Source of the DNA: Symbiodinium sp. CCMP2592
Lineage: Eukaryota; Sar; Dinophyceae; Suessiales; Symbiodiniaceae
Assembly (NCBI GenBank): GCA_905221615.1
Contig: CAJNDT010002890.1
Span: 1,138,001 to 1,202,000 of the forward strand
Direction of reading: 5' to 3'
Length of the DNA stretch: 64,000 nt
This document shows positions 1 through 64,000 of this stretch, in pieces (position 1 is the stretch's first letter; every line of letters begins with the position of its first letter). Made by a program: the position numbers and the translations under genes. Under the pieces are notes generated by a model. It made no database searches, was not told where the DNA came from, and saw nothing but the letters and a program-made list of their open reading frames with translations.

Positions 1-285
1 CCTGCCACCCGGATGCTTCTCGGGGTCGTGGCAAGCAGGAGGTTCGCCTGCGCCAGGGGTCGTTCTCATTTTGAGAGACTAGCGATGGAGTTGTATTGCA
101 ATATCTCATCTTAATGCCGTCTCTAAAAACTTGGGGTTTAGGGGATGTATAAGGTTTTGGGTGAGCGGGAACATTCAACAGACCTGAAGATTCGAAGTCA
201 ATCCAACACAGCGTAGGTGGTGCTTGCGCCTAGGTGGGAGTCTAAGAAATGGTGTTCACAAAATGGTGTTCACTTGCTAACAGGT

Positions 286-355
286 TTACTTCAAGATACC
301 ATAGTCAAGAAGCCCTAAAATCTTCTATAGATCCCTATGATGGTAACTTGCATTA
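286..355. mobile_element. Small foldback family 12, copy a
   Basis: ACTTCAAGATACCATAGTCA and TATGATGGTAACTTGCATT resemble the ends of 23028-23100. Confidence 0.5.
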
Positions 356-1078
356 AACCCCTTTCCTTCCGAGGACCTCATAGTTAGGGCCCTAGACCCC
401 TTAAGGACCCATAACAACGTCCCTGGAGGCATAGGGTAAATCCCTGATCAGGAACCCCGTTTGACTTCAAACAGCAGGATCCTTGGCCTGTGGACCTCCC
501 CCGCCGAAACCCTAAATCCTACGACCCAAACCAAACCCGGCTTCCTAAATTAGTAAACCCTGACTAAGCCCAACCCTAAACCTCAATTACCGAACCCCGA
601 CAGAGCCCAACCCTGAACCCCAAGCCTCTAGGCCCTAGAGCCTAGATGCCTAAACGCCGCACAGCAAGAAACTTTCATGGGCACCGGGCTCGTAGGCTTC
701 AGCTCCTCATGTTTCCATTTCAAAGCAGCCATGCAGGTAGAACAAACTGATTACAAAAGAGATCGGGGTAGGGTTCAGAGTCTTCGGGTTTAGGGAGTTA
801 GGGTTGAAGGCTTTAGGGTCGGAGGGTTCGGTCACTCGTCATCGTCCTGGTGCACGAGTTATGTACCTTTGAGTACAGGTCTTTCAAAACCTGACTGTAG
901 ACTCACACAAGCCCACGCCGTCAAAGCTCGCAGCACCGCCCAAATCTAGATCTCAAATCTCAGGAGCCTTAACTACCCTCAGTGCGATGAGGAACACCAA
1001 CTTTACTGCGAAGACACCACCGCCTCGCGAGAAACCTGACAAACCAAGCCAAAGACACCCCAAAGCCGGAAGCCATAC

Positions 1079-1099
1079 AACACACACACACACACACAG
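1079..1099. repeat. CA microsatellite
   Basis: About ten CA units. The overlapping small frames (T-H-T-H) are artefacts. Confidence 0.9.
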
Positions 1100-1489
1100 A
1101 AACAAAATCAAAAACACAGCCAGAGAGACACGCAAAAAAAACGCAAATCCTCTGGGCCCTGCAGCCGCGAAGCCCTGCCCTGTAGCTCGACAGACCCCCA
1201 AGCTCGTACCACGCGAGGTCGCATGAAGCTGTTTTGCGGCCTGCTAATTAGCATCATTGGCCCATGTGCCGTTTGCCCAGATCTGGCCACTGAATGTTAA
1301 GATTTTGCTTGAAGCATAGGTTGCAAGTGGGGAGTTCATACCGGATATAGATGTAGAGCCATTTGGGAGTCCAGCTCGTGGGGTTTACGATTTAGGCTCG
1401 ATGGTTTAGTGCTTCTTAGCGTGGTGCACCCTAAGAAAACCTGCTGAGAGCCCCTTTCGTACCTGCATAACACTTGTCTCAGAAACCAC

Positions 1490-1575
1490 CCCTAAACCTA
1501 AACCCTAAACCCTAAAGCGAAACCCCTAAACCTAAACCCTAAACCCTAAACCGAAACCCCTAAACCTAAACCGAA
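1490..1575. repeat. Telomere-like patch (CCCTAAA on plus)
   Basis: About ten degenerate CCCTAAA units with CCGAAAC variants. Confidence 0.85.
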
Positions 1576-2748
1576 AAAGCCGTTGCCACCCAGACCCTCA
1601 ACTCTAAAGCCCCTGAAAGCTTTGGCGGGTGCAGCCCTCAGTGGGCTGATCCAACTCTAATCGATTTCTTCTTCGTCGGGACACTGGAGGTCGACGGGCA
1701 TTGCCCTTTCTGGTTCCGGGTCTAAAGTTCAGGGTTTAGTGTTTTTGGGGTTAGGGTTTAGGATCCCCAATCACAAGCCCTGCCCTCGCCTTTTACACAA
1801 AGAGCTCAACCCGCGATGTTTGAGAATCTCGGATTTGAGGATTTAGCTTTTGCTGCATCTGCGCAAGCTTTCGGTCTAAGTGTTTCGGGCTGAATCTTAG
1901 TTTTTCCAGGTCACTGTCCCAAGATTTCATGATGCTTTCGTGTGTAGGTTTAAGGGTGTAAGGTTTGGGTTATGTCTTAAGGTTCATGGTTGCGCCGTAC
2001 AGGTTTCTACGGTTTGAGGGCATAGGGGAATACCCTAAGGGCCCTGACACTTCGGGGAACCTCAAAATGTAGGATTTCTGAGACCCCAAAGCAGACGCAA
2101 GGCCTCTCCCTCGGAGATTCCGGACCCTGCTAGGGAGATACCTGCACCCTTAGAGGGTACCCAGTAACCCACTGCATAGGTATCTCGACTCTTGCGGGCA
2201 GACTCTCTGTTAACAGGGTTGTACATCAGGCAACCATAGACTACCTGTACCCCGAATAACCTGCCTGTTTTAGATAGGGGAATCATTGTAAAGAGCCTTA
2301 GCTAACAATGTTTTTAGGGCCCAGGTATAGAATATCGATGGCCACAGCCCCCAGGTGAGGCGCGGTTAGAGCTTAAGGTTCAGGGCTCGGGCAGCCTGCT
2401 TCGGAGACCACCAGATGCTTGCCTAGTGCTTGCTACTGGAGCGGAGACAGGCCCCACCAACACAAGTAAAGCAAAGTTGTACCGTAGTATACTATCGGAT
2501 ATTCGGGTATAGTAACTATAGGAGATAATCGGGAACTAGGATATCACGGTATATTAGTTTTAGTACACTATAATGTAGGGGGTCTGAAGAATTTGATCCA
2601 TGAGAGGGCTTCTTGAAGGGTTGTACTGGACTCACTCTTCAAGTCGGCGAATGCAGCCATGTGGCCTGAGGTTTCGAATGCGAGGCAAGATCTCTGATTG
2701 CTTTCTTTACTTTTGTTCACAGAGACTATTCGACTCGTGGTTGCGCTT

Positions 2749-2869
2749 TAGTGAACCCCAGAAAGTTGGAACATTGATTGTAGGACAGTTCATTCTGGGA
2801 ATCCCTTTACTTTACTGTACTTTAAGGAAATGAGGCTAATGATGTTCCACCTTTCTGGCTTCTACTGTA
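2749..2869. mobile_element. MITE family 9, copy a
   Basis: TAGTGAACCCCAGAAAGTTG at the left and CTGGCTTCTACTGTA at the right, like 11405 and 20233. Confidence 0.7.
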
Positions 2870-3427
2870 CTTCTTGAAGGTGGTGAGTTAGACCAGGCCT
2901 CCCAAACGAACCCCGAAACACTCCCAAACCCGAAAGCCGACAGGTATCGCACCCTGTAAGACCCTAACGCGTTGTGTTCATAGATACTTCAAGGACCCAG
3001 GGCTCAACAAATAGGTGGTACTCTGGGTGATAACCTGGCTCATTGTTCCTTGTTTGTGTTTACCCGAGTGTTTACTCCACTCCTACTGCCTCTTTCTAAG
3101 GCCCTTTGAGCTTCTAAGTGGACCTTAAACCTTAAACCCATGAGTTTCTAAGTGGATAAAGGCCAAACCCGACCATTCCATGCCTGTCTCCGGAGCTGCA
3201 TGCTTTGGCCTCTGTGCTTGATCTTCCAGCAGCTTCCGGGAACGTGCTGCGATTCTCGAAATCCCGCTTCGCAGTGTAGGGTTAAGGGATGGTTAGCGCT
3301 TTCCTAAACCCGCAACCCAAAGCCCTAAACCCTGATACCTACACCCTAAAGCGTAAGTTAGGGTGTAGAGTTTGGACATTGAGGCAATCATTGCGGCGTC
3401 GAGCGTAAGGGTTTCAGGGGCTGCACG

Positions 3428-3533
3428 TTTCTGGGCACCGGAATTTGGGAAGTTCTCTAAAATCAGGGTCACAAAATAGCACGGCACTCTTATGAAAAGG
3501 ATCCTGAAGGGGACCCTAATTTAGACAACTACC
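3428..3533. mobile_element. MITE family 13-like, copy c
   Basis: GGAAGTTCTCTAAAATCAGG on the left, GGGGACCCTAATTTAGACAA then CTACCCG on the right. Confidence 0.55.
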
Positions 3534-4491
3534 CGCCTGCAAACCATGAGTAGTATCCATGTTAAGGTATTTATAAGTCGACGTACTTTTGCCTACTTAC
3601 TAAGTCCCTCGACACTTCAAATATAAACCCAAGTCATGAACAGACACGATAAGCCCAAAGCCCGTAAGCAGATAGACCCGCACAACCGAGATTTCCAAAC
3701 CCACCACCCCGAACACTAGACTAAAACCCTATGCCACACTTCAAAGACTCGGGTTAAGGTTAATGGGGATCTAGCAGCAGGGGTGTCGCTTGGTGGGAGT
3801 GTCGGTCTCTGCACACCTAGGGTTTATAAGGGTGCAGGCTTTAGGGTTCAGGGACCCTTCGAACCCACGTCGCTAAACCCAAAGCAAGCCTATAACAAGA
3901 ATTCTCGGTAATTATACCCTCAACCCTCAACCCTATTAAGGACTCAGGGTTCTTGCGCAACTACAACACGAAAATCCTCACATCGGGTCTATCCTGAGAT
4001 CCTTTGTTCGCTGAGCTCTGACATTGCTTAGGGCACCCTGGCCCACCGGAGCGTGGTTTACAGTTTAGGGGTTTAGGGCATCGTTTTTTGGGTATATTGA
4101 GGCCTTATCAGAATATTATCTTGGGGTATGATACCATACAGCAATTTATCATCGCCAGCAGGTTGCAGGGGTGCTTTCTCCATTTTAAAGTGAAGTTAAG
4201 GCCTCTAGACTCTATGCTATGTTGTACCTTAAGCCCTTGACTACGTTTTGAGAGACGGACTCCAATCGAGCGGATCAGATCGCCCACCTTCCTGCCGACA
4301 AGCCCTAGCAAGCTGAGGCAGAGGGCCTGCAAGAACTTTGGGCTTCAGGATGTAGGGATTGAAGCCTTCAGCTTTTTTTGGTAGGTCCTCCAGGGTGTTA
4401 TGATTAGATTTCCCGGGGTAGGGCTGCTGAGTTTACTTCCACATTTAGTGTTTTGAGAGTTTGTGGTTGTCATCGGTGGATTAGAAGGTCC

Positions 4492-4588
4492 TTAGGGGTA
4501 CTTAGAAATATATTTTTAATTTTTGGTTATTATAGTCCCTACGAAACAGATAAAATCTAGTTTTTGCTAGGGTTCTAAGTTCAGTATA
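4492..4588. mobile_element. Small element family 11, copy a
   Basis: TTAGGGGTACTTAGAAATA at the left and GCTAGGGTTCTAAGTTCAGT at the right, shared with 29778-29870. Confidence 0.65.
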
Positions 4589-4746
4589 GGGTCGGGCCCA
4601 TTTTTCTACCAGCTGCTTGCGGTGGAGGAGCGGAGCTTGTGGGTTCCTTTGCAGAGGGTCCGGTAAGGGTTGCTTTTACTCCGGTTCAAAGATTCAGGCG
4701 CCTTAATACTTGAAATAGGGTTTTAAGGCCTACCTACTGGCGTAGA

Positions 4747-4832
4747 TGTAATAAAGGGGCCTAAAATACTTACCACATACCGTTTTGGGGGGCTCCTTAT
4801 TATAATTATGGTATAATGGGCCCCAAAACCCT
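4747..4832. mobile_element. MITE family 6, copy d (end replaced by telomere-like repeats)
   Basis: AAAGGGGCCTAAAATACTTA at the left and a GGGCCCCAAAACCCT core at the right, which runs straight into a CCCTAAA array. Confidence 0.6.
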
Positions 4833-4908
4833 CCCTAAACCCTAAACCTTAAACCCTAAACCCTAAACCCTATACCCTAAACCCTAAACCCTAAACCCTA
4901 AACCCTAT
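4833..4908. repeat. Telomere-like patch (CCCTAAA on plus)
   Basis: About ten nearly perfect CCCTAAA units, immediately after MITE family 6 copy d. Confidence 0.9.
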
Positions 4909-5335
4909 ATTAGAAGGTGAACCCGGACAAGCTCCAAAAGGCCTAGCAGAGTTGGGGAGGCGACGGTCTGAGATTCAGGGCTCCGTTTTCTTGACTCCAG
5001 TGATTTTGCGGTTCCAGATTTGCGGCGCAATCAGGGTTCCTGAATATTTACAAGCAAGTCTGAGGGCGGTAAACTGTATCGGATTATGTGGAGACTATAA
5101 CGGTATACTATGTCTGGTTCCTCAGACCAAACCTTATAAACCTTAGAGGAAGTGTGAGGTGTTTACGGTCTATTAACCCTAAACCCTAAACCCTCTATTG
5201 CCTGGAGTTGTGGCAACATGCGGGCACTCTGCCATCGACGACTTCTGGGAATCCGGACGCATGCCAAATTCCAATGTTGCGCAAAACCTAGAACCCTGGA
5301 CCCTGAGCATAAAGAACGTAGCCCGAAACCTGACC

Positions 5336-5438
5336 TATAGTCTCCATTGTAGTTCCTGTTATTGGCCCAAAAACTATATTATAGGACCCTAACCATAAAT
5401 TTCGTTAGCCAAAAAAAAGAACTACATTGGAGACTATA
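5336..5438. mobile_element. MITE family 3, copy a
   Basis: Inverted ends TATAGTCTCCATTGTAGTTC and AGAACTACATTGGAGACTATA with TA at the borders. Confidence 0.85.
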
Positions 5439-5695
5439 TGTAGAGCCCTAATCCTTTAACCTTCCGCCATCCTGAAACCTGTAACTGAAGAAGTGCGCAA
5501 GCTCATAAACATTAGGGCCCTGACACCTGCCTACATTATCCCACCCCATACCCTAAGCCCCTAACCCGGTTTAGGGACTACAATAGAACCCGAAACTCTG
5601 TTCTATTCCTGAAGCCCTCTCTCCCATGGAAATGCATCATCAACGCCCCAAACCCTGAGGCTCTGCTCACAAGCGGAATCAACCGCTAAACATAT

Positions 5696-5756
5696 TTGGG
5701 CTAACATATTTTTCCCCTATATGTTTGGGGGGAAAAACATTTTTCCTCAATATGTT
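5696..5756. repeat. Short hairpin (TAACATATTTTTCC)
   Basis: CTAACATATTTTTCCCC pairs with GGGGAAAAA and CAATATGTTAG further right; a 60-bp imperfect palindrome. Confidence 0.5.
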
Positions 5757-6703
5757 AGATGCCAGCTGGGGTTTATAGGGGTTTAGGCTGCAACTATGGT
5801 GCTTTAGGGCTAAACCCTAAACCCTAACGGGCCGCGTTGAATCTAGATGGGAGGCTTGCCGAGGGGCGGGACGTGAATTTTTTGGAGCCGTAGATCGTTC
5901 ATGGAGCGGTTCTTGGGTTCAGGTTCAGCATTCAAGTTTGAGCAGTTTTGGTTTCAGGGTTTACGTAGGACGAAGCCGCTAAGCTTGAAGTCCTAATTCC
6001 AAAGCCAACAAATCGAGAACGGAGCCTAAAGCCCAAACCCCCCTCATTTTGTACAAGAAGCCTACAGCATTACCGAAGCTTTTTTTGAACCGCTCGCCTG
6101 TACAGTGGAAACGGCTGCAGTTTCGGAATCCACTTCGACTCTCCGCCGCCCGCTTGGGGTGCAGAGGACTAATAATCGTTGACCATGAGATCACCCGGTC
6201 TCTATTTGTTGGGGTATGTCGCGGCGAAACGACGGAAGGGAGCTTTCTGGAGGGGTAAACAGCGACGGCTGCAGCACAACCCTGAAAGGCTTTATACTTG
6301 GGGATCCAAAAACCTGTTTGTATAAAGAGTTATGTGCTGAAGGGCGTGTCATACGGTTCTCACCACTCTTGATAAGTTATACCAGAAGCCCCATCCTCAA
6401 AATTCAGGCGCTGCGTCACACTCACACTGACCCCCAGACAGTCCTGCAGAAACACGCTTGGTTCCAACCTGTCCAATCAGCTTTCCCCTATGCTTTACCA
6501 CCCTGAAGTCTTGAACCCTAAACTCGAAGCATTCTCGCAAGCCGAAACACCCCGAAGTCTTAAACCCGATTCCCCGAAGCTTCTCCTAAACCTTAACACC
6601 CTGAAGTCTTAAGGCAGCAAAAGAGACCTGGGAGCCTGAAGCCTTCAGATTTTCAGCACCCCTGAAGCCTTACTTTCCACTAAACTCTCCGAAACCAAGC
6701 TTT

Positions 6704-6806
6704 AGTATCATATACTTATAGTAATTACCTGTACTATTTTTTGGGGGGGGGTCCTTGTTATAGTGATAGTATAGCGGGCTCCAAAACCCTATTCTAACTA
6801 TTAAGT
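6704..6806. mobile_element. MITE family 6, copy e
   Basis: Core GGGGGGTCCTTGTTATAG then AAAACCCTATTCTAACTATT, read on the minus strand like the family consensus. Confidence 0.6.
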
Positions 6807-7736
6807 CCCCAATACGTTTGGGACTTTCCGGTTGTCGGCTACAGTTGCCTTACCTATGGTCTTGCTTTGTTTGTGGCAGCCCATAGACGTCTGAGTAGTT
6901 TGTTTGGTGTTTTCGCATCAGGGTTTAGGGTTCAGGAGCTAGGGTTTTCAACCTTTTCTTTAGTACCCCGTTTGATGCTCTCTTCCCCCGCCGCGCGTCC
7001 GCACCACGAACACGGGAGGGCGCTCTGCCCGAACTAGCAACAGATTCTTGCAGCTGGCTTCTCGAATCCGTAGCATCGCGTCAGGAATAGCCTGACGATC
7101 ATAGGGTTTCGCTCGTCATTGACATTTTCAGGATTGTGTCGTGAGCCGTAGCATACATATGTTCTCTTTCGCCTATCTACAGCAACGTTTTGGGTGTTGA
7201 GCTTTGGCTTCATTTACGAGCTGACATTCCCGTCATGGAACATCTAGATTTTGGCTAGCGGCCGGGGCGGCAAACCCGAGACCCGCAACTACTTAGGCTC
7301 TTCAAATCCTAAGCCTCTTTCAACTTCACAAAATATATGCTGCAACCATAATTTTTAGAAAGCCCTATCGGCCAGTATGTGTAATTCTTGAGTTTGTCTT
7401 TGTCATGCCGGATCTTGCAAGATTCTGAGGGCTCGAAACCTGTGCTCGCGGCAAGCTTCGAAGACCAACCGGAGGCGGCAGCCTGGGTTCCTCCGGTCTG
7501 CTGTTTAGCGTTTAGGGTTTGGGAGGTTTAGGGTTTAGGGTTTAGCCTTTAGGGTTTGGAGGCTTAGGACTCCTAGGGTTGTTGAAGGGTGTGTAAGGGA
7601 TTTTGTTACGGGCTCTTGGGTGTACATGTCTTCCACTGGGGCAATCGCTCTGTGTGCATTAGCCCGTATGGCACACGAAACACCTCAGAGATTCCCTCAT
7701 CATTTTGAGCGATGACCGGGGCTCACGCCAAGATAA

Positions 7737-7838
7737 TACACAGGGGCCTCTAATACTTACCAATACTACGTGGGGGCTCCGTGTTGTAAGTATAGCATAG
7801 TTTCCCCCCGGACCCTATTGCAGTTATTATAAGACCTC
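7737..7838. mobile_element. MITE family 6, copy c
   Basis: AGGGGCCTCTAATACTTACC at the left, GTGGGGGCTCC core, GACCCTATTGCAGTTATTAT at the right. Confidence 0.65.
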
Positions 7839-8327
7839 CACATGAGGGCGCTTCAGGCTGAGAGTGAGAGGCTTGGAACCCACGGCTCTTTTCCTATAGA
7901 GCTTGGCTGGCTCAGCTTGGTGCAGCTTCCCTGCCTTCTGCTACCGTGGCAATTCCGAATGACGTCCGTTGCAAGCAGGTTTGATGTCACGGTACATCAT
8001 GAGATATACTAGCGTTCACTGTAGGATCTCCCTACATCAAAAGATTCCGACTCCAGGTTATGCCCGAACTAAACCTGATTCCAGTTATCAAGACCCCTGT
8101 GCTGGAAAAATGCAAAATTATTATCCACCAGAAAAAGTTGCACTGTTCAATGTATTCTGTTGTCGGCGTTTGTAGTGATTCACAGGATGGAGTTTCTAGT
8201 CTCCTAGCTGGAAAACAGAGTGCTCTTTTACGGATCGAGTCATTCACGCAACCGCATCTAGAGCTTCATTGCCGTGTACTTCTATCATAGCCCGAATAAT
8301 ATGCGCAGTGCTGTTACCTCTCCGTTT

Positions 8328-8442
8328 GGTTACCTCTGTTGTGGTTATTCCGCGAGTATTCTGTGATTAATTGTAGCCCGGTGACCTGCGATCACGGCCT
8401 GATCACGGGCTAATGCACCTTTAGCAAAATTAGAGGTAACCA
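8328..8442. mobile_element. Foldback element, family 8
   Basis: TTGGTTACCTCTG and TTAGAGGTAACCAA form inverted ends. An inner TAGCCCGGTGA/TGATCACGGGCTA hairpin nests inside. Confidence 0.65.
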
Positions 8443-8679
8443 ACCTCAGGGGTAGCCAATTTTAGGCAATTCAGCATTATTCCTTGGTGTTCCTTTTCAA
8501 ACTTAACCATACTCCATACCCCACAACACTGTTTTTAAGCATTTAAACATCCGCACATCATTTTCGCCATGGTGGATTCAAACGGGAAGAGACGGCACCT
8601 TTTTTGCCAGTCCCGCCCACTCCAGGCTTCACAGTCATTGGCTTTAGGCTTTATAGGTTGACCACTCAATTCCCGGTTT

Positions 8680-8818
8680 AGGGTTTGGGGGTTTAGGGTT
8701 TAGGGGTTCAGGGTTTAGGGGTTTAGGGGTTTAGGGTTTAGGGGTTCAGGGGTTTAGGGTTTAGGGTTTAGGGGTTTAGGTTTCAGGGGTTAGGGTTTGG
8801 GGGTTTAGGGTTTAGGGT
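8680..8818. repeat. Telomere-like patch (TTTAGGG on plus)
   Basis: Alternating TTTAGGG and TTTAGGGG units; family-7 MITE copy a starts at its end. Confidence 0.9.
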
Positions 8819-8937
8819 TAATGTCGGAACCTGATTACGAAACCTTGGGCCTACACCCCAAAATAGTAGGACTCATATTAGAAACCCTAATAAATTCCCA
8901 AGGTTTCTCAGTCAGGTTCTTACATTAACCGTCCGAA
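8819..8937. mobile_element. MITE family 7, copy a
   Basis: TAATGTCGGAACCTGATTAC and GTCAGGTTCTTACATTA with TA borders; the core has CCCCAAAATAGTAGGA. Confidence 0.85.
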
Positions 8938-9334
8938 CCCAACCTCAACCCGAAACCCTACATCCGCAAACCTCAGGCCCTCGGGATTTGAGCAGCAAAC
9001 AGGGTTGAGGCGTTAGGGGTTTACGGGGCTATAATCATAGGAAGCCAAAAGGGGTTTTAGCCTATTGGGGTTTAGCAGGTATTGGGGTTCCCATACTGGG
9101 GTTCATATCAAGGAATCCATAACCCAAGAATCTTAAACCCCCCTGTTGCCTTCCCATCATATAAGGGTTTAGGGGCAAGGCTGCAGTAGGGGATCAGGAT
9201 TATGTAGGAGTTCGGTTGTGCATTAGCCGGCTCTCGTCTCCACGACACACTGCCAATCAATCTTTTTCATGCTTGTGTCATTGCTCCTCTCGGAATTGGT
9301 GCAGCATGGGGTCAAGACGATTTCTAATCACAAC

Positions 9335-9640
9335 TGCTTACCCGAAACCCTAAACCCTATAAGCCCTAAGCTCCGAGAATCGCTGTGGAGTCGGGAGGTG
9401 TCGGCGACGTACCATTCGCTTATCTGGGGGAAAACTCAGAGAGGAACTCCTTCCCTCGGGTTTAGGGTCAGGGGTTTAGGGGTTTACGGGTTTAGGGGTT
9501 TGGGGGACCTCAACCCTAAACCCGAAATCCTAAACCCAAAACCCATGAACCTCAAACCCGAAACCCCTAAACTCTAAACCCTAAACCCTCATCCGCTAAA
9601 CCTTAAACCCGAAACCCCTAAACCCTAACCCGAAACCCTA
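9335..9640. repeat. Telomere-like patches, both orientations
   Basis: TTTAGGG-type units (9465-9505) lie between CCCTAAA-type stretches, so orientation switches within 300 bp. Confidence 0.85.
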
Positions 9641-9719
9641 AAGTTTGAGTGCTTGGGGGTTTGGGGGTTTCGCGGTTTGGGGCCCTTTGGTTCCGATCGG
9701 GGAGGGTTTGGTTCAGAAG

Positions 9720-9975
9720 ATTCGGGGTTAGTCTTTAGGGCTTAGGGTTGAGGGCTTAGGGTTTAGGGCTTAGGGTTTATTAGGGTTTAGGGTTGAGGGC
9801 TTAGGGTTTAGGGCTTAGGGCTTAGGGTTTAGGCTTTAGGGCTTCGGGCTTAGGTTTAGGGTTTAGGGCTTAGGGTTTAGGCTTTAGGGCTTCGGGCTTA
9901 GGTTTAGGGTTTAGGGTTGGGTTCGTGGGTGATGACTAGCCCTCAGCCCTAAGCACCAGGGTTTAGGGCCTTTTG
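9720..9975. repeat. Telomere-like higher-order array (TTTAGGGC / TTAGGGTTTAGGG)
   Basis: Repeated blocks of GGGCTTAGGGTTTA with a local 50-60-bp duplication (about 9825 and 9880). Confidence 0.88.
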
Positions 9976-10398
9976 AGGCTTAAGTCCCAAGCCCCGAGAT
10001 TTTTTGATCACAACATCCTATACGCCCGTAAATTTGCAGTTTGCCAGGCTCAGGAAAATCACGCCCCAATATGGAAGCCTGAACAAGTAGATCAGGGATT
10101 GCAGGGGTTTGCTGAATAGACAAAAAAGTTTCTCGAGCTCAAATTGCTGTGCCAACACCAAACTGCCAAAGCCCAGAGGTGCTAACCCCAACTAAGCAGA
10201 TCCCCTGCCCTAGCGGTTCTCAGAATGCTAATCCTATAGCTGACTGCTGAGTACAAAAGGTGACCGTTTTAGCCCCATACCCTAGACCTCCTACAACACG
10301 TGACGAACGGCAAAACGGTACGTACTCCGGGACAAAAATTATTAAGTTGCCTACGTACTTCTGGGTCTAAGGCCTTCGCGTAGCATCTATTGCTATTT

Positions 10399-10501
10399 GG
10401 GAGTTTCCCGAAATAGGGGACCCTGATATAGTGCCCGAAGTAGTAGGATCCTTATCATAAAGACCCCATGGTAAGGTGCCACTAATTTTCGGAAACTCCC
10501 A
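10399..10501. mobile_element. MITE family 2, copy a
   Basis: Ends GGGAGTTTCCCG and TTTTCGGAAACTCCCA, with core TAGTAGGATCCTTATCAT. Flanks show ATTT on both sides, a probable 4-bp target duplication. Confidence 0.82.
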
Positions 10502-10874
10502 ATTTGGAGCTTGAAGGGCCTATTTGGGATCTTCATAGGGTTTAATCTGCCTAAGCATGCCGGGGCCCCGACTTCCTCCGGGGCCGCCCACTGCAGCCGC
10601 CACGGCACCGGCAGCTGCCTACGAGAGCGACGGAGCCTTAGTTCTGGGGTTTAGAAGGTATTTGGTTTAGGGTTAAGGGATTTGGGTTGGTAGGATTAAG
10701 GATTTCTCCTAGGATTAGGGGTTTAGGGTTTTGGGACGAAGGTAGGTAGGATTAAGGATCCCTCATAGAAGAACTCTTATTTGGCATTTCCCCGCCTGCG
10801 TTTAGCTCCCGCCCTTGGAGCCCTTTGGGTTCATCGGAGTTCACGTCGCTGAAGGGGGGCTTGTGGGTGCTTCT

Positions 10875-10887
10875 ATTTATCTATATG

Positions 10888-10921
<34 letters not shown>

Positions 10922-10974
10922 ACATATATATATATATATATAGTTATGTGTATATATATATATATATATATATT

Positions 10975-11016
<42 letters not shown>
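10875..11016. repeat. TA/ATAC then GA microsatellite
   Basis: About 100 bp of TATA/ATAC repeats followed by about 20 GA units. The minus-strand frames here (S-L-S-L, Y-I-Y-I) are meaningless. Confidence 0.95.
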
Positions 11017-11019
<3 letters not shown>

Positions 11020-11404
11020 AGTGACGTTTGAGACAGGAGGAGGAAGAAGTTGGCGTCTCTTCCAATTCAAGCATAAGCTTGGGTCACCCGAAGTGGAGTA
11101 TGCCACTGTTATGATGAGGACACTACGGGATAGGCCCAAATTTGGAGAACGCGTGGGTATGTAGCTTGGGCAGGGAAGAGGGCATTGAAGGTCACACACG
11201 GCATGCGTGTTCAGGGCCTCCTTATTCTGAAAGCCTTTCTATAATCTTCTGGGTTGCGGGGCAGGAGTAAGGATCTAATCCTTGAAGCCGAAGGCCTCTC
11301 ATGGCCCAATGCCTAAACGCTGAACGCCTAAACCCTATAAGCCCCAAATCTTAACCCCTGGACCCCGAAACCCCTAAGGCCCTAAACCCTAAACCCCTGA
11401 ACCC

Positions 11405-11516
11405 TACAGTAGAAGCCTAGAAGTTGGAAACCCAATAGCCTCAATCCTTAAGAGTAAATGGGAATCCCAGCACTATTTGGCCTTAATCCGGTTTCCAACT
11501 TTATGGGATTTACTGC
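11405..11516. mobile_element. MITE family 9, copy b
   Basis: TACAGTAGAAGCCTAGAAGT and GGTTTCCAACTTTATGGGAT then TTACTG; the core has GGCCTTAATCC. Confidence 0.8.
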
Positions 11517-11644
11517 AAAGCCCCTGAACCCCAAACCCTCAAATCCTCCGCCTTCCGAATGAGGCGCCAAAGCAACGCGTCCCTGCCTCGGCGAGATGCA
11601 AAGTACAGTATGGCTCCATGCACCCACATGGTGTGTGTACGTGT

Positions 11645-11808
11645 AGATGTATATATATATATATACACACACACACGCACATTCTTTTATTTTTTATTTC
11701 TCTATTTGTTTAAAGAGTATATGTACATACATATATATATATATATATGTATACATATGTACATACACACATAGATACAGATATAGATATAGATACAGAG
11801 ATTGATAT
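11645..11808. repeat. TA/CA/GATA microsatellite cluster
   Basis: Consecutive TATATA, ACACAC, ATGTATACAT and GATATA-type runs. Confidence 0.92.
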
Positions 11809-13144
11809 ATACTTAGGCCTTAGTATAGGATATGCCATATGGGTGCCTGGAGCCTTCAGGGTAGCCTCGGTCTGGTAGGTTTTCGATGGTAGGATTAGGG
11901 TTCAGGATTTACGACTCAGGGTGCAGGGTTTAGGAGTTTAGGATTTAGGGTTTAGGGTTTAAGGTTTAGGGACGTGTTTAACATCACCTGGGTCGTGATA
12001 AACGGACTGGAATTAGTAGTGTTTCCATTACAGCCCCTTCAAGTACATACATCATTATAGTATACCCCACAACTCCACTTTAGCTACGCTTATAAGTTTC
12101 AGGGCTTGTGGTTTAGGATCTTAGGGTTTCTGGCTGCACGAAATAATGCTCACATAACCTGTTGCGAGTCTAGAAGCGCCGACATGTACGACGCCACGAC
12201 AAAGGTTGGAGATACAGTTTTGATCAACAGCAATAGCATCCCACATGCCATTCCATCCCCCACGTAGCAAGAGTTAGACTATGTGTGTTGTTTGTGTCAG
12301 TTAGTGCCTTGCCGTTAGACCCTTCAGATTTAACCCCTTCCACCTACAACCCCGAAAACGCCACCAAGGCCCAACTAACCCTGAACTCAAAAGAGCCTGG
12401 CTTAGAGGTGAATCTATCGATCCTCGCGGCAGAGCACTTGGACCAAATTCCAGGTGAGGTTTGAGGGATCTTTAGGGTGTACACCTGGACCTTGAAAACA
12501 TGCAGGGTTCCTGATTGTGACTTTCCTCTATCATGTATCAGTTCCTTGAGGCAGTTTTGTGTTGAAAGCGTTCAGGGCTTATGGGGTAGGGCTTGGGGCC
12601 TGCACGATTCACGGCTTACGGCGTTTAGGAGGTTTAGGGTTTTTTAGGACTTAGGGTTTGGGGTTTGGTGTTTTCAGGTCTGAGGTTTGGGCCATTGGGG
12701 TGCCTGCATAAACATGGGTACTGTCCTGAATTGGGAAGGATGCTTTTTTTCTACCTCCAAGCAGTACGTCACCCCTAGAAACAGGACCCTTCAATACGGT
12801 AATTTGACACCAGCTGACAAATAGATTGAATCAGTTCAAAAAAGTGGGTCTGTTGGGTTCTAGTCCTTAGTAGCTGAGTCGGAAGATAATTTGTCCTCAA
12901 GAGTAAAGCGCCAAAAACAGAAGCCCTGGCAACAGGCGAGCTTTTCACCAGCGTTTCGGCGGGCTTTGGTCGTTTCGACTGCGTGTGGGCTCTCAGCCGT
13001 CCAAGCCATGAATCTTTCCGTTTCCAAATCGTGGGGAATACCCTCAACCCTCTAGGGGCTACAGTAGTACCCGACTTCCCTTTAACTTTATAGGGTCTAT
13101 GTATTGACACTGAGGCATGTGCCCGTGGCAAGGGGTAAACTACT

Positions 13145-13310
13145 GGGGAACTTTACACTAAACCCTATCACCTAAAACCGGTAACCCTAAACCCAAACCC
13201 TCAACCCTAAACCCAAATCTTAAACCCTAAACCCAAACCCTCAACCCTGAACCCTAAACCCGAAACCCCAAGCCCTAAACCCTAAACACTTAAAAAGCCA
13301 CTAAGCCCTA
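13145..13310. repeat. Telomere-like patch (CCCTAAA on plus)
   Basis: Degenerate CCCTAAACCC and CCCTCAACCC units. Confidence 0.85.
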
Positions 13311-14371
13311 AGCGACACACCTCCAGGCTTCCGGAGTTTGTGTTGTTGAGGCGTCAGGGCGCTAAGGATTTTAGGGTTCAGGGTCTAGGGCTTAGGATTC
13401 AGGATTTAGGGTTTAGGATTCCGATTCTAGGCCAAAGAGCCCCTTAGCTGAAATCAGTCTAGGGTTTAGGATTCAGGGATCAAGGTTTAGGATTCCGATT
13501 CAAGGCCAAAGCTGCAATCAGAGTTGGCTCGGGGTGTTGGACATAGCTGATTCGGACCATACGTGCTAGATGTTCCTCTGCAGTATACACCAAGCCCTTC
13601 GGCACCTGTATAGGAATCCGTTCAGGCACGGGATCAACGGTCCAAGCCAGTGGGTGGCGTCTGCAACTGCAATACTTCGACTGACCTCTGAAACACCATG
13701 GGAAGACCCAGCAACAAGATTCCTCATTGTGTCATCTCCACGTGCTCGTGGATGTCTGCAGGAATCTGTAGTATGCGGATGCACTCAGGCGCCATCGCTT
13801 TTATTGTAAGTATAAAGGCGAGAAGCATTAGATTGGCCTTTTGAGGGATAGTCTATTACATGTTTCACCTTTCTACACAACCTAAACGGAGATACGATTC
13901 ACCTATCCATCGATGGACCTATCTGCCTACCTATCTATATGTTCGTGTGTGCATACTAAGATACTGCTCAGGACAAGCTCTTGAAGCCGAGCGGCTGGTG
14001 ACTGAGACGGTTTGTTATAGCAGTCTAGCCCACCAGTCCTAAGCCCAAAGTTCGGAAATAGCCCGCAACCCCTAAACCCCAAACCCCAAAACCCCAAACC
14101 CCAAACATCCGGAAGACCCTCAAACCGTAGTGTAAGGGCCCCAAGGAGGGGCCCAGGAATCTTGGAGGATCGTGTGAGCACTTTCATCTTTCCTCCCTTT
14201 GATCGCGCGGCTAAATACACTCTAAACCCTAAGCCGTTTAGGGAATATTCAGGGTTGAAGGTTCAGGGTTTAGGGTGGCAGGTTAAATTAGGGTGCACGA
14301 TCGAAATCTAAAGATTGGGCTTAGGGTTTGAGCCTCGGGATCGAGGGTTGAATGAGCTGAATGTCTCGGAC

Positions 14372-14476
14372 TACGGTTGATGATATTTCTCCTGCAGTAC
14401 CTTAAGGACCCTAAGCTATGGAAATTATGGTACATTTCTGATAATGGGAAATGCAGGATTTATATCATCAACCGTA
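14372..14476. mobile_element. MITE family 1, copy a (105 bp, TA target site)
   Basis: Near-perfect inverted ends TACGGTTGATGAT...ATCATCAACCGTA around a core with CTTAAGGACCCTAA. The flanking dinucleotide is TA on both sides. It has the same 105-bp length as copies b and c. Confidence 0.85.
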
Positions 14477-15042
14477 GGATTCCGGATTAGCGGTTCGGTG
14501 TTGTCGTGGTGGACGCCTGCATCCGTTTCAGCGGACTTGAAACGAGTTCACTAGAGCCATCTCTCTGTTCCGAAACCCAAAACTCCTGAGCCAAAGTTGA
14601 GCTTGAGGTGGGAATGCAATGCACAGATCTGTTTCCGCTTTGTTGTCTCCACAAGTCTACATCCCAGGGCCTTGGGATCAGTTTGGACAGTCATCATGTC
14701 TACAGGAAAGTTCATGTGTAGTCACAAGTTGTTAGGATTATTCAGGGGCTTACCCTTTCAACATGTTAAAGTGTTGTTTCGGACTCGCAGGTGTAGGTAT
14801 CGCGATGCCTGCCCATGGTGCCACTTAACATAATTTATAAAACCCTGCGTTTCAATACCCTTGAAACCACAACCACCTTCAAACTCCTACAGAGTTGTAC
14901 AAAACCAACAGGAAAACTTACACCTCCCAATCGCCGCCCACGTAGCCCTACTTGTGCAAAACGAACAAGAAAATCATTCGGATGGGTTTTCTAAGTTTGA
15001 TTCCCCCTTAAAGTCCTCATCACAAGAGGTCTTCATGAGTGT

Positions 15043-15147
15043 TAGGGCTGATGATAAAAATCCTGCATTACCCATAATAAGGAATATCTCATAATTCCCA
15101 TAGTTTAGGGTCCTTAAGGTAATGCAGGATTTGTATCATCAACAGTA
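15043..15147. mobile_element. MITE family 1, copy b (105 bp, inverted)
   Basis: Same element as 14372-14476 in the opposite orientation (GGTCCTTAAGG in its right half), with ends diverged at a few bases. Confidence 0.85.
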
Positions 15148-15327
15148 GGTACAAGTGGTGACCCTCATGTAGAACTGCCCCCACCTGCATCTTTGTGCCG
15201 AGCTTCTGGCCTTGTATTCTCGAGGCGTCGACCTCTACAACCTGCCAAAGACGGCCAACATCGAGGCGCCGTAAACCCTGGGATACCCTGCGTTTCAGAT
15301 CCAGGAACGTTAAACCTACAAGTCCAC

Positions 15328-15420
15328 ATGGGTGGTTGTAAAAATTATGGTCCGTTGTTGGGTCCCTAATGTTGTACTGCACCTAATGTTTAGGGTACCC
15401 AAAAGGGACAACTACCCACG
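15328..15420. mobile_element. MITE family 13, copy a
   Basis: CATGGGTGGTTGTAAAAATT at the left and AAAAGGGACAACTACCCACG at the right. Confidence 0.68.
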
Positions 15421-15484
15421 TCGTTTGCACAGCCCGAAGGACAGGAGCCTTCTACTGTCGTCGAAGTTAAGGAGTGCGTTTTTC

Positions 15485-15590
15485 GGCCCTAAACCCTAGA
15501 AAAAACAAAATCCTAAACTCTAAAACCCTAAACCCTAAACCCCAAACCCTAAACTCTAAACCCTAAACTCCTAAACCCTAAACCGTGCTA
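15485..15590. repeat. Telomere-like patch (CCCTAAA on plus)
   Basis: About twelve CCCTAAA/CCCCAAA/ACTCTAAA units between two family-13 elements. Confidence 0.88.
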
Positions 15591-15655
15591 CTTGCAGCCG
15601 ACCTGAAAGCTGCTCAGGGTTTCGAAGTTCGGGCTGAGGCTGGTGAGGCCGCAAA

Positions 15656-15760
15656 GGGTGGTTGTCACAATTAGGGTCCCTTTTTGGGGTACCCTGAATA
15701 TTAGGTGCCGTAGTATACTCAGGACCCAAAAAGGGGATCCTAATTTTAACAGTCACCCAT
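15656..15760. mobile_element. MITE family 13, copy b
   Basis: GGGTGGTTGTCACAATTAGG at the left and ATTTTAACAGTCACCCAT at the right, with GGTCCCTTTTTGGGG inside. Confidence 0.7.
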
Positions 15761-16212
15761 CTGGTAATTTTCAGAAAACAAGGGATCCCTAAGATTTCAG
15801 TAGGGTCATATCGTCGCCCCCCACATTGCCAAATCTTCCGGCTCAAGGCCGCCACTTGCATCCTTAACCTTTGAGGGTGTATCATAGGTAGATATACGCG
15901 ATCTGAATGATGAACACTTTGTCTCCTCTGATAATTAGATTGTCAACCAAAGGCATTAATGGCCACAAGAATCGCTCAAGCACCTCGATGCTCCGAATTT
16001 TTCTTGACCTACGGACTAGCCTCGCAATTGCAATGCGGTTCCTTGAGGGGAGATCCCCACCACAACCACAGCTGAACCCTGCAACCCTGGAGCCCTGAAA
16101 CTTGAAAGCCCCAAATCCACGACGTCCTTGTAAGCCCGTGAACCTTCATGAAAAAACCCTTGCGCGGCCTTCATTAAAGTTCCTCCATATCCCTAGACCC
16201 CGTCCCCAACCC

Positions 16213-16258
16213 TAAGGCTCCATGTATCCACATGAGTATACATTGACCCTAAAGTGCC

Positions 16259-16314
<56 letters not shown>

Positions 16315-16365
16315 GCGACTACTGTTAAGGCCAAAGTATGTAATATTTTGGTACACGGACCCTTA
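16213..16365. mobile_element. MITE family 5, copy f, expanded by a TA microsatellite
   Basis: Ends TAAGGCTCCATGTATCC and GTACACGGACCCTTA are typical. The core carries a TATA microsatellite (16258-16315) that lengthens it to 153 bp. Confidence 0.75.
16258..16315. repeat. TA microsatellite inside a MITE
   Basis: About 28 TA units with one CA interruption, in the centre of MITE family 5 copy f. Confidence 0.95.
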
Positions 16366-16463
16366 GGGCAATCCACAGGTGAGTGTTCACCGTCGGGCCT
16401 CTCCGGACCAGCCGGGACCTTCCTTCGAGGGTGGGAAGATTGTCGGAGACGTTGTTGGAGGGG

Positions 16464-16587
16464 TACTTAGAGGATCATGGGAGTGAGCAAGTAGGGTTAT
16501 AGGTACCCAAGTTGGGGTTATAAGTAATTATAAGTATAGTTACCCTAATTATAGCCCTAGTTACTAAGTCCCCTGACCCTTTAAGTA
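16464..16587. mobile_element. MITE family 4, copy d (diverged)
   Basis: Left TACTTAGAGG and right CTAAGTCCCCTGACCC match the family ends. Its right TA is shared with the family-7 element that starts at 16586. Confidence 0.6.
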
Positions 16588-16694
16588 GTGAAGGAACCGG
16601 GTTAAGAAACCCTAGGTCTTTATTAGGGTTCCTCATATAATCCTACTACCTGGGGGTTACAGGACCAGGGTTGCTTAATCAGGTTCCTACATTA
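16586..16694. mobile_element. MITE family 7, copy c
   Basis: GAACCGGGTTAAGAAACCCT at the left and TTAATCAGGTTCCTACATTA at the right; it abuts the family-4 copy that ends at 16587. Confidence 0.78.
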
Positions 16695-16895
16695 CCCTTG
16701 TTGGGCAATGTAAGGGCTGCGCAAACAGATTATCTAGCATCAAAAGATATCAAAAGCCTGTGCAGAGCCTCAGAGGGGACTGGTTCTTCTTTGGTGTCCC
16801 AGTGTAGTCCTCCGAAAACTCGCAGAATTGACCAAGACCTACTTGCGGCGGGCTGCTGTACGCTAGGTCCCAGACCATGCAAACCAAACTTCCAA

Positions 16896-17015
16896 ATTCA
16901 AACGGGCAGTTCTCTAAATCAGGTGTTTGGGATTCCTTTATAGGTCCCCGAAGTAGTACGGCACCCTTTAGAGAAGGACCCAGACAGGGACCCTGATTCT
17001 GAGAACCACATTCCC
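16896..17015. mobile_element. MITE family 13-like, copy d
   Basis: GGGCAGTTCTCTAAATCAGG on the left and AGGGACCCTGATTCTGAGAA on the right; GTAGTACGGCACC is shared with copy c. Confidence 0.55.
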
Positions 17016-17067
17016 AAAAGTTAATGTCGAGCCCTGGGCTCAAATTCAAAGGCCCCAACCCAAGCCC

Positions 17068-17201
17068 TACTTGGAGGGTTGGGGAACTTAGCAACTAGTC
17101 ATTTTGGAGACTTATAAGTACGATAACCCCATTACGATCCTTTTTAGGGTACTTAAAACTCTACTTACTACCTACTTACTAAGTCCCCCGACCCTCCAAG
17201 C
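17068..17201. mobile_element. MITE family 4, copy c
   Basis: Left TACTTGGAGGGTTGGGG and right CCCCCGACCCTCCAAG, with ACTTATAAGTAC-type cores. Confidence 0.82.
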
Positions 17202-17436
17202 CCTAGCCAGACCTAAGAGCCTTCCAGTAAAGCTCAAGCATATAGAGGGGTTTAGGGTTCACCCTTTAGGATTTCGGGTTTAGGGTTTAAGCTTTAGGAT
17301 TTCAGGTTTATGGTTTAGGGTTGAAGCTTTAGGATTTCGGGTTTAGGTTTAGGGTTTAGAGATCTGTAGGCCTCGGGCACCTGGCAGGGTCTGACACCAT
17401 CAATGTTATGCTAAGCCTGCAGAATCTTACCCTAAT

Positions 17437-17532
17437 TATGGGTCCATGTACTCATATACGTTGGCCTTACAGTACTCCCTGTTATGGTACTTTAGGGTCA
17501 AAGTACGTCCTATTTGGGAACATGGACCCTTA
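17437..17532. mobile_element. MITE family 5, copy b
   Basis: Ends TATGGGTCCATGTACTC and ACATGGACCCTTA; core GGCCTTACAGTACTCCC. Confidence 0.82.
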
Positions 17533-17655
17533 GGGGTATTCTCAAGCCACACAAGGTCCAGCTGTGAACAGCCCCGACAATGATACCCCCATGTTTACAG
17601 ACCAGCTGTCTAGATTGAGGCCGGGAAAGCAGCAGCCGCAGCCATTGTACCGGGC

Positions 17656-17853
17656 CTACATCGCTTTGGCCCAGGCACCTTTCTTACGGAAGGGTTTTGG
17701 GGGTTCTTGAGTTTGGGCTTCGGTGGTCAGATCGTTGCAGGGCAGGGCTTGGCCTAAGGATTCTTTGTTTTTCTTTAACAGCATTTTGCGCAGCAACTTC
17801 TTGGATGGTGTGTTCGCGTTTCCGTCTTCAGCAGCCGCACTGGCCAGCATCAC
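17656..17853 (-). CDS. Possible lysine-rich exon on the minus strand
   Basis: This 65-codon minus-strand frame is lysine- and leucine-rich (K-K-L-L-R-K-M-L-L-K-K-N-K), then acidic and proline-rich, and lacks telomere-like units. It could be a basic, possibly nuclear, protein segment. The plus strand is also open here, so the coding strand is uncertain. Confidence 0.2.
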   Translation of the reverse strand: MMLASAAAEDGNANTPSKKLLRKMLLKKNKESLGQALPCNDLTTEAQTQEPPKPFRKKGAWAKAM

Positions 17854-18010
17854 CAGTACACATCATTGCCTTCCTCGTCGCCATCACCCTTATCAGCTGC
17901 ATTATCGTTACCATCGCCATCATCACCCTCATCATGTCTTCATCGTCATCGCCACTACCATCACCATCATCAATATCGTCATTATCACCATCATGTTGCG
18001 CATCGTCGTT
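17850..18010. repeat. Degenerate CAT/ATC trinucleotide tract
   Basis: Imperfect CATCAC/ATCATC repeats give Ser-, His- or Ile-rich frames in three registers, so no coding claim is made. Confidence 0.85.
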
Positions 18011-18156
18011 GTGATAAGTGCTTGTTGTTCATCTGCATTTGCATCCGTTCTCGGCCTTGTTGTCGTCTGCCTTCGTCGTCGTTAGCGTCACACAACGCAA
18101 TGGTTGATGTGTTCGTTTGCTGGTCGCTGATATCTAGAATCTAGTCCGCATTACAT

Positions 18157-18257
18157 GGGGGTTTCCGAAAATAGGGGACACATATACAGTGCCCTAAATA
18201 GCCGGATCCTTATTGTAGGGACCCCCAAAGAAGGTAACCCTATTTTCGGAAACTCCC
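18157..18257. mobile_element. MITE family 2, copy b
   Basis: Ends GGGGGTTTCCGAAAATAGG and CTATTTTCGGAAACTCCC. Flanks ACAT and ATAT are a near 4-bp duplication. Confidence 0.8.
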
Positions 18258-18754
18258 ATATCCCCATGGATAGCATATTTCCCGGAAGTCCACTCCATGT
18301 TGTAAAGTGGCCTTCCAGACTGCAGAAGTTGCCGTCGAAACTGTAAAACCCTAAAATCTCGACCAGAACTCCATATACACTCTTGCAGCCAACAATCTTC
18401 TGGAGCAGGCGTGTTTCCAAATGCCGCAGCAGCTTTAGAAGTTGACCTGTCGTTCTAGCATGACAGGCAGGGTTCGCTGTTTTGGCACCAAGGAACGTTC
18501 GTTGGCAAACAGGTCCTGGTGCGTATTCGAGTTGCAAGCTTCGAACACCGCCAAAAGCCCAGACGTCTGAAACCCAATCCCGAAGTTCTGGAGGTCAAAG
18601 CTATGACGATGGCAGGCAGCATCGCAGGATTCTGCAACGCATGATCTCTTGAGGGTGCAGGTTTAGGGGCACCTCAGGATGTTAGGCCTTACTTGCTTTC
18701 AGTTTTTTTTTGATTCTGGATTTGTATTTGCAGGTCCCAGTCGCCGGTGCAATC

Positions 18755-18864
18755 TAAGGTCGGAGCCTGATCAAGAAACCCTGGGCCTCTAACCCCAAAA
18801 TAGTAGGATTCATACAAGGAGCCCTAATAAAGAATCAAGGTTTCTTAATCAGGTTCCTACATTA
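18755..18864. mobile_element. MITE family 7, copy b
   Basis: TAAGGTCGGAGCCTGATC and TTAATCAGGTTCCTACATTA; core CCCCAAAATAGTAGGATTC. Confidence 0.85.
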
Positions 18865-18952
18865 TCATCTCGGGATAGGCCTTGCCGGTGAGCACCTGCG
18901 AGACCAGCTCTAAGAGTCGCTAGCAGCCGGGGGTTCAGGGCTCAGGGTATCA

Positions 18953-19062
18953 TGTAATAGAGGGGCGTAAGCACTTACCATTTTTTACTTGGGTTCCTAA
19001 AAACAAACATAGTATAATATGCCCCCACACCCCATTCTAGTTCTCAAGGCCCCTACAGTAGT
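18953..19062. mobile_element. MITE family 6, copy b
   Basis: GTAATAGAGGGGCGTAAGC at the left and TCAAGGCCCCTACAGTAG at the right. Confidence 0.72.
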
Positions 19063-19249
19063 TAGAATTTTGTGGGCTCCTTAATACTATAATCATAATA
19101 AGCACCCCAAAGGAATGATATCGGCTATTGGTTAGGCTTCTACACTAGAGCATGAAACGTCTGGTCAATGGACCCCACCCGCAAAGAAGCCCTTGAGCTG
19201 CTAAAAGCCAGAAGTCATAGGCTGAAATACACAAAACCCCATTAATCAC

Positions 19250-19354
19250 TACGGTTGATGACATAAATCCTGCACTACCTTAAGGACCCTAAAGTATGGG
19301 AATTATGGTATATTCCTCATAATGGGTAATGCAGGATCTATATCATCAACCGTA
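19250..19354. mobile_element. MITE family 1, copy c (105 bp)
   Basis: Best-preserved copy: TACGGTTGATGACATAAATC at the left, ATATCATCAACCGTA at the right, TA at both edges. Confidence 0.88.
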
Positions 19355-19550
19355 GTATTCCCTAATCCCAAGCCCGACAGCCCTAAAACCACTGAGCCTT
19401 TAGTTTAAACTCACAGCTCTTCAAATCATCGCCAACAATCTTCCCCGGAGTTCCTCCCTCGACAGCTACCTCTAGCAGTAGGCTGGCACCAGCGATTTCT
19501 CCAGATCTCAAGGATGCGGAGCCTGGGAACAATGACAAGCTCACAGTTTT

Positions 19551-19649
19551 GGGGAGTTTCCGAACATAGGGGTATCTTATTTTGCGGTCCTTATAAGGAT
19601 CCTACTATTTAGGGTACTATATTAGAGTCCCCCATTTTCGGAAACTCCC
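19551..19649. mobile_element. MITE family 2, copy c
   Basis: Ends GGGGAGTTTCCG and CGGAAACTCCC, flanked on both sides by TTTT (19547-19550 and 19650-19653). Confidence 0.82.
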
Positions 19650-19676
19650 TTTTCGAGTTGCCGACAGACTTTTCGC

Positions 19677-19898
19677 TCAAGGCTTGTGACTTTGCTCCAG
19701 CATCAAACCTGGCCGCAGCTCCTCCCCGTGGTGCCCCGATAAGGGCAGCAGCCAAAATGCTGGTCCGCGTGGGCTACAGATGTGGTGCCTGCTGCAAGCT
19801 GCGACATCTAGGCACATGTGGAAATAGCTGTTGGTGTTCTCGCTGCGCGCTGCCGAGTCGAGCCAGTGATCCGCAAGCTGCAGCTGCTCCCCCAGCAA
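19677..19898 (-). CDS. Possible minus-strand exon between MITEs
   Basis: The segment between a family-2 MITE (ending 19649) and telomere-like DNA is more GC-rich and open in several frames. The minus frame (L-G-E-Q-L-Q-L-A-D-H-W-L-D, cysteine- and histidine-containing) looks the most protein-like. No homology is recognised. Confidence 0.15.
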   Translation of the reverse strand: MLGEQLQLADHWLDSAARSENTNSYFHMCLDVAACSRHHICSPRGPAFWLLPLSGHHGEELRPGLMLEQSHKP

Positions 19899-20117
19899 TG
19901 CAAACTTGTTATCCCGACTAATCTCTCGCCCCCGCTTCGGGCCCCACAGCCTGATAGCAAGCCTTTGAGAAAATCTCGAGGCAGCCGAGTCAGGCTTACT
20001 CTAATTCTCAAGGCCCCGATAGTAGGATTAAGGGTTTAGGGTTAAGGGCCTGGGGTTTAGAGTTAAGGGTTTAGGTTTTAGGGGCTAGGGTTTAGGGTTT
20101 AGGTTTCAGGGGTTACC

Positions 20118-20216
20118 TATAGTCTCCATTGTAGTTCCTTTTTTGGTTTAACCAATCTTATATTGAGGATTCTAGCTAAAAGGTAACCCCACAAAGGAAC
20201 TACAATGGAGACTATA
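20118..20216. mobile_element. MITE family 3, copy b
   Basis: Ends TATAGTCTCCATTGTAGTTC and GGAACTACAATGGAGACTATA are near-perfect. A family-9 copy follows within 20 bp. Confidence 0.88.
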
Positions 20217-20232
20217 GGTAGGCTTTAGGGTT

Positions 20233-20340
20233 GCAGTAAACCCCAGAAAGTTGGAAACCGGATTAAGGCCAACTAGTGCCCTATACATCACTCTTAAGGA
20301 TTGAGGCTATTGGGTTTCCAACTTTTGGGCTTCTACTGTA
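20233..20340. mobile_element. MITE family 9, copy c
   Basis: GCAGTAAACCCCAGAAAGTT and TTTTGGGCTTCTACTGTA, in the opposite orientation to copy b. Confidence 0.82.
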
Positions 20341-20484
20341 AACCCCACCCTAAAGCCCTAAGCCCTTTATAGGATCCCTTGAAATGGAGCCCTTATAGAA
20401 TAGGATCCCTTTAAAAGGAACCCTGAAGCCCCTATTCCAGATCCCTTTAAGGAACGCATATAGATCCCTTGACAGGCGCCCTCG

Positions 20485-20620
20485 TACTTGGAGGGTCGGG
20501 GGACTTAGTAAGTAGATAGTAAGTAGACTTATAAGTCCCCTAAAAGGGACCCTAATTGGGGTTATGGTACTTATAAGTCCCTAAAATAACCAGTTACTAA
20601 GTCCCCCGACCCTCCAAGTA
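20485..20620. mobile_element. MITE family 4, copy a (136 bp)
   Basis: The best copy: TACTTGGAGGGTCGGGGGAC and GTCCCCCGACCCTCCAAGTA are perfect inverted repeats of 20 bp, with TA at both edges. Confidence 0.9.
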
Positions 20621-20692
20621 GGATCCCTGACAACTCTTCCAGGAGAGGCTCCGAGCTCGGAGATGTCTGCAGCCCCATGGCTGGGCCATTCT

Positions 20693-21006
20693 GGGTTTTA
20701 GGGATTTAGGGATTAGGGATCAGGGATTTAGGAATTAGGGATTTAGGGTTTTAAGGTTTAGGGATTAGGGATTTAGGGTTTCGAGGGTTTTAGGGGTTTA
20801 GGGATTAGGGATTTAGGGTCTCGAGGGTTTTAGGGATTAGGTTTAGGGATTTAGGGATTAGGGATTTAGGGTTTCGAGGGTTTTAGGGATTAGGTTTAGG
20901 GATTTAGGGATTAGGGATTTAGGGATTTAGGGTTTTAGGGTTTAGCGTTTGGGGGTTTAGGGGTTTAGGGTTTAGGGTTTTAGGGTTTAGGGTTTAGGGT
21001 TTAAGG
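20693..21006. repeat. Telomere-like higher-order array (TTTAGGGATTAGGG)
   Basis: Blocks of GGATTTAGGGATTAGG and GGGTTTCGAGGGTTTTAGG repeat four to five times: a higher-order unit of about 50-60 bp. Confidence 0.9.
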
Positions 21007-21109
21007 TGGCGGTTCTTTCCTGTGCAGCCTTGAGGGCTTTATGAAATGTTCCGCCGTCGCCGGAAGTTTTCATCCCAGGGCGATCTAGTTCTTCGTCAGA
21101 CTTTCATCT

Positions 21110-21191
21110 GGGAGTTTCCGACAACAGGGGATGCTAATATAGCACCCTAGGTAGTAGGATCCTTGTTATAAGGACACCAAAATAAGGTACA
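21110..21191. mobile_element. MITE family 2, copy d (3' truncated)
   Basis: The left end GGGAGTTTCCGACAAC and core TAGTAGGATCC are present after ATCT; the right inverted end is missing. Confidence 0.7.
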
Positions 21192-21570
21192 CCGGTGAAT
21201 CCTAGACGCGAAACTGCTTACCCTAACCCGTACCCTTACCTTCCAAATTAAAGGTAAACATGAATGGGGTCAGCTCTTCAGGCAAAAATCCCCAAGTCTC
21301 CCACCGCCCACTATAGCCCGAAGCTAAGGTATTCGAAGATTGGCTCGGGCTTATCGGTGGCGAGTCGCTGCCGCCGTCGCAGAGCCCACTTCCCAGCTGA
21401 TCGACGGTTTTTACAAGGGTTTTACCAGGGCTTTACAAGTTCGTATAAGGGTTCTTTGTCAGCATTTCCAGAAGTGTCCATAAGACGTCTCCCAGGGCTC
21501 TGGAAGCATTCTATATTGTAAGGGTTCTTTTGATGGTTCCCTCAGGCTCCTAGAGGGATTTTGCTATCCC

Positions 21571-21673
21571 TAGGGGTTCATGTGCCCAAATAGCACAAAA
21601 ACATTAGCCGAAGTGCCTATATCGGGACTACTTCAAGACTTACGTGTATGCTGTTTAGGCACATGGACCCCTA
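21571..21673. mobile_element. MITE family 5, copy d
   Basis: Ends TAGGGGTTCATGTGCCC and GGCACATGGACCCCTA. Confidence 0.8.
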
Positions 21674-21930
21674 GCGACTAAGGGTACAGGGTTTAGGGGC
21701 GGGGGGCGGTAACCGGGCAGTTTAGGGGGGCTGCGGGCTAAACCCCTCTGAACAGATTGGCCTTGTTGAATTGCCCAGCAGTCATATGATGTTTTGGGTT
21801 TAGGGATATGGGGATTTAGGGATTTGGAGGTTTAGGGTTTAGGGTGAAGCTAAAATCATTATTCCTATATCCTTGGCCCAAGAACTGATTTTTCGACGCT
21901 TAGAACCTGTGGTTAAGGGCTCATGGGTTC

Positions 21931-22075
21931 TACTTGGAGGCTCAGGGGACTTAGTAAGTAGATAATAAATATACTGATAAGTACCATAACCCCAATTAAG
22001 ATCCCTTTTCGGGAACTTATAAGTCTACTTAGTCTACTTATTACCTATTGACTAGGGCCCCCGACCCTCCAAGTA
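21931..22075. mobile_element. MITE family 4, copy b
   Basis: Ends TACTTGGAGGCTCAGGGGAC and CCCCCGACCCTCCAAGTA. Confidence 0.85.
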
Positions 22076-22297
22076 GGGTCGGGAGATGGAATCGCACAAG
22101 CATCTTAAAGCCCAAGCTCAGGTAATGATCATCTGTTCCTGCACTGCCTGGAGATGGGCAGGCAGAGCAGCTTGGCGCATCTATGGCAGGGAAAGGAAAC
22201 GGCTTGCCGGTGTTTAGGATCGAGGTTCCCCATGAGTACCAGTTCAGCTGTGTTAAGGTGTTTTCTTCTTGTTTGGGTTTGGGTTTTACGGGTTTCC

Positions 22298-22405
22298 TAG
22301 AGTCTCCATTGTAGTTCTTTTTTTGGTTAACCAGCTTTAGGGTTAGGATCCTTTAATTAATAGAGATTTGGTTAACCAAAAAAAGGAACTACAATGGAGA
22401 CGATA
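22298..22405. mobile_element. MITE family 3, copy c
   Basis: Ends TAGAGTCTCCATTGTAGTTC and GAACTACAATGGAGACGATA, with an inner GGTTAACCA palindrome. Confidence 0.85.
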
Positions 22406-22772
22406 GGTAGGTTTGAAAAGCAGGGAAGCCTCAACCTCTGAACTTCGCCGCCCCGAGATTCGCCACGGCCGAAGCTGCTCATCCGCTTGCAGTATGTCCC
22501 GTCCTGTGCCCAGGAGTTTACGGTCGGGTTCAGTGTTTGAGGACCCTCAAACGGCATGTGGCTACTTCGGGTGCATTAAGAGTTGTGGATAGGTCGGAAG
22601 CCCAACATGGTCAGTGCTTTGGTCCTTCGGTTCGAGGGCTATCCTGTGGAGGGTTACAGGGCACCCCTGCCAACCCTAAACACGATCGTGTGCCCGTGGT
22701 TGGTGTCACACCACTGCCCGCCTGGAGTGAATGTGACTGAAATTACTAATCCCCTTGTGCCTTGATGTTCAG

Positions 22773-23379
22773 GAGCTCGATTCATAAGGAAGGACTGATT
22801 CCGCAGCCCATCAAGCAGTTTGCTAAGCCGATACATGCTTTGCTTGCAATGGCTCGGCCACGTCTCAACTATGAGCAGGGGCCAAGCGGAACCACTACGC
22901 CAGAATCCTCGACATCCAGCGAAGCGATCCTGCAGGTGCTGTTGCCTTGCTTTCCCCTTCGAAAAGTAAGCCTCAAGGCTTCGTAACGCGCAACTTGAAT
23001 CATCCCAAATCCCCAAACCTTGTGAAGGTTTAAGTTAAGTTACCATAATAAGGAAGCCATTTTTGTTTACTATAGATCCGTATTATGGTAACTCAAATTA
23101 ATTCCTTAACAAGAACCAGTTAAGCTCTGAAAACAGCTTGGAGTCCAGCAGGGGCTGTTGCTGGTGATGCTGCTGGGCCTCTTCCTTCGTGCAATTCTGG
23201 CTGCTGTAGCGGTGCCACGGCTCATTGTTGCGTGGGGTGCCATTGGATTCACTACGCCCCAGATCCTATACCCTAAATTTAGGGGCTGCGCCCAGGTGCG
23301 GGCAGCGCGAGCTGTTGTCAGAAACCCGCGGTATATAGATAAGTGCAACGTAGGCCCGAAGTGCGCAACTTGTGGGTGA
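22773..23379 (+). CDS. Candidate two-exon gene with a transmembrane segment
   Basis: Exon 1 (22773-22935) encodes a basic, proline-containing stretch then a Ser/Thr-rich one. It ends CTGCAG/GTGCTG in phase 0. After a 216-bp intron, CCAGCAG opens exon 2 at 23152 in phase 0. Exon 2 begins with about 30 hydrophobic residues (G-L-L-L-V-M-L-L-G-L-F onward), clearly membrane-spanning. It may stop at 23379 after K-C-N-V-G-P-K-C-A-T-C, or splice at the CAG/GTGCGG at 23296. The intron contains a family-12 foldback (23028-23100). No family is recognised and the start codon is not found. Confidence 0.4.
23028..23100. mobile_element. Small foldback family 12, copy b, in an inferred intron
   Basis: TTAAGTTACCATAATAAGG and CCGTATTATGGTAACTCAA are inverted ends. 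It sits in the intron between the exons at 22773-22935 and 23152. Confidence 0.65.
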
Positions 23380-23384
23380 TCGTA

Positions 23385-23960
23385 GGCTCTCAGCCCTGCA
23401 TGTAGCCCGCACCCCCCGTCCGCCGGACCCCGCTGATGCTCATGATGCGCGCCCTTTGGCGGCTTCCGCAACCCATTCAAAAACTTGGGAGTTATGACTT
23501 CGCGCCCACGTCGCGCCGCCGGCGCCGGTTGCGGGCGCCCGAGGGCTCATGATGCTCGCCGGCTCGCCTCCTGGCGTCGTCCACGGCGGCCCCGAAACCC
23601 GCCACACCGCGGGGAATGGCTGCAAAACGCGTGCGCGTTCCGAGACGCCTTCGGGCCAGGCCCCGCGCGGCCCGAGGGAGAAACGAGGGTCCGATGATGC
23701 GGGGTCCGGGGCGGGTCGGCGGCACTGTCGGTCGTGGCTTCTGCTTCGCAGACGAAGCTCATTCGTCTGAGCCATAGCTCAGTCCATACAGGGCAGCGAA
23801 GCGCTGCCCGATTTAAGAGCCTCCGGCTCAAGCCGCCGACCCCGTGGGCGACAGACCAGAAGCCGAATGCACTTGTACAGGCAAAGTCGTTTGGTGTCCG
23901 CGAGGCCCGTAGGTTTAGTTCTCGAAGGAGACGCCAAGATGGGAAGTGCAAACAAAGCCT
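23385..23960. other. GC-rich island without telomere-like units
   Basis: This stretch is visibly more GC-rich than its surroundings, lacks TTTAGGG-like units and is open in several frames on both strands, which high GC alone can cause. It contains short palindromes (GCAGACGAAGCTCATTCGTCTG; CAGCGAAGCGCTGC). No protein or RNA family is recognised. Confidence 0.5.
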
Positions 23961-24138
23961 TACCGCAGGACCAAAACCCGAAACCTAAACCGTCCCGAAA
24001 CCCTATGTTCAACACCTTTAGAACCGTTTAGGGTTAGGGTTTCAGGAACATCTTAACCTTTTAATTGCGGTAGGATCATGTAGGATCGGCTCCGGGCGCC
24101 TCCGTCTGCCACGGTTCAGGACCCTCTTGGGATTTAAT

Positions 24139-24247
24139 GTAGGGGCCTCCATAGTTTCCTAAAGTAGTGTGGGGGTTCCTTATGATAAGTATAGTGTAAT
24201 ATACCCCCACCAAAACCTTATCCTAGTCATCAAGGCCCCTATAGTAG
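24139..24247. mobile_element. MITE family 6, copy a
   Basis: GTAGGGGCCTCCATAG and CATCAAGGCCCCTATAGTAG, with core GGGGGTTCCTTATGATAAG. Used here as the reference copy of the family. Confidence 0.8.
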
Positions 24248-24394
24248 GGTCTTCGGGTTTGGGGTTTGGGGGTCAGGGTTAAGCTGGTGCGCTTCTAAAA
24301 GATTGTGAGACACAACGGGGGGAAGAGGCGGCGAGGCTGCGCGACGATCACGCGAAGTAGGAACAAGGAGCACTTTGGAGCGGAGATGCCGAGG

Positions 24395-24512
24395 TTGAAG
24401 AGGAAGGGGGGGAAAGGGAGCGGAAGGGGGAGGGGGGGAGGGGAGGCGGGCAGGGGGGAGAGGGGGGCAGGGGGAGGGGGGGGAGGGGGGGGGCCCGCGG
24501 GGGGCGCCCGGT
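24395..24512 (+). repeat. G-rich polypurine tract, possible G-quadruplex region
   Basis: Roughly 110 bases of nearly pure G and A with many runs of four to nine G, ending in a G/C-rich patch. Multiple quadruplex arrangements are possible on the plus strand. Confidence 0.85.
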
Positions 24513-24939
24513 GTGCGGGATTTTGGTGTGGGAGGAGGGAAAAAGGGAGGTTAACACCTCCAAGCCCATCGAGACCCATCCAACACGCCGCCAGGGTCGG
24601 CGGACTTTAAACCTCAAACCCTATGCCCTAAACCCCGTGCCCCAAGAAAAAGCTTCCATGCTAGGTGCACCGGGCTCAACGGGCTGCAACTCATTCAGGT
24701 AAAGACTGCCTTGAAGTTTGTGTATGAAACATTGCAAGCAAAACACATGTTGATGCCTCAAAGGCTGTGCCGGTAACTTATTTCCAGCTGTTTGTCAAAT
24801 ATCGCAAAATCAATGTATTCGGTAGGTAAACCCCACAGCATAAACTCAATTTTGGAGGTCCTGGATACTGCTTCTCAGCGTTTCTGAACATAATTAATTA
24901 TGAGAAGCCGTGTTTGAGGGGTGTCGAAACACATGAAAC

Positions 24940-27343
24940 GACATATATATGTACCCATATAGGGCGCACCCCTATTTGGGATCCCCTACGTTTTTCGCTA
25001 CATCATCTGACTGAGCTATAACCACCAGACTAGGTTATAACCAGCCGATTAGGTTATAGCCAGCCGACTAGGTTAGAACCATTCGAATAATTTATAATCA
25101 GGTATACATTATCGATATTTCAGTTTTTTCCAACAAGCGTGCTGTAGTCATTAGTCTGGTTCAGTCATTCCTTATCGCGAACTAAATTTTGGAACGAAAA
25201 GTTTTCCATCTTTGTACTGTAATGCTGCAATCCCATCAAAGTCTCTGTTGTTGGGCGCATTGCTATGACGTTTTGGCAAACTGATAGCTTTCAATGACAT
25301 ATCCCTGTGCCCCTATGTGATTGCTTGTAGACACTGGTATATCCGGTAGGTATATTTGAGTGGTGCATTCCTTATTTCTGTATGACGGCTGCCCCAAGCC
25401 AAAATTGAAAACTTGCACACTACAAGCTTGGCAAACTTTGTACAGTGTTTTTCCTGGGGGACAACATGAAGCGTCGCTTCTTAGGCTTGGCACTGTTTCT
25501 ATATGCTCAGTGATGAGGCCTGTGCTTTTTGTATCAGCATACCTTAACCATCACGTAAAGCTCACTGAAAACCATAAATAGCTACATCTAGCTTGTCCGA
25601 ATTTCTGTTTGTGTTCTTGTGAATATTTTCTGAAGGTCGAACAGAAGCCATTGTTCCCAATCCAGAACGTGCTCCTCGTTTTAGAAAAAGTGGCAAACAC
25701 ACACCGAATCACTCCTCGAAAGAGGTACATCCATGTAGTTGGAAATAGCATTGCAAGGAATTTTCTACGTACCGAGCGAGGAAACCTAACAGTTTGCAAG
25801 TTGCAAATCGCTCACCACACATATTCTTATCAGTTTTGTCTCATCGAAATCCTGCTTCCTTGGAACGATGTTTGAACATAACGTTGCAACCAGTTCGCCT
25901 ATGTACGAAGTGATGAAACTTGACCACGCTGTAAGCTTTGATATACTATCTCTCCCTACAATGACGTCGTATCAGTCGTATCTCAACTTTTTTGTGTACC
26001 GTGATATTCCAATGTTGACAACACTTACTGACCTACTGTAATCCCGACAGAGACCCTTCATCTTCCGCATTTTGATTCCTGGGTCATTGACATGTTAGCG
26101 GCTATTCTCTCAATGTGTACATAGATCTCATAAGCCCGATGTACTGGAACGGACAGACCATTATGTAAAGTCCGCCATATAGCCTTTCCGCTAAAGTTCG
26201 GGAATGCGCATATGGTCCCCGGAATTATGTTTGTTACAAAGCACTGCATCATGCCTTAACAACCGAATACATGCCAATTACCTCGGACCTTCTTCTAGTC
26301 CTTGTTTAGTTTCATTGCGGTTACATTTCCCCTGAAACACCGAAACTTTCGAACGTTTGGATCTAGGTCTAGGTGTTGATGAAGTAGCGGTGGCACAGAT
26401 TTGCTTCGTAAGGTTTATATTGTGCAACAAACAATCAAGGCACCCCATTGCAGGTTCACCATCAAGTGTTGGGTTTGGGTTTTAGTGCTTAGGGTTTGGC
26501 GCTAGGGTTTGGGGGAGACTTAGACTTAAACCATTATACCGGCTCGCTTGCGCGATACGACACGGAAGACTTAAACCATCAAACCAATAAACCAATCTAT
26601 TTGATTTATAGGGCACGGCGGGAGTCTTCAAACCCTGAACGTATATTGCAGCCTGGTTATAACCTCTGTCCCCGGTTATAACCAGGACACCTGCGTAGTA
26701 GGCAGCCCTAGACCCATCACTAACCCATTAAACCATTATCCTTTCCCCCAATGGAACCAAACCAATAAACCATTAAACCAATCCTTTTGCCCCATAGCAC
26801 TAAACCTTTAAACCAATCCCTTTACCCCATACCACCAAACCACTAAACCATTAAACCAATCCTTTCCCCCAATGCACCTAAAACATTAAACCATTAAACC
26901 ATTAAACCAATCCCTTTACTTCATACCACTAAACCACTAAACCATTAAACCATTAAACCAATCCGTTTGCTCCATACCACTAGACCACTAAACCACTAAA
27001 CCATTAAACCATTAAACCAATGCTTTCGGCCCATACAGGGATGTGTCTCTCTCTATAGGGGAAAATGATTGGTTTAATGGTTTAATGGTTTAGGTCCATT
27101 GGGGGAAATGATTGGTTTAATGGTTTAATGGTTTATTGGTTTAATGGTTTAGGTCCACTAGGGGAAATGATTGGTTTAATGGTTTAATGGTTTATTGGTT
27201 TGGGTCCATTGGGGGAAAGGATTGGTTTAATGGTTTAATGGTTTATTGGTTTAGTGGTATGGAGCAAAAGGAATGGTTTAATGGTTTAATGGTTTAGTGG
27301 TGTGGGTGTGCCAAAACCCAGGGGACCCCATATAGGGGGGTAC

Positions 27344-27353
<10 letters not shown>
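24940..27353. mobile_element. Candidate 2.4-kb AT-rich element with inverted ends
   Basis: Near the left end the DNA reads CCCCTATTTGGGATCCCCT. The complement of the right end reads CCCCTATATGGGG-TCCCCT, followed by similar GTTTT-rich DNA. TACCCATATA occurs at both edges. The interior lacks telomere-like units up to about 26,460, is AT-rich, has palindromic GGTTATAACC decamers near both sides (25033, 26654, 26673) and ends in the AAACCATT palindrome. No transposase frame is evident. This may be a non-autonomous DNA element, or just a distinct genomic island. Confidence 0.35.
26697..27322. repeat. AAACCATT / AATGGTTT arrays in head-to-head orientation
   Basis: The left half (26697-27030) is runs of AAACCATTAAACC separated by CAATCC and T/C-rich linkers. 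The right half (27067-27310) is the complement (GGTTTAATGGTTTAATGG). Shared linkers (CCCCCAATG / CATTGGGGG) show that the two halves form a roughly 600-bp imperfect palindrome. Confidence 0.9.

Positions 27354-27381
<28 letters not shown>
27345..27381. repeat. AT microsatellite
   Basis: About 18 AT units at the right edge of the 24.9-27.35 kb AT-rich island. Confidence 0.95.
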
Positions 27382-27382
<1 letters not shown>

Positions 27383-27430
27383 TCAAGTTCATAGGTCCCT
27401 ATGTGCTCAAGGCCGCTATACTAAGCCCAG

Positions 27431-27540
27431 TACCTGGTGGGTCGGGGGACCTAGTAACTGGTCACTTTAGAGACGTATCAGCGTCATAACCCCGACTAGG
27501 ATCCCCGTTATACCTCTACTTATCACCTACTTACTAAGTA
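27431..27540. mobile_element. MITE family 4, copy e (right end lost)
   Basis: Left TACCTGGTGGGTCGGGGGAC. The right side keeps CACCTACTTACTAAGTA but lacks the CCCCGACCCTCC end. It is directly upstream of exon 1 of the membrane-protein gene. Confidence 0.65.
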
Positions 27541-27546
27541 CTTGGA

Positions 27547-28877
27547 AGTGAGGTCTGCCGACAAGGGCCCATGGTTCAGGAGGCTGTGGGCATCGACGTG
27601 GACAAGCCATGGCTGTTCTCCTGCAAGGTGGGCTTTAAGTATAGGTGCCTTAATAATTGGATTCGGGTTTTGGGGCCCATAATATTTTAATTACATTAAG
27701 AAAATAGTATAGGTAATTATTAAATTAAAGCCCTTATAGTAGGGTGGTACAAGAATCGACCATTTAGAGGGGGGAAATTGTCGTTCCCTCAAATTTGAAG
27801 GTCGCCTTGAGTGTGATGACCAAGACCTTTGCCACAGTGAGCCACGGATTGATGGCTGTGAAATGGATCTTGGCTGGGGAGCCAGCTAGTTCTGCTTTAG
27901 TCGCCTGTTTCGTGCTGGTAGCCGTGAACACGCAGATGCTGGTGACCGTTGCGCAAGTCGCGCATTTGCGGGATGTGCTGCTTAAGCTAGGTACCAGCAA
28001 ACGGGTCCGCGTCGCCTTCCTCGGTATTGGAAGCTTGCTAGAGGTGGGTGCCGGGAGGACCTGTGTGGCGGTGAACTTGGCGGCCACTGTGTGCTTGGTT
28101 GCTCATTTGCACGAGCGACTGGTGCAGTTGCTGCCGTGGCTAGTCACGGCTTTCGGCACGTTGATGTGGGCAAACTCGACATTTCTTGGTGTGGGCGTCT
28201 CAGAATGGAAGGATATTAAGTCATTTGCCAATGATGATTGCGAAGTGGTGCCCGCAGCAGAATTCTTGGCAAAGCTTGGTGCAGAAGGTGAAAGTGAGGG
28301 TCAATGTACCTTCAGCCAGACTTTCTGCGGCCTTCACAAGGAAGATAAGATGCTCTTGCAGAGCCAGCCCTTGCTACTACAACATGCCTTTCCTGAGCAT
28401 CCGAAAGTTCGGCTCCTCCACAACCTGATGATGGCTGTGTTCAGCCTGTTCTGCTTTGCTGTGCCGGCGTCCCTATTGGGACTCTGCATGGCGCAGGTGC
28501 CTCTGCTGCAGGACATGGAGCTGGCCCACAGTTCCCTACACCCGCCGTTTAAGCCTGATGTTTCAGATTATTTCATTCGCCTGGAGGATGGGTGGATGGA
28601 GGGAATTTCTATGAGCTTCCAGCTAGGCGTTGGCAAGGCCTCCTCCTTCGCATTCTGCTGCGTGTCAGGCTGCAAAGCTGTCGAAGGCACCGAGCACGGT
28701 GATTCAGTCTTGCTGAAGGCCGCCATGTACCTGAGCCGGAAACCCGAAGCCCGAAACATGGCGCCTGAAACCCGAAACGATGACTTAGTAGCTGAGTGGA
28801 TACACTTTACACTTTTTGGGATAATATCAACCACTATAAATATAAAACTAAAAGTGTACACTTTTGGGGGCTTATGA
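27547..28877 (+). CDS. Putative polytopic membrane protein with a MITE-filled intron
   Basis: Two exons are inferred. Exon 1 (about 27547-27627) encodes ...D-V-D-K-P-W-L-F-S-C-K and ends AAG/GTGGGC. Exon 2 opens after CATTTAG at 27767, in phase, with R-G-E-I-V-V-P-S-N-L-K. The first internal ATG is 27816-27818. The product has hydrophobic stretches that could span a membrane at about residues 30-55, 70-100, 115-140 and 210-235 of the exon-2 frame, separated by polar loops. One loop has clustered cysteines and acidic residues. I recognise no family; a channel, receptor or transporter fragment are all possible. The final 30 or so codons run through telomere-like DNA and a foldback element (28783-28891), so the true 3' end or donor is probably earlier. 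It is on the same strand as the downstream genes. Confidence 0.6.
27628..27767 (+). other. Inferred 140-bp phase-0 intron made almost entirely of a MITE
   Basis: The intron begins GTGGGC after AAG and ends CATTTAG. The family-6 element 27640-27744 occupies 105 of its 140 bases. Removing it joins two open frames in phase 0. This is the clearest coincidence of a MITE and an intron in the window. Confidence 0.5.
27640..27744. mobile_element. MITE family 6, copy f, filling an inferred intron
   Basis: TATAGGTGCCTTAATAATTG at the left, GGGTTTTGGGGCCCATAA core, AAAGCCCTTATAGTAGG at the right. It occupies 105 of the 140 bases of intron 27628-27767. Confidence 0.75.
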
Positions 28878-28891
28878 ACTCAGCAACTAAG
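28783..28891. mobile_element. Foldback element at the 3' end of the membrane-protein frame
   Basis: ACTTAGTAGCTGAG mirrors CTCAGCAACTAAG, with ACACTTTTT/AAAAGTGT inside. The open frame's last codons and its stop come from this element. Confidence 0.6.
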
Positions 28892-29184
28892 ATAAGCTCT
28901 AAACCCGAAGCCTGCAACCCTTAAACCCAAAGCGCATAAGCAAGCTTTAAAACCCACAACCCTTAACCTCCAACTCGAAACCGAAATCCGAAACCCTAAG
29001 CCCGAAACCCGAAACCTTAAACCCTGAACCAGGCCCGAAAGCCTGAACCTAAACCCTCAACCCGTAAACTCTTAACCTTCAACCACAAAACCCTAGGCTT
29101 TGCACCCAAAAGCTGACATGTCCAAGGAGGCCATCCCCTAAACCCTATAAGCCCTAACCTTGAATCCACAACCCTAATCCCTGA

Positions 29185-29282
29185 AGGCCTACATGTCAAA
29201 GGAGGACATCGGTACATGTCAGCTGAAGCTCTTTGGTCTGCGCTTCCACCAGCACGAATTCACGGCTCTGGCCTTGCAAGGA
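29185..29282 (+). CDS. Possible small exon between the membrane-protein and five-exon genes
   Basis: In one frame the segment reads A-Y-M-S-K-E-D-I-G-T-C-Q then L-K-L-F-G-L-R-F-H-Q-H-E-F, unlike the telomere-like DNA on either side. A near copy of its start (D-M-S-K-E-A-I-P) lies at about 29107-29135, as if locally duplicated. Splice sites are not convincing. Confidence 0.18.
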
Positions 29283-29577
29283 CAGCCCAGGGTCTGGGGT
29301 TCAGGGATTGGTTTGGGGTTTGGGGTTTAGGGTCTTTCAAGGACAGCCGCGACCCCTAAGCCCTAAACCTATAGGTTCAGGGTTTTGGGGTCAGGGACTG
29401 GTCTTGAAAAATGCGAGTAGTTATGATTTGCAGGGCCGTGTTACAGAGAGCAGCTGCGTGTAGGTGCGCGGCGTTCAGGTACTTGCTTTTCACCCTGCCC
29501 CCTGAAACCTGAACTCCAAAACCAACCTTGGACCCGAGGCCCTTGACCCTGAACCGTACAAACCTGTAATTTACCCC

Positions 29578-29661
29578 TAGTCTCCACAGCAGTTCCTTCT
29601 TGGGATGACCTTTTTGGATTCTAAGTATGAGCCCCAGAAAGGAACTACTATGGAGCCTCTA
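29578..29661. mobile_element. MITE family 3, copy d (diverged)
   Basis: Ends TAGTCTCCACAGCAGTTCC and GGAACTACTATGGAGCCTCTA keep the pattern with several substitutions. Confidence 0.7.
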
Positions 29662-29777
29662 GGTATAGACGTGTAAAACCGCAGATACCCACAAGGACTG
29701 GAGATCGAGAGCCATTTGGGAGGAGAGAGTGGGTCCTTTGAGCCCTTTGGTGCAGGCCCACTTCTTCTACTACTGTT

Positions 29778-29870
29778 CTTAGGGATACTTAGAAATAGTT
29801 GTTTTTGCTATTGTAATCCCTAAGAAACAGCTAGACATGTAATTTCTGCTAGGGTTCTAAGTTCAGTATA
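29778..29870. mobile_element. Small element family 11, copy b
   Basis: TTAGGGATACTTAGAAATAG and GCTAGGGTTCTAAGTTCAGT. It directly abuts the family-1 copy starting at 29869. Confidence 0.68.
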
Positions 29871-29938
29871 GTGTTGATGATACAAATCATAGTATATTCC
29901 TTATTCTGGGTAGTGCAGGATGTGTATCATCAACCGTA
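29869..29938. mobile_element. MITE family 1, copy d (internally deleted, 70 bp)
   Basis: Ends GTTGATGATACAAATC and TGTATCATCAACCGTA are present; about 35 bp of the core is missing. Confidence 0.75.
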
Positions 29939-30110
29939 CTACTCCCCGTGGTTTCGGATGTGAGATTGGGATTTGGGTTCAAAAAAGGGGTTTACGGACT
30001 ACTTCAGGGTCTTTCTGGGTTTCAGGATATTTGGGACTTACTGGATTTCTTCGTGTACCTACCCTGCCGTTTATAGAGGGCAACAAGGTATTCAGAGTCT
30101 TGTAGGTTAG

Positions 30111-31327
30111 TACAAGATAGCTGCGGTCGAGCTGTATAACAAGGCGAAACACGAGAGGTCTGGGTCTCACGCGCCTTGGCAGGGTTTCAACTTTTTAGGC
30201 ATGTGGGAGTTTCCGAAAATTAGGGGTACCATAGTTGGGGGTCCTTATAATAGGGATCCTACTATTTAGTTACTATAGTAGGGTCCCCTATTCTCGGAAA
30301 CTGCCATGTAGAATTTCGTACAAAACGTTAAAGCCTGGGAGCTTCCTCGAACAGGCTGGCGGGTCTACTCGACCTCCTTCGTGTCAGAGTCATCCGCGCC
30401 TCTGTCACTGCATGTTGCGCCGAAGTTGGGGACCAAGAATGTGCAGGCCATCTCAGCCCAAAGCTCAAAGGCAAACTTCTACTTCTACCTTCTAACCATC
30501 AAGCAAGTAGATGCCGGAACACCACGCAGTACTTCGAGACTTTTGTTGCGCCAGGTTAGTAGGCACAGGTTTGTGCCTGGAGCGTGCAGATAGGGAGCCT
30601 GAGTCCCCACATCCTGAATCCGGTGGTGATAGCAGTGCTTCCATAAACCATCCTGGATCTGTCGGACACAGGTGATTGAGAGATGAATTAAAGCGCTGAG
30701 TCTATATTATCCGGAAGCCTTGTAACATGTAAACAGGTGGCCTACACCTCTTCGTGGTGCGCTAACTCCACCTGCCATGATGAGCCATACAGCGCCGTCA
30801 ACGGGAGCATAGACATCAAAAAGGTCACCGAGGTCGGGTGCACAGCGATTTTGCAGGGTTATGAGTGTAAACATGATGCTGCAGTCGTTTACGCCCGAAG
30901 AGCAGTGTAGATACGCACGCTATTGGCTTGGTTTCACAAGCAGACCATCCCCAGAATGAAAATCACTGCGGTGCTCTTCCAGTCTTCAAGTGTTTGGATG
31001 TAGAAGCCTTGGGGCCTTGCACGACGGCACGGTTGAAAGCTGAACCAGCAAGTTCGCAACGTGTGAATGCAGCCTACCCATGCAACAACACCATGGAGGT
31101 AACATCATGCTATCACAGAGTGCATGCAGTTGTATGATGCCTGAGCCTCGATGTTTTGCGATTTATCTGTGCACGATTGCACGCAGGTGGGAAGCTTCAA
31201 CCTGACCGTGCAAATTACCCTGTCCCCGTCTTCTTCGGAGCCAGCACTGAGCAGTGTCTACCAAGTCTCTGTGATCATAGTGGACCTGAAGCTGAAGCTT
31301 GAAGAGATACTCGACTTTTTGGCCTGA
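30111..31327 (+). CDS. Five-exon gene for a cysteine-rich, probably extracellular protein
   Basis: Reading frame and phase are consistent across five exons: 30111-30183, 30355-30554, 30737-30866, 30944-31098 and 31187-31327 (TGA at 31325). All four introns are GT-AG, of 171, 182, 77 and 88 bp, with good donors (CAG/GTTAGT, GAGT/GTAAAC, GAG/GTAACA). The joined product is about 230 aa and probably lacks its true N-terminus; the start of the first exon is uncertain. It has at least eight cysteines and four N-glycosylation sequons (N-S-T, N-G-S, N-N-T, N-L-T), so I infer a secreted or lumenal protein. The last exon is strand-like (F-N-L-T-V-Q-I-T-L, then V-S-V-I-I-V-D-L), suggesting a beta-sandwich. 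The family is not recognised. Intron 1 contains a family-2 MITE. Confidence 0.6.
30205..30305. mobile_element. MITE family 2, copy e, inside an inferred intron
   Basis: Ends GGGAGTTTCCGAAAATTAGG and CTCGGAAACTGCC, flanked by ATGT on both sides. It lies wholly inside the 171-bp first intron (30184-30354) of the five-exon gene. Confidence 0.85.
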
Positions 31328-31654
31328 CACTTTTTGTGGTCTCCAGGATGGAGGTGTCCATTCTTGACGGTGAGCTGCATGGGGCGAGGGTTTGTCTTCC
31401 CTATAATCCTTATAAACGCTTAACCTTAAACCCTAAACTGCCGAGAGCGCCGCTGACCATTTGCATGGGCGCTCGAGGCTCTGACCGAGGTCCCCGACCG
31501 AGCGTCCCGTCAGAACGGTGAGGGAGGGAAAAGCCTCCCGGTATACGAGGACTGTAGTGACGCCGCCCCGCGAATGACCTCTCTGCCGTTAGGCAGTAAA
31601 GATAGACACCAAACGCACGACCATCGAGACCGCTCGTGCTTTTTTGGGGCACGG

Positions 31655-31870
31655 GGTGCCCCCCCCGCCCTGCCCTGCCCTGCCCTCCCTGCCCTTGCTG
31701 CTCCCTGTCGCCTTGCCCTCTTGCTTGCCATGTCCTGCCCTACCCTGCCGCCCTGCCCTGCCCTGCCCTGCCGTCTTGCTTGCCCTGCCCTGCTGCCCTG
31801 CCCTGGCCCTGCTGCCCTCTTCCTGCATGCCCTTGCTTCTTGACCTACTCCTTGCCCTGCCCTGCCCTTA
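31655..31870. repeat. CCCTG pentanucleotide array
   Basis: More than 25 imperfect CCCTG/GCCCT units on the plus strand. Long Ala/Pro/Leu frames on plus and Gly/Arg/Ala frames on minus are repeat artefacts. Confidence 0.92.
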
Positions 31871-32194
31871 CAGGGCGCGAGATGCAAGTTGTTTGTTGGA
31901 AATCCTTGCTTTACGTCGAGCGGCCGGCACAGGCCGCGAGGACCCACAACCCGACAGGAATCCATTTCAGCTGTGATTTCCGGAGAAATATTGTTACTTA
32001 CATATGTCAAGCTGCGAAAGGAAGCAAAGAGCAAGAAAGCCCCCCTTGAGGGGGGTTTGGGGGGTGCACCCTAAACCCTAATTGAGAATAGTTGGGGTGG
32101 TTGGGGCGGGACTACATGCTGACGCAAGCGCGCGATTAGTGGGTGCGCCCCTATTCCTAAAGTAAAAGCGCACCCACCGCGTGCATACTGTCTA

Positions 32195-32252
32195 CACACC
32201 CCAAACCCCAAACCCTAAACCCCCCAAATCCCAAACCCTAAACCCTGAACCT
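32195..32252. repeat. Telomere-like patch (CCCTAAA on plus)
   Basis: CCCCAAACCCTAAACC-type units just before the 21-bp repeat array. Confidence 0.8.
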
Positions 32253-32292
32253 CTCTTTCACATATATATATATGTTTAAACTTTAAACTCCT

Positions 32293-32650
32293 TCGTGGTT
32301 TTAGGTCAAGTATTCGTGGTTTTAGGTCAAGTATTCGTGGTTTTAGGTCAAGTATTCGAGGTTTAAGGTCGAGCTGGTATTTTCGGTCATTTTGACCTTA
32401 AGCCACGAATACTTAACCTAAAACCACGACTACTTGACCTAAAACCACGAATACTTGACCTTGGCCCGCGAACACCCTTCGTGGTTTTAGGTCAAGTATT
32501 CGTGGCTGTAGGTCAAGTATTCGTGGTTTTAGGTCAAGTATTCGTGGTTTTAGGCCAAGTATTCGTGGTTTTAGGTCAAGTATTCGTGGTTTTAGGTCAA
32601 GTATTCGTGGTTTTAGGTCAAGTATTCGTGGTTTAAGGTCAAGTTCGCGG
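32293..32650. repeat. 21-bp repeat array with an inverted middle block
   Basis: The unit GTATTCGTGGTTTTAGGTCA is repeated about four times at 32293-32360, then in reverse orientation (32392-32462), then about eight times forward again (32478-32645). The minus strand reads as a seven-residue protein repeat (I-L-D-L-K-P-R). The opposed blocks can fold into a long hairpin. Confidence 0.9.
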
Positions 32651-32891
32651 AGCAAGGCCAAGTGCAAGGCTTATGCCTATCAGTAGGTTCGAGGGTGGGG
32701 TGGGGAGTTGCCTTGGGCTTTAGAGCATGGCTGCCTGGTTGGGGGGGGCTTTAGGGTTTAAGGCTTAGGACCAGATCAAGCAAAGAAGCTTGTTTAAGCT
32801 ACTTGACTTAAGACTACCATCCAACGGTATTGACACTATACTAAATTTAAGGTTTAGCTTCTGCAGCCAGGAGATGCAAGTCATGACATTT

Positions 32892-33023
32892 GACAGCTGT
32901 GGTTGCTATCGTAAAGCGATGACGTGACCGCAGCCTCAGCTGCTTTGGGCAGTGTTTTCTTCCGAAAATAGCTTTCCTGCCCGTTTCATCGGCAAGAGAG
33001 ACACAATATTTTAAGGTTTAACG
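32892..33023 (+). repeat. Copy 1 of a 127-bp duplicated segment with conserved stems
   Basis: It begins AGCTGTGGTTGCTATCG, has GCTGTGG pairing with CCGCAGC around an ATCG/CGAT hairpin, then GGGCA...TGCCC around an A/T-rich loop, and ends ...AAGAGAGACACAA. It is about 80% similar to copy 2. A structured RNA gene is possible; so is a plain repeat. Confidence 0.6.
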
Positions 33024-33126
33024 ACTCTAGAGCAAAAGCACTGTGATCTTGTTGTTTGCAGCAATGAAGTGGATATCAGCGGACACACTCCGATGTGGAA
33101 ACATTGAAAGACATGAAATCGAATTC

Positions 33127-33255
33127 GATAGCTGTGGTTGCTATCGTGAAGCGATGTCGTGACCGCAGCCTCAATTGTTTCGGTCAGTGTTTTCTTTCTT
33201 TAAATAGCCATCTTGACCGATCCATTGGTAAGAAGAACACATGTTTTAGGGTCGC
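33127..33255 (+). repeat. Copy 2 of the duplicated segment, with a compensatory stem change
   Basis: It keeps both stems of copy 1. In the second stem a G-C pair has become T-A (GGTCA...TGACC), so pairing is preserved although both positions changed. It ends ...AAGAAGAACACATG. It lies 107 bp downstream of copy 1 in the same orientation. Confidence 0.6.
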
Positions 33256-33483
33256 GTCGCTGGCCTTGAGTGGAACATCCACAGCAACTTGTTGAAACAG
33301 GAGTGGTAGATGTTAACGATGTTACTGTTGTGCTAACGTGCGGTGAAAGTGGTTTAAGCTAAAAGACGAAACGAAATTTTGTATTTCCCTGATGTTATGG
33401 GATTCTGAGGGTGGGTGGGTGATATTCCTAAGCCATAGACACAAACACTACTTTAAATCTGCTCGATCCGGAGCTGCTGATCC

Positions 33484-33652
33484 CTCAACCCTAAACCCCC
33501 AACCCTAAACCCCAAATCCCAAGCCCTAAACCCTGAACCCTGAACCCCACACCCTAAACCCCAAACCCTTAAACCCCAAACCCCAAACCCTAAACCCCAA
33601 ACCCTACACCCTAAACCCCAAACCCTAAACCCTAAACCCCAAACCCTAAGCC
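33484..33652. repeat. Telomere-like patch (CCCTAAACCCCAAA)
   Basis: Alternating CCCTAAA and CCCCAAA units directly upstream of GTPase exon 1. Confidence 0.9.
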
Positions 33653-33671
33653 AGCAAGGCTGGCATTGAAA

Positions 33672-36600
33672 ATGTCGGAGCTCGAGGCAAAAGTCGATTC
33701 CTTGGCAGATTTCGATTCTGCCGACGAGGCTACGAAACTAGAAGCTCATCTGCAACTCCCATAGGGTCCATGTCCTGAAATAATATATACTTTGACCCAA
33801 AGTACCTACATAGGGACTACTTTAAGGCCAATGTATATACTATTTGACGACATTTTCCCTTAGGGACTGCTGATGTTTCAACCTCCCGTGGAACGTTGGG
33901 ATGCCAACGTAGGCAAGGGTACACGGCTATCGATCCAGCTTGTGATTCTGACTTAGCGGTGCATGTGTAGATTGAAGAAGGTGGGGCGGTTTCATGATGT
34001 GTGACACTTTTTACCCCACTTTGTAGCCAGCTACACCCCATCAAGGAATTGCAGAATGCTACCGATGAGAGAAACCAGTATTTGGTTGCGGCGAAGCGGC
34101 TGCAAACCGCGAAAGTGAAGTTTGAGTTCATGAATACTCCCCTGACTTTCCTAACAGTGGGTCTGACGGGGGCCGGCAAGTCAGAGCTATGCACATGGAT
34201 GACAGGGAACCTTGAGGAGTGCAACCCAAGCGGGACTATGCGATCCAACACTAGCAAGGTCAAGGAGGTGAAGGCCCATCCTTTCGATGATATTCTCATG
34301 AAGCCAGATCTCAACTGGATCGACACCCCGGGGAGGGGAGACACTCGTGGCGAAGGTAACGACTCTGCCATGTGGGACGAGACCATGTCGTATTTGATCA
34401 GCAGATCGGGACATAGTTCCGTGGACCGGATCGTTTGGGTCATCAATGCAGCATGGCAGCGCGCCACAGCAGGCAGGAAGCTGGTTCTTCACGAGTTGCG
34501 GAAATCCTTCGGGATCTACTTGTATCGCAACCTCGACTTGGTCTTCAACTTCCTGCCCCATGTGCCAAACAAGACTGCATAATGTGGGAACCTGATTAAG
34601 AAAGGGGGGGAGCCCCCCCCCCCCCGCTATCAAGGTCACAAGGTCGGACACCTCGCCCCCAAAACCCCCGCAACGATTAAGTGGAAGAACCTTGTTGGGG
34701 GGGTTTGGGGGAAACCTTGTTCAAGGTCCCGGAGAACCTTGTTTGGGGACCAGTATAGTAGTGTAGTAGTACAGTAGTAGTACAGTAGTAGTACAGTAGT
34801 AGTACAGTAGTAGTACAGTAGTAGTACAGTAGTAGTACAGTAGTAGTACAGTAGTAGTACAGTAGTAGTGCAGCAGTAGTAGTACAGTACCAGTGGACCC
34901 TTCTAATGGGGGGGTGGGCATGGGGGTTTATTCAAGGTCAGGTTTTTCCGGGCGAGATCGGGTGAGCCTGTCTAATTGGGGGGGTGGGCATGGGGGTTTA
35001 TTCAAGGTCAGGTTTTTCCGGGCGAGCTCGGGTGAGCCTGTCTAATTGGGGGTGTGTAGCCAAACTCCGCGCTATTGGGGGGTTGAACGTTTAAAGCAAT
35101 ACAAGACCTTGTTTGGGGAATTGGGGGAAACCTGTTCGAGGGAAAGCTAATACATATTGATATATTAATTAGTATACTACTAGTTACTAGTACAGTAGTA
35201 GCACAGTATTAGTACAGTAGTAGTACAGTAGTAGTACAGTTGTAGTACAGTTGTAGTACAGTAGTAGTACAGTAGTAGTACAGTAGTAGTACAGTAGTAG
35301 TACAGTAGTAGTACAGTAGTAGTACAGTAGTAGTACAGTAGTAGTACAGTAGTAGTACAGTAGTAGTACAAAAAATTAATTAGGGGGTTCTGGTTGCTGT
35401 GAGGGATTAGACCCTTTTTAATCAGGGGGTTATCTTTAAGAATTATTCAGGGTCCATAAGAAGGGTTGGGTCGTGTGGGGTCCTTACTAATCAGGGGCTG
35501 TAAGCTGAAAAATTAATTAGGGGGGTGCTGGTTGCTGTGAGGGATTAGACCCTTCTTAATCAGGGGGTTATCTTTAAGAATTATTCAGGGTCCATAAGAA
35601 GGGCTGGGGGCTGTGGGGTCCTAACTAATCAGGGGCTGTAAGCTAAAAAATTAATTAGGGGGGTGCTGGTTGCTGTGAGGGATTAGACTCTTTTTAATCA
35701 GGGGGTTATCTTTAAGAATTATTCAGGGTCCATAAGAAGGGTTGGGGGCTGTGGGGTCCTAACTAATCAGGGGCTGTAAGCTAAAAAAATAATTAGGGGG
35801 GTGCTGGTTGCTGTGAGGGATTAGACCCTTTTTAATCAGGGGGTTATCTTTAAGAATTATTCAGGGTCCATAAGAAGGGCTGGGGGCTGTGGAGTCCTAA
35901 CTAATCAGGGGCTGTAAGCTAAAAAATTAATTAGGGGGGTGCTGGTTGCTGTGAGGGATTAGACCCTTTTTAATCAGGGGGTTATCTTTAAGAATGATTC
36001 AGGGTCCATAAGAAGGGTTGGGGGCTGTGGGGTCTTAACTAATCAGGGGCTGTAAGCTACAAAATTAATTAGGGGGGTGCTGGTTGCTGTGAGGGATTAG
36101 ACCCTTTTTAATCAGGGGGTTATCTTTAAGAATTATTCAGGGTCCATAAGAAGGGTTGGGGGCTGTGGGGTCCTAACTAATCAGGGGCTGCGAGCTAAAA
36201 AATTAATTAGGGGGGTGCTGGTTGCTGTGAGAGATTAGACCCTTTTTAATCAGGGGGTTATCTTTAAGAATTATTCAGGGTCCATAAGAAGGGCTGGGGG
36301 CTGTGGGGTATCCTGTCTAATTGGGGGGACATTTTATTTATTTCGGGTTCAATTGAAAGTCAATCAAATTGTTTCTGTGGATGGAACGAGCCTGTCTAAT
36401 TGGGGGGGTTGTTTTTTCAATTTTTTATCCTTATTTGGGGTTCAATTAAAACACATACAAATCTGACCCCAACACCCGGCCCGTGCCCGCCTAATCAGGG
36501 GAAATTCCTAATCAGGTTCCTACATTATGATTCTGAAATCTTGTGGCCTCAGCGCCAGAAGTTCATTGATTGGATTCAAGAGCAAGAGTTCGAACTCTTC

Positions 36601-36987
36601 AATTGGAGCAATAGCAGCAAAACTTGGCGTGGAGTGCAGGAAGAGATCAACCGAACTGGGTTTTATGGAGTCAGCATCCACCCGCGATACATGAAGACAC
36701 TGAAGGAGGAGATTCCTGCAGATTTACGCCTGTCATCGCCCTATCTTTACAGATTCCGTCCCTTCTCGCACCCTGCAGGGATTCGCGAACTGCTAAGGCT
36801 GTACAAAACAGCAAGGCAACTTCGAAAGAAGAAGGTGCCGGGTATCAAGCTAAGCAACAAGCATCCTCCGATTGGTCCGGGAGTGCTGCAGGGTATGGAC
36901 GCTTCGTCGTACACGTGTGGGTTGCTGCCCGATCCTGTTGATTACACACGGATGGTGACCTGGCTGGTTTTGCAGAGCATTTCCTAA
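33672..36987 (+). CDS. AIG1-like P-loop GTPase, split by a repeat-filled intron
   Basis: Exon 1 (33672-33751) starts M-S-E-L-E-A-K-V and is a short coiled coil. A GC-AG intron joins it in phase to exon 2 (from 34027). Exon 2 carries the Walker A/G1 motif GLTGAGKS at about residues 72-79 (34160-34183) and G3 D-T-P-G at about 126-129. A strand-helix pattern then follows (I-V-W-V-I-N-A-A-W, K-S-F-G) that matches the AIG1/GIMAP layout. The frame hits a stop at 34580, exactly where a family-7 element begins. The rest of the domain resumes after its other end at about 36516-36987 and includes S-P-Y-L-Y-R-F-R-P-F-S-H-P-A-G-I. Splice sites of that intron are unresolved. Such GTPases bind GTP and often act at membranes or in defence and organelle dynamics; the role here is unknown. 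A donor at 36955 could instead continue into the propeller exon at 37156. Confidence 0.65.
33752..34026 (+). other. Inferred 275-bp GC-AG intron with a family-5 MITE
   Basis: The donor CATCT/GCAACT and the acceptor TTTGTAG/CCAG join exon 1 (phase 2) to exon 2 without a frame shift. The alternative in-frame end for exon 1 is a TAG inside the MITE. GC donors are frequent in dinoflagellates, which supports the model. It remains inference. Confidence 0.45.
33762..33862. mobile_element. MITE family 5, copy c, in GTPase intron 1
   Basis: Left TAGGGTCCATGTCCTG begins 10 bp after the inferred donor of GTPase exon 1. The right end TTCCCTTA is diverged; the core carries GGGACTACTTTAAGGCC. Confidence 0.75.
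34741..34890. repeat. 11-bp tandem repeat (CAGTAGTAGTA), first array
   Basis: About ten units of CAGTAGTAGTA with minor variants. Both strands give long meaningless open frames (repeating Y-Y-Y-C-T-T-T-V-L-L-L type). Confidence 0.9.
34904..35056. repeat. 70-bp tandem duplication with G-rich core
   Basis: Two copies of a 70-bp unit (GGGTGGGCATGGGGG, then GGTTTATTCAAGGTCAGG) differ at one or two bases. A third copy is partial. The boundary motif CCTGTCTAATTGGGGG recurs at about 36309 and 36390. Confidence 0.85.
35176..35369. repeat. 11-bp tandem repeat (CAGTAGTAGTA), second array
   Basis: About seventeen units of the same 11-mer as at 34741-34890, with a few TTG and CAT variants at its start. 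Confidence 0.9.
35374..36309. repeat. Seven copies of a 138-bp tandem repeat
   Basis: The unit starts AATTAATTAGGGG, contains GGTTGCTGTGAGGGATTAGA and TTATTCAGGGTCCATAAG, and ends AATCAGGGGCTGTAAGC. Starts recur at about 35374, 35511, 35649, 35787, 35925, 36063 and 36202. Copies differ by only a few bases, so the array is young or homogenised. No coding potential. Confidence 0.92.
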
Positions 36988-37155
36988 GCCTACAAGGCCT
37001 AAGCCCTACTACAAGCTTCACGCACTCGTACACCCAAAGCCCGAATAGTAGAATCAGGCGAGAACCGAATTCAGCGTGAAGTAGTTGTACTTGCATTGTC
37101 AATTGTCCTGTATGGCCGGGATCAGAAAACGGGTTGGTTCGCATGAAATGTGCAG

Positions 37156-38544
37156 GTATTGGGGATCTCGACGGTGAACGTGAGGTTGACTGGCAAGTTC
37201 TTCTCCGAAGATGACAGGGCGGCTCTTGTCCCCATTGCGCAGGAATGTGGAGAGCCTGCCAGTGGCGAGGGCTCTCGATGGATACGCGCGACCGGAGAGC
37301 CAGCAGCAGGGTCAGTGCAAGAGACGAGTGAGGGTGATGTTGCAGAGTACAGGGTCCCCAACTTTTGGCCTTCGAATCCCTTGAAGGTTTGTTTTTGCGA
37401 GGCGCCCCGATGCGTGGAGCCTTGGCGCTTTGGCCAAACAGCCCCGCAGACTCTGCCAGCGCCAGAAATGTCGAAGTCGTGCTCAAGCGCGGCTTATGTC
37501 AAAGACGTCGACGTGGCTAGACAGGGGGAGCTGCCGAGTTGGGCTAGTTGGTCGCGGGTGGGGAATCAACTTTTTGCCATCCCGTGGCACTACAACGACG
37601 TGCTGGTTATGGATTTGGACACCGAGAACGTTTCATTCATTCCAACCTCGTTCCCGCGTAAAGTTCCTCACAACACACTAACGGGTTTGGGGCTATCGGC
37701 AGCTGTTGTGAAGGAGTGCATTTATGCAGCCCCCGTGCTCAGTGCTGCAGACGCATTGCTGATTGTGAACACCAGCTCTCGCCAGACCGACTTCTTCCCT
37801 GTATCTCGGTTCTGTTATCGAGGTGAGCTTTGCAGGTTCTCCAGCATTGTTGCTGTGGGAACAGTCCTACACCTTCTTCCTAATTCGCCGTTTGGAAGCT
37901 TGGTCAGGATGAATGTCGGGAGAGACCCTCTCGCTGTTTTGACTAGCGTTCCAATCCCAGCCAGCATAAAGGGCTGCATGTTGCCAAGCACGTTCGCTGC
38001 AAATGACGTCTCATTCATGTGGCTGGGGATGACTGCTGTCAATGACACTTTGTATGCAGCACCTTTCGATGCCGAGTGCTTGCTCATATACCATGCAGGG
38101 AATCAGTCTTTCGAGGGCATTGATACCAGTACGGTAGGGACAGGAGCCATGAAATGGGCACAGCTCTTGGAAGCCAATGGTCGCCTATATGCAGCGCCTG
38201 GTCGCGGACGGACAACAATGCCGATCCTAGTAGTAGATCTCGCCACCAGGCAACCTAGAGGCGTTCCAGCCTCATCCAGTGCGGGTTGGCCGAGCATTGC
38301 CCGCCATGGCCACCAAATTTACGTGGTCTCGTGCAAGATCGCGGTCCTTGACTTGGAAGCTGATTCCTCGGTACGGTACTTTCGGGTTGCAGAAGAGGGT
38401 GCCTCCTACTGCTTTACAGATGCGATCGTAGCAAACCAGAGGCTGTATCTTCTTCCAGATGTGGCCAACAGGATTTCTGTGCTGGACTTCAAGCCCCGAC
38501 CTGTCCAGCTTTCTCACAACAACACTGCACTGCGACCGGACTGA
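37156..38544 (+). CDS. Seven-repeat beta-propeller protein (terminal exon)
   Basis: The frame opens at a 3' splice site (TGTGCAG) in phase 0 and ends at TGA 38542-38544. About 130 residues with several cysteines (V-C-F-C-E-A-P-R-C) come first. Seven imperfect repeats of 40-50 residues follow. Each centres on a strand pair such as L-F-A-I-P...V-L-V-M-D-L, I-Y-A-A-P, L-H-L-L-P, L-Y-A-A-P, L-Y-A-A-P...L-V-V-D-L, I-Y-V-V-S...I-A-V-L-D-L and L-Y-L-L-P...I-S-V-L-D-F. That is a kelch/NHL-like seven-bladed propeller pattern. Several N-glycosylation sequons suggest an exported or lumenal protein. The partner is unknown. Either an upstream exon is missing, or this is the C-terminal half of the GTPase gene product (possible donor at 36955, same phase). 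Confidence 0.7.
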   Translation, partial: VLGISTVNVRLTGKFFSEDDRAALVPIAQECGEPASGEGSRWIRATGEPAAGSVQETSEGDVAEYRVPNFWPSNPLKVCFCEAPRCVEPWRFGQTAPQTLPAPEMSKSCSSAAYVKDVDVARQGELPSWASWSRVGNQLFAIPWHYNDVLVMDLDTENVSFIPTSFPRKVPHNTLTGLGLSAAVVKECIYAAPVLSAADALLIVNTSSRQTDFFPVSRFCYRGELCRFSSIVAVGTVLHLLPNSPFGSLVRMNVGRDPLAVLTSVPIPASIKGCMLPSTFAANDVSFMWLGMTAVNDTLYAAPFDAECLLIYHAGNQSFEGIDTSTVGTGAMKWAQLLEANGRLYAAPGRGRTTMPILVVDLATRQPRGVPASSSAGWPSIARHGHQIYVVSCKIAVLDLEADSSVRYFRVAEEGASYCFTDAIVANQRLYLLPDVANRISVLDFKPRPVQLSHNNTALRPD

Positions 38545-41500
38545 CCGAATGCAAAAGGCATAGAAACCATCCGCGTCGTAGTTGAGAGTTCAAGCAGGCG
38601 AGGTCTATGAGTTTATATGAGTTTTACTGGTTTGGAGATGTAGCGTTTGAGGTTCACGGCATGACCGCAAGCTCTGAGCAGGGGTTCAGGTCTCAAACAC
38701 TGTATATTGCAGGGTTTTGGCGTCAAAGGTTTAACAGTAACACCCTAATCGTCTGGGCACCTAAGCCTCTCAAACCTCAACCCTAAATCCTCCAATCCGA
38801 GAAAGCCCAAGAGCCCTTTAAACAACACAGACAAAAGCAAGGTTCAATCATTAGAACTTCGCATCTGGGTGCGGGTCTGGAGTGCGGACGTTGGCAATGT
38901 ACGAGAGGCCTTGACTTTCGCGGTAAGCTACTACAGAATGAGGGCTTAATTGTTTCATACAATCATTATTCATTCGGGTTCCTTATTATAGATATGTGGT
39001 ACGATATACCACCAACTTTTTCCTGGCCACGAAGACCCGTAGATCGAGTGCCCAAGTGTCCAATAGTTTAGGGTTTAGGGTGTTTGGTTTCAGGAGAATC
39101 GCAGTCGAAGCTCAGTTTAGGTGCTTTGCTGGTTCTGTGATCATTTCGTACCTTGACTGTCATTGTACTCATCGCCCTAAAGCCTACCCTTCTAGACCCT
39201 AAAGCTTAAGCCCTCATATTTACAGGGTCGATCGCGGTTGCCTACCCTAAACCCTAAGCCCTAAACCCGTTCCTTTGAGGAATTTCGGAGGGTTTATTAT
39301 GCTTGTTACACCAGGCCCCAACCATCGGCTCCTCCTAGTACAGGAAGTCTAACTGTTCTGCAGTTCGAAAAGGGCCCATTAACAAAAAAAAGTTCCTTTT
39401 TGGAGGGCAAGGAGTTGCGAGGTCTCACGGGTGGCACAACTTCCGCAGTCCGAGCGGTCAAGTGCGGTCAGCAGAGTCCAGAAACCTGACCATATACTAG
39501 TTAATGATATTTGCTTCAAGGTCGAAGCCTTCTTCATCAACTTCGGGTGTTTCTGTCAACCAGGATTCTTTCGACTCCGATTCCTTCAACTGGGGTTCAC
39601 GATTTAGGTTTTAGGGTTTAGGGTTTAAGGTTTACTAGGGTTTAGGGTTAATCGTTTAGGTTTTGAGGTTGAGGGTTCAGGTTTTAGGGATCCGCCGGGG
39701 GGAAAGTTGAAAGAATCTGTTTGCCTTGCTTCAAGTCCCTGAGTACATTTGTGGTATGGTATACTCTTGAAATCATGGAGGCACCTGTACTCAGCCCTAA
39801 GCAGGATCCTCATGCTTGACACCCCAACGTAACCACCAAGCCAGAGGAACAAGGAGCTCAACAAAACCTGATCCGAAACCCGAGTTTCGGGTTTAGGGAT
39901 CGGACCAGTATCTCCTTATATTGTTTAGTACAATAAGTGTATATACCAAATTGTCACAGCAATCTTTAAACTGAGTCGCGAAGCCCGAAGCCCCAGAACC
40001 CTCAAGCCCTCGTGAAAGGCCGAATCCCTTTCAGCCCTTCTGCCCAGCCATGTTCCACTGGAGGTCGGGTGTTCCTCTAACAGCGGCACATCCGCGTTTG
40101 GAAAGGCAATTCGGGCTTCGAGTTGTCTAAGCTGTAAGGTGTGCGTTCACGGTTAGGAGACAGGATTTTGGGTTCAGTGTTTGAGGCCTATACTTATAGG
40201 CCAAGGGAAGTTCTTTAGAGATGCAGGCGGGCTTTATTCCACGGATCAGCGGGGTTGGGTTGTAGGGTTTTGTGCTTGAGAGCTTTCTGCAGCAGGGTTG
40301 TGTCGAGGAGGCGGAGGGAGCTGGAAGATGCTATTTCGGGGTGAAGGCGTGCGTGGTTTAAACGGTTCTGGGGCTTGGAACCATTAAAACCTGTATGTTT
40401 ACATGAACTCTAAGCCATAATGTCATTAAGCCTCATCGCGCAAAACTTCACTAATTTGCGTAGAACGGAATAGAGCCCTTTGAGTTTCGGCGTGCAGGAG
40501 CTCAAGCCCCAAAGCTCTAATCCTAAGCGCTCCAAACGTAAGCCGCAACCCTTGTGGAAATCCGATGGTTCCCGTAAACGGGCCGTTATTTGCTGACGGA
40601 GCAGGTGCGTGACGCGGAAAAGGACGAAATTACAACCCCGAAACCACAGACCCGAATCCCTCAACAATAATGGCTGTTGATGCTCCGAACAGGGTTAGGC
40701 TCAGAACCAAAGACTATGAAGTCTTAAGCTGCATCGGGGACTTAGTAAGTAGGGGAAATCTAGAGTTGTAACTACCCGGAAAGGACCGTAATTGGAGCAC
40801 CGAATAAAGTCCCCCCGACCTGCAGGTCAGTTCCAAAACCACGTAGTCACTCACGAAGCCTTCCATAACTGCATGGGTCCCTTGCATGAGGCCATCCACG
40901 CAAGTGCGTTCCAGCCCTCAGATGCAGACACCGCATCCCCAGGCCAGAGATTCTGTGACGGTTCAGGGTCAGGCTTTAAGTGGAGGGTAGGGTAGTTAAC
41001 GGGCTCAAAAGTTCCAGTAGGACTTCTATTCGGGTCCTTTAGGAGGTTCAACGTTCCACGACCGAATGTTGCCATCACAGTCAATCACAGTGATCGATGG
41101 CTTCGCGGCCGCCCCTTGATTCTTTTCACAGAAGAGGGCTGGGTTCGAAAAATAGTACACTCATAATTATGACCTGATTAATAATAATACTAAACTTATG
41201 TACAACTATAATTAAGTATAATCAGAAAGTATTTTTAACTACAACTTATACTTATACTATAAGCATTCTGACTTTTCTATAAGAACCATGGGAATAATAT
41301 GCCAATATCCTTTTGGTGCCGCAATCCGGATTGTTTGTGTACTTGGACCCATACTGTTTGATTTTCAAGAGCTTTCGTGGTCCTAAAGCTCTCGAGCTGC
41401 CTAGGTAAAAGCTTCGGGGCATCACGGGCGACCCTAAACCCTAAACGCTCAGCAACCCCACACCCCAGTCAAAGCGCAGATGAAAAGCCCTGGGAGCAAT

Positions 41501-41600
41501 GCCTGGTATGAGTAGTCCTAAACCGAAGAGGTCACACACCACGACCCTGAATCATTGCTCGTAGTCTCCGGGTTCCATTCGCACCAGACCCCGATTTCCT
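38545..41600. other. Intergenic stretch after the propeller gene
   Basis: Weak telomere-like patches (39,060, 39,600-39,680), one short MITE (40,733) and an AT-rich patch at 41,160-41,290. No gene is supported. Confidence 0.55.
40733..40821. mobile_element. MITE family 4, copy g (short)
   Basis: TCGGGGACTTAGTAAGTAGG at the left and AAAGTCCCCCCGACC at the right; the core is reduced. Confidence 0.6.
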
Positions 41601-41630
41601 CATTGAGATGTTGGTTTTGAAGAACTACGC

Positions 41631-41975
41631 TTGAGACTGATGGCTGAACCATTCCTAGCCGTAAAGTGCATGTCGGCTTTCAACTCTCCTGTGGCAGGCC
41701 TTTGCCGCCCTGACGAGCCCAGGCACTGTCCGGAATACGGAGATGCAGGGTTTGCATTTAAGGGTATTGTATCGGACTGTCGTCAGGCCAGAAGCTTGCT
41801 ATCTATGTGGCGGGGTACTGTTGCGTATACCCTGTATACACTCACAGTAATTAACCATGGCCCAGCAAACTACTCTGTAGATTTCTGGTGCTCTGGGGCC
41901 TCAACCCGATACCCTATTAACTTTCAGCCTCTGCCCGAAAGCCTACCGAAGCCCGAAACCCTGAGAGTCTTATAA
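41631..41975 (+). CDS. Candidate exon, cysteine-rich, function unknown
   Basis: This 114-codon open stretch is largely free of telomere-like units, unlike its surroundings. It contains C-R-P-D-E-P-R-H-C-P-E-Y and a later V-I-N-H-G-P-A-N-Y-S-V-D-F-W-C segment with an N-Y-S sequon. Composition is protein-like up to about residue 95; the last 20 codons are telomere-like (P-K-P-E-T-L-R). The listed first ATG is probably inside an exon. The family is not recognised. Confidence 0.3.
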   Translation: MRLMAEPFLAVKCMSAFNSPVAGLCRPDEPRHCPEYGDAGFAFKGIVSDCRQARSLLSMWRGTVAYTLYTLTVINHGPANYSVDFWCSGASTRYPINFQPLPESLPKPETLRVL

Positions 41976-42072
41976 GCCCTAAGACACTTAACCTCCACGG
42001 TGTTGGCACAAAGTCTGGAGCATCTCCGATACTCCTCCTCGCTTTAGTTGCAACCGCACAGCCTCTGCCCAG

Positions 42073-42195
42073 GTTCAAAGGGGAAAAAAAGGGACTCTTA
42101 ATGGGGACCCCTACCCTATAATGGGTGTATAATGGCTATATTATGGATATATACCTAGGGGTCCTTATCGGGGGTCCCTCCTTTTACCCTTTGAC
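42073..42195. mobile_element. Foldback element, single copy
   Basis: GTTCAAAGGGGAAAAAAAGG mirrors CTCCTTTTACCCTTTGA; inner TATAATGG and TATATTATGG repeats. Confidence 0.6.
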
Positions 42196-42539
42196 AGGTG
42201 CATCCATCCCCATTGCTTTTGCCGTCCTTGTTTGGCGTAGTGTCGTAAACCTTCTTTCCTCCTGCTGTCTGCAACGTCGAAACTGCTAGACCCTGAACTG
42301 GAATCAGCAAACACCCTGAGCCCCATAATTCATAGGTTCCCAACCCCAAACATCCCAACGTGTTTCTGTGGTTTAAGGTTTTTGCCTGATCAAACACATA
42401 TACAACCCTTATCAAACTGAAACAGACACCTGAAATACCAGAGAGATTGAAGGTAATTTAAAGGGGTCCTGCATTTACAAGGTCATGTGGGTGCAGTAAA
42501 GAGTAGTTGGGGTAGTTGCTGGGTGTTTCAGGAAATCCA

Positions 42540-42782
42540 CGAACAAGAGAACCCCCCACCCTATAACATACAACCTCAAATCCTGAGACTCAGAACCCCA
42601 AACGCCAAATCTCGAAACCCCAACCTACAACCCAAATCTTACATACTAACCCCCTTGCAAACCCTAACACCTAAACCCTAAAGCCCATATCGTAAAATCT
42701 CATTTCGAAACCCTAAACCCTGAAACTGAAACCCTAAACCCAAAACCGTCAAACCCTAAACCCTCAGACCTTAAATCCCTAA
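42540..42782. repeat. Degenerate telomere-like stretch
   Basis: CCCTAAA-related units diluted with other sequence; best at 42700-42780. Confidence 0.7.
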
Positions 42783-43243
42783 GCTCTCATATGAAGAGAT
42801 CCCAAAGCCCTCAAACCTGAAATCCTAAACGCGGCGCAGGGTGGTCGCCCGCGGCGTCGACCACGGTGACCTCCGGCTCGTTCTCGGACCAGTCGACTTC
42901 CGAGGCTTGTTTTGTTCCCAAAGGGCCCTAGGTATTGTCGTGGAGAAAGGATTCCCAAATCAAAACAAGGATTCCTAACATAGAAACCCGACATTTTACG
43001 ATATAGGTACTAAGGACCCTTTTGGGTTTGATTGTCTGCTTCAGAGTTTAGGGCTTAGTGACTTAGGGCTTTTGGGGTCTGGACTTTGTGGCCTTGCGGT
43101 TTAGGGCCTGCGGTTTTGGGGTGTAGCATTCGGGGTTTAAGGTTTAGAATTTCGGGTTTGGGGTTAGGGCCTTCAGGGTGAAGCGCTTCGGGGTATTCGT
43201 ACAGATTTTGATAGGGCTTGACTAAACGCTTACAACCCTTACC

Positions 43244-43342
43244 CAAAGGCTCCATGTAGCTCTATAGTAGATACTTAAGCCTTAAAGGGGTCCCTATATA
43301 GGTACTTTAAGGCCTAAGTATATACTATCAACGGAGTCTATT
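43244..43342. mobile_element. MITE family 5, copy e (diverged)
   Basis: CCAAAGGCTCCATGTAGC at the left and ACGGAGTCTATTAGG at the right flank the typical inner GGTACTTTAAGGCC. Confidence 0.65.
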
Positions 43343-44849
43343 AGGGTTCTGGGCTTTTGCTTAGGCATGCGCCGGTTGTTACTGGGGGTTTTCATAGGAC
43401 TTCAATTAGGATCTTTCCATTTGAAAGGTTTGGATTTAGGGTTCTTCTGGAGGCTTCGAGGAGTTGCAGGGCCAAGTCCAGTTACCTGTGCGGTAGGGTA
43501 TTGGATTGTGGCTCTATGCACAAACCCCGCTTTACTGTAGCACGACCACCCATGGTCCAGGCAGCCATTTGGGGCTGGGCTGGTTTGGTGTTGTGCTGTT
43601 TCTTGGGATGTTGGCAAGTGTAAAGTTCAATCCAGGTGTTGAGATAGTCTGTTGCAGGGTTCTGGTTTCCGATCCCCACAAAGTCTAAGCTTCTTTCGTA
43701 GTTTATTTCAGTTGATTCTGATTGTCATTGTTAGTAACTTGTATGTCAAAGTCATTCTTCTTACCAGTATTACTGTTGTTATTACCATCACTATTATAGC
43801 AGACGCGGTCTCTGAAGTGCATATAGCACCCAGCCTTCGGAATTTAGGGTTTGTTCTTGGTTCCCGAATTATTGGCACCTGCCTCAGGGGGTTCTTCTAT
43901 GTTTTGATTCAGACTTTCACACTTGTCTAGGATATCAGAGCCCCATGCCCTAAGCCCAGCACCCCAGTTTCCGATTGGTAGCAGTTCGCCGCAGCTTAAG
44001 CACAACAGTCAACAGCTTCGGGTTGTATTGTTAGACAGGCTTTGAACACTGAAACCGCTGGCAAGGTGGCGAAAAGCAGGTACTTGTAAGTAGTACTGGA
44101 TTGCGATCTCCTTAAACCGTTGCCCTTAAATTCGAAACCTATGTCCTAAAGCCGAATATCTAGGGTTGGAGGTTTCTTCGGTTCTTTGCCTGCAAGCCTA
44201 AAGCCTTAAAGCCCACGATTCGATTCCTATAGCTGAGCAGGTTTGATGCGGTTACTTAATCTTCGGATGAGGTTAAGCTGCATGGTTTGATCTGTGTCAA
44301 GTCAGACATAGAGTAAGTGTGAGGGTATGTACATAGGTACGTTTCTGTCGGGTCCAATCAAGACGCAGTGCTTGCGAACGAAAGCTTGATCATGAAACTT
44401 ACATGTCTCGGCTCAAAGACCGCGGAGCGCGGACAGCGGGATTGTTGCTTGGTAATGTAGCATGTGCAATGCTTTCATGGATTCGGCCTGTATGTGACTG
44501 GGCTCTGAAGTACCAGACTTTAATGCTTTTGTGTTTGTTTTGTTCGTCGAAGGAACCAACATGGCATAAGAGCTTGTGTTTTTCCTAAACCACCATCAAC
44601 TCCAAGCCCTCAACCCTACCGTAACCCCGAGTATCCTACCTTTTTGAGGCCTTATATAAGGAAATCATATTAAGGAACCCTAAAAAGGTGGGTTTCTTAG
44701 GGTCCCTGACACCCTAAGAGTGGATTACTTCGAAGCTCAGGTGAGCATGCGGCCGGAAAGATTTCACTCCTTCTCCAGCCAGGGCCCCAGTTGACGAATT
44801 CAAGCCTCAACCAACACAGGCCCGAACGTAAAGCTCGTATAGCTAGTAG

Positions 44850-44963
44850 CTAGTAGGATACACTACCATTCCTGTGGGTTCCTTGCTATAGCTCTAGTAT
44901 GATATACTTACTCCAAAACCTTATTCGCATATTGAATGTCCCTATATTCAACCCGATTGATCT
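44850..44963. mobile_element. MITE family 6, copy g (diverged)
   Basis: Core GTGGGTTCCTTGCTATAG then CAAAACCTTATTCGC and AATGTCCCTATA on the right. Confidence 0.6.
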
Positions 44964-45035
44964 CGGCCCAAGCCCAGCAGGATAGCCCCAGTGAAACGAC
45001 TCCTACCCCAGCTGTCCAAGCTGCGTACGACGCCC

Positions 45036-45248
45036 CCTAAACCCTAAACTCCTAAACCCTAAACCTTAAAACCCCTAAACCCTAAACTCCTAAACCCTAA
45101 ACCTTAAAACCCCTAACCCCTAAACTCCTAAACCTTAAAACCCCTAAACCCTAAACCTTAAAACCCCTAACCCCTAAACTCTAAACCCCTAAACCCTAAA
45201 CCTTAAAACCCCTAAACCCTAAACCTTAAAACCCCTAAACCCTAAACC
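45036..45248. repeat. Telomere-like higher-order array (CCCTAAACCTTAAAAC)
   Basis: A block of CCTAAACCCTAAACCTTAAA with AACCCCTAAACTC recurs with a unit of about 36 bp. Confidence 0.9.
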
Positions 45249-45292
45249 CAGGAGCTCCAGGAATCCTCCACACATGTCCCCATACTCCTAGA

Positions 45293-45322
45293 GTCGGAGT
45301 TTCAGAAAGTAGGGTACCCGAT
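45293..45322. mobile_element. MITE family 2, end fragment
   Basis: Only GGAGTTTCAGAAAGTAGGGT resembles the family terminus; no partner end is found nearby. Confidence 0.4.
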
Positions 45323-45363
45323 GAGGTTCAGTGGAGGATCCCAAGATAGACCCTGTCCTTGTT

Positions 45364-45479
45364 CCCAGAGAGCCCAATACCCCTGAATTAAGGAATATAG
45401 CTTAACTTATAAGGGGCTTCATATTTTGGTTTATAGCTATATTATTATTCCTTAATTTAGGGGTATTGGGCTCTCTGGG
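45364..45479. mobile_element. Foldback element with ends of about 35 bp, family 10
   Basis: CCCAGAGAGCCCAATACCCC then TGAATTAAGGAATA is mirrored almost perfectly at 45445-45479. Only one copy is seen in this window. Long intact ends suggest a recent element. Confidence 0.85.
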
Positions 45480-46443
45480 TTAGAGAGATCCCCCTCAAAG
45501 GGACCCGCAAGATTCAGGACTCTCCTCCAGGTTTAGGGTCTTTAAGGTCGCGGGCTTATGTCACAGTTTGGGGTTATTGAAATCCCGAAACCCTAAACAA
45601 TAAGCCCTAAACCATAAGCCCTCAACCCTAAAGCATAAACTCTAAACCATAAGCCCTCAACCATAAGCCCTCAACACTAAATCATAAATCCTAAACCCTC
45701 AACCCTAAAGCATGAACCCTAAATCATAAAACTTGGAGTTGGAACCTCAGGTTCGCTGGTGAATGTGAGCACTACGACAGAGCTCCCACAGAGCCTTGAC
45801 AGCCCTGTGGTTTCGGGTTTAGGGTTTAGGGTAGGGTAATGAGGTAGCTATACTTGCAATTCCTTATAAACCTAGTTCAGATGCTTACAACCTTTCTACT
45901 AATCCAATATCTAGGCCTGAGTAATTACGAACAGGACTCCATACGGTTCAACTAACCATCAAGGTACAATCTACCCTAGAACCTATGTATTCGGATGAGA
46001 CAGGCCCCTATAATCTACAACGTCGGCCTTTCTCCGGAGTTAAGTGAGATTTATGGTGTTCACAGTGGTTTTCATAGGGTCCCTACGTATAGTAGTATAT
46101 AAGCAAAGAATAGGGTTTGCGATATTGTAGTAGAACTACATAAAGGCTTGAAGGGGATCGAAGTACTGAGTATTCAACCCCCCATACTACAGGAGGAGTT
46201 AAGAAACACGGCCGCGGTCTATATATTACGACCCATGATCTCGGTAGAAATGTCTGGGTTCGGCGTTGTGGGTGTAGAGTTGAGGGTCTAACTTCGGGTT
46301 TAAAGTAGCTTGGTTTTGGGACGACGTGTTCCTCAGACCTATTCCGAGATTTTGCACTTCCCTGATTTCCAACTGGCCCCCCCGAGGGTTCAGGAAACAG
46401 CAGGGGCTCGGGTTTGGGAGACGAAGTAGGGCGTTCAAGATCT

Positions 46444-46547
46444 GGAGTTTCAGAGAATTGGGGGTACCTTATTTTGGGGTCCTTATAATAAGGATCCTAC
46501 TATTATTTCGGGCACTATACTAGGGTCCCCTTATTTTGGAAACTCCC
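46444..46547. mobile_element. MITE family 2, copy f
   Basis: Ends GGAGTTTCAGAGAATTGGGG and TTATTTTGGAAACTCCC, flanked by ATCT on both sides. Confidence 0.82.
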
Positions 46548-46818
46548 ATCTCGGTACGAATGAAATTAAAAGCCCCGTAGCGATCCTTCCCTGCAAGTCT
46601 TTCGACATCCAGACAACTCCAAATGGATGTCGACGGTACAGCCCGACAAGCCTTAAACTCTGCACATGCCCCAAATCCCTAGACCCTAAACCCTTAAACC
46701 CTAAACCCTAAGACCCTAGACCCTAAACCACAACCGACGCTTTAGGTTGGCTGATGTCAACCTGGAGAGGCCAAAGTTTCATCAGGCCAGGGATCGGCTT
46801 TTGTGCATTCCCAAACCC

Positions 46819-46921
46819 TAAGGGTCCATGTACTCAAATAGTATATACATTGGCCTTAAAGTAGTCCCTCTCTAGGTACTTTGGGGTCAAAGTATAAATT
46901 GTTTGGGGACATGGACCCTTA
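46819..46921. mobile_element. MITE family 5, copy a (103 bp)
   Basis: Best copy: TAAGGGTCCATGTACTC and GGGGACATGGACCCTTA with TA borders. Confidence 0.88.
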
Positions 46922-47084
46922 GAAAAAGATATCCCGAGTCTTAGAAATTACGAGGTAGGATTGTGGGACATTTCCTATTTTCCTTATTTGGGTTTATAAG
47001 GGGCCCTATAAACATTTTTCAGGGTGTTTAAAGACAAAGGCCAACCCAGATTATGATGACGGCTTGTGCAAGTAGCCCCCTAAA

Positions 47085-47196
47085 ACCTGCCCTAAACCCT
47101 AAACCCTAAACCCTAAACCTTAAACCCTAAACCCTAAACCCTAAACCCTAAACCCTAAACCTTAAACCCTAAACCCTAAACCCTAAACCCTAAACC
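47085..47196. repeat. Longest clean telomere-like array (CCCTAAA x 15)
   Basis: Fifteen or so CCCTAAA units, with a CCTTAAA variant recurring every few units. It is interstitial, not at a sequence end. Confidence 0.93.
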
Positions 47197-47459
47197 ACCA
47201 TCTTAATCAGAACCCAAACTCCCCCAAACCCCAAGCCCTCAGCCCTCAAGCCCTAAGCCAGAAACCCTGAAGGTACAGGTTCTTCGGATGCATTCAGGGA
47301 CCTAGAGTAGGCCCTTATTTCCTTTTTTTTGGGTTGAGGTTCCCTTTTGAGCCCCTTTAAACCAAAAAGGGCACCCTTTTTATTCCTAGGTTACTCTTGG
47401 GTCTAGCATTGGGGTTGGAGTTGAGCATTTGGATCTTCGAGCTCTGAGTCTATACGGCT

Positions 47460-47665
47460 GTGGGTTTAGAGTTTAGGGGTTTAGGGTTTGGAGTTTAGGG
47501 GTTTGGGGCTTGGGGTTTGGAGTTTCGGGTTAGGGGTTTAGGGGTCGAGGGCTTGGGCTTTGGCACTTGGGGTTTAGGAATTAGGGTGTGGGGGTTTAGG
47601 GCTTGCGCTGTGGCGCTTTGGTTTTAGGGTTAGGGCTTTAGGGTTTAGGGTGAACTGCTTCTTTT
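47460..47665. repeat. Telomere-like patch (TTTAGGG on plus)
   Basis: Opposite orientation to the array at 47085, only 260 bp away, with many GGTTTGGGG variants. Confidence 0.82.
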
Positions 47666-47956
47666 GCAGACTCCACGTTGAGAGGGTGATAGTGGGCTTT
47701 ATTCGGTCCCAAAACTTCATCCGTGCCCGGAACCTCACACTCTAGTCTTAAAACGTCCTGACACTGCACAACCACCTCGCAGCAACATGCCCCAAGTCTG
47801 TAAATCTAAACCCCTCACTCAAAACCATAAACCGGCACTCCGAAACCCCATGAAACCAGAAAGCCCAGTCTCTCTAGAAAGAGCGGAAGGGCCGGAAACC
47901 CAAGAAATCCGAAGGCGTTCTCTCGCTGGGTAGAAAATTATGGTCCCTTTACCCAG

Positions 47957-48044
47957 CTTTGGTCAGGCCGTCCCATTCTGGTTCTGGATAGTTGGCGCGC
48001 TGGCGGCACTACTACTGCTGCTCTATAAGACGCTTGGCTTCGGG
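47957..48044 (+). CDS. Candidate single-TM exon
   Basis: Between a possible acceptor (TTTACCCAG) and a donor (TTCGGG/GTCCAG) the frame encodes P-F-W-F-W-I-V-G-A-L then A-A-L-L-L-L-L-Y-K, a clean membrane-spanning segment followed by a positive charge. Without flanking exons nothing more can be said. Confidence 0.25.
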
Positions 48045-50369
48045 GTCCAGGGGTTCAGACGAGTATGTTCGGCATGAGGGATCCATTTACACGAGTAGTG
48101 GTTTGCAAGGTCGCGCGATTGCAGGGTGTTCGGTCGGGCTGAGATTTCTGTACCTGGAGCCCTGTGATGGCTTCTTTGCGCATTTAAGTACCCGAAGACC
48201 CCATCCGCTACATTTGGCGACAACCCCTATAGTCCCGTAAAGCACCAAACCGACCCTGAAAATCTGTCGGGCTCAACCCTCAAACCGTGCAGAAAAAACG
48301 CCCTTAAGAGATGCTACAGCCTCAACCCGAAGCCCTACAGCCCTAAACTGCGAAGGCCAACCCTGAAACCCATGACCCCATGCATTCCTGTGGTCCCTCA
48401 AATCTTCAAATCTAGGCCCCAAGGCTCCGAAAACGCATTTTTGTAAGACCCGCACTCTCTAAACTCTGACACCTCAGCGTCTGCATAATGAGTTCAGCGA
48501 TATACCTTATAGAGATCTCCCTTCAGCTGTCTACATGCGTAAATAGGGCTTTTCCATTTTTCATGCTTCGAGGGCTGCGCCCCGACCGGTACAGAACCTT
48601 CTGGAAAGTCATGTGATACGCACCTTGATTCAGGGTTACAAGTAATTAGTCATAAGTATTTGTTTATCATAGTAACAACCCTGGTCACTAAGCTCCATCA
48701 TCCTCTGGGTAGGCCCCGAACCCCGCCACGTGAGGACTGTTCAGCTTCTGCGCTCTGGAAGGTCAAGCCGCAGCTTCGACACTCGCATAAAGAAGCCCAG
48801 TTGACTGCTGTAAGAGAGCTTATAGTAGCAGGTTATAACAGTTTAGGGTTTAGGGTTTACGGTATGAGAACGCTCGAGTTAGTGTAGCTGATCACCCCCC
48901 AAAAAAATGTGCTGCAAGTCCACCCTGAAGATTCGTGAAGGCCCAACCTGAGTTGTTTTGCTGGTATCGTGCCGCAGTCGAGAGAACCACTCTTTCCTCC
49001 TAGCCTCAAAGAATCAGTAAACGTAGGTATGGGGATACTTACAAGTCTAAGTGTATGAAATAGCTACTAGTAGCTACTAGGTTCCCGGACCCTAAACATG
49101 CAAGGTATATAGACAATTTTTTATGCCTCCTTACACCCTAATCCTTAAACCCGAAAGCTGCGGCTTGTTGCAGTTGAGAAGTACTGCAGGTTACGTCTGC
49201 ACAAGATTTTACAAGTGACCGTAAGTTGCTGCGAGCTATCTTAAATGCTCAGAACGGCTTAGGGTTTCTTGTTTAAGGCCGCGTGGAAAGTAATACCTTC
49301 AAAAGGGACGGCACTTGAAAGCTCAACAGTCACATGTCCTGATCGGTGCAACGTTTGTGGAAGTCTGTGTCTGCACGGATACACCCTGTACCCTCCTCCC
49401 TCAACCAGCAGTGGCGGCTCAATCCTGAACCCAGAACCTGAACCTAGGGCTCTAAGGGCTCGGATTTAAGGCTTTTGGGCCTAAACACCAGGCTTGTCCT
49501 TTTTCATGGTTCCCCCAAAAGAATAAACAGACCGGCTAGTAGACCTTCTTACCTTCTTAACTAATTCCTACTAAGGGATATAGATATAGGGCTCTGTCTA
49601 TTATTTCGAAAAGGACAAGGGTGCTAAAAACCCTACTGTATGAGGCTCTCGGTCTAGTTCGACCCTTCCGGTAAACCTGAAACCCTTAACCCGAAAACGC
49701 CGCATTCACCACCAATCCACTGCAGGAGCTGGACTTCACTTTGGCTCTCCGATCAGGCTGGCAGCTCTGAGCAAATTCTTATATAATATCGTGTAGGAAG
49801 CTTACCCCACACCCTAAACCTTTAAACCACTTAAGAAGCTTCCAGTTGGCCTCCCCGAACTAGAATGTTGAGTTGAGGCTACGAGATGCAGGGGGTTTGA
49901 GTCTTGAGGCTGAGGTTGTACGAATTTGGAAAAATGCGCTTTACCTTCTCTTTGTGCGGTTTCCCCCTAACCCTTGCATGTGTTTCGGCTTTGCAGAAAG
50001 CCCTTACGACAGGCGTGAAGTAATCGTGACAGTAAGCCCTGTCTCAAGAAGAGCCTTACATTCCTGAGACGGATCCATCGTTTTAAGATCGTTTCCACTC
50101 TCTGAAGTAGAAGAAGGGACCCGAGTCACCTTACACCCCTAAGCCTGACTATACGGATCTGTAAACACGTTACAGTGTTCACGTGCACGACCGAGGTCTT
50201 TGTTTGAGTTGAATGCGTCTGACTCTAACTGTGCCCGGCTCACTCGCTCCTCCTGAACTGAATTGAAGCTGCTTAGGAGTTGCAGGCATCAGAAAAATCC
50301 ACATGCAGCCCAAAAGGCCTACCCTCCTGATTATCATCGCTTCCCGAAAATATTCTTTCTACAAAACAG
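48045..50369. other. Intergenic stretch with weak exon-like pieces
   Basis: Possible small exons are seen at 49,269-49,400 (cysteine-containing, C-P-D-R-C-N-V-C-G-S-L-C) and about 49,997-50,031 (E-S-P-Y-D-R-R-E-V-I-V-T between TTTGCAG and ACA/GTAAGC). Neither can be linked to a gene. Confidence 0.3.
49492..49620. mobile_element. Foldback element, single copy
   Basis: CTTGTCCTTTTTCATGG is mirrored by TTTCGAAAAGGACAAG, with about 100 bp between. Confidence 0.6.
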
Positions 50370-50493
50370 GGTAGACCCGAAACCCTGTGCTGCCAGGTGT
50401 CATGTTTCTTGTGATGTTGTTCCCGCTGACGCAGCCTGCACTGCGCAATGTCAACGAGAACATCCAGATTGTGCAGCTTCGTCAAACCTGCTG
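50370..50493 (+). CDS. Candidate cysteine-rich exon beside the copia insertion
   Basis: A plausible 3' splice site (AAACAG before 50370) opens a frame with dense cysteines (K-P-C-A-A-R-C-H-V-S-C, then C-T-A-Q-C and C-A-A-S-S-N). The frame runs to a possible donor CTG/GTCTAC at 50494, three bases before the family-6 MITE starts. The exon ends in phase 0. The spacing of cysteines suggests a small disulfide-rich extracellular module. The family is not recognised and no start codon is assigned. Confidence 0.35.
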
Positions 50494-50520
50494 GTCTACT
50501 ATAGGGGCCTTAATGATTAG

Positions 50521-50699
50521 TCTTTTCGAGGAGTTACCGGGGAAGGGCCTTTAGAAGAACCTGGCTACCTAAGCTTTGGACTCTAGGCTCAACCCTGAAC
50601 TTACACCCCGAAAGCACGCAACAACTTTATATACGCTGAGCAAAAAAGGCCTGCATGTGCGTGTCATCATGCGCAGGGGCTCATGCTGAATCTCCAACA
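50521..50699 (-). repeat. 3' LTR of the copia element
   Basis: This 179-bp direct copy of the right LTR shows no differences by eye. It is preceded, in element orientation, by the polypurine tract and followed by the target duplication ATTAG at 50516-50520. It should supply the polyadenylation signal. A canonical AATAAA is not obvious, which is unsurprising for a dinoflagellate. Confidence 0.95.
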
Positions 50700-50711
50700 C
50701 TCCCCCCTTCG
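50700..50711 (-). promoter_or_regulatory. Polypurine tract (plus-strand DNA primer site)
   Basis: On the minus strand GAAGGGGGGAG lies immediately before the 3' LTR start TGTTGG. An all-purine run exactly at this junction is the expected primer for plus-strand DNA synthesis in LTR retrotransposons. Confidence 0.85.
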
Positions 50712-51095
50712 CAGATTGCGAAGCCCCGTGGGTTCCACCTCATTTGAGGTGTAAGCCCATTCAGGGTTCGTAGCCTTATAGAGCTCAAGGCCTTTTCGTG
50801 GTACAACAAAGGATACAAGGATCCGAAAGTATCGAGTTTAAAAGCCCCTTATACCCCGCGGCGCCGCCTCAAAAATCCACAAGGGAAAGGACGGATGGTG
50901 GCATGGCGAGGAGGGAAGAAAGAAGTCGAGGGCCTGACTAGCCCCGAAGGAAGGCTAAGTCCAGCCATAAGAAAGAAAGCGACACTTACAGGCCGCTGCA
51001 AAAGTCCAGGCCGGCAGGCAGCGAATCAGTTTAACGAGTTGGTGCTCGGAGGCTGTGGTAGCCTGCAAGGCACTGGTTGCCTTGAAGTCCATCAA
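50712..51095 (-). other. 3' untranslated part of the copia element
   Basis: This 384-bp stretch lies between the polyprotein stop and the polypurine tract. I see no second reading frame, tRNA-like structure or repeat in it. It presumably carries RNA packaging or 3' processing signals. Confidence 0.5.
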
Positions 51096-54000
51096 TCACC
51101 CTCCCCTGCGGCGTCGAAGTCCAGTAGGGAGATTGGTATGGAAGACCGTGCGGCCAACCACACAATCACTGCACGGAAGCAGTGATGAATGATCCCGGTT
51201 TCGGAGATGGTAGCACTCGGGATTTTGATGCCAGTGGGAGCCGCTGGAGGTAGAGTGGCTCACCAGGTCAATTGGGTGACGGTAGGTAGCTGCAGGAGCA
51301 GCTGGAAGAACAGGAGGAAGAGGAGCGTAGTCCTCAGGATTGGTATTCACTCCGATGGATCGAAGATTCGAAGTGGATCTAGAAGATAAGGAGGCTCCAC
51401 CGGGAAGTCGAGCACCGATGGAGGAGGACGAATCCCTGGGAAGTCGAGCACCAGGGACTGGCAACTGTGTGGAAGAGGAAGGCGGGGTGCTTGCGGCAGG
51501 CTGCTGCGTGGTCCCAGAATCGGGCGAGGAATGCACATCCAGAACCCCGGGAAATCGAGCACCGAGGCCTGGGAACACGTACGCAACTACGCCTAAGAAC
51601 CTCCTAAGGAATGACCTAAAACCCTCGTAGGCTAAGATCACAACCGTAAGGTACACTATAACCCAACCCCAACCCTCAGGCTCAGGAGAGCCTTGCCCTT
51701 TCAGAAGCAGGGCACAGCATGCCAGCACTGCAGCTAGCCGCAACCTACAATCCTCAGACGGATTCTTAACCCCTAAAAACGGCAACATGTCGCCGAACTT
51801 TGAGGCTGTCATCGCCTTTGTAAGGATGTCGGCGGGCATCAGCAAGCCGCTTAAGTGATAAACCGTCCAAACACCATTTTCGATCCTTTCACGTAGGGCA
51901 TGGGACCTAAGTCTTAAGTGGCGGGATCTCCAGGAAGTTGGGGGGCCGCTTACAATGCTTATTGCTGAAGAATTATCTCCGAAGAGGGATCGAGTAAGGG
52001 GCTCTGGAAAGATCTCCCCAATCAAGGCCTCAACAGCTTCAGCTGCTTGCGCAACACAGACGTAGCTGATCAGCTCGCTCTCAGCGGTTGACAGAGCAGT
52101 CAGCGTCTGGCGGCCAGATTCCCAGTGGAGCGGAGCTCCAGCCCAGCACACTAGCAGACCCTGGTGGGATCTGCCTGAACTTGGCCCAAAAGAGGCGTCT
52201 GCAAAAGCATGCAACGTCGTTTCAACGACGGGCCTCGGATACTGTTGAGAGGCCCCACAGTCTCCAGGAGGAGGGCCATACACAATGCACTGGGAGGGTG
52301 AAGAATTCAAGAAACGCAACACTCCCTGCCCAATGCTTAGCGCATCCTTTGGCCTCTTGGTGGTCAACTGTGCCATGCGGCTGACTGGAAAAGACAGCTC
52401 GGGGCGCGCTCGAACTGAGAGCCACAGTAGCTCACCAGTTATGCTTTGAGCGGCCTTAACCGCTTCCGGATCAACCGGGTCATCACGGCTTTCGCCATCA
52501 TCGAAGTTGGCTGACCACGCGGCACATGGAGACTTGGCACTCCCCTGCACGTTGTGCCTCTTCAAGAGTTCCTTGATGTACTTGGTCTGCCCAATCAAGA
52601 GACCATCAGCAGACTCCGAAATCTCAAGACCGCAATATTCAACTGGGCCATCTTCAGTATGCGTAAATGCGCTGCACTCCCATGTGGCCTTGATTTTTTC
52701 AAGAAGAGCAGATCGCTCCGACCAGGGTCCCAACACTAGGAGGTCATCGACATACCAACACATCAAGGCAACAGTCTCGCCGCAAGGGGACTTGACGAGC
52801 CAAATGTTGGGGTCCGCAACGCACTGTTGCAAGCGGCGGTTCTCGCCATCAACGGTCCAGGTCAGGACTCTGCAGGTTTTGTCCCGGAGGCGGGACCAAG
52901 CACGAGGGGAGGTCTGGAGTCCATAAAGAGCACCGTGGACTCTCCACTTGTAGCCCCTCGGGATAACTCCCGCGGCATACAGCACCTTAGGTGGATTGCA
53001 GATCAGATACTCTGCCTCCTGCTCATCAAGAGGAGCGTTGAGGAAGGCAGTCTTGACATCAGTTCCTGAACCACCATGCTTCCTCATGCCCGCCCATCTC
53101 AAGGCAGTGCGGATCGAAAGAGAATCCGCTCCTCCGGCATAGAAGGACTCTGCCGCCCTTTCCTCGGACCACTTTTGAAAATTGCCGCAAATTACAGCTC
53201 TATACTTATTTCTCTTAGTGGATCCGGGAGCTACAGGGGGCTTTTCAGTGGCAACACCCCGGCCGGGGAGGATCTCTACATCTTCACCATCTAAAATCCA
53301 TTTTTCAACTTGACTATCTGCCACAAGCTCAACAGCACCCTTCGAAATCAAGGAATCGCACTCTGCTTTCATGGCATCACGCCATTCATGCAGTTTCTCA
53401 CGGACTTCCTCATTCGAGACGATGCGGGTATGCAGCAAGGGCTGAGACTCAAGATGTTCTGCTGCAGGGGCAGCGGCACACACCCTCCACGAGGAGGAAC
53501 TGACAGGCTCATCGCAGCCATACAGGCGCGCAAGTTCTAGATGCCAGCCCAACTCATTTCGAAGGGAGGAAGCTTCGCGCATCGCCTGCAAGGTGATAGG
53601 GTCAACTGGGCCTTCGGAAGAAGCGCCCACAACAGATCGTTGCAGTGACTTCAAGAAATGCGTCACTGCTTGGTGCATCTGCTCATATCCCTGAGTCACC
53701 TGACTCCAAGATTCCTCTGCCGGGAGGTCTGCTTCCTCTTCACCTGAGTCATACTCATCTGGAAGCAACTTCGACACACCGTCTCCAGGAGAGGGTTCTC
53801 CGATGACGGAAGACGACGACAGAGGCTCAAGGTCCTGGATTGGCATATTCACCCATCTCAAGCTTAGAAGATCCGAAGAAGTTAACTTTTCAAGAGATCT
53901 AGGGGTGTAGCCCAAAACCAGGATTTTATCTCCTTCCCAACTTCCAGACTTATGGAGATCACGCGGGGGGAAACTAAGCCAGGCATTTGGCGGAAGAGGC

Positions 54001-57000
54001 ATCTCATGGCCACGGACCTCAAGAGAACCTGAGCCTTGCCCGACATTCCAAACCACATTCATTGACTCAAGGGAATTGTGAGAGTCCCGATGAATCTCTG
54101 ACTCAATGTTGACGACAAAGCCAACGGAGGCAAAGCAATGCCCAGTGCGGTGGAAGAGGCTCACAGCAAGAAGGCGAGTGAGCCACGGGCACTCATGCAC
54201 CGTATTGGTGATTCCAACCTTAGCACTGAAAACCCAAGCCCCGGAAGACCAGAACCAAGGAGGGAGCGTTGCTCCTGAAGCTTCATCTTTCTGGTTCCCG
54301 GCAAGAGGGCGCTTCGCGATCCGATTGATCGCTTTCTTATCTTGAACGTACAAACGGATAGCATTTGCAAGCTGACCCGTGGAAACGGAGTTTCCTTCAA
54401 GAAGCACCTGCTTGCAGAAGGTCTCACACGGAGAGAACGCTTCTGTTGCCGACGGGGAACCACCAGAGCTAGAGAAGAGCCGAGCAACACGAAAGGCAGG
54501 CCCAGCATCAGGGTCCCGACGCGGAGAACGATCTCTCCTGTTCTCAAAGGGCGGAGGCCCTTGGGGATTGGGAACTGGGTTGCGACCGGTCTCTTCAGAA
54601 GAGCGAAACCGATCTTGCCATATCATGTTACTTTCGATCAGAAACCACTGAGGAGGTTGGCCATATCGGATGGCCCGGTAAAGGTAGGCGCGACGATTGG
54701 GTTCGTCTTCAAAGTCGACGACCCTTTCGGTTTCTACGACACCAAGGAGGTCAAGCTCGTACTCAGTGTTCTGATCATTCAAGCCACCGGGCTGATACCC
54801 AAACACATAGGGCACAGGAGCATTGGTATGCCGGTGATCCCAAATCATACGCACCTCAGGCATGGCGGTCCAATTTCGACCCCGAAGAACAAACAGTCCG
54901 ATCATAAAGGCATGTTCGGGGTTGTGCATGGTGTGAACCAAACAGCCAAAGTTTTGCAGATCGAGCTCATTCCAGCCATTGGCTGGTTCGTCGACTGGAC
55001 GACCGCGTTGGAGTCGTTCTGCTTCCCGATCACTCAGCACTGCATACCGGCGGTCCCATCGCGGAGTTGGGACATTCACATCCGCTCTATCATTATGATC
55101 AAGTTTTTTCAACCAAAAGTCATACATCGACGGGGCGGGGGCTTCAGGCACCGTGGAAGTGGCTGTTCCTAAGGCGATGGCTTTAACCCTTTCAGGGACA
55201 TCATAGCCACCCGCACTTTCAGGATTATCCTCTAACCAACGGGCTATCATAGCTCCAACCACAATCCAGCCAACCTTAGGCTCAAGAGCGTTGGGAAGCA
55301 TACGGCCTCCTCGTTGCTCGGACTGGAAACCCCGAATTGCATAATGCAACGTTTTTTCAAGATCATCATCATTCTCAAGAACTTCCACACAGCCCTGCAG
55401 CCCAATCTGAATGATATAAGGGCTCAGCGGTGCACCTGACTGGAGCATGTGGCATAAAGGATTGCTGGGAGGATCAATGGTCCATTCAGCGATGCTAGAT
55501 TGCAGGGTGGAGTAAGTATCCACAGTGGAGGTGTTCCCAGAACTAGAAGACACCGGGCCCGTTGCTGACACATCCAGCGATCCTGAAGAAAAGCTGGACA
55601 CCGAACCAGACGGGTCTGAGACCGCAGGAGCTTCAGCAGGCATGGGTGACGAGTAGCCTTGGCCGGGACGGTCGGCAGCACTCGAGGTCTCAGCAAGCAT
55701 TGGTGGCGGATAGCCTTGGCTAGATGAAGCGCTGTAGGACCCTGAGGCACTGGAGGCCTCGTCCTTCACTCGGAATGCCCGAATATGAGGCGGGTCAATG
55801 GGACCAGGCACAGCTAAGGGACTGGGTGGCTCCTGTTCAAAGAGTCGCAAAACTACAACCCGAATCTCAGAGGTCCGAAAGTCCCTTATGGTGAAGGCAA
55901 CTAGCCTATCCCCAAATGCGCTATCATCAGCATACCAGCCATCATCATCATGGTGCTGAAGAACCTCAAACAAAGGGGCCCGGCGGCCATCGGCATCTTG
56001 ATATTCCATGGTGGGATAGCGATCCCAGCGGTGATTTCTCAAGGTACCCCGAAGAAGGAGGAAGGGGATTTCGGTATCCCCATCAACAGGATCACCAGGA
56101 TCCAAGAAGCGGGTAAGGTCCGACATCTGACGTTCAAATTCCTCCTCTTCAAGATAACACACCGCTGCCCACTGCTCAGGAGACATGTAGGCAAAGGAGA
56201 CCTGAAGCACGCGGCGGTTGATGCCTTGCACATTTCTGCCACCAGGGGCTGGATTGGCCTCAGGCATACGCTGTGGGTTCGGACCCACAAACCTTAGAAC
56301 CCGATGCCCACAAGGCTCCCCCGGGCTTCTTGAGCCCTCGCCCAAATTGGTAGGCGGCACTCCCGGAGCGTCATCCGCTTCACGGGTTTCTGCAATCTCC
56401 CCCGGGCTCTCTGAACATGAGTCTTCTCCGGATTCCCTTCTATCCTCAGAAGAAAAAACCTCATCAGACGCAGCTGGATCTTCACAGACACCTTGCAAGG
56501 TCGAGAACTCCTGCTGGGGAACTTCCGGCATCCCAGCTGTCTTTGGATCGTCAGACGAATCTGACAAGAAGTCAACCGGCCCATCCGAACCAGCTTTCAA
56601 GGAATCCTCAGACTCAGAAAAACTCCGACGGGAAAATTCGCCCGAACCGTAAAAATCCGAAAAATCTGCTATGGCACTCATCCCCCCCGCAGCAGGAAGA
56701 GAAGGGCCTTGCAACGTGACCCGAACAGAAGGGCCCTTGGAGCCGTGACGGTAGTGGGGCATCGGCAAAAACGCACCTGTGCTTGAACCCGACAAGGGCT
56801 TCGGCCTAAGAGGAGGCTCAGCAGGCTCAGACGGAGGGCGCGGCCGGTAATCAACAGGATACACCGCCGACGTAATGCACACCGTGTCATCCTCAAACAG
56901 CACAAGGTACGAAGACAAGGTCTGCGGAGCCGGGCCAATCAGGACTCCAGACCGAGTTCGGGACATCCAAACATCCCTGTGGCGAAGGCGCTTGCGAGCC

Positions 57001-60000
57001 TCAACAGGCGTGCCGTAAGCCAGCAAAGACCTGGCCGCACCACCCAAACGAACAAGGCCCTTACGCCACATCACTTCTCCGGCATGTCTCACTGCCGTGG
57101 GCCAGTGGCACGAAGGCAGATTCGCCGAAAGAAGAGCTCTGCGGGCCGCTCGCTTGACTTCTCGAATCGCGACCTCAGCGGCGCCGTTTGAGGGATGATC
57201 CTCAGGGGCTGTCCTTGTGGAGTGAATGCCCTGCTCGGCTAGAAACCTTTCAAGCGAATCACTCAAGTATTCCCGAGCCCTGTCGCTATGGAAGCGAAAG
57301 CACGGAATGCCAAACGCTCGGAGGCGGGCAACAGCACGCATGATTGCAAGCTGCACATTGAAGGACTGGCGGGTCTTCAGCGGTTCAGCCCACACCAGAG
57401 TCACAAACTCTTGACCATCATCAGAGTCACTGCCCTCAGGCTGAAGCGGCGGAGGCTTGTGAGGAGATTTAACCTCAAAGCTCACAGGAAGAGCTGAGTC
57501 ATCATCCTCACCCGGCGTGGAAGAAACCCCAACGGCCGAGCTTGGCTCTTCAAGAAAGTCATCCCCAAGCTTTGTGTACACCTTAACCCGAGAAGGCTGC
57601 TCAGCATCCCCCCTTAAGGGCTCTCCGGTAACATGCACCGGCTGGTAGATCAAGCTTGCATGGGGATCCTCCTTATCCTGGGCCTTAGCCTCATCAACCT
57701 TTTCTTGGAAAGCTATTTCAGAAGACTTATCCCGCCACTCCTTCTTATCACTTCTGACCGGCACCCTTATTGTGAAAATCACAAAATACCTGCATGCTCC
57801 TCCAAAGTCACGGCCCTTGTGGTACGGACCCGCAACATCGCTGGAGAGCTCAAACAGATGCGGATGCTTCGTGAAGTGGGAGCGATCGCGGGAAGCTCCT
57901 TGAATGCAAATTGGGCAATCATTGCGATACGGCAAATGATCTGCTTGGCAGTGCCTTTCCCAAACCTCGGGTGACATCTTCGCCACAGTGGCTTCCTGGC
58001 ACAAGTTGAGAAGGAGTCCTTCCCGCTCACGGGTGTGAGCCTGCAAGCGCTCAAAGCTGACACAGCAGTAGTCATCCCAGGCCCGCAGAACCCGGCTAAC
58101 AAGCCCGGGAGCCCACTCCTTGCCGTAGAAGTTAGAAGCCGGGGCTTCAATCACCTCTGGAGGAAGCTTCAGCTCGTGAAGAGACTCATACAGCTGAAAG
58201 CTGCTGGTATACACGACAGTGGCCTTAGAGCAGGGGTGGCCAAGAGTGCCCTGGTCGAAGCTGGCGGTCCATCCCCCCAGACACACAGAAACATTCTCAT
58301 ACTCGGGCCATTCCCACGCAGTGGAAGTCTCAGGCATTTCCAAGCAGTTGAAGAACTTCTCTTTGGCACACGAGGCCACAAAGGTCAACAGCAGAGACCG
58401 GAGGAACAACAGGGTGTCCCGATCAACCAAAGCACGATCGGACGGGCTGAGGTCTGAAAACCCAAACCTATCATCCCCTTCTTCCCCTCGGAACTTCAAG
58501 CCATTAGAGGAGGACGCCAGGGCTTCAGGATTGAAGGTCCTGCTTGGCGGGCCACATACGACCCCATCGATGACACCCAGGGTGGCTGCCCGCAGCAGCA
58601 TGCCAAACACATCATCAGAAAGAAGGTCCGATCCCCTGGAGATATCAACCTCAAGCACTTGGCCGACAGAATGTCGCCACCGCTGCTTTCCAGCAAACAG
58701 ATGCACCAAGGTTGGGACCTGAGGGTCAAACAGCTGTCTCCTGGTCCGGCGGTTGAAGGGAACGCAGGAGGGATCAAAGGTGGGACTCACCGCAACCTGA
58801 GACGCTAACCCTTCTGGGAGCCCAGGAAAGAGGGTCTTAACGATCAGCTGCAGCTCACTTTCGCTGCACGAATCTGCCGCCACATGGGCTGCAACCCACT
58901 CCCTTAGGGACGAAAGCCCAACCTCCTCCTGGCCAACTGATCGCTGCCAAAGCTGTTGCGATACGGCCCTTGAGGTCTCACGGCGCAAGAGGAAGCGCTC
59001 ATACTCGCCAATCAGGCGGAGCACCAGAAACTCTGGCAACTCAGGAGTGCCATCCTTGAGTCTCACCGGGAGGATCCCGAGACCTGGATGCCGCACGTGA
59101 ATGCCCCGGTCAGTCCAGTTGATCTCACAGCCCAAAAGCGGCAACGCATGCATCGGCAAGATTGGCTGCACTGACTCCCTGACCAACAAAGTCCCGGCGG
59201 AGTTCACATGCATCAGAGCCTCGCCGACCGCGAGAGACACGCTCACCGGGCGGGACTCCTGGATTTCCTGAGGCGATGCCTGGCGGAGAGAAGCGGAGGC
59301 CCCGCTATCCAACAAGCCGTAGCCCGTCGGGTTGCTCACAGCACTAAGCCGCAAGGCCTTGGTCTTGATCGACCTTAGCACACTCAAGATCTCTGCATTG
59401 ATGGCTGCATTGCCATCCCCCTGACTCGGAGCTGCAGCCTCTGCCTGGTCATTCGCGGTCCCAGCAGGCGCGGTTTGAGGGTCTACGGTAGCAACCTTAG
59501 GTTTACCCCCAGGCTTGCCTTCCTTGCCCTTACCTTCCTTAGCCTTACCCTTCGCCTTACCCTTAGGAGAGGAATCGGCAGGGGCCTTTGGTGTCTTAGG
59601 GCTAGTGGAAGGGGACTCCTCATTGGCAGCCTTAGCCTCCGCCTTTAACCTGGCTTTCACCGGGCATGAGTCCGCCCAGTGATCTTCGGCACTGCAACAG
59701 AAGCATCGGCCCCGCATCTTTTCTTCATCCTGGTCGTGGTAGAACTGACAGGACGACCCGTACGTGCAACCGCCAGCCGTTAGCCAGCTTCTGCAAGGTT
59801 TCATACCTGCACCCGGCGACTTGGGTCCCGCTGGAGAAGTCTTGGCCTTCGGGGTACTTGGAGACGTCTGCAAGCGCTGCAAGCGCTGCTTCTTAGCATC
59901 ATCCCCTCGGCCTGGAACCTCATCCTTCACAGGATTGTCATCTGTGGAGTGCATCAGGTGCTCCACCTCCGCCTGCATCATTCGACACAACTCCGACACA

Positions 60001-62528
60001 GCGTCGGAGGTCGGCTGGTAGTCAACCCCAAGCCGCTCACGGAAGGTGGCAAGTCGGAAAAGGCTCGCGGAGTGCTTCTGCAACACCTTTCCTGTCAGGA
60101 CATCTAAACCCTTAACCAGAAGCGTGGTGTCAGGCTCTGCTGCGTGCAGTTGCTTCAGGCGCATACGCCATTGGGTCCACTGCCTCAGCAGCTTTGCAGC
60201 CTCCGACAAAGTGGAAGCAGCCTTCGGCGTCACCAAAAAACGCAACATGGTTGATCGTTCTGACGCTCCCCCGGGCTGAAACACCGTCATCAGACGAAAG
60301 ATCTTTCCTGCCACACTCAGGTGGCGTGAGGCGACAATGTCAACCCTCACAGCATCCGGGATTGCCTGAAGAATCAAGGTCACGCATCGCTGTTCCAGCA
60401 AGGCATGCTGGGGCTGCACCAAATTTACCTGATCAAACTCCTTCTGGATCGACAGCCTTTCAAGCGGGGAAGTGGAGAGCCACCGCACGTAGGCCTGGTT
60501 GGCCGCCTGGTATGTATAACCCCACCAGACACTTCCGGTGTCTGACAGTGAAGAAATCATCGGCTGGACCACTGCGATCCAATCTCCAAGCGCGGTGGGG
60601 TTGTTAGGGTTGTAGGCCTCTAGGGACGGTAGGGAACTTACATGTTTACCCACAGCTTCAGGCCTAAGGTCCTTAACATCAACCCGACCACTATTTCCAA
60701 CCGGCGGGGCAGCTATGGGAAGACTTAAACCCGAAGGGGCCGGTGGGCTCGGAGGTGGAGTGGACGATGGAGGCCTCGGAGGAGGCGATTGGTATCGAGG
60801 CATTGCCGCTCCCGCGCAGGAGGAGACAGCATGGCAGGATGGCACTGGAAGTTGTGCTCCAAACGCAGGATGCTTCGGAGGAGATGGACTGTTGCTCCAC
60901 GCCCCAGAAGTGGGCGGAGCTGCGACCAAGGGCGAAGTCCACTGCGGAGGAGGAGGAGGAACGAAGTCCACAGGCTCTAAAACCAACGAACCATTAACCA
61001 CCTTCCAGCTATGATTAACTCCCATAACCCTTATCACCCCAGACGAAGTCGGCAACTGGGCACGGGGAGACAGAGCGAAGTACTGAGGTCCAGCACCCGC
61101 AGCAGAATGAAGTCCAAAGTCCATCGAAGGAACCTCGGAAGGAGAAACGGGATTGGGAATCCCTGAAGAGGATTGGACTCCTGGGGGCCCTGTAAAAGAG
61201 TGAAGTCCAAAGTCCATAGACGGAACCTCAGAAGGCGAAAGGGTGGCCCCAGGAGCACTCGTAGTTGAAGTCAAAGGCACCATGTCCCCGGGAAAAGCCA
61301 TCGGGGAGTGAACAGATGGGCCAAAATCCATATCGAGGGAGGACTGACGTGGAGGCTCCTGACCCAAGACAAGGTCGTGAGTGGAATGAAGGGGATCCGA
61401 AACATTCCAAGAAGACCACCCCTCAGAGGCGAAAGGAGGCAGAGGTGGCACCGGGGGCAAAGGATAACCCTCCTCAGACTGAAAGTTTACCCTTTGGCCC
61501 TTGAGCTCTAGTTCCTCTACCCTACGCCCAGAAGAGGCCGACCCAAAAGATCTGGATCCTCTCGTACTACGTTCAGCCTCAGCTTTCTCTAGCCTATCAT
61601 GAAGATGCTCAACCAAAGACCGTAGTCTAACGATTTCGAAATGTTGCTCTGAGGGATCCGGGATCTCGTAGGCCGAACTCTTCTGGGACCTCTGGGCTTC
61701 CGGAGACAGAGGGATAGACCTCCTTGCTGCGTCTTCACTGACGCTCTCAGCCCTTTCGTTCCCTAATCTCGCGCTACCGGTTTCTAGTTCGAAGTGAGAC
61801 CTGTTCGGAACCCTTTCTTCTGAAACGCCTTCCCCGACAGTTGTGGAAACTCTCGGAATCCCAAGGCTAGCTGCTGAAGTTCCTGGAAGTTGCCCAGGCG
61901 ATCCTGAAGCTCCCACAACTCTCGGTCCCAGCACTCCAGAATTCAAAGAGTCCCGAACTTGATTCAAGCCAGCAGGATCCTCATTCGTCAGCTTGGGCGC
62001 TGCTTGTCTTCCCAGCTCTCGATCAGACGTTTCCCGCAGTTCCACTGGATCTTCATCATTCCAAATCGTTACTTTCGTAGCATCATTCAAGAGGCTTGGG
62101 GTTGGCTCAAACTTCATGGGAGACATAGACATCCAGTCCATAGGTTCACCCTCTCTGATAGGCCCAGGTTTCCCAGAACGCATCTTTAGACCAGGGTTGG
62201 TCGCCTGTCCACTGGCAGCCTGAACCACATCTGAAGTTCTCCCTGTCTCACCATTTCCCGAGCCTTCTGTAGGAAGTCCCTTCCCCTTCCCTCCAGACCC
62301 CAACTCATAGTCAGGCTCCAGAACATCATCGTCTACTCGAACCTCGGGAAGCTTCTTGGCCCCATCAAGCCCTTGAGGTCTCGCCTTCTGAAGCTCAACC
62401 TCTGCCTTGGCCTTGTCCGACCAGAAGGGGTGCGCTGTCGGCGAGGTCTCCTCCGTAGCCAAGGCAGTCTCCTGTTCCTGATCCCTGGCATCAGGATCTT
62501 GCCGTCGGCGGCGCATGGAGGGGTCCAT
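51096..62528 (-). CDS. Giant Gag-Pol polyprotein of copia type, 3,810 aa
   Basis: This single uninterrupted frame starts with ATG 167 nt after the 5' LTR. Domains in order: a proline/serine-rich N-terminus with a short coiled coil (about residues 300-330); a gag-like helical region (about 630-860); a CCCH finger (C912, C921, C927, H931) and a CCHC knuckle (C942, C945, H950, C955); a retropepsin with D1074-S-G-A; an HHCC site (H1526, H1531, C1538, C1541) and integrase core D1564, D1749, E1785, in which D and E are separated by exactly 35 residues; a long spacer with a dioxygenase-like domain (H2813, D2815, H2859, R2877); a copia reverse transcriptase with D3157 and YVDD at 3259-3262; RNase H with D3444, E3483, D3518, D3567; and a 240-residue tail with two hydrophobic stretches. 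All catalytic residues I looked for are present. Gag and pol share one frame, so processing must be proteolytic. Typical copia polyproteins are about 1,300-1,500 aa. Confidence 0.95.
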   Translation of the reverse strand: MDPSMRRRRQDPDARDQEQETALATEETSPTAHPFWSDKAKAEVELQKARPQGLDGAKKLPEVRVDDDVLEPDYELGSGGKGKGLPTEGSGNGETGRTSDVVQAASGQATNPGLKMRSGKPGPIREGEPMDWMSMSPMKFEPTPSLLNDATKVTIWNDEDPVELRETSDRELGRQAAPKLTNEDPAGLNQVRDSLNSGVLGPRVVGASGSPGQLPGTSAASLGIPRVSTTVGEGVSEERVPNRSHFELETGSARLGNERAESVSEDAARRSIPLSPEAQRSQKSSAYEIPDPSEQHFEIVRLRSLVEHLHDRLEKAEAERSTRGSRSFGSASSGRRVEELELKGQRVNFQSEEGYPLPPVPPLPPFASEGWSSWNVSDPLHSTHDLVLGQEPPRQSSLDMDFGPSVHSPMAFPGDMVPLTSTTSAPGATLSPSEVPSMDFGLHSFTGPPGVQSSSGIPNPVSPSEVPSMDFGLHSAAGAGPQYFALSPRAQLPTSSGVIRVMGVNHSWKVVNGSLVLEPVDFVPPPPPQWTSPLVAAPPTSGAWSNSPSPPKHPAFGAQLPVPSCHAVSSCAGAAMPRYQSPPPRPPSSTPPPSPPAPSGLSLPIAAPPVGNSGRVDVKDLRPEAVGKHVSSLPSLEAYNPNNPTALGDWIAVVQPMISSLSDTGSVWWGYTYQAANQAYVRWLSTSPLERLSIQKEFDQVNLVQPQHALLEQRCVTLILQAIPDAVRVDIVASRHLSVAGKIFRLMTVFQPGGASERSTMLRFLVTPKAASTLSEAAKLLRQWTQWRMRLKQLHAAEPDTTLLVKGLDVLTGKVLQKHSASLFRLATFRERLGVDYQPTSDAVSELCRMMQAEVEHLMHSTDDNPVKDEVPGRGDDAKKQRLQRLQTSPSTPKAKTSPAGPKSPGAGMKPCRSWLTAGGCTYGSSCQFYHDQDEEKMRGRCFCCSAEDHWADSCPVKARLKAEAKAANEESPSTSPKTPKAPADSSPKGKAKGKAKEGKGKEGKPGGKPKVATVDPQTAPAGTANDQAEAAAPSQGDGNAAINAEILSVLRSIKTKALRLSAVSNPTGYGLLDSGASASLRQASPQEIQESRPVSVSLAVGEALMHVNSAGTLLVRESVQPILPMHALPLLGCEINWTDRGIHVRHPGLGILPVRLKDGTPELPEFLVLRLIGEYERFLLRRETSRAVSQQLWQRSVGQEEVGLSSLREWVAAHVAADSCSESELQLIVKTLFPGLPEGLASQVAVSPTFDPSCVPFNRRTRRQLFDPQVPTLVHLFAGKQRWRHSVGQVLEVDISRGSDLLSDDVFGMLLRAATLGVIDGVVCGPPSRTFNPEALASSSNGLKFRGEEGDDRFGFSDLSPSDRALVDRDTLLFLRSLLLTFVASCAKEKFFNCLEMPETSTAWEWPEYENVSVCLGGWTASFDQGTLGHPCSKATVVYTSSFQLYESLHELKLPPEVIEAPASNFYGKEWAPGLVSRVLRAWDDYCCVSFERLQAHTREREGLLLNLCQEATVAKMSPEVWERHCQADHLPYRNDCPICIQGASRDRSHFTKHPHLFELSSDVAGPYHKGRDFGGACRYFVIFTIRVPVRSDKKEWRDKSSEIAFQEKVDEAKAQDKEDPHASLIYQPVHVTGEPLRGDAEQPSRVKVYTKLGDDFLEEPSSAVGVSSTPGEDDDSALPVSFEVKSPHKPPPLQPEGSDSDDGQEFVTLVWAEPLKTRQSFNVQLAIMRAVARLRAFGIPCFRFHSDRAREYLSDSLERFLAEQGIHSTRTAPEDHPSNGAAEVAIREVKRAARRALLSANLPSCHWPTAVRHAGEVMWRKGLVRLGGAARSLLAYGTPVEARKRLRHRDVWMSRTRSGVLIGPAPQTLSSYLVLFEDDTVCITSAVYPVDYRPRPPSEPAEPPLRPKPLSGSSTGAFLPMPHYRHGSKGPSVRVTLQGPSLPAAGGMSAIADFSDFYGSGEFSRRSFSESEDSLKAGSDGPVDFLSDSSDDPKTAGMPEVPQQEFSTLQGVCEDPAASDEVFSSEDRRESGEDSCSESPGEIAETREADDAPGVPPTNLGEGSRSPGEPCGHRVLRFVGPNPQRMPEANPAPGGRNVQGINRRVLQVSFAYMSPEQWAAVCYLEEEEFERQMSDLTRFLDPGDPVDGDTEIPFLLLRGTLRNHRWDRYPTMEYQDADGRRAPLFEVLQHHDDDGWYADDSAFGDRLVAFTIRDFRTSEIRVVVLRLFEQEPPSPLAVPGPIDPPHIRAFRVKDEASSASGSYSASSSQGYPPPMLAETSSAADRPGQGYSSPMPAEAPAVSDPSGSVSSFSSGSLDVSATGPVSSSSGNTSTVDTYSTLQSSIAEWTIDPPSNPLCHMLQSGAPLSPYIIQIGLQGCVEVLENDDDLEKTLHYAIRGFQSEQRGGRMLPNALEPKVGWIVVGAMIARWLEDNPESAGGYDVPERVKAIALGTATSTVPEAPAPSMYDFWLKKLDHNDRADVNVPTPRWDRRYAVLSDREAERLQRGRPVDEPANGWNELDLQNFGCLVHTMHNPEHAFMIGLFVLRGRNWTAMPEVRMIWDHRHTNAPVPYVFGYQPGGLNDQNTEYELDLLGVVETERVVDFEDEPNRRAYLYRAIRYGQPPQWFLIESNMIWQDRFRSSEETGRNPVPNPQGPPPFENRRDRSPRRDPDAGPAFRVARLFSSSGGSPSATEAFSPCETFCKQVLLEGNSVSTGQLANAIRLYVQDKKAINRIAKRPLAGNQKDEASGATLPPWFWSSGAWVFSAKVGITNTVHECPWLTRLLAVSLFHRTGHCFASVGFVVNIESEIHRDSHNSLESMNVVWNVGQGSGSLEVRGHEMPLPPNAWLSFPPRDLHKSGSWEGDKILVLGYTPRSLEKLTSSDLLSLRWVNMPIQDLEPLSSSSVIGEPSPGDGVSKLLPDEYDSGEEEADLPAEESWSQVTQGYEQMHQAVTHFLKSLQRSVVGASSEGPVDPITLQAMREASSLRNELGWHLELARLYGCDEPVSSSSWRVCAAAPAAEHLESQPLLHTRIVSNEEVREKLHEWRDAMKAECDSLISKGAVELVADSQVEKWILDGEDVEILPGRGVATEKPPVAPGSTKRNKYRAVICGNFQKWSEERAAESFYAGGADSLSIRTALRWAGMRKHGGSGTDVKTAFLNAPLDEQEAEYLICNPPKVLYAAGVIPRGYKWRVHGALYGLQTSPRAWSRLRDKTCRVLTWTVDGENRRLQQCVADPNIWLVKSPCGETVALMCWYVDDLLVLGPWSERSALLEKIKATWECSAFTHTEDGPVEYCGLEISESADGLLIGQTKYIKELLKRHNVQGSAKSPCAAWSANFDDGESRDDPVDPEAVKAAQSITGELLWLSVRARPELSFPVSRMAQLTTKRPKDALSIGQGVLRFLNSSPSQCIVYGPPPGDCGASQQYPRPVVETTLHAFADASFGPSSGRSHQGLLVCWAGAPLHWESGRQTLTALSTAESELISYVCVAQAAEAVEALIGEIFPEPLTRSLFGDNSSAISIVSGPPTSWRSRHLRLRSHALRERIENGVWTVYHLSGLLMPADILTKAMTASKFGDMLPFLGVKNPSEDCRLRLAAVLACCALLLKGQGSPEPEGWGWVIVYLTVVILAYEGFRSFLRRFLGVVAYVFPGLGARFPGVLDVHSSPDSGTTQQPAASTPPSSSTQLPVPGARLPRDSSSSIGARLPGGASLSSRSTSNLRSIGVNTNPEDYAPLPPVLPAAPAATYRHPIDLVSHSTSSGSHWHQNPECYHLRNRDHSSLLPCSDCVVGRTVFHTNLPTGLRRRRGG
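51099..51761 (-). other. C-terminal extension with two hydrophobic segments
   Basis: Residues about 3590-3810 follow RNase H. Two membrane-like segments (about 3595-3610 and 3618-3636) are followed by a basic stretch, a serine/proline-rich region with repeated G-A-R-L-P units, and a cysteine/histidine cluster near the end (H-x-N-P-E-C-Y-H, then C-S-D-C). The protein finishes with L-R-R-R-R-G-G. Copia polyproteins normally end soon after RNase H. An envelope-like or membrane-targeting role is possible, but nothing here identifies one. Confidence 0.7.
51819..52211 (-). other. Copia-type RNase H
   Basis: Residues about 3440-3570 have catalytic D3444 (A-D-A-S), E3483 (S-T-A-E-S-E-L), D3518 (G-D-N-S-S-A) and D3567 (P-A-D-I-L-T-K), the standard order for copia RNase H, which degrades the RNA of the hybrid during reverse transcription. 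Confidence 0.93.
52719..53399 (-). other. Copia-type reverse transcriptase
   Basis: Residues about 3044-3270 match the RVT_2 layout: an entry helix with W-R-D-A-M-K-A-E, the basic K-Y-R-A-V-I-C-G segment, the first catalytic aspartate D3157 in T-D-V-K-T-A-F-L-N, the Y-G-L-Q-T-S-P-R-A-W block and the YVDD box at 3259-3262. All three metal-binding aspartates are present. Confidence 0.95.
53859..54311 (-). other. 2OG-Fe(II) dioxygenase-like domain in the polyprotein
   Basis: Residues about 2750-2890 show the iron and 2-oxoglutarate ligand pattern of the double-stranded beta-helix dioxygenases: H2813-x-D2815, distal H2859 and R2877 eighteen residues later in a Y-T-P-R context. The first ligands sit in HRDSHN, an HxDxHN motif like that of the TET/JBP DNA-base oxidases. 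Around them alternate hydrophobic strands and a glycine-rich turn. A W-F-W-S-S-G-A-W-V-F segment precedes the domain. Target (DNA, RNA or protein) and activity are unknown; a structural relic is possible. The fold assignment is inference from motif order and spacing. Confidence 0.55.
54282..56860 (-). other. Unclassified spacer between integrase and dioxygenase-like domain
   Basis: Residues about 1890-2750 join integrase to the dioxygenase-like domain. Serine/proline/acid-rich linkers alternate with stretches that look folded. One (about 2130-2270) is rich in aromatic and acidic residues, with F-L-L-L-R-G-T and Y-A-D-D-S-A-F-G-D. Another (about 2370-2680) has many W, Y and H residues. I recognise no family in them. 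In ordinary copia elements this gap is a short disordered linker. Confidence 0.6.
56861..57953 (-). other. Integrase (HHCC zinc site plus DD35E core)
   Basis: H1526-x4-H1531-x6-C1538-x2-C1541 is the zinc-binding pre-integrase motif. The RNase-H-fold core follows: D1564 in S-D-V-A-G-P, D1749 in H-S-D-R-A-R-E and E1785 in N-G-A-A-E, with 35 residues between the last two. The gap between the first and second aspartate is long (185 residues) because of an acidic, proline-rich insertion of roughly 120 residues. The catalytic triad is complete. Confidence 0.9.
59049..59345 (-). other. Aspartic protease domain
   Basis: Residues about 1062-1160 contain L-L-D-S-G-A with catalytic D1074, typical of retropepsins, which act as homodimers. 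A hydrophobic segment ending in a conserved-looking glycine region follows. It should release gag, integrase and reverse transcriptase from the polyprotein. Confidence 0.85.
59664..59795 (-). other. Tandem CCCH plus CCHC zinc fingers (nucleocapsid part)
   Basis: Residues 912-931 form C-x8-C-x5-C-x3-H, a CCCH finger of the type common in RNA-binding proteins. Ten residues later 942-955 form C-x2-C-x4-H-x4-C, the classical retroviral zinc knuckle. A knuckle alone is normal in copia gag. The CCCH finger in front of it is an unusual addition and probably also contacts RNA. Confidence 0.85.
59934..60641 (-). other. Gag-like region of the polyprotein
   Basis: Residues about 630-865 are mostly helical-looking and tryptophan-containing. 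They begin near Y639-N-P-N-N and run to a glutamate-rich helix before the basic, lysine-rich segment that leads to the zinc fingers. Position and composition fit a copia gag core that forms the particle shell. The assignment rests on location and pattern, not on a named motif. Confidence 0.6.
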
Positions 62529-62678
62529 TGTTTCGAGGGACTAGATCTAGAAAGTTATCTCAGCGAACCTATCACCCGACTAAGCTAGGACCTAGAGCCT
62601 AGACTTATAAAGTCGGGGAGCGGAGGGCGATACTTAGGGGCCTAAGCCTACAAAGTAGAGCTAAAGGAACCCTAAGGG

Positions 62679-62695
62679 AGCTTGGGCTCCTAACC
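62679..62695 (-). promoter_or_regulatory. Presumed primer-binding site, priming tRNA not identified
   Basis: Directly after the 5' LTR the minus strand reads GGTTAGGAGCCCAAGC. The position is right for a tRNA primer site. The sequence does not resemble the initiator-Met site (TGGTATCAGAGC) used by most copia elements, and the first T of the usual TGG is the LTR's terminal A instead. A different tRNA or an internal tRNA fragment may be used. I could not name it. Confidence 0.4.
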
Positions 62696-62874
62696 TCTTT
62701 TCGAGGAGTTACCGGGGAAGGGCCTTTAGAAGAACCTGGCTACCTAAGCTTTGGACTCTAGGCTCAACCCTGAACTTACACCCCGAAAGCACGCAACAAC
62801 TTTATATACGCTGAGCAAAAAAGGCCTGCATGTGCGTGTCATCATGCGCAGGGGCTCATGCTGAATCTCCAACA
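62696..62874 (-). repeat. 5' LTR of the copia element
   Basis: This 179-bp copy is identical to 50521-50699. On the minus strand it starts TGTTGGAGATTC and ends CGAAAAGA. It carries a TATA-like GTATATAAAG (plus-strand 62810-62819), and a run of six T lies just upstream of that in the transcription direction. As the upstream LTR it should carry the promoter. R/U5 boundaries cannot be fixed from sequence alone. Confidence 0.95.
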
Positions 62875-62961
62875 ATTAGAATAGGGTTTTGGGGTATACT
62901 ATACTCTAATTCTAATAAGGACCCCCCAAAATAGTATAAGTGTAACGAGTTTCATGCGCAG

Positions 62962-63048
62962 ACCCAGCCCGTGAGCTCCCCAAGAGAATCTGACAGTCCA
63001 AGTACCACAACTACTGCTTTACAGTGCTACCATCCTTATCCAGATTCC
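62962..63048 (+). CDS. Candidate downstream exon of the copia-interrupted gene
   Basis: After the right MITE fragment, TTTCATGCGCAG could be a 3' splice site. The following phase-0 frame starts T-Q-P-V-S-S-P and is Ser/Thr/Pro rich until a stop near 63048. Phase agrees with the exon ending at 50493, so the two may belong to one gene whose intron carries the retrotransposon. The product is too short to classify, so confidence is low. Confidence 0.2.
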
Positions 63049-64000
63049 GACACCTGATCTTTCGTTGCTTGGGACCCTGAAGAGCAAGCCGAAAAAAGCA
63101 ACGATTCCATGTGCCCAAGGCCACAGACTCTCTTCATCAAAGCGCCCGGATCCCTTAAGTAGCTCAAATCTTCGCACCTGTATCTATAAGCAGTGTCACA
63201 GTGAGCATTCACTGTGAGCTTACATGGAGAGTTGGAGACCTGGTAACTAGTTCGTTTGTAAACCCAAAAGTATCCCAGCTCTATTTCGGATCCCTTCATA
63301 GGCTACTTACAAGTCTACTCACTACCTGCTTACTAAGTCCCCCGACCCTCCAAGAGAGTTCTGGGGTCTTGGCTGCAGGGTCTATGAGTCTCAAGAGGGT
63401 ATACTGCATGCAGGACTATGGGCGAGTGTATACAAGAACCATACGTGCACTGAGGTACGTTTGGTTGCCGCTTTGGTATATCAGCGCCTTTGCACGCACC
63501 GAAAGGGTCCAAGGGCCCACGGGTTATCCTGGTCGGTGCGCTGTTAAGATCAATGAGTCGACATACTTGGGGTTTGTGTATAGGGCCAACACACAGTAGC
63601 CTAGTAGTACAAAGCTCCATCGCTACCTGGGTCCCAAAAACCTAAAGCCCTAAAGCACTATAAACCCTCAATCCTTAACGGCCTAAATTCTTACGTCTTT
63701 CGATGTCCCAGCCCATGAACCTTAAACACCAAGCCCGAAACCCAAGACTCCCTAAGCCATCTGAGGCCTAGTTTTGAATCCTGAACATGATGTTGCCATA
63801 ATTGGTTCCCAAAGCCCTAATTTCCCATTGTAGGCTGTTGGTTCGGGCCTCGCCATATGCACTGCAGACGGGCGATTATAGCCTTTCGTTGGGTTTCTTC
63901 AGGCTCTGCTTGAAGGGAGGAAGGTTGTTGTTTAGGGTGTAGGGTTCCAAAAAACGAAAGCATGAGCAGAGTTTGATTTTCCTGAGAGCTATTAGCGTTG
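63049..64000. other. Right end of window
   Basis: Contains one family-4 MITE (63221-63355) and degenerate telomere-like DNA near 63,640-63,760. No gene is supported. Confidence 0.5.
63221..63355. mobile_element. MITE family 4, copy f
   Basis: Left TACATGGAGAGTTGGAGACC is diverged; right TTACTAAGTCCCCCGACCCT is well preserved. Confidence 0.65.

Follow-up and report, generated by a model that had tools for sequence, protein, structure and literature searches.

Genes of the TET/JBP type are known to travel with mobile elements in fungi, where they have been found in Kyakuja, Dileera, Zisupton, hAT, EnSpm, Helitron and other elements (PMC12730594). The situation analysed here resembles the fungal one in that a TET/JBP-type gene rides on a mobile element and is mostly undisrupted; however, all the fungal carriers are DNA transposons or Helitrons, whereas here the domain lies within the polyprotein of a dinoflagellate LTR retrotransposon (PMC12730594). 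In a survey of fungi from 2025, no TET/JBP gene was found on a retrotransposon. In dinoflagellates, one study describes LINE and DIRS retrotransposons of Symbiodinium that bear a DNMT, expression of which in yeast gave de novo CG methylation, and reports that the abundant Copia elements have no DNMT domain (PMC5890265). Like the element described below, these are dinoflagellate retroelements with a captured DNA-base-modifying enzyme, but the enzyme in that account is a methyltransferase and here it is an oxygenase-like domain (PMC5890265). A parallel among LTR retrotransposons is found in orchid elements with a captured 2OG oxygenase that is active in vitro; they differ in being Gypsy and not copia elements, and in carrying an AlkB-type m6A RNA demethylase as an additional ORF (PMC9289625).

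The material was a window of 64,000 nt from Symbiodinium sp. CCMP2592 (GCA_905221615.1, contig CAJNDT010002890.1, positions 1,138,001 to 1,202,000, forward strand), the features of which are collected in the table. The window contains a complete Ty1/copia LTR retrotransposon: two LTRs enclose a polyprotein in which the integrase precedes an RVT_2-type reverse transcriptase, and the ATTAG on both outer flanks is the 5-bp target-site duplication. The Pfam match to the rve core is weak (E 0.07). This copia element of a coral-symbiont alga is young. CpG depletion, taken as a gauge of exposure to methylation, was uninformative (0.68 vs 0.63).

Table. Features of the copia element and of its oxygenase-like domain (positions in the window)
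Feature	Position	Strand	Remarks
LTR, 179 bp	50521..50699	.	100% identical to the second LTR; outer flank ATTAG (50516-50520)
LTR, 179 bp	62696..62874	.	outer flank ATTAG (62875-62879)
Copia polyprotein, 3,810 aa	51096..62528	-	one uninterrupted open frame; Pfam RVT_2, CCCH and rve matches
CCCH zinc finger, residues 909-933	59730..59804	-	PF00642, E 1.2e-5, 25.5 bits vs cut-off 20.5
Integrase region, residues about 1520-1800	57129..57971	-	seed region used; Pfam rve core 1713-1776
TET/JBP-like 2OG-Fe(II) oxygenase domain (predicted), residues 2698-2899	53832..54437	-	AlphaFold2, Foldseek, VIA-align 2, relatives
Strand-rich core of the oxygenase domain, residues 2755-2885	53874-54266	-	
HRDSHN	54075..54092	-	H2813 and D2815, proposed iron ligands; N2818, positional equivalent of TET2 N1387
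H2859	53952..53954	-	proposed distal iron ligand
K2868	53925..53927	-	proposed 2-oxoglutarate anchor; H2859+9, start of last strand
Y2874	53907..53909	-	proposed base-stacking aromatic; K2868+6
R2877	53898..53900	-	first proposed as 2-oxoglutarate ligand; not supported in this role
Copia reverse transcriptase, residues 3107-3329	52542..53210	-	PF07727 / RVT_2, E 3.2e-8

An earlier note on this DNA had placed a TET/JBP-like 2OG-Fe(II) domain at 53859..54311, in one uninterrupted frame, and this stretch indeed encodes residues 2740-2890 of the minus-strand frame of 3,810 aa. The AlphaFold2 model of residues 2698-2899 is confident (pLDDT 91.6, pTM 0.89) and consists of two N-terminal helices followed by a strand-rich core, predicted to form the double-stranded beta-helix of the 2OG-Fe(II) dioxygenase superfamily. 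When this fold was compared with solved structures, as the note had suggested for the TET, JBP and AlkB folds, it matched 2OG oxygenases, so that the 2OG-Fe(II) part of the assignment stands, with TET/JBP as the closest type or tied with AlkB. Neither outcome that the note had named as fatal to its reading came about, since a strand-rich fold like that of solved 2OG oxygenases is predicted and most of the sister elements examined retain the metal ligands. The top solved matches of the window model were TET enzymes, with AlkB relatives level (CcTet, NgTet1 and AlkB by Foldseek and VIA-align 2; families missing from the VIA-align list were not counted as excluded). The best scores were 11.3 for CcTet and 10.9 for ALKBH5, a tie, and in the same TET versus AlkB comparison the model of a second family member scored 12.5 with NgTet1 against 11.4. 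Identity to solved TETs in the structural alignments is 12-15%.

At the level of sequence, the window domain gave nothing significant against Pfam, NCBIfam, PHROGs or PDB, but the Pfam Tet_JBP profile (PF12851) does match two sister copia domains below its cut-off (E 4.2e-6 and 5.8e-5). It also has 30 genomic matches; 10 of these were tested, and in one of the 10 (L049) the domain is split across two frames. The best sister domain reached 26.5 bits and the best genomic match 29.6, against a curated cut-off of 34.9; since all matches remain below it, the domain is named TET/JBP-like and is not filed as a member of PF12851. Matches of single members to DUF746 (E 0.009), Exotox-A_bind (0.029), SAICAR_synt (0.056) and three weaker Pfam families, and of one member to phrog_274 'DNA endonuclease V' in PHROGs (E 0.00035), were taken as chance.

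The structural tie is what favours an AlkB-type nucleic-acid demethylase that would clear the RNA of the element of m6A or other methyl marks: the structures of AlkB, ALKBH5 and FTO fit the window model as well as those of the TETs, and the AlkB domain of the orchid Gypsy elements, with demethylase activity in vitro, offers a precedent (PMC9289625). Among the Pfam matches of 22 members, from which the filters drop weak matches, there was none to AlkB (2OG-FeII_Oxy_2). An AlkB-type activity is rated as unlikely.

The domain was found in 44 of 112 related copia polyproteins (about 1,100-3,500 aa long, gathered by resemblance to the reverse transcriptase of the window and not a census), lying N-terminal to the reverse transcriptase in 43 of the 44, and at least 144 matches occur in the host genome, which bears out the earlier suggestion that it is widespread. 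Because P0095 and some weak members were taken into the profile as it was iterated, the E-values they end up with are self-reinforced; prior to that they stood at 1.2e-5 for P0095, 0.0062 for P0057 and 0.00036 for P0013. A second type of retroelement in the Symbiodinium genome also bears the domain. No relative was found when viral contigs were searched with the reverse transcriptase of the window, and no match when phages were searched with one sister domain. In a reverse transcriptase tree (102 rows, quick, with long branches, and used for the statement on clustering only, not for dating any gain), the carriers and the non-carriers each form clusters yet are spread over several deep clades, with 7 changes against a shuffled mean of 27. 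Six polyproteins within carrier clades were scored as non-carriers: the gap from integrase to reverse transcriptase is short in P0018, P0055, P0058 and P0074 (62-220 aa, which may reflect errors in the gene models) and long in P0043 and P0076 (562 and 650 aa).

The proposed active site was followed across the 41 near-full-length members (partial P0013, P0015 and P0057 were left out), a count free of the bias that affects the invariant columns of the structure alignments A3 (22 rows) and A4 (12 rows), because the rows of the latter were hand-picked and omit the ligand-less P0023, P0034, P0097 and P0107. A Mantel test was performed on 33 rows, near-copies removed. H2813, D2815, H2859 and R2877 are all present in the window as first described, and the HxD...H triad, by its sequence positions the proposed iron site of the 2OG-Fe(II) superfamily and shared, like the predicted fold, with PF12851 enzymes (CcTet, NgTet1, TET2, JBP1/2), is well kept: H2813 in 37, D2815 in 38 and H2859 in 39 of the 41. 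The full HxDxHN motif is present in the window but is not invariant, many members having HxD-R-N or HxD-x-x-N; the Asn itself is retained in 37/41. The fourth proposed ligand fared differently. R2877, put forward in the earlier note as the 2-oxoglutarate ligand, is Arg in just 23/41 and lies beyond the last predicted strand (2869-2874), and was rejected; K2868, directly before that strand, is Arg in 28 and Lys in 9 members (R/K in 37/41), and is probably the anchor instead. By position it would supply the basic anchor of the superfamily, since it aligns with a TET2 Arg and repeats the +9 spacing of CcTet, in which R385 follows H376 and the last strand likewise opens with a basic residue. TET2 contacts the base through an Asn and a Tyr (PMC11040006). 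Of the corresponding pocket positions, N2818 (Asn/Asp at D+3; N1387 in TET2) and Y2874 (aromatic at anchor+6; F391, or R385+6, in CcTet and Y1902 in TET2) fit, the latter being Y/F in 36/41 members and H/W in 5, whereas P2876 stands where His/Arg is found at anchor+8. The domain thus differs from TET/JBP enzymes in having Lys for Arg at the anchor and Pro at anchor+8, as well as in sitting inside a copia polyprotein; the direct comparison was with TETs.

Four of the 41 members lack the ligands and still keep the domain, and captured modules are tolerated in polyprotein linkers; both points are in line with a captured oxygenase fold that has no catalytic role and is retained as a nucleic-acid-binding or structural part of the polyprotein. 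Against this, H2813, D2815, N2818 and H2859 belong to the 13 core columns that vary least, even with the ligand-less members included, which in so divergent a family would fit catalysis. Moreover, the dN/dS of the core (0.06-0.09) shows purifying selection and lies below that of its downstream flank, and a non-catalytic role is accordingly judged very unlikely. All 18 other close genomic copies (>=91% identical) keep every named residue, R2877 included, and all are free of stop codons over the stretch of 264 residues.

Prolyl hydroxylases, too, have the H+9 spacing, and this counts towards a prolyl-hydroxylase-like 2OG hydroxylase acting on protein side chains of Gag, Pol or a host protein. 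Likewise, one member weakly matches 2OG-FeII_Oxy_3 in Pfam (E 0.017), and Foldseek lists a prolyl hydroxylase for the first model and AspH and proline hydroxylases for the second. Nevertheless, the Pfam match is weaker than those to Tet_JBP and the top structural matches are nucleic-acid oxygenases, which makes a protein target highly improbable. Finally, a chance motif in a low-complexity linker, for which the lack of a direct family match of the window sequence might speak, is refuted by the confident predicted fold, the conserved relatives (44/112), the genomic matches and the reversed-sequence controls, which reach a best E of only 0.3.

The segment, which lies between the integrase and the reverse transcriptase, is therefore likely to be an active TET/JBP-like nucleic-acid oxygenase that serves its element, and its predicted fold, conserved ligands, purifying selection, place in the polyprotein and spread suggest that a large group of dinoflagellate copia elements keeps it for catalysis. 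The processed Pol product would sit beside the reverse transcriptase and integrase and might oxidise pyrimidines at their 5-methyl group within nucleic acid of the element itself; that the substrate is a 5-methylpyrimidine in its own DNA is put at about even odds. One option would be oxidation of thymine to 5-hydroxymethyluracil, which would make new cDNA look like host DNA; another would be oxidation of 5mC to 5hmC, which would lift a silencing mark. Both versions are about equal, with thymine slightly ahead because CG methylation in Symbiodinium has been published as uniform and not tracking transcription.

A 2024 map of Breviolum reported 5-hydroxymethyluracil enriched on most repeats, and neither 'JBP' nor 'dioxygenase' occurs in its main text. 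It is conceivable, if a long shot, that this base is written in dinoflagellates largely by retrotransposon TET/JBP-like domains, that the elements hydroxylate their own new thymine to pass as host DNA, and that the odd base chemistry of the host was acquired from mobile elements. A retrotransposon oxygenase makes the question of what writes 5-hydroxymethyluracil in dinoflagellates a testable one. Since the active site is intact in many sister elements, these elements may themselves chemically mark or unmark DNA and, if this is true, a base-oxidising enzyme within a retrotransposon would add a new weapon to the conflict of mobile elements with their hosts.

The segment proposed as an oxygenase domain was confirmed to lie on the minus strand, inside an unbroken frame of 3,810 aa (51096-62528), and the numbering of H2813, D2815, H2859 and R2877 in the earlier note agrees with the translated frame; K2868 follows H2859 by nine residues. 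Pfam recognises in this frame a copia reverse transcriptase (RT; E 3.2e-8) and a CCCH zinc finger, together with a weakly matched integrase core (E 0.07). The five bases ATTAG flank both long terminal repeats (LTRs), indicating a complete LTR element. Since the LTRs are identical and the frame is unbroken, the element appears to be a recent insertion. The annotated proteins nearest to residues 2680-2943 are RE2 (100% identity) and RE1 (98%) of Symbiodinium sp. CCMP2592, followed by proteins of Symbiodinium sp. KB8 and S. microadriaticum with ~57% identity across most of this stretch.

Features of the host element and of the second type of carrier
Feature	Location	Strand	Remarks
LTR pair, 179 bp each	50521-50699 and 62696-62874		identical to each other
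Second conserved module	window 58089-58766, residues ~1255-1480	-	just upstream of integrase
L058 retroelement ORF	L058:2438-6262		oxygenase domain at start, weak RVT_1 further on
L059 retroelement ORF	L059:2571-6401		oxygenase domain at start, weak RVT_1 further on

The domain is widespread among related elements, as the earlier note had suggested for dinoflagellate polyproteins. Using the RT region as query, 112 related polyproteins were collected at E up to 1e-10, and an HMM seeded with the window domain plus its nearest relatives, then iterated over this set, detected the domain in 44 of them at E below 1e-10. The first round, with distant members not yet included, recovered 36/112 below 1e-3, and the best E of a reversed-sequence control was 0.3. 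The domain is N-terminal to RT in 43 of the 44 carriers and lies between integrase and RT in 35 of the 36 with a recognisable integrase, the sole exception being polyprotein P0095, where it follows RT (residues 2436-2705). The P0095 domain is also the most divergent one carried (14% identity to the window domain). Integrase and RT lie a median of 684 aa apart in 35 carriers and 354 aa apart in the 49 non-carriers, and the two distributions overlap at their margins (three carriers below 540, six non-carriers above 560). Domain and RT distances are correlated (r 0.76 over 33 distinct carriers; 0/2000 permutations as high), as expected if the domain had mostly been inherited along with the element.

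The iron ligands put forward in the earlier note are largely kept across 41 near-full-length members (H in 37, D in 38, H in 39), but Arg occupies the column of R2877, its suggested 2-oxoglutarate (2OG) ligand, in 23. Asn is found at the N2818-equivalent column in 37 members, and the residue nine positions after the second His is Arg in 28, Lys in nine, Leu in three and Ser in one. At least one iron ligand is missing in polyproteins P0023, P0034, P0097 and P0107, which may be inactive; the domain they retain is perhaps non-catalytic or partly deleted. A search of the window's own 1.1-Gb assembly gave at least 144 domain matches, a lower bound because 145 of 1,984 candidates were scored. Nineteen of the scored matches, the window's own counted, show at least 91% identity over all 264 residues; none of the 18 others has lost any of H, D, N, H, K, Y and R or has a stop codon within that stretch. 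In five of these 18 the domain sits within an open frame of more than 3,000 aa, so near-intact sister copies exist. In a further aligned sample of 21 more distant or partial matches, H is retained in 20, D in 21 and N in 21, and all 19 that span the C-terminal half keep the second His and the aromatic residue, with Arg (17) or Gln (2) at +9. The R2877 position carries Arg in 16 of these 19, and thus is not random; a 2OG anchor role for it is nonetheless improbable.

Comparison of the window with four divergent close copies yielded dN/dS values of 0.063-0.093 for the core (residues 2755-2885), 0.036-0.092 for the segment just upstream, which includes two predicted helices, and 0.19-0.26 for the downstream linker. 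Therefore, the core is more constrained than the downstream linker, not more than the upstream segment.

A 22-member profile searched against the PDB returned five sequences at E up to 10, among them TET2, whose match is not significant (E 0.52, ranking below two unrelated chains); its alignment places HrDshN on HRDLHN and the +9 residue on a TET2 Arg. Two of the 22 members are matched by Pfam Tet_JBP, one at E 4.2e-6 over positions 67-115 of the 164-position profile and the other at E 5.8e-5 over positions 73-161; neither reaches the curated cut-off. Run over the whole genome to which the window belongs, the same model has 30 matches, again without one that reaches the cut-off, whereas the 14 control genomes have no match. 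The copia-trained profile was applied to ten of the genomic matches and recognises every one, with E-values no worse than 1.8e-31; the ~2-3.3 kb around these ten contain no match to a copia RT, integrase or RNase H. The genome search found no match above the Tet_JBP cut-off, such as a canonical host TET exon would give, though introns could conceal one.

Two of these ten places, L058 and L059, were examined over wider surroundings and hold ORFs of 1,274-1,276 aa, with Tet_JBP at E 7.6e-6 (profile positions 73-162 of 164) and 5.8e-5 (75-162) and weak RVT_1 at E 0.012 and 0.005, respectively. An APPCGT motif between the oxygenase domain and the RVT_1 match of L058 is reminiscent of a methyltransferase. 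Pfam found nothing in the neighbouring ORF, neither a tyrosine recombinase nor any other family. The copia polyproteins carry a second conserved module in 65 of 112 cases (28 with the oxygenase domain, 37 without), whose motifs, LVHLFSG and GGPPCRTxS among them, look like motifs I and IV of C5-cytosine methyltransferases; in the lineage of the window's element, GPPC is replaced by GPPS. Pfam found no match in the window's second-module segment, and no methyltransferase match in four whole relatives. The order of parts in L058/L059 resembles that of the DNMT-bearing Symbiodinium DIRS elements described in PMC5890265. Retroelements with other captured modifiers are already on record, with DNMT in dinoflagellate LINE/DIRS elements (PMC5890265) and AlkB in orchid Gypsy retroelements (PMC9289625); among the matches listed from the open-licence PMC literature, no paper describes a dinoflagellate retrotransposon with a TET/JBP or 2OG oxygenase domain.

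According to PMC11040006, CcTet binds iron through His326, Asp328 and His376, anchors 2OG through Arg385 and stacks the base on Phe391 (Tyr1902 in TET2), while TET2 Asn1387 bonds the 5mC amino group. By spacing, these roles would fall on H2813, D2815, H2859, K2868, Y2874 and N2818. Eight residues after the anchor, where CcTet has Arg393 and TET2 has His1904, the window domain has Pro, which means that it cannot recognise the base in wholly the same way; the Asn could face cytosine or thymine. PMC5890265 reports Symbiodinium CG methylation as homogeneous and unrelated to transcription, and CH methylation as concentrated on transposable elements; in Breviolum, 5-hydroxymethyluracil is enriched on most repeats (PMC11071213). 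The predicted fold, ligand conservation, selection and distribution of the domain were computed in this analysis; catalysis, substrate and benefit to the element are what we infer. The function ranked first would be oxidation of a 5-methylpyrimidine in DNA of the element itself, and thymine and 5mC are rated about equally probable as the substrate.
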